Origin: Parvularia atlantis
Taxonomy: Eukaryota; Opisthokonta; Rotosphaerida
Assembly (NCBI GenBank): GCA_943704415.1
Contig: CALSCO010000436.1
Coordinates: 1-23,949, forward strand
Direction of reading: 5' to 3'
Length of the DNA stretch: 23,949 bases
Shown: piece by piece, positions 1-23,949 of the stretch
Layout: each line of letters starts with the position of its first letter
How positions within the stretch are numbered: position 1 is the first letter of the stretch
Program-made: the position numbers and the translations under genes
The notes under the pieces: generated by a model
The model's input: only the letters and a program-made list of their open reading frames with translations
What the model was told of the DNA's origin: nothing
Databases searched by the model: none

Positions 1-1707
1 CCCCCCCCCCCCCCCCCCCCCGGCGGCGCTCACACGCGGCGCGGCGCGGCGCAGCATCAAGGCGATCGACAACCTCAACCAGGTCCTGGGCTACATCGGC
101 AAGCAGATGGACCTCAAGCTCGTCAACGTCTCGGCCGAGGACTTTGCCGACCACAACGCCAAGATCATCCTCGGCGTGATCTACCTGTGCGTCGCCGCGA
201 CCGCGCACGCGCCCGCTAACCCTGCGTGCGCAGCCTGTACAAGAAGCTCATGATCAAGACGATCGCCTCGGGCGGCAAGACGGCCGAGGAGGCGCTGATG
301 CTCTGGGTGCGCGAGAAGGTGCGCCCGTACGGCATCAAGATCGACAGCTACAAGACCAGCTTTGACGACGGTGCCGCTGCTGTGCGGCCGTGCGGGGCGG
401 AGCTGACACGGCCCGCTCGCCAGGCCGCGCGTTCCTCGCGCTCGTTGACGACTACGTCGAGGACAAGAGCAAGTTTGACTTTGCCAAGGCGCGGCCGCCA
501 CGCGCTGCGCCAGATGCGGCTGATGCGGTGGCGTGTCGGTTAGGCGGCGGGCCTGGACGCGCGCGCAAACCTCGAGAAGGCGTTCTCGTCGGCGCAGACG
601 CTGATGGGCGTGCCGCGCGTACTGGAGCCGCAGGACTTTGGCGAGGGCGTGACGGACGAGCGCGGCGTGATCATCGGTGCGCGCGCCACACAATGGTGCG
701 CTCGCACGCGGCCTGAGACGACGCGCGGTCTGCAGCGCTCTCGACCTACTTCCACGCGTTCAAGCTGGGCGAAAAGGAGCGCGAGAACGCGCGCAAGATG
801 CGCCTGCTGCAGAAGCAGCTGGACGAGCAGAACAAGGTGCGGGTGTGGGTGTTGGCTGTGCGCGTGCCGATGCGCGCATCCGCGCCAGCACATGGAGAGC
901 TCGGCGGCCGAGCTGGACCGGCTGCGCCGCGAGCTCGAGGATCAGAAGGCGCGCGTGCAGCCGGCGGATGTGTGGAACGCGTACCGCAACAACATGTCGG
1001 GCCACGCCCCGCCCGACTTCTCGATCCCGTTCAGCGTGGAGGAGAACGTGCTCGGGACCAGGTTTACGGCACGCGCGTCCTTTCGAACGCACAGTGTGCC
1101 TCGCTGACGCGGCCGCCGCGTGCCGCAGAGCTACCACATCCGCGTCGCCTGCGCTGACAAGGTCTGGGCGGTCAAGCGGCGCTACAGCGACTTTGACAAG
1201 CTGATGGAGAAGGTGCGCAACGAGGGGGGGGGGGACGGCTCTGCGCGGCACCGTTGCTGAGCGCGTTGCCGCAGATGAGCCGCGAGCTCAGGCGGCAGAT
1301 CGTGTCGCCCAAGCTGCCGCCCAAGCGCATGGTGGTGCGTGCGTGCTCGGCGCGTCGAGGCGACCGCGGCGTGCTGATGCGGCGACGGCCAGGGCAACCT
1401 CGACCTGGAGTTTGTCAACTCGCGCCGCGAGGCGCTTGAGGCGTTCCTGCGCGACGTCATTCGCAGCCACGCCGACCTGGCGCGCTCGGACGCGTTCGGT
1501 GCGGGCGTGCATGGGGTGGACGTGCGGGGCTGACGGCCACTGTGCTCAGCCGACTTTGTCAGCCGCGACACGATCAAGCAGCTGATTGACACGCCCACGT
1601 TTAAGAAGCGCGAGCGCGAGAAGCTCGACAAGGTGTTCAAGAGCCAGGCCGCGTCGCTCGGCGGCTCCGCGGGCGCAGCTGCCGAGGGGGCTACCGAAGA
1701 CGACTGA
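1..1707 (+). CDS. Tandem CH-domain and PX-domain protein (5' end missing)
   Basis: Probably links actin filaments to phosphoinositide membranes. Positions 22-54 are the end of an intron and coding starts at 55. Exons: 55-186, 234-370, 424-488, 544-676, 736-836, 889-1061, 1131-1212, 1275-1334, 1393-1498, 1550-1707. They give 381 residues in frame. The first part is the end of a first calponin-homology domain (NLNQVLGYI, NAKIILGVIY), then a full actinin-type second CH domain (TAEEALMLWVREKV, SFDDGRAFLALVDDY, ANLEKAF, STYFHAF). A charged coiled coil follows (KMRLLQKQLDEQ, AELDRLRRELED). The C-terminus is a PX domain with RRYSDF, LPPKRM and GNLDLEFVNSRREALEAFL. The intron at 489-543 has a GC donor (AAG|GCGCGG). 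The intron at 1062-1130 could instead run 1048-1128. Actin and phosphoinositide binding are inferred from the domains. The missing N-terminus would hold the rest of CH1. Confidence 0.85.
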
Positions 1708-1753
1708 CCCGAATTGCTCTGTGGTTGTACTCGCTCTGTCTCTCAGTTTGTGC

Positions 1754-2821
1754 ATGCAGCGCGGCGCCGTGTTGGTGCTGCTGCTGGCCGCGGCCATCGC
1801 GCTGGCGGCAGTGTGGTGGCCGCGCGCGCCCGCTGCCACACTGCAGCTCGCCTCGGCGCGCGACGTGCCCGAGCGGCGGGTGCGTCGGATGTACGGCCAC
1901 CCGCGCGCGATTTCTGAGGCCTACCCGTGCGCGCCAGTGGGACGAGGTGCATCTGCTCGTGCAGTGGCACCGCCCAGCGAGCGCGGCGCGACTGGCCGAG
2001 TACGAGCGCGCGCAGCGGCGCAACTTGGCCAACGCGCACCTCACGCACATCCACTTCCTGCAGGGTGCGCCGGGCGGCCCCGATCGACGTCGGCCTTACA
2101 CGAGCGCGTGCGTGCGCAGGCACCGACGACGCAGCCGACGGCGGCTTCGAGCCGATGCTCTGGCGCTCGCTGTGCGACGAGGGCGGCGACAGGGCGGCGT
2201 GCCGCGCGCGCGCGAGCGTGCACTACCTCCCGTTCACAGGGCGGCTGTCGGCGCAGACGGCGTTCCGCTACGCCGCGACGCACCTGCGCGGGCGCACGTG
2301 CATGCTGGCCAACCTCGACATCTTCTTCGACGAGAGCCTCGCGCTGCTGACGCAGCCCGGGATCGACCTCGGCCTGTGGCAGACGTACTTTCTCTCGCGC
2401 TACGAGGAGGACGAGGCGGCGCACCCGAGCGGTGCGTCTCCGCGCGTGTGCACGGACAGAGCAGACGACGCCCGCCCGGCACAGGCACACAGTGCGGGCC
2501 GCGCTACATCGGCTCGCACGATACGGTCGTCTTTGTGCCGCCGCTCCCGACGGCCCTCGTCGAGCGCTGCGACTTTGTCCTGGGCACGTGGGGCATCGAG
2601 AATCGGCTCATGTGGGAGTTTGAGCGTGCGGGCGTGGCCTTCCGCAACCCGTGCGTGGACGTGCGCTCGTGGCACGTGCACCGCTCGCAGTACAAGAGGT
2701 GCGCGCGGTCGCCGCGGCCGAGGCTGTGCTGACAGACGGGCTGCGGCGCAGCGAGTGGATGCCCATGGTCAACGACGACAACCGGAGCGCGGTCGCGCAC
2801 CCCGCTCGGCTGCGTCCTTGA
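1754..2821 (+). CDS. Type II membrane protein, glycosyltransferase-like family
   Basis: Five exons (1754-1879, 1938-2064, 2120-2431, 2485-2698, 2752-2821) give 282 residues. The start is the ATG after the preceding gene's stop; it opens a short N-terminus with one hydrophobic helix (residues 5-21, LLLAAAIALAAVWW), read as a signal anchor. The lumenal part has the pattern WDEVHLLVQWHRP, then RRNLAN, a TYR-type block ending in the acidic motif NLDIFFD, then LSRYEED, IGSHDTVVFVPPLP, VLGTWGIENR and NPC...WHVHRSQYK. From memory this order (N-x-DI-F-F-D, R, SxD, G-x-x-x-EN, NP, H-x-H-x-S) recurs in a family of putative sugar-nucleotide transferases of algae, protists and bacteria. I cannot name the sugar or acceptor. 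A Golgi location is inferred from topology. It lies 46 nt after the CH/PX gene, and its stop is 57 nt from the convergent beta-glucosidase stop. Confidence 0.75.
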
Positions 2822-2878
2822 CATTGCTCACTCTGCATTGCATTGCGGCGCGCGCGCGCGCGAGGCAAGAACTAATGA

Positions 2879-5140
2879 TCACTTGCCCTTGGCCGCCGCC
2901 GTCTGCTGCGCGTGCTCCTCCACGATGCGCTTGAACGGCAGCGCGCCCGGGCGTAGCGTGCGCTGCGGCACGCGCGCGTGAGCGACGCGCTGCACCGACA
3001 GGGGCGCGCCGCGGCACCTTTTGCGTCGCAAAGTCGACCTCGTACAGGCCGAAGCGCATCGAGTAGCCGCTGCGATTGCGCGCGTGTCAGCCGCTCTCGT
3101 CCGCCCGCGCACGCTCGTTGCACGCACGCGCTCCACTCAAAGTTATCCATGAGCGACCAGTAAAAGTAGCCGCGGCAGTCGACGCCGTCGCGGATCGCGC
3201 GCGAGACCGCGTACAAATACCGGCGGATGAACAGCGCGCGGCGGTCGTCGGCCGCGTCGGCCAAGCCGTTCTCGGTCACGATCACGGGCACGCCGATTGT
3301 CGAGATGAGCTGCGCAGACGGTCAGCGCGGCAGCGAGTAGGGGCCTGCGCGTGCGGACCTTGAGCGCGCGGTAGATGCCCTCGGGGTACAGCGGGTAGTC
3401 CATGTCGGTCATGAGAGCTGGTGCGGGAGCACGCGGGTCAGGTCGTACACCGCATCGCAGGCGTGAGCGCACCGCCGGGAGCGTGCACAAACGTGAACGG
3501 CTCGCTCAAGTTGAGCTGCACCTTAACTTGGTAGTGCGAGTAGTAGTTGAGGCCGACAAAGTCGTTCGAGTTGACCGCCCTGATTTCCGCGCGCGGGACG
3601 GTGTCAGAGCTGCTGTGCGCGCGTGCGAGAGCGCGTGCGCACTTGGCGTTGTAATGGTACACCGACGCGGTCAGGATGCGCGCGCGGAAGTGGCCAGTGC
3701 GGAAGAAGTTGATCACGGACAGGTTGAACACGCTGTGCAGCACGTCGGCCAGGTAACGCTCGAACGGGTTCCTGCCCCGCGACACTACCGTCAGGGTATG
3801 CGCGCAGAGGCAGGAGGCCACACCAGTCGTTCGCCGGCTCGAAGAAGAAGATGTTCTTGACGATGCCCACCTTGGCCTCCTCGCCGCCCGGCAGCGCTGT
3901 GTCGCCGACGGTCAGCCTCAGTGCACGCTCAAGCCGTCGCCGCACCCTTGATCGCGTGGTAAGTCTGAACGTGCGCCTCGCACAGGTTGCGCAGGTGCGT
4001 CGCGGCCAGCTGCCAGTCCTGCGGGCCATGCGGGTTGGGCACAAGCGAGCGCCACGCGGCCGCCTCACCTGCTTGCCCGGCGGCATGTCACCCATGAAGT
4101 AGCCGCCCGACGTGATCACCTCGGGCTCGTTGATCGTCATCCAGTACTTGACCTGCGCGGCCGGACGTGGGTGAGCCATGTGCGTGCCGCGCAGGCACAC
4201 ATGCCGCGCACCTTGCCGCCAAACTCGGCGAAGGCGCGCTTGCAGTACTCGACAAACAGCTCGATGTTTTCCTCCTTCTCAAACGCGCCGCGCTCCTGTG
4301 CCGCACGTGTGAGCAGGCGAGCCGGCGGTGTGCCGGCCGGCGCACCTGGAACCAGGTCGGGTTGGTGAAGTGGTGCAGCGTCACGAACGGCGTCAGCTTG
4401 GCCGCGAGCAGCTTGTCGATCTCGGTGTGGTAGTGCGCGGCGACGTCCTGGCGCGCCCCGATGTGAGCAAGCGGGTGAAGACAGCGCGTGCGCCACCTTG
4501 TCCCACGCGCCCGCCGTCGGCTGCAGCTTGCTCCACTCGATCGAGAAGCGGTACGCGTTCACGCCGAGCTCCTTCATCAGCGCGATGTCCTGGGCGGGCC
4601 TGTGTCAGCATCGACCGCGTGCGCGCGTATGCACCTCGTCCACGCGGTTCCAGTGGTCGCACGCGACCATCGCCGAGTCGCCGCGACTGCGCCCGCGCCC
4701 GCCACCGTGAGCGGACGTGCCACGCGCAGCACGCGCCCCGCGCGCCCCACGCACTCGACGCGCGGCGTGCCGTCGGGCTTCTTGCTGCGCTCCCACTGCG
4801 CCCAGTTGTTGTTGGTGCAGTTGCCCTCGATCTGCGCGCACACGAGTAAGACCCACGCGAGCGCGGCCGCCCGTGCACCTGGTGCGCCGCCGTCGCCGTG
4901 CCCCACCAGAAGCCCGGCGGGAATGCGACGTCGTCCGGGTTGATGCGCTCGCGCGGCTTCTGCCCGTTGTCCCAGACCCAGTGCAGGCTGCGGACGTGCT
5001 CAGGCGCACGCGCACGCGCACGCGCACACGTACCGCTTCGCCTGCGACGCGCGCGCGTAGTACGCGTTCACAGCGCCCAGTACGACCGCGGCGCTGACCA
5101 GCGCAGGCAACGGGTTCGCTGCCAGAGCGGCGACGTCCAT
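2879..5140 (-). CDS. Glycoside hydrolase family 1 beta-glucosidase, membrane-anchored
   Basis: Retaining beta-glycosidase of family GH1. Sixteen exons in minus order: 5140-5034, 4987-4879, 4831-4755, 4686-4635, 4589-4497, 4447-4346, 4295-4212, 4152-4069, 4018-3946, 3896-3824, 3771-3643, 3579-3473, 3417-3359, 3309-3128, 3069-3018, 2962-2879. They sum to 1467 nt, or 488 residues, the usual size of one GH1 domain. Signature parts: FPPGFWWGTATAAHQIEG at the start of the barrel, ACDHWNRVDEDIALMKELG, YRFSIEWSKLQP, TLHHFTNP, the acid/base in TINEPE (Glu217), the nucleophile in VIVTENGLA (Glu396), then YFYWSLMDNFEWSAGY and RFGLYEVDF. A hydrophobic stretch at residues 10-28 before the barrel suggests a signal anchor. 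Substrate range cannot be read from sequence. The start codon is 110 nt from the divergent msrA start. All fifteen introns are 45-68 nt with GT donors. Confidence 0.95.
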
Positions 5141-5250
5141 CGTGGCGGTGCGAGTGTCGAGCACTGTGACAGCTCGAACGTCAGCCGCGCTGCAGCTTTT
5201 GAAGGACGCGCGGCACACTTTCTGCGCCGCCAGCCCCCTCACGCCCCTCG
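5141..5250. promoter_or_regulatory. Divergent promoter gap, beta-glucosidase / msrA
   Basis: The 110 nt between the two start codons must carry the promoters and 5' UTRs of both genes. I see no TATA box. The only A/T-richer patch is cagcttttgaagg near 5195-5207. Confidence 0.5.
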
Positions 5251-5938
5251 ATGCCCCTCGCCACGGCGCGCCGCGAGTCGATCGCCACGCTCGCCATGGG
5301 CTGATTCTGGGGGCCGCAGGACATCTACGACAACGGTGCGCCTACCGCGCTCGCGCGCCGCGCGCCAGCGGCTCACGCTCGGGCGCAGTCGAGGGTGTCC
5401 TGCGCACCGAGGTCGGCTACACCGGCGGCACGACACCCGCGCCGACGTACCACGACCTCGCGGACCACACCGAGAGCATCCGCGTGTGGTTCGACCCGGA
5501 CCGCGTCAGCTACGCCAAGATCCTGGACGTGTTCTGGCGCAACCACTCGCCCACGTCCAAGGTGCGCGTGCGTGCGTGCTTGCTTACGTCATGGCCGCTC
5601 AGACGGCGTGCGCGTGCGCAGGGACACACGCAGTACATGTCGGCCATTTTCTGCAGCGACGCCGAGCAGCTGGCCGAGGCGCTCAAGTCGCGCAACAGCC
5701 AGCCGAACGCCGAGCGGGTGCGCTGCGCTGCGGCGCGTGTTGTGCGCGCGCGAGGCTGACGCGGCCGGCGCCCCGATGCAGATTAAGACGCGCATCGAGC
5801 TTGCCAAGCACTGGACGCCGGCCGAGGAGGTGTGCGCGTGTGCTGTGCGAAGTGCGCCGGTCGCTGACGGTCGGGCGCGCGCAGTATCACCAGAAGTACT
5901 ACGAGAAGCACAACTACGGCCATGCCTGCCGCCGCTGA
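5251..5938 (+). CDS. msrA: Selenoprotein peptide-methionine (S)-S-oxide reductase, Sec at the active site
   Basis: MsrA reduces methionine-S-sulfoxide in proteins and free methionine. Exons 5251-5335, 5389-5561, 5622-5717, 5782-5829 and 5885-5938 give 151 residues. The catalytic motif, GCFWG in nearly all MsrA, is here GGC TGA TTC TGG GGG: the nucleophilic cysteine codon is an in-frame TGA at 5302-5304 (residue 18). The rest of the protein is intact: TEVGYTGG, TYHDLADHTESIRVWFDP, ILDVFWRNHSPT, QYMSAIF, TPAEEYHQKYYEKHNYG, and a C-terminal Cys (HACRR) that could resolve the selenenylsulfide. No GT or GC donor lets an intron remove the TGA alone. TGA is the ordinary stop in neighbouring genes. 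A SECIS-like hairpin follows the final stop. Selenocysteine MsrA is known from Chlamydomonas and a few other protists. A pseudogene with one nonsense change is the alternative, but it fits poorly with the position of the codon and with the hairpin. Confidence 0.9.
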
Positions 5939-5961
5939 GGCCGCCTTCCCGTGTTCACCCA

Positions 5962-6043
5962 GCATGCCGCATGACGCTGCCCCTCCGTCAAAGCCCGCGG
6001 TCACATCGACCGTCGGGGCGGGGGGTGGCCGACCGTCGCGCGC
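5962..6043 (+). promoter_or_regulatory. Candidate type II SECIS element in the msrA 3' UTR
   Basis: ATGAC at 5971-5975 faces CGAC at 6030-6033, the tandem G.A/A.G quartet of eukaryotic SECIS elements. Between them 5976-5985 pairs with 6020-6029 (10 bp, with three G.U pairs). A 5' bulge at 5986-5992 then contains AAA (5990-5992), the unpaired adenosines expected above helix II. A second stem follows: 5993-5996 with 6016-6019, and 5998-6002 with 6008-6012, closed by a 5-nt loop. A weak helix I can form from 5962-5967 and 6038-6043. The spacing from quartet to AAA is 14 nt, slightly long. The pairing was done by eye. Confidence 0.7.
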
Positions 6044-6098
6044 CCTCACCGGGCCCGACCGTGCGTGACTGTATGTGTACACCTGGGATCGAGCGCTG

Positions 6099-6907
6099 TC
6101 ACGAGTCGCGCTCGCCAAAGACAAAGGTGAACGTCACGCGCGCCAGCGACTCGCCCTCGCCGCCCAGCAGCTGCACCGGCACCTGCTCGGTGTACACGCC
6201 CGTGCTTGGCCCTGCGCGCCGATGGGTGCACAATGCGTGCACGTTGCCGCGCAGTCGCCCCAGCCGCTCGACCTGCACGGCCTTGGGTACGGCGCGCTGG
6301 CCGGGCTCGGCCTGGCCCATCACCTGCGTGCAGACACGTCGGCGGTTCAGCGAACGTCTCGCTCAGCGCGCACACATGCAGGCACCTGCAGGACCGCCGC
6401 CAGCTCGGCCAGTGAGACGAGCGCGCCGTACGACACGGTGCGGTAGATGTTGTACGTGCTGGTGCTCGCCTACGCGCGCGTGCGTGTGCGGGATGAGACG
6501 AGGGCGTGGCGCGCGCTGAGCCGCACCCGCATCACAAGGTGCACACCGCGCCCCGAGATATCGCGCACCTCGCACGGCACGCTCAGGCTGTGCGGGCTCG
6601 ACAAGTGCAGGATGCGCCGGAACAACCACCATCCAAGCGGCAGCCCGTGCAGGCGCTGCCAGATGACGCGCACGTTGGCCCGCCCCCGCACGGCGTAGAG
6701 CCCGATCTTGGCGCGCGGCAGGTTGAGCTCACGCAGCGCACCCGCGCGCGAAAAAAAAAAAAAAACGCGCACCGCGAGCGGGTACAGCGCCAGCAGGCCC
6801 AAGATCGTCAGCACCTGCTGCGCCGACAGGCCCGACAGGTGCAGCAGCGCCGCGGCCAGGTCCGTCGCCGCGTGCAGCAGCGCGATGGCGGCGCGCTCGA
6901 GCGTCAT
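6099..6907 (-). CDS. Hotdog-fold thioesterase-like protein (DUF4442/4HBT type)
   Basis: Exons 6907-6773, 6706-6527, 6469-6386 and 6323-6099 give 207 residues ending in TGA. The N-terminus is hydrophobic (AAIALLHAATDLAAALLHL, LTILGLLALYPLA) and probably membrane-associated. The body has the layout of a hotdog domain: IYRTVSYGALVSLAELAAVLQV corresponds to the N-x-G-T-v-x-x-G-A-L-x-x-L-A-E-x-A helix of DUF4442-type thioesterases. VERLGRLRGNVHA and a final EGESLARVTFTFVF strand follow. Substrate is unknown; acyl-CoA is inferred from the fold. The first intron (6707-6772) contains a run of 15 A on the plus strand. Its acceptor was chosen because CTCAAC lies 14 nt upstream; an alternative acceptor at 6728 also keeps frame. 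Its start is 25 nt from that of the THEM6-like gene, also a hotdog protein. Confidence 0.65.
6751..6765. repeat. A15 homopolymer inside an intron
   Basis: Fifteen A on the plus strand (a T tract in the transcript) lie just after the donor of the first intron of the minus-strand hotdog gene, in an otherwise very GC-rich setting. Confidence 0.9.
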
Positions 6908-6932
6908 TTTTCGATACGCGCAGGAAAAAAAA
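6908..6932. promoter_or_regulatory. 25-nt divergent gap between two hotdog genes
   Basis: Only 25 nt separate the two start codons, ending in nine A directly before the plus-strand ATG. Promoter elements must overlap the 5' coding ends, or one true start lies further inside. Confidence 0.45.
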
Positions 6933-7724
6933 ATGCTGCTGTATCTGCTGCGCAACGCCCGCGTGCTCCTGCGCGCGCAGGGCACGCCGCGCGTGGCGCT
7001 CAACGACGAGTCGGTCATCGTCGAGCGCGTGCGCCTGACCGACCTCGACTACAACCTGTGCGGGCGCGATCGCGCGATGCCGCTCAACCGACACGACGCG
7101 CTGCGCGCAGGCACATGAACAACGCGCGCTACCTCGAGGCGTTTGAGATGGGCCGGCTGGACCAGATCGCGCGCTCGGGCGTGCTGCAGCTCATGCTCAA
7201 CGACAAGCTCATGCCCGTCGTCGGCTCGATCGACGTGCGCTTCATGCACCAGATGCGCTACGGCCAGCGCTTCGCCGTGCACTCGCGGCTGGTGCGGCGC
7301 GGCGCATGCCGTCTGCTTCTGCACCGACGCTGATGGGTGCGCAGGATGGCTGGGACGACCGCTGGTTCTTCCTCAGCCAAAGCATGACGACCGTGCACGA
7401 CGGCAAGCTCGCCGCGACGGCCTTTGTGCGCGCGGCCTTCCTGCGCAAGAACCGCATCGTCGTCCCGACCGAGATCCTGACGCAGCTTGGCATCGAGGCC
7501 GAGGCTCGGCGCATGCCCGAGGCGATCCAGGTACGTTCCCCTCCTTCGCGATGGTTGGCAGGGTGACACGTGTGTGTGTGTGTGTGTGCGCGCGCGCGCG
7601 CGCGCGGCAGGCGTTCGAGACGGCCGAGAACAACATCCACAAGCTGCTGCGCCAGCACACGCACTATGACCCACACGCGCACCAGCACCAGCACGGCGCA
7701 GGCGCGGGCAAGCACAAGCACTGA
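6933..7724 (+). CDS. THEM6-like thioesterase superfamily protein
   Basis: Exons 6933-7057, 7111-7291, 7345-7530 and 7611-7724 give 201 residues. The order matches animal THEM6: a short hydrophobic N-terminus (MLLYLLRNARVLL), the hotdog signature DLDYNLHMNNARYLEAFEMGRLD, then GSIDVRFMHQMRYGQRF, GWDDRWFFLSQSM and LAATAFVRAAFLRKN. The asparagine/aspartate core of the D-x-N-x-H-M-N-N motif is intact. THEM6 is an ER-membrane protein with a 4HBT fold and poorly known substrate. The C-terminus here is a histidine-rich tail (HTHYDPHAHQHQHG...HKH) that might bind metal; that is inference only. The third intron (7531-7610) is 80 nt because it carries a TG/CG dinucleotide tract. The stop is 35 nt from the convergent gene's stop. 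Confidence 0.88.
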
Positions 7725-7759
7725 CTCGCGTGGCCCGCCAATGTATGTACACGTGCAAG

Positions 7760-8496
7760 CTAGAGCACAAGGTCCTCGTTGTCGGGCAGGTCGTCGTACA
7801 CGACCACGCCCGTGTCGTTGTGCCCGTGCGTGACCAGGTGGTACTGCGCACCCATCTGCGCCAGCGCGTAGGACGAGTGCATGACCGTGTTGCCGACGTC
7901 GTCCACGAGCATGACGTACTCGACCTGCGCCGCGTCAGCAACATTCGTTTTTGCGAGCGCACACACGCACGCACCTCCCAGTGCACCGGGCCGTCAAACT
8001 CGGGCAGCGTCATGTGCGAGCACACGCGCTCAAAGCGCTCGGCCGGCGTCCCGGGCACAAACGACGCCACGGCGGGCTCCCAGAAGTGCGGCGCCGTGCT
8101 GCGCATCTGCGAGCGCACACGTGTCACCCACGCCGTCACCACACAAAAGAAAGCTGCGGCGCACCCTCAGATGGCTCACGAGCATACCCTGGTGCGAAAG
8201 GCGAGTCAGCCACGAGACGCACAAGCATGGCACCGCACCGGCTGAGTGCCTCTGCTGAGCCCGCTCGGCAGGTCCTCGATCGCGATGCACACGTGCGGCC
8301 CCGGCGCGTGCTTGCCCGTGGCCGCATCGGCGTAATACACGCGCGGCACAAATAGCAGCTCAAGCAGCACGGGCGGCACAACGTCCACCGGCGCGTTGAT
8401 CACCATGAACGTGTGCACAAGCTCGTGCTGGCGCATCCCGGCCGCGTAGGACACCAGCTCGGGCAGTCGCTCGTCTGCACGCATGCGCATCAGCCG

Positions 8497-8547
<51 letters not shown>

Positions 8548-9097
8548 AGCAGTGCGACAAACCTCCACCGAGCGTCACCTGCTCGATCGTCCACACGCCG
8601 TTCGCGTTGGCCACCGGCAGCTCCACGCTCGCCGTGCACATCAGCTTGCTGTTCTGCACGACCGCGTCGCACTCGACCACGCGCGGCATCCGCTGCGGGC
8701 CCGTCACGGTCAGGCTCGCCGGCAGAGTCGCTCGCGTGGCCACCACGTCCGCCGGCCCCTCAAACACGACTGGCGCGCGCAAGCTCAGCCCCGTGCAAAC
8801 ACGCGCAGCAGCAGCATGCACGCACGCGTGATCGTCACGACCGGGTGCAGCGCCACGTCTTCGGGCTGACGCGGCCCGCGCGGCGCCGTGTGCGGACGCG
8901 GCGTCGGCAGGCGCTGCAGTTGGCGGTAGTCGGCGATGGCCGGGTGCGCGGCGACGGCCGTCAGCACTACATCTGGCCCCTGCGGGTCCGCGTGTCGGCG
9001 CCACGGTGCACATGGGCGGCAGGCGCACCGGCTCGGCCGCGACGACGAGCGCCGCCGCGACGAGCACCCAGAGCGTGACGAGCAGCCATCGTGTCAT
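7760..9097 (-). CDS. Secreted protein of unknown function, beta-rich
   Basis: Seven exons (9097-9029, 8979-8826, 8769-8563, 8474-8239, 8188-8165, 8106-7975, 7924-7760) give 328 residues ending in TAG. The N-terminus is a clear signal peptide (MTRWLLVTLWVLVAAALVVAAEP). There is no C-terminal membrane segment, so secretion is likely. The body is made of hydrophobic strands typical of beta-sandwich domains: VTITLVFEGPADV, ASLTVTG, GVWTIEQVTLGG, LVHTFMVINAP. A C-terminal block reads VHWEVEYVMLVDDVGNTV...YALAQMGAQYHLV. That D-x-x-G-N...L-x-x-G pattern recalls repeated extracellular domains of social amoebae, a weak resemblance. I do not recognise the family. One exon is only 24 nt. The start is 22 nt from the USP5-like start. 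Confidence 0.7.
8499..8540. repeat. (GT)21 microsatellite within an intron
   Basis: Twenty-one GT units run from 8499 to 8540, then a short CG tract. They lie inside the intron 8475-8562 of the minus-strand secreted-protein gene, between donor and branch site, and make it the longest intron of that gene (88 nt). Confidence 0.95.
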
Positions 9098-9119
9098 AGT
9101 TCGAAGCTCGCAAAACGCG
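9098..9119. promoter_or_regulatory. 22-nt divergent gap, secreted protein / USP5-like
   Basis: Only 22 nt (agttcgaagctcgcaaaacg and two more bases) separate the two ATGs. Both reading frames are well supported, so any shared promoter is minimal or extends into coding sequence. Confidence 0.5.
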
Positions 9120-12100
9120 ATGGCGGCGGACGAGGAAGTTGCGCGCCGTCTGCAAGGCCAGCTGGGCCGCCTGCGTGTGCCGCAGCGCACGGACCGTGTG
9201 TACAAGGATGAGTGCGTGCTGTCGTTCGACACGCCGGCCAACGCGCCCGCGGGCGTCTTTATCAAGTGCGCTCGCCGCTGTCGCCGATGCGTGAACGTCT
9301 GGCTGGCTGACGTGCGCCAACGTCAGCCTCGGCACGTTCCTCGCGTACGGCGAGGCACACGTGCGCCGCGACTACGAGCGCACGGGCAACGTCGCGTACC
9401 TCAACTGGCGCCGCGTGCCGCTGCCCAAGGCCGATGTGCCCGTGCGCCCCGCGCTCGGCTTGCGCGTCGCCGCTGACGACAGCTCAGGACGGCCCGCCCG
9501 AGAAGCGCCCGAAGCAGCTCGCCATCGGCGGCGCGGACGGCTTCCAGGTGCACACGGACCAGGTGCGCACCGCGCAGGCTGTGCACACCCGCACGGCTCA
9601 CGCGCACGGCATGGCAGCCCAAGTATATGGACGTGTGGTCGGTCCGGCTCATGCCCGACCTGTACGAGGTGCCCCTGCCGGACACGCAGCACTGCCTGCC
9701 GACGCTGCTGCAGGCGCGCATCCACTGCGGTCGGCCGCGTCGCCTGACGAACGGGCGCGCAGATGGTCGTCGACGCGGTCGTCGCCGCCGACAGCGCCAC
9801 CAAGCAGGAGGACGTCAAGGCGTGGGTGGCCGATAAGCGCATCGTGTCGCCGTGCGTAATGCGCGCCCGCCGACAGCTGGGCACGCAGACTGACCGCCCA
9901 CGCAGGATCGCCCTGTCGCTGCAGCAACTCGACAACGGCGTGCGCATCCCGCCGACCGGCTGGAAGTGCGCCAACTGCGACTTGACCGTGCGCCGCGCTG
10001 CACCGCGCGCACGCGCTCGTGCTCACGCGCGCTGTGCAGGAAAATCTGTGGCTCAACCTGACCGACGGCACGATTTTGTGCGGCCGGCGCAACTGGGACG
10101 GCAGCGGCGGCAACGGCCACGCGCTCGAGGTTGTGCACGTGCGCGCTTGGTCGCGACATGGGCGCTGAGCGGTGCATGCGCACACGCAGCACTACAACCG
10201 CACCAGGAACCCGCTCTGCGTCAAACTCGGCACGATCGACTCGAGCGGCCACCCGGACGTGTACTCATACGCGGAGGACGACATGGTCGAGGACCCGCTG
10301 ATCGCGCAAGTGCGCGGTGCCGTGCGCCATTGCTCCGCTGACCCGGCCGTGTGCAGCATCTCAAGCACTTTGGTATCGACATGGCCGCCATGAGCAAGAC
10401 CGAAAAGGTGCGCTGCGGTGCGCATGAGGCGACGCCGCGCCTGACGATGCGTGCGCGTGCCGCCAGTCGATCGCCGAGCTCGAGATCGACCAGAACCTCA
10501 AATTTGAGTTCCGGCTCATCCAGGAGGCTGGCAAGCAGCTTGTGCCGGTGGCCGGCCCCGGGTACGCAGAGCGCGCGCGGGCGGCACTGGGGCTGCGTCT
10601 GAGCGACGCGCGGTGCAGGCTCACGGGCATGGAGAACCTGGGCAACAGCTGCTTCCTGTCGTCGGTGATGCAGGTGCTGTTTGCGCTGCCGCCGTTCCAG
10701 CGGCGTTACTTTGAGCCGGCCGAGAAGATCCTCAACCAGTGCGCCGTTACGCCCCGCTTTCTGCCGTTCGCGGCTGACCGTGCGCGAACGGCAAGGCTGC
10801 CGGCCGACCCGACCGAGAGCCTGAATGTGCAGCTGGCCAAGCTGGCCGTGGGCCTGCTGAGCGGGCGCTACTCGTCGACGTGCGCTGCTGCCTGTCGGTG
10901 CAGTGTCACGGCCGCCTGAGAGCGACGCCGGGCGCGCAGCGACACGACGGGCATCGCGCCGCGCATGTTCAAGAACCTGATCGGCAAGGGCCACCACGAG
11001 TTTTCGACCATGCGTCAGCAGGACGGTGCGTGCGCACGGCTGCGCTGTGTGGTGCGCGGCTCACCTGGCGCGACGTGCAAGCGATGGAGTTCTTCCAGCA
11101 CCTGCTCAGCGTGGTCGAACGGCAGCACCGCGCCGACGACAACGCGGCCGAGGACCCCTCGCGCGTGTTTAAGTTTGATGTGGAGGACCGCGTGCAGTGC
11201 CTCGTGTCTAACAAGGCGCGACCGTACGGCCAGCTCGCGTGCAACCGCGGGCTGACAGCACCACGTGTGCGGCGACGCAGGTATCGTACAAGAAGCGCCA
11301 CGACAACCACTTGAGCCTGCCCGTGCCGCTCGAGGCCGCGATCAACCGCGCCGAGGTCGAGCAGTTCAAGATGATCCCGGCCGAGGAGGCCAAGAAGATC
11401 CCGTGGGACCAGTGGGTGCGGCCGATCGTGCCGCTGCAGGCCTGCCTGGAGGCGATGGCGGCCAACGAGCTCATCCCGGACTTTTTCAGCACGGCGACGG
11501 GCGCGAAGGGTGCGGGCGCGCACACCCGTGACTTGCCGCGCGGCAGCTCACAGCGCACAGGCCCCGCCAGCAAGACCATGCGCTTGGCGACCTTCCCGCC
11601 GTACCTGATGCTGCACATCCGCAAGTTTACCACGAGCGCCGACTGGACCCCCGTCAAGATCGACGTGCGCATCCAGGTGAACGGCGCCCACTGCGCGCGG
11701 GGCAGCGCTGACGCGGGCGGGCGGTGGCGCAGGTGCCGGACGAGATCGACCTCGAGTGGCTGCGCGGCCGCGGCCAGCAGCCGGGCGAGGAGCTACTGCC
11801 GGTGCGCCGCCTCTCCGCGATGCTGTGTGTGCTTCACAACTCACCCGATTGCAGGAGACCGCGCCCACCACGGCTGCGGCCGCGCCCGCCGTGTCGCAGC
11901 TGGCACCGGACGCCTCGCTTGTCGCGCAGCTGGTGCGTTCTCTCGCAGCGCACGGTGGCGCGCCGCTCAAGCAGGCTTCGCTCAGATCGAGATGGGCTTC
12001 GCACCCGAGGGCTGCAAGAAGGCCGCGTTCCACACGCAGAACCGCGGCGTGGAGGAGGCGATGAACTGGATCCTCGAGCACATGGAAGACGGCGACTTTG

Positions 12101-12728
12101 CCACGCCGTTTGTGATGCCGCAGGCGAGCGGTGCGGCGCCGACGGCCGTGGCCTTGGACGAGGGCAGCGTTGAGATGCTCATGGCCATGGGCTTTGCACG
12201 CGAGCACGCGATCAAGGGTGCGTGCACTGCGCACGCGAGCCAGGGCGCGGCTGACCCATTGTGACGCGTTGGGCGTGCAGCGCTCAAGGCGACCGACAAC
12301 AACCTCGAGCGCGCGGGCGACTGGCTGCTCAGCCGCGCCGACACGCTCGACACGATGATGGTGCGCTCGCGCAGGCCGCGTGCGCTCGCTGCTTGCTCAA
12401 CCCGCGCGTGCAGGACGACGCCGTCGCCGCCCCGGCCGAGGCGGGCACCGTTGCCGGTGCGGTCGGCAGGCCCTCGCTGTTTGACGGCCCGGGCCGCTAT
12501 CGCCTCAAGGCGTTCATCAGCCACATGGGGCCGAGCACGTCGTCGGGCCACTACGTGTGCCACATCCGCAAGGAGGTGCGATCGCGCGCATCTTGCCGGC
12601 GCCGTGCTGACCCCCGCCCCCCCGCGCGCGCGCAGGGCCGCTGGGTCTTCTTCAACGACAGCAAGGTGGCGCTGTCGGAGGACCCGCCGCGCGAGTACGC
12701 GTACCTATACCTCTACGAGCGCGTCTGA
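9120..12728 (+). CDS. USP5: Ubiquitin carboxyl-terminal hydrolase, USP5/isopeptidase T type
   Basis: Disassembles unanchored polyubiquitin chains. Twenty-two exons: 9120-9265, 9327-9435, 9488-9562, 9618-9713, 9763-9851, 9906-9987, 10040-10129, 10190-10309, 10357-10407, 10467-10561, 10619-10738, 10796-10879, 10940-11025, 11082-11215, 11281-11509, 11561-11676, 11733-11801, 11855-11932, 11986-12217, 12281-12360, 12414-12575, 12636-12728. They total 811 residues and match human USP5 along the whole length. Domains: N-terminal variant zinc finger ([21 protein letters not shown]), ZnF-UBP ([24 protein letters not shown]), Cys box [20 protein letters not shown] (Cys329), [12 protein letters not shown], two UBA domains ([27 protein letters not shown]), His box (His773 in SSGHYVCHI) and FFNDSKV (Asp789). 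Two introns, 9714-9762 and 11216-11280, have GC donors. Intron 10739-10795 and intron 11026-11081 end in AAG. Confidence 0.97.
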
Positions 12729-12773
12729 CAAGGTGGCGCTGTCGGAGGACCCGCCGCGCGAGTACGCGTACCT
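12662..12773. repeat. 45-bp perfect tandem duplication at the USP5 3' end
   Basis: Bases 12662-12706, in the last coding exon, recur exactly at 12729-12773, just after the stop codon. The second copy continues gagcgcgtctga, so it also repeats the end of the gene with a 10-base internal loss. It lies in another frame after the stop and is not needed by the protein. Either a recent duplication or a local assembly error. Confidence 0.9.
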
Positions 12774-12930
12774 GAGCGCGTCTGACTGATGGCTTCTCTG
12801 TGTGTGTGTACAGCGTCGCTTGACAATCGAAACTCATCCGCTTAGTACACCATGCGATGCATCCGAATGTTCCCGCTCGCTCACTCGCTCGCTCACTCGC
12901 GCCTCGCCTCGCCACGCAGCCCATCCAGCC

Positions 12931-13322
12931 ATGATCGAGATTACGTGCAACGACCGCCTCGGCAAGAAGGTCCGCATCAAGGCCAAGTGCGTGCGCGCGC
13001 CGCGCCCCCGCCCGCGCGCTGCGGCCGATGACGTGCGCGCAGCCCGGACGACACGGTCGGCGACCTCAAGAAGATGATCGCGGCGCAGACCGGCACCGCG
13101 CCCGATAAGATCGTGCTCAAAAAGTGGTGCGTGCGCGCCGCGCGCGCGTGCCCCCTCGACGTGCGGGCGAACTCAGGCGCGCCGCAGGTACACCGTCTAC
13201 AAGGACCACATCACCCTCGCCGACTGTGCGTCGATGCGCATCACGCTTCGCCGCTGACACACGCCGCGCCCCGCGCAGACGAGATCCACGACGGGATGAA
13301 CCTGGAGCTGTACTACGCGTGA
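12931..13322 (+). CDS. UBL5: Ubiquitin-like splicing modifier Hub1/UBL5
   Basis: Exons 12931-12986, 13043-13126, 13188-13225 and 13279-13322 give 73 residues, exactly the length of human UBL5, with near-identical sequence: [69 protein letters not shown]. Hub1 binds spliceosomal proteins (Snu66, Prp38) without covalent conjugation. The ending is the usual double tyrosine plus one residue, with no diglycine. The three introns are 53-61 nt. The upstream gap of 202 nt after the USP5-like gene holds a CTCACTCG-type short direct repeat at about 12874-12901 just before the start codon. Confidence 0.98.
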
Positions 13323-13356
13323 CACGTGTGGCAGATGGACATGCGGATGTGTGTGG

Positions 13357-16300
13357 CTACGATGCGGCGGCGGCGGCGCGCGGTGGCGGCGCTCGGCGGC
13401 GGGTGGGGCTGCTGCTACCCGGCGGCGGCGGCTGGGCGGGCGGGGCGGGCGCGGCGCTCGTGCTCGCGTACTCGAGCAGGTCCGGGCTGCGCGCGTGCAC
13501 ACCCGGTCAGCACGGGGGGGTTGCGCGGCGTGTGCCGAACAACGCACGCATCGCCGTCGTCGGCCTCGTCGCCAGCGTCGTCCGCATCGGCACCGAGGTC
13601 GGCCAAGCGCGGCAGGTCAAGCAGAGGCACGCTGCTGGCCCGGTCGACGCCCTTGCGTGCCTTCTTCTTGACCTTGTTCTTGGACCGGGTGCTGGGCGCG
13701 AGCGGCCCGCTGTCCACCGTCGCTCGCCGCCGGGCTGCTGCGGGCGACAGCGCTTGCCGTGGCGCTGCTTCTGGCTGCGGCGGTGACGGCGCTGGTGTGA
13801 CCGCGGGCTCAGGCTCGGGCGGTGGCGCTGCTGCCGGTGACGGTGCAGCCGCCGGCTCTGGCGCGACGGCAGCGGGCGGCGAGGCGACGGCAGCGGGCGG
13901 CGAGGCGACGGCAGCGGGTGGGGCCAGTACAACCGTCACGAGGGGCGGCGACACGCCCGGCGACGACAACTTGCCGCTCTGCCGCACGGTCAGCACGCGG
14001 GTGAAAGCCGAGCGCACGCTCGCGCACCGTCGCCACGCGCGACGCAAACATGTCGCGCAGCAGCGTCGAGGACGACGGCCGGCGCGACGGCGCGGCCCAA
14101 GCGCTGTCCACGGCCGGCCGCGACGACGGTTCGCCATCGCTCGGTTCGCGCACGTGCTCGGGGATGTTGCCCGCGCTCGCGTTCGCGCCGTCCGACAGCA
14201 CGCGCCGCGCCGCGTTGTCGCTCTGCCGCGTCATGCCGTCCCACGACATGTTGCGCAGCAGCGGCGGGCGGCGTGGCTTGGTCTGCAAAGGACGCGTGCT
14301 CAGATGTCGCACTGGCGCTGGCATCGCGTGCACGCACCGCTAGTTCGTAGACCGACTGCACGCGCGGCTTGGAGGGCGACAGCCGCGGCGACGACGACGA
14401 CGCGCGCAGCATGGGCTCGCGGTCGCTCGTCTCGTCGTCGTCGCGCCTGATCGCAGCGGGCTGTCAGGCGCGGCAGCGCGATCGCCGGGCACGCACGACG
14501 TCGGCAGCCGGTTGGCCAGGTTCTCGATCGTCCCAAGCGCGCGCCGGAACTGCTGCCGCACCGTGCTCGCGGCCCGGTTCGCCCTTGCAGCACGCACAGT
14601 GGTCAGCGGCGTCGCCAGGAGCGGCACAGACCGCGCGCACCACGTCCGTTCGCCGGATGACATGCTGGCCTGGTCCGCCGCGCTCACTCGCCCGTGCGAC
14701 ATCATCTGGCGTCGCACAGTCAGCAGCCTTCAGCGCCGCACACCGCGCCGCGGCGCACCAGGTCGGCGGCGGCGCTGCCAGACGTGCCAAACAGCGACCG
14801 CATGAGGTCTGTTGCGCGCGCGTTAAGTCAGCGCGGCTGCACTGCGCACGCAGCACGCGCAGCCGCACTCGTAAAGTCGCTCCGGCCGGTCTCGGGCAGG
14901 GGCGCGTTGGCGTTGCTCGACGCGGCCGCGAGCTGCTGGAGCCGGCCCATCGCCTCCGTGTACGCCTGCAGCCGCGTCACGAACGAGTCGCGGTCGTGGA
15001 AGGGTGCCGGAGCCAGGCGCGCCGACTGGACCAAATCGAGCGACGTCGCCGTGGCCTCGCCCGCCGCTTCCTGTGCGGTGCGACGTCATGAGCGTGTGCG
15101 GTCCAGCCGCGCGGCAAGGGCGCTGCGGCACCTGGATCGCCTGCAGGCGCTGCGTCGCGAGCTCGATGAGACCCCTGAGCAGGCGCTCCTCGGCCGACGC
15201 GACTGCGCGGGGCGTGAGTAGCGCGCTGCACAGTGACAGGGCGGCACGGCACCGGTGAGCGGTGCGCTGGCCGCCGCGCTCGCATGGGCGTGCATGTCCT
15301 CGTCCTCCTGCGCACAAACGGGCTGAGTTGCCGTCTTCGCCTCATTCGTGGCAGCGACGGCGCACGTAGACAAAGTCGAGGTCGCTGGGCCAATCGCCAA
15401 TGTCAAACACCTTGAGCGTCTTGAGCAGGCCGATTCGCCACGGCAGGCGGCGCAGCGCCAGGTTGCCGCGCACGTGGATCTCCTGCAGGCTGCGCATCGT
15501 GCCTGCGCGGGAGGGCTCAGCTGCCAGCCCCGACCCGGCCGCAGCGACCGCACCGAGCGACACGGGCAGGCTCGTGAGCTCGTTGTGCGAGAGCTTGAGG
15601 ATGCGCAGGTTGTGCATGCTCCCGATCTCGTCCGGGATCGTCTTGAGCTGCGCCGCCAGGCCTTCAGCAGGCAATACATGCGTGCGTGCGTGCGTGATGC
15701 GTGCCTTGTTGTGCTCGACCGACAGCACCTGCAACCGCGTGAGCAGGCAGATGGCCGGCGGCAGGTCGACCATCTGCGCAGCCGTCGTCAGCTCTGAGGC
15801 GTGCAGCCCGCGCACACGCCAGGCGCGCCTCGTTGCCGTCGTAGATCAGCGCCGTGAGGTTAGACAGGTTGAAAAAGCGCGGCGGGAGCTCGTTCAGCCG
15901 GACGTTATGCGACGCGTCGAGGCTGCGCAGCAGCGGGAATCGCTTGCCAAACTTGCTGATGAGCTCGGCCTGCGCCCGGTCAGCCGCCACGCGCCGGTCG
16001 GCGCGCAGCCAGTACACGCACGAGCTGGTTCCGGTCGAGCGTGAGCACCTCAAGCTTGCTCAGGCGCTGGACGCTGTCCGGCAGGTGTTCCATCGCGTTG
16101 CCCGTCAGCCTCAGCACTGCGCCGCGCGCCCGTGTCAGCCTGCGCACGCATCGGCTGCGGCCAGGCATGCACCGCGCAGCCGTTCGAGCTTGCCGATCTC
16201 GCTCGGCAGGGCGCACAGCCGGTTGCAGCACAGGTTGAGCTCCTGCAGGCTGCCGAGCGCGCCAACGTCGGGCGTGATGGTCAAGAGGCTGTTGTCTGCG

Positions 16301-17598
16301 GTGCCGGGTGGCATGAGCCGTGGCACAGCCACGCAGCGAGCGCGCACTGTTCAGCGACAGCTTGACGAGCCGGTTCACGGCCGCAAACAGGCGGTTGGGC
16401 AGCGCCGCCAGGTGGTTGTGGTGCAGCTCGAGCGTCAGCAGCTTGCTGAGCCGCGTGAACGACGGCGGCAGGGCGCTGCAGCGACGCGCCGGCGTGAGCG
16501 CAGCACGCACGCACGCACGCCCCCCGCGCCCGTACACGAGGCTGTTGTGCGCAAACGAGACGTGGAACAGGCGCTCGAGCGCGCCGATGTCGGCGGGCAG
16601 GTCGCACAGTCTGTTCCCGGCGACCTGTTGCGGGCGCGCCAGCGTGAGGCGGCAATGTGTGTGCGCGCAGACACGGCCCCTCACCTGCAGGACCATGAGC
16701 TTGCGCAGCAGGCAGATCGAGTCCGGCAGCTCCTCGAGCAGGTTGTCGGTTAGGTACAGCTGGGTTAGGTGCGCGAGCAGCCCAAAGTCATCCGGCAGCA
16801 TCCGCAGCTGGTTGCCCGTCAGGCTGAGCACCGAGAGGCTGCGCAGCCGCGAGAACTCCTGCGCGGCGGCCGGTGAGACGCCGCGCGCGAGGCAGAGCTG
16901 CCGCGCACCTGCGGCAGGAACGTGAGACGGTTGTTGTACGCGTACAGCTCACGCAGGCGCGCCAGCTTGGCGACCTGTGCATCCGCGCGGCGTGAGTGCC
17001 GGCCGCGCGGGTGCGGTGCGGTGCGGTGCGGTGCTGTGTGCGCCCACCTCGAGCGGGAGGTACTCGAGGCAGTTGTTGCCGACGTTGAGCCGCTCGAGCG
17101 CGCGAAGCTTGCGCAGGCCGGCCGGCAGGCGCAGCAGGGCGTTGTCGTTGGTCTCGAGGCGGCGCAGCTGCGTCACCCGCCCGAGCTCCTCCGGCAGCGC
17201 CTCGAGCTGGTTGTGGTCCAGGTGCAGCTCGGTCAAGCGCGTCATGCGCCCGATCAGCCCCGGCACGGCCGTGAGCTCGTTGTGGTCGAGCGCGAGCGGG
17301 CCGTGGTGGTGCTCGTACTGCGCGCCGCACGTCAGCCCCCGGCCGCGCACCGAGCGCCGCGCACCCGCGCCAGCAGCGCCAGCCACGGCAGCTCCCAGGC
17401 CGGGTCGGGCGTCTCGCGTGGCGGGCTGAACGCGGCGAGGCGCAGCGAGCGCCAGCGCAGCAGCGCGGCGAAGCCGCGGGCCAGCGCGCCGCGCGCCACC
17501 GGCGGCGCCTCGGCGGGCGCGGGTGACGCGGGCGAGGCCGGCGGGCTCGCCTCGACCTCGGAGCCGCGCGGCGACCGCGCCTCGTGCGGCGTCGACAT
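13357..17598 (-). CDS. Large leucine-rich-repeat protein with Pro/Ala/Ser-rich tail
   Basis: Twenty-two exons in minus order: 17598-17365, 17317-17048, 16974-16909, 16858-16685, 16624-16536, 16475-16348, 16295-16173, 16116-16022, 15969-15829, 15773-15705, 15647-15554, 15502-15366, 15307-15253, 15202-15132, 15070-14869, 14808-14759, 14705-14641, 14583-14497, 14446-14338, 14282-14028, 13978-13548, 13486-13357. They total 3075 nt and 1024 residues. Residues 1-78 are low-complexity. About 79-540 form some 19 LRRs of about 23 residues with the Shoc2/LAP-type pattern (LTELHLDHNQLEALPEELGRV, LSLTGNQLRMLPDDFGLL), so a protein-binding scaffold. Residues 541-1024 hold a helical part (AEERLLRGLIELATQRLQAIQ, DRDSFVTRLQAYTEAMGRL), basic/Ser-rich segments and a Pro-Ala stretch with SPPAAVA repeats. 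No transmembrane segment, kinase or GTPase motif is seen. Introns 15774-15828 and 15648-15704 have GC donors. Partners are unknown. Confidence 0.85.
13861..13919. repeat. 21-bp tandem repeat coding for SPPAAVA
   Basis: Two full copies (13861-13881, 13882-13902) and a third partial copy keep the reading frame of the LRR protein on the minus strand and encode repeated SPPAAVA. Confidence 0.85.
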
Positions 17599-17614
17599 AG
17601 AGAACGAGAGGAGA
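17599..17614. promoter_or_regulatory. 16-nt divergent gap, LRR protein / site-2 protease
   Basis: The purine-only sequence agagaacgagaggaga is all that separates the two ATGs. Neither ORF offers a good conserved downstream Met close by. This is the shortest divergent gap in the window. Confidence 0.5.
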
Positions 17615-19552
17615 ATGACGGCGGCACGCGCGGCGTTCGCGGTCGCACTCGGCTGGGCCGCGCTGTGTGCGGGCGAGCGCTGGCTGCGGCGCGCACGCCC
17701 GACCCTTGCCGAGCTGCTCGAGCGCCACGGCGTGCAGCTCAGCCCTGGCTACGTCGGGTGGCGCTCGGCGCGCGTCGGCGAGTGGCTCGGCGCGCTGCAC
17801 TCGCGCGGACCCGGACGACTGCTGCGCGTGCGCTGCCGGGTGTCGCGACCGGTGGTGTCGGGCGGCTGACGCACGCGCGCGCGCGTGCACGCCACAGGGC
17901 TTCTACGCCGCGGGCGCGTGGTTCGGCCTCGTCGCGATGACCGTGTCGATCGTGCTGCTGGCGGCGGCGCTCGTGACGCAGTTCACGCGCCCGGCCGACG
18001 AGCAGGTCCTCACGCCCGTCGTGCGTCACCCTGCACACGTCGCGCGCGCACACACACACACAGACACACCGCAGCTCACACCACGCGACAGCTGCCGGGC
18101 GTCAACCTGCCAATGGACCGGCTTGGTTACTTCCTCCTCGGCCTGATCGTCAGCGGCGTCGTGCACGAAGCCGGGCACGCGATGGCCGCCGGGTGGTGCG
18201 CGCGCGCGCGCTGTGGCCACGACACGGGCCATGTCGACGTGACACACCGCGCGCACAGCCAGGACGTGCCGGTGCTCGGCTTTGGCGTGTTCCTGTACGT
18301 GATCTACCCGGGCGCGTACGTCGATCTGGCGGACAACGAGCTGCAACGGCTGCCTCCCGCGGCGCAGGCGAGCGAGTGCGCGGTCGTGCGGCACGTCTGA
18401 ACGCGCAAGACGCGCAGATCCGCATCTTCTGCGCGGGCGTGTGGCACAATTTTGTGCTGTGCGTGCTCTGCGCGGTCGTGCTGGCCGGTATGAGTGTGCT
18501 GCTCTGGCCGCTGTACGCGCTGCCGAACGCGGGCGCGACGGTCGTGTGGCTGGACGAGGTGCGCGTGTGCGCGCGCGTGTGCGCGCACCGGCTGCCGACC
18601 GCGCAGCACAGCGCTCGCCCATGCTCGGCAGCCTCGCAGTCGGCTCGGTCGTGCGGCGCGTCAACGGCTGTGACGTGCACAACACGCGCGACTGGACCGC
18701 GTGCATGCTGCAGACGTGCGTTTGTGCGGTGCTGGGCCGCCCCGGCCTTACTGGCTGCGCGACAGCGTGCAGCACGAGTCCGGCTCCGGCTTCTGTCTCG
18801 CGCGCGGCAAGGTCGAGGGTGCGTGCGCGGGGCGTCGCACAGCTTGCCGTGGCTGAGCCGGCGGTGCAGACATGTTCCCGCAGACCGTGTACAGCTGCTG
18901 CGACGCGGACGGGGACGACGGCGCCGTGCTCGCGTCGTCTGTGTGCTTCCGCAGCACTGACATGTCAACCGAGGCCGCGCGGTTCTGCTTGCCCGTGCGG
19001 CAGATCGTCGGCAACCGCGCGTGCACGGCCGACGCCGACTGCAGCGACGAGGCGTGCCTGGTACCAAGCCTGCCGCCTGGCGAGCGGCTCGTCGCACTCA
19101 AGCTGCAGGACGAGCCCGTGGCGCTGTTTGTGGGCGACCCGCGGTGCGCGTGCGCGTGCGCTGCGTGCTTTGCTGATTATCGTTGCAGCGCGTTGTACCA
19201 GACGTCCCTGCTGACCGACTACCGCCCGCGGCACTGGCTGCTGCCCGTGACTGGTCCGCTCCAGGCCGAGCTGGCGCTGCAGTGCGTGACTCTCTGGCGG
19301 GCGCGCATCGCGCTCACCGGCCCGCCCGTCGCGTGCAGGTACACGCTATCAATGTCGCTCGCGCTGGCCGTGCTCAACATGGTGCCGGCGTACGCGCTCG
19401 ACGGGCAGCACGTGCTGCAGGCGCTTGTGCAGCTGCACTGCGGGCACTGGGACGTGGCGCGGCAGGCGGCGCTCACGACGGCGGTGCTGCGCGCGGGCTC
19501 GGCGCTCTTTGGCACGCTGCTCGTCGTCTCGCTCTGGAACGCGCTTGCATGA
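17615..19552 (+). CDS. MBTPS2: Membrane-bound site-2 protease (S2P)
   Basis: Intramembrane zinc metalloprotease that releases membrane-tethered transcription factors after a site-1 cut. Exons 17615-17827, 17898-18020, 18092-18192, 18259-18367, 18418-18558, 18612-18715, 18766-18818, 18870-19143, 19189-19281 and 19339-19552 give 474 residues and align along all of human MBTPS2. The zinc motif is VVHEAGH (residues 137-141), followed by GFGVFLYVIYPGAYVDL and IRIFCAGVWHNFVL. A PDZ-like lumenal loop rich in cysteine comes next (SCC, ACTADADCSDEACLVPSLPPGERL). The second metal site is NMVPAYALDGQH (Asn417, Pro420, Asp425). The long Ser run of the human protein is absent. Intron 18368-18417 has a GC donor (CAG|GCGAGC); without it the alignment to LQ...QIRIFCAG fails. 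Substrates cannot be told from this window. Confidence 0.95.
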
Positions 19553-19607
19553 TGGGGATGCTGCCAGTGGACGAGTGAGACGTGTATGATCATGATATGG
19601 ACAGCTA

Positions 19608-19986
19608 CCCTCAACTTCGGAGACTCCCTCACTAGCTTGCCGCAAAAACTCGAGGCCGGCCACTGGCATGTGCACCTTGAAGAGCGTGCCGATGTTGCGC
19701 GCACCGTTGACGTCGCGGTTCCACGTCCAATGACAGTGCTTTGTAGCCATGAACGACGACTCGGACCTGCCGCACGAACTCCGGCGATGCCGCCGAAGCG
19801 CAAAAAGGACGCCAACGGGGGGCCAATGACGACGCCGGCGACTACGAGACCAAGCACTCGACCGTCGTGACGTCGGTGCACCAGGCGCTGGAGAAGGCCG
19901 CTCGTCGCTTTGGCAGGACGTCGCCGACCTCCTTCTTGCTGTGGCGAATGTTAGTGAGGGAATCTCAACTGTTTCAATCTTGAGGG
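19608..19986. mobile_element. 379-bp TIR DNA transposon remnant with TA flanks
   Basis: Outer inverted repeats CCCTCAA (19608-19614) and TTGAGGG (19980-19986) are each flanked by TA, the target duplication of Tc1/mariner elements. Inner inverted repeats TCCCTCACTA (19625-19634) and TAGTGAGGGA (19952-19961) form a second matching block. The spacers between blocks differ in length. Inside lie a minus-strand Fanzor/TnpB C-terminal scrap and, on the plus strand, a short reading frame from 19787 beginning MPPKRKKDANGG. No transposase is left, so this is a non-autonomous, internally deleted copy. It fills nearly the whole space between the S2P stop and the next gene, ending 35 nt before that gene's ATG. 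Confidence 0.8.
19640..19760 (-). pseudogene. Fanzor/TnpB C-terminal fragment
   Basis: Minus-strand translation contains HCHWTWNRDVNGARNIGTLF, with RDVNGARNI at 19717-19691. The RDxNxARNI motif carries the last RuvC-like aspartate of TnpB and its eukaryotic relatives, the Fanzors, just after the zinc-binding cysteines. The paired upstream C-x-x-C is not visible in frame. Related residues (FVRQVRVVVHGYK) appear in the adjoining frame, so the copy is decayed as well as truncated. Fanzor genes are known as passengers of several eukaryotic DNA transposon groups, including mariner-type ones. Certainly not functional on its own. Confidence 0.75.
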
Positions 19987-20021
19987 TACGTACTTTACTT
20001 CGCCCCCTTCCGCTCAACAGG

Positions 20022-20481
20022 ATGTCCGCGCCGCCGTACTACCCGCCCTCGCCGCCGCAGCAGCAGCAGGGCTACGCGTACCCCCCGCCCCAGCCCTACG
20101 GCCAGCCCGGCTACGCGCCGCCGCAGCAGTACCCGGGCGGCTACGCGCCACCGCAGCAGTACCCGCCGCCGCAGCCGTACCTGGGCGGCTACCCGCCGCA
20201 GCCGTACGGCCAGCCGCAGCCGGGCTACTACGCCGCGCAGCCGTACCCGCAGGCGCAGATGCACAGCAACGTGGTCGTGCAGCAGCAGCAGCAGCCCAAC
20301 GTGGTCGTGGTGGTGCGGGATCTGCCCCACGCGCGCTCGCGCAGCTGATGCCCGTCGCTGACGTGTGCGCGTGCAGAACAACCACCACGACACGTCGGCC
20401 GAGGAGGCGTGCTGTTGCATCGCGTGCGCCTACGTCGCGTGGGAGGCCATGTGCTGCGTCATGTGCTGCCTGCTCTCGTGA
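20022..20481 (+). CDS. Pro/Gln/Tyr/Gly-rich protein with cysteine-rich C-terminus (CYSTM-like)
   Basis: Exons 20022-20312 and 20377-20481 give 131 residues. The first 80 or so residues are a PPQQYPGGYAPPQQYPPPQPY type repeat, like the proline-rich tails of annexin VII, synexin and rhodopsin. A valine/glutamine stretch (NVVVQQQQQPNVVVV) follows. The last exon encodes EEACCCIACAYVAWEAMCCVMCCLL, described here only as a Cys-dense hydrophobic tail (residues about 108-130) with eight cysteines. That arrangement resembles the CYSTM tail of small stress-related membrane proteins, where the cysteines may be lipidated or bind metal. The role is unknown. The transposon ends 35 nt upstream of the start. 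The stop is 69 nt from the convergent DDHD gene's stop. Confidence 0.8.
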
Positions 20482-20550
20482 GCGCCGCGGGCCTGTGTCC
20501 TCCGCCCTGTGCTCTGCCCTGCTGTTGTCTTCCATTCCTCCCCGGTCCTG

Positions 20551-23500
20551 TCACATCGCAACGCTGAGCGGCAGATCCAGCAGCCTGAGCACGAGGAAGA
20601 GCGCGATGTCGTCCGTGTCCCAGTACATCATGTGCGCGCTGACGCCGGCGGGGACCATCAGCAGGTCGGGCTCGATCAGGCCGTGCTTGGTGCGCGTGTG
20701 TGAGTCTGTCGCTGGTTGACAGGCGGCCCGCCGGCGGGCGCACCTGCATCATATAGTCCATTCGCCCGTCGGCCAGCGTGTTCATGATCGTGCTGGCCGA
20801 GTTCGTCGACAGCATGCGCATCATCGGCGGCGGCTGCGGGAGCTGCAGGCCGCCCACCTCCTCGTGCGCCGTCGCCGCCGCCGTCGCTGCCCCCGCAGCC
20901 GTCGCCTCGGCCGCGGCCGTGATCGCCGTGACCTTGGTGGCCACGCCCGAGAAGAACGAGCTGATGCCGGAGATGGTGCTCTGCACCTTGTTGGCGACAT
21001 CGGCCGTCGTCCGCGTAAAGTTCGTCACCTGTCCGCATATGCGCGCGCGCGCGTCAGCGCCGCCACAAAGGACGTGCTGCGCCCGCACCGTCTCCGTCAC
21101 CGACTGCTGAATCGCGATGTGCGTGCGCTTGCCGCCGTGCGGGTACGGCATGTAGGCGGGCGGCACCTCGCCGAGCGATCTGTGCGCCGCGCACGTGAGC
21201 CGCGCCGGTCAGCTCGCACGGCGCCGCACCGGTCGATGAACGGCTCGAGACGGTACGCGATCGGGTCGTGCGGGTGGAAGATGTTGTACCTGGCGCGCTG
21301 TCAGCACCGCAGCGGCCGCGCCACGCAGGGCCACGCACATCTTGCGCACGTCCGGGTAGACCTTGTCGTCGCTCTTGGTCGCCTCCTCGGGCGACTTTGC
21401 AAAGACGCAGCCTGCGCGCGCGAGCGGGTGAGCACGCACGCCGGCGCCCGCATTGCTCTCGCACCGCGCAGGGCCAGGAAGATGCCGATGGGCGAGCCGA
21501 GGGCGAAAAAGTGGTCGACCTTGAAGCGCAGCGGCTCCTGCGGCGCCCGGCTCAGCGCCCTGATAGCAGACGCGCCCCACGGGACGCACGATCACGTCCA
21601 TCTTGCTTGCGTCCTGCCCCTTGCGCTCAGCCCTGTGCGGGTCGTCGACGCGCTGCCTGCGAGCCCGCAGTGTCAGCGAGCACGAAACGGCGTCCGCCCG
21701 CCGCACAACGCACTCCAGCAGGCGCTTGCGCTGCTGGATCGCGCTCTCGAGGTCGCGCATCTGCAGCTTGAGCTGGGGCAGACGCGCGTGAGCACGCTCA
21801 CTGCACGATTCCTTCGCCGACGCACTGCGGCCAGCTCGCTGTCGTCGCTGTCCTCGGGCACGGCGAGCGACGCAAACGTGAGCGGGTTGACGTTGCAGAG
21901 GATGTCGAACGTGATGATTGAGCCGAGCGAGTGCCCGATGATCGAGACGCGCCCGTTGCGCGTGACAAAGTCCGGGTTGCGCTCGACTGTGCGCAGTCGA
22001 TGTCAACGGCCCCGCGCCGGCAAACAGGACGCAGGCGAGGCGCGTGCCAAACTTGCTGTAGATCCGGTTGAGCTCGCTGCTGACCTTTGCCAGGATGCGG
22101 TCGCGGTGCTGCGGCGTCCTGGCATGCGCGAAAGGGCGTTGTTGAGACCGGCCGGCCGGTCACGCGGCAGCAGCACGCACATGAACAGCAGCACGTCCAC
22201 TGCGCTCGTGTTGAGGATCTTGCGCAGCGTCGCGAGGTCCTTGAGCGTGATCTCGTCCAGTGTGACGTACTCGCGGTCTCTGCTCAGGTTGCCGTCGATG
22301 TCGAGCTGTGCGCGCATCAGCTCCCGCGCGAGCACACCGGGTGCACGCACGTCCAGGTTAGTGCGCCACTGCACCGGCAGCACCATCACGCTGCCGCGCT
22401 TGTACTCCTCGGGCACGTGCAGCTTCATGTAGTGGTTGACCTTGCTCTGCAATGCGTCAACCTTTGCGGGCGCACGTATCAGCCAGGCACCGGGCGGTAA
22501 CGAGCGCTGCACACGTCGCTATTGATGTCGGCGCCGTCCATGCGCTGCCCGATGCCGTGCACGGCCAGCACGAGGTGCGACACCTCGTGGCGCGCCTGCC
22601 GCACGCACACAGTCAGCAGCGGGCGGCACAGCACCCGCAACGCACCTCCTGATCCTCGCGCTTCTCCTGCGTCGTCTCGGGCGGGCGCCCGCCGCGCGCG
22701 AGCTTCTGACCGAGCGCCTTCTCGGACTGTTGACGCGCGGGTGTACGCGTCAGCATCCGGCCGGACGCCCGTTGCGCAGCGCGCCTGCAGGAACGAGAGC
22801 AGCTTGGACGAGAGCGAGTTGTCGTACAGGCGCACGGAGCCGTCGGCAAAGAACAGGACAAAGTGCTGCTCTGCGCAGCGTCAGGCTGCGCCAGGCGGCG
22901 CGCACAAGCGGAACACACTGTCGTTCAGCTCGACCTTGAGCGGCTCCTTCGGGTACCGGTTGACCCACGGCTCCTGCATATAGATCTCCTGCGGCGGCGG
23001 CGGCACGTGCTCGTCAGCAGCCGTCGCTGCATTGCCGCTGCTTCTACGGACCGCACCTCGATCTGCGTCGCGATCGCCTCGCTCAGCGGATGCACGTCGT
23101 CCGGCCCGACCTCGATGAACCACGAGCCGCTGGCGACGACGTCATCACACGCGCGTGCGCACACCACCACCGCGCACCGCAGCACGCGGCACGGTGCAGC
23201 GCACCAGTACAGCGGGAAGGCGAGGCGGCGCTTGAGGTCGACGTGCCAGAGGTCTCCCTTGATAGGGATAGTGTCGTTCGTCTGCGGCTCGTCGTACGTC
23301 TCGTCGTCGAACGTGGGCGGTGGCGGCACTGGGGTGGTGTGGCGTGGCGCGTGAGTGCCGGCGGGCCGCGGGCAGAGTGCGAGCGCACGGGGCATGTCGC
23401 GCGCGTGCTCGTCGCGGAAGCGCAGCTCGAGCATCATGCTGTCGTGGCGCGAGAGCTGGTGCCACGCGCGCTTGCTCGGGCCGAGGAAGCTGCGCGAGAC

Positions 23501-23781
23501 GCTGTGCGTCTGCAGCTCCGGGTGCGTCTCGGCCGGGTCGCGGCTGATGAGCCACACGACCTTGCGCGCGCGTACACACACACGTTGGCGACGCGGAGTG
23601 TGCATCGGGCGCGCGACCGCACCTGCTCGACCTCGAGCGGGCCCGCCTGCACGCGCACCTCGTTGGCGGGCGTGGCCGGCGCCGCGGGCGCGTCCACCGC
23701 CTCCGCCACGGCCATCGTCGCCACCGCGGCCGTGCTACGCCGCAGCGTCATCAACAGCGCGCCTTTCGAAGGCGCCGGCAT
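20551..23781 (-). CDS. DDHD-domain phospholipase (PA-PLA1 / SEC23IP-DDHD2 family)
   Basis: Twenty exons in minus order: 23781-23623, 23560-23389, 23328-23205, 23129-23057, 22988-22919, 22870-22785, 22726-22646, 22595-22515, 22461-22351, 22305-22181, 22118-22048, 21986-21826, 21772-21707, 21652-21590, 21537-21465, 21411-21339, 21289-21230, 21179-21089, 21028-20744, 20685-20551. Total 719 residues. A WWE-like N-terminal region (VVWLISRD, GSWFIEVGPDDVHPLSE) precedes HLVLAVHGIGQ, VLPVQWRT and the lipase motif GHSLGS (Ser404). The DDHD half follows with VDHFFALGSPIGIF, YNIFHPHDPIAYRLEP, an Ala-rich insert and RMDYMMQ...MMYWDTDDIALFL. The family hydrolyses phosphatidic acid or related lipids on ER, ERGIC and Golgi membranes. 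Intron 22727-22784 has a GC donor; intron 21987-22047 also seems to. The start could instead lie at about 23815 with an extra intron. Confidence 0.92.
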
Positions 23782-23881
23782 ACATGATGCGCTCGTCCGT
23801 GGCGGGCGAGTTCGGCATGGCGGCGAAACATGAGCTGCAGGCGCTGAGCACTTTCGTCAACTGACCCGGAGAACGTCATCG
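23782..23881. promoter_or_regulatory. Divergent promoter gap, DDHD gene / next gene
   Basis: 100 nt between the chosen minus-strand ATG and a plus-strand ATG at 23882. No clear core element is seen. Part of it may be the alternative first exon of the DDHD gene. Confidence 0.35.
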
Positions 23882-23949
23882 ATGAGCCGCTTCGCGTACG
23901 CCAAGGTGCGCGAGCGCAGCGGGCGGGCCACGCGGCGGGGGGACGGGGG
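23882..23949 (+). CDS. First exon of an unidentified gene (3' end missing)
   Basis: ATG at 23882 opens eight codons (MSRFAYAK) that run into AAG|GTGCGCGAGC at 23906, the usual donor form of this genome. The window ends inside the intron. Too little is present to name the product. The call rests on the donor and on the alternating-strand layout. Confidence 0.4.
   Translation, partial: MSRFAYAKVRERSGRATRRGDG

Follow-up and report, generated by a model that had tools for sequence, protein, structure and literature searches.

A probable selenocysteine codon at the catalytic position of a eukaryotic MsrA gene

Does an in-frame TGA at the catalytic position of an otherwise intact gene encode selenocysteine (Sec), or does it reflect an error, a dying gene or a modified code? 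The question is raised by a locus in the window analysed here, by which we mean the whole stretch of 23,949 bases, with a GC content of 69.5% and eukaryotic genes with short introns. The locus matches methionine-S-sulfoxide reductase A (MsrA). From the sequence evidence presented below, we estimate at about 0.92 the probability that it is a nuclear MsrA gene of a GC-rich eukaryote, whose UGA codon 18 is read as Sec. This was also the reading of the initial annotation; it is supported here, and two lines of evidence are added to it: the 3' flank can form a SECIS-like hairpin, and prokaryotic relatives have TGA at the same codon.

The MsrA gene and its internal TGA

Once joined, the exons of the MsrA gene (Table 1) form a frame of 456 nt, coding for 151 residues and ending with a TGA stop. 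The four introns, of 53, 60, 64 and 55 nt, are all of the GT...AG type and have compatible phases, and the GC content of the coding sequence at codon positions 1, 2 and 3 is 0.58, 0.47 and 0.93, respectively. The protein ends at residue 151 with a short tail, YGHACRR, which includes Cys149. With a Cys placed at the TGA, it matches PF01625 with an E-value of 4.4e-41 and 141.1 bits, for a curated cut-off of 23.7. The joined frame and this match show that the coordinates and the five phase-matched exons proposed initially were right. So was the assignment of the TGA to the nucleophile of the GCFWG motif: codon 18 is the sole in-frame internal stop of the gene, and a six-frame search of the window for G-x-F-W-[GSHT] gave a single match, at this very place.

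Table 1. Coordinates of the MsrA gene, of the SECIS-like hairpin and of other features of the window
Feature	Coordinates	Strand	Description
MsrA gene	5251-5938	+	Five exons, GT-AG introns, 151 residues
MsrA exon 1	5251-5335	+	85 nt; start ATG; carries the predicted Sec codon; donor GTGCGC
Predicted Sec codon TGA	5302-5304	+	Residue 18, nucleophile of GUFWGPQ (MG-U-FWGPQ)
MsrA exon 2	5389-5561	+	GT-AG, phase fits
MsrA exon 3	5622-5717	+	
MsrA exon 4	5782-5829	+	
MsrA exon 5	5885-5938	+	TGA stop 5936-5938; C-terminal Cys149 (candidate resolving cysteine)
SECIS-like hairpin	5971-6033	+	Begins 33 bases after the MsrA stop codon
Weak domain matches	53-211 and 1120-1236	+	Calponin-homology and PX domains, below curated cut-offs
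Probable glycosyl hydrolase family 1 gene	3136-5001	-	Several exons, opposite strand, upstream of MsrA; one piece matches PF00232 below cut-off, another has no match
Thioesterase domain	7112-7294	+	4HBT_2, above cut-off
Dinucleotide run	~8490-8560		Long TG/CA run
Presumed USP5-like deubiquitinase	10464-12728	+	Two pieces match UCH and one UBA above cut-off; no match for 11254-11691
Presumed UBL5/Hub1-like small ubiquitin-like protein	12928-13322	+	Recognized from the sequence; no Pfam match for the one piece tested
Leucine-rich-repeat protein	15363-17335	-	15363-15794 matches LRR_4 and LRR_8 above cut-off; remainder by eye
Site-2-protease-like M50 peptidase	17895-19552	+	One piece above Pfam cut-off, one below

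A PDB search with the MsrA protein returned MsrA entries, corresponding to 30 distinct sequences. The top match (E 1.3e-34) is 4w8c, a form of the Clostridium oremlandii selenoprotein MsrA (CoMsrA) from which the helical domain was deleted (PMC4333827). The two proteins are 45% identical in a two-sequence alignment. Alignment with known Cys and Sec MsrAs had been proposed as a check, and the active-site residues described for CoMsrA, namely GCFWG, Tyr47, Glu55, Gln89, Tyr90, His137 and Tyr140 (PMC4333827), all find counterparts in the window protein: U18-F-W-G, Y49, E57, Q90, Y91, H136 and Y139 (numbering matched by hand), with the TGA at the nucleophile codon.

The initial annotation had also pointed to splicing as a way in which the TGA could be lost from the transcript. 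An intron excising it is implausible. Within 90 nt on either side of TGA 5302, a search for GT...AG spans of 35-130 nt that would excise it in frame found none, and exon 1 holds a single GT upstream of the TGA (5277), whose sole in-frame AG partner up to ~5400 falls within exon 2.

A SECIS-like hairpin downstream of the stop codon

Eukaryotic Sec insertion would call for a SECIS element, which is expected to combine NTGA, AA (or CC) and GA in a foldable hairpin, and we found a candidate of this kind in the 3' flank. Its AUGA is at 5971-5974, and the quartet is formed by UGAC and CGAC (5972-5975/6030-6033). Helix II has 12 bp and one bulged U (5976-5988/6018-6029), followed by an unpaired AAA (5990-5992) and a mini-stem of 9 bp (5994-6002/6008-6017). 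With -36.6 kcal/mol, it has the lowest energy of all candidates that passed the scan on both strands of the window.

How often would such a structure arise by chance? The AA-type descriptor asked for [AG]TGA, 10-16 nt, AA, 15-44 nt and GA, with helix conditions. Its 10-16 limit had been widened to admit the hairpin already seen by eye. When the first 250, 500 or 1000 nt of the 3' flank were dinucleotide-shuffled 1000 times, this descriptor matched 0, 2 and 12 of the shuffles, respectively, and in no case at -30 kcal/mol or below. A broader descriptor (NTGA, AA or CC, 15-49 nt) matched 11 of 1000 shuffles of 5939-6098, including 2 at -25 or below (1 and 0 if AA alone was allowed). On shuffles of 5939-6938, the counts rose to 96 of 1000 and 8 (AA alone, 24 and 3).

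The published SECIS rule sets 10-13 nt between AUGA and AA, and 15-39 nt for the second spacing (PMC2375036). In the hairpin these spacings are 15 nt and 39 nt, so that the first one is longer than the rule allows. A scan by the strict rule gave no candidate in 5939-6098, and its sole match in 5939-6938 was weak (-9.6, at 6664). Rfam reported no SECIS up to an E-value of 10 in 5200-6600, the sensitivity of its models to such elements being uncontrolled, and no family at all at gathering score in the entire window. Taken in its entirety, the 171-nt 3' flank shows no unusual stability when compared to its shuffles (z -0.70, 46 of 200 folding at least as well). The mini-stem resembles the long mini-stems described in SECIS elements of Ostreococcus and Chlamydomonas (PMC2375036), and SECISearch3 is reported to have predicted no SECIS for some of the selenoproteins proposed in algae, above all in Mamiellophyceae (PMC6627142).

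Following the general eukaryotic mechanism, the hairpin would act as a SECIS in the 3' UTR and recruit SBP2 and eEFSec with Sec-tRNA, and UGA would then be read as Sec. An ARAGORN search of the window found no tRNA. MsrA chemistry, as described in PMC4333827 and PMC13188914, begins with an attack of the catalytic residue on the sulfoxide; once methionine has left, a second thiol resolves the sulfenic acid, and reduction follows. By analogy, Sec18 would attack the sulfoxide of oxidized methionine and release methionine. The selenenic acid may then be resolved by a thiol, perhaps Cys149, as its place at the C terminus suggests, and a donor of the thioredoxin or glutaredoxin type would then reduce the enzyme.

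Prokaryotic relatives and alternative explanations

Relatives were collected by a scan of prokaryotic genomes, for which the window protein aligned with CoMsrA served as a query; of 573 confirmed stretches, the best 80 were retained. Two search patterns were used, one demanding Cys in GCFWG, the other demanding QYMS. Among these 80, the nucleophile codon is Cys in 71 and a stop in 9. In all nine, the stop is TGA and the frame is open on both sides. The 71:9 ratio is not a natural frequency, because one of the patterns demanded Cys and only the best 80 of 573 were kept. The TGA-bearing loci (L003, L004, L005, L012, L015, L022, L027, L037 and L079) are bacterial and belong to several phyla, their records being labelled Chloroflexi, Nitrospirae, UASB270, Planctomycetota (two), Actinobacteria, Syntrophobacteraceae, Thermoanaerobaculia and Anaerolineales. 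GUFW is followed by G in seven of them, by S in L004 and by T in L079. They share with the window protein the motif (G/A)DH(T/S/A)E, which is not so by construction, and QYMS, which is so by construction since it was a search pattern. Judged by eye, all nine extend for about 60 residues or more beyond YHQK, which fits a helical domain of the CoMsrA type. The highest identity to the window protein within the best 80 of 573, 53% over 134 columns, is that of L001, a Cys form from Ca. Peribacteraceae. A search of IMG/VR with the MsrA protein gave no match, and a profile search of the same database gave one distant locus, L081, 33% identical. Another search, made with a segment of the USP5-like gene and aimed at further contigs from the source organism, yielded no relative.

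A tree was built, with the nucleophile masked, from 41 rows: the window protein, CoMsrA and 39 of the 80 loci, i.e. 6 of the 47 carrying LGCFWGPE and all 33 others. One branch, with 98/95 support, separates CoMsrA, all nine Sec forms and six Cys forms from the window protein and 24 Cys forms. Among groups of up to half the tree rows, none that contains the window protein is well supported. By path length, its nearest rows are L022, a Sec form (2.50), then L001 (2.52). Of the 38 inner branches, 26 are open, and in the label test 500 of 500 shuffles were as low. Taken with its unsettled bootstrap, the tree would argue against a simple transfer of the window gene from the bacterial Sec group.

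Can the TGA be explained without Sec? A sequencing or assembly error turning TGC into TGA requires a single base, and the gene would then be an ordinary Cys-MsrA, as are 71 of the best 80 relatives, with L001, the most similar, among them. If codon 18 is taken as TGC, 57 single-base changes create a stop in the MsrA coding sequence, and one of the 57 lies at codon 18. If all 57 routes were equally likely, a nonsense mutation or read error arising by chance would fall on this codon in about 2% of cases, even before the SECIS-like hairpin and the relatives with TGA are taken into account. Such an error would turn the well-placed hairpin into a coincidence and would have to coexist with nine relatives having TGA at the same codon, and we regard it as improbable. 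A recent nonsense mutation, which would make the locus a dying pseudogene or a gene for a 17-residue peptide, draws on the fact that TGA serves as a normal stop in the window. It is even harder to reconcile with 151 codons and four introns devoid of any other stop or frame break, with the third-position GC of 0.93, and with a stop that falls on the single position at which a replacement of Cys by Sec is known. Sec is far likelier than mutation or read error, because the top structure match is the selenoprotein CoMsrA, 9 of the 80 relatives carry TGA and a SECIS-like hairpin is present.

The remaining alternative is that TGA is reassigned throughout the genome, or that a suppressor tRNA reads through it and inserts Cys or Trp. 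It would account for an in-frame codon within a conserved protein, and could also invoke two other in-frame TGAs located between coding-like stretches, at 1531 (+) and 22883 (-). These two are probably intronic, because in-frame GTG...CAG introns of the usual size can remove each of them, whereas no such removal is available for the MsrA TGA. Moreover, TGA closes the USP5-like (12726), UBL5-like (13320), M50-peptidase (19550) and MsrA (5936) frames, which are presumed, from homologues, to be true gene ends. Since TGA terminates neighbouring frames, as expected from the initial statement that it is a normal stop in this genome, it is not globally reassigned, and we give this alternative the least credit of all. 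The gene makes it very probable that the source eukaryote uses selenium and that it decodes UGA as Sec, and annotation pipelines that treat TGA as a stop only would truncate or miss the MsrA gene.

Comparison with known selenoprotein and Cys MsrAs

MsrA with Sec at its catalytic site is already well known from algae and marine invertebrates, as well as from some bacteria, and the window gene adds one sequence to the family. The initial annotation spoke of a few algae and protists, which was too narrow: MSRA is counted among the algal Sec proteins of widest distribution (PMC7539508), and Sec-MsrA is listed in five of six marine invertebrates (PMC3473315). An MsrA selenoprotein is also listed for two Ostreococcus species, Thalassiosira and Chlamydomonas (PMC2375036), and MsrA_b, a bacterium-like selenoprotein, for some green algae (PMC6627142). 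Knowledge of the selenoprotein MsrA family is thus unchanged, apart from this one more member, whose SECIS candidate is slightly unusual.

It is conceivable, though in our estimation unlikely, that the window gene is a eukaryotic Sec-MsrA whose origin is independent of the bacterial CoMsrA kind. It would then be a short, one-domain protein with a C-terminal Cys resolver, most similar to Cys-MsrAs of the Patescibacteria type, with a wide-spaced SECIS and possibly from a lineage in which no such gene was described before.

Three kinds of MsrA can be set beside the window gene. CoMsrA and the nine TGA loci have, like it, TGA at the catalytic codon, and (G/A)DH(T/S/A)E in place of a longer loop before GHxE. 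Unlike CoMsrA, in which the C-terminal helical domain is essential (PMC4333827), the window protein lacks this domain and has a short tail with a Cys instead. The Cys-MsrAs of Patescibacteria-type genomes (L001 and L006) resemble the window protein in having no C-terminal extension; L001 has a terminal Cys close to the position of Cys149, whereas L006 has none, and both differ from it in being bacterial and in carrying Cys instead of Sec. Finally, the Sec-MsrAs of algae and marine invertebrates, as described in PMC2375036, PMC7539508 and PMC3473315 and compared by description, are like the window gene eukaryotic, with TGA at the catalytic codon and a 3' hairpin of the SECIS type, the 15 nt between AUGA and AA in the window exceeding the 10-13 nt used in PMC2375036.
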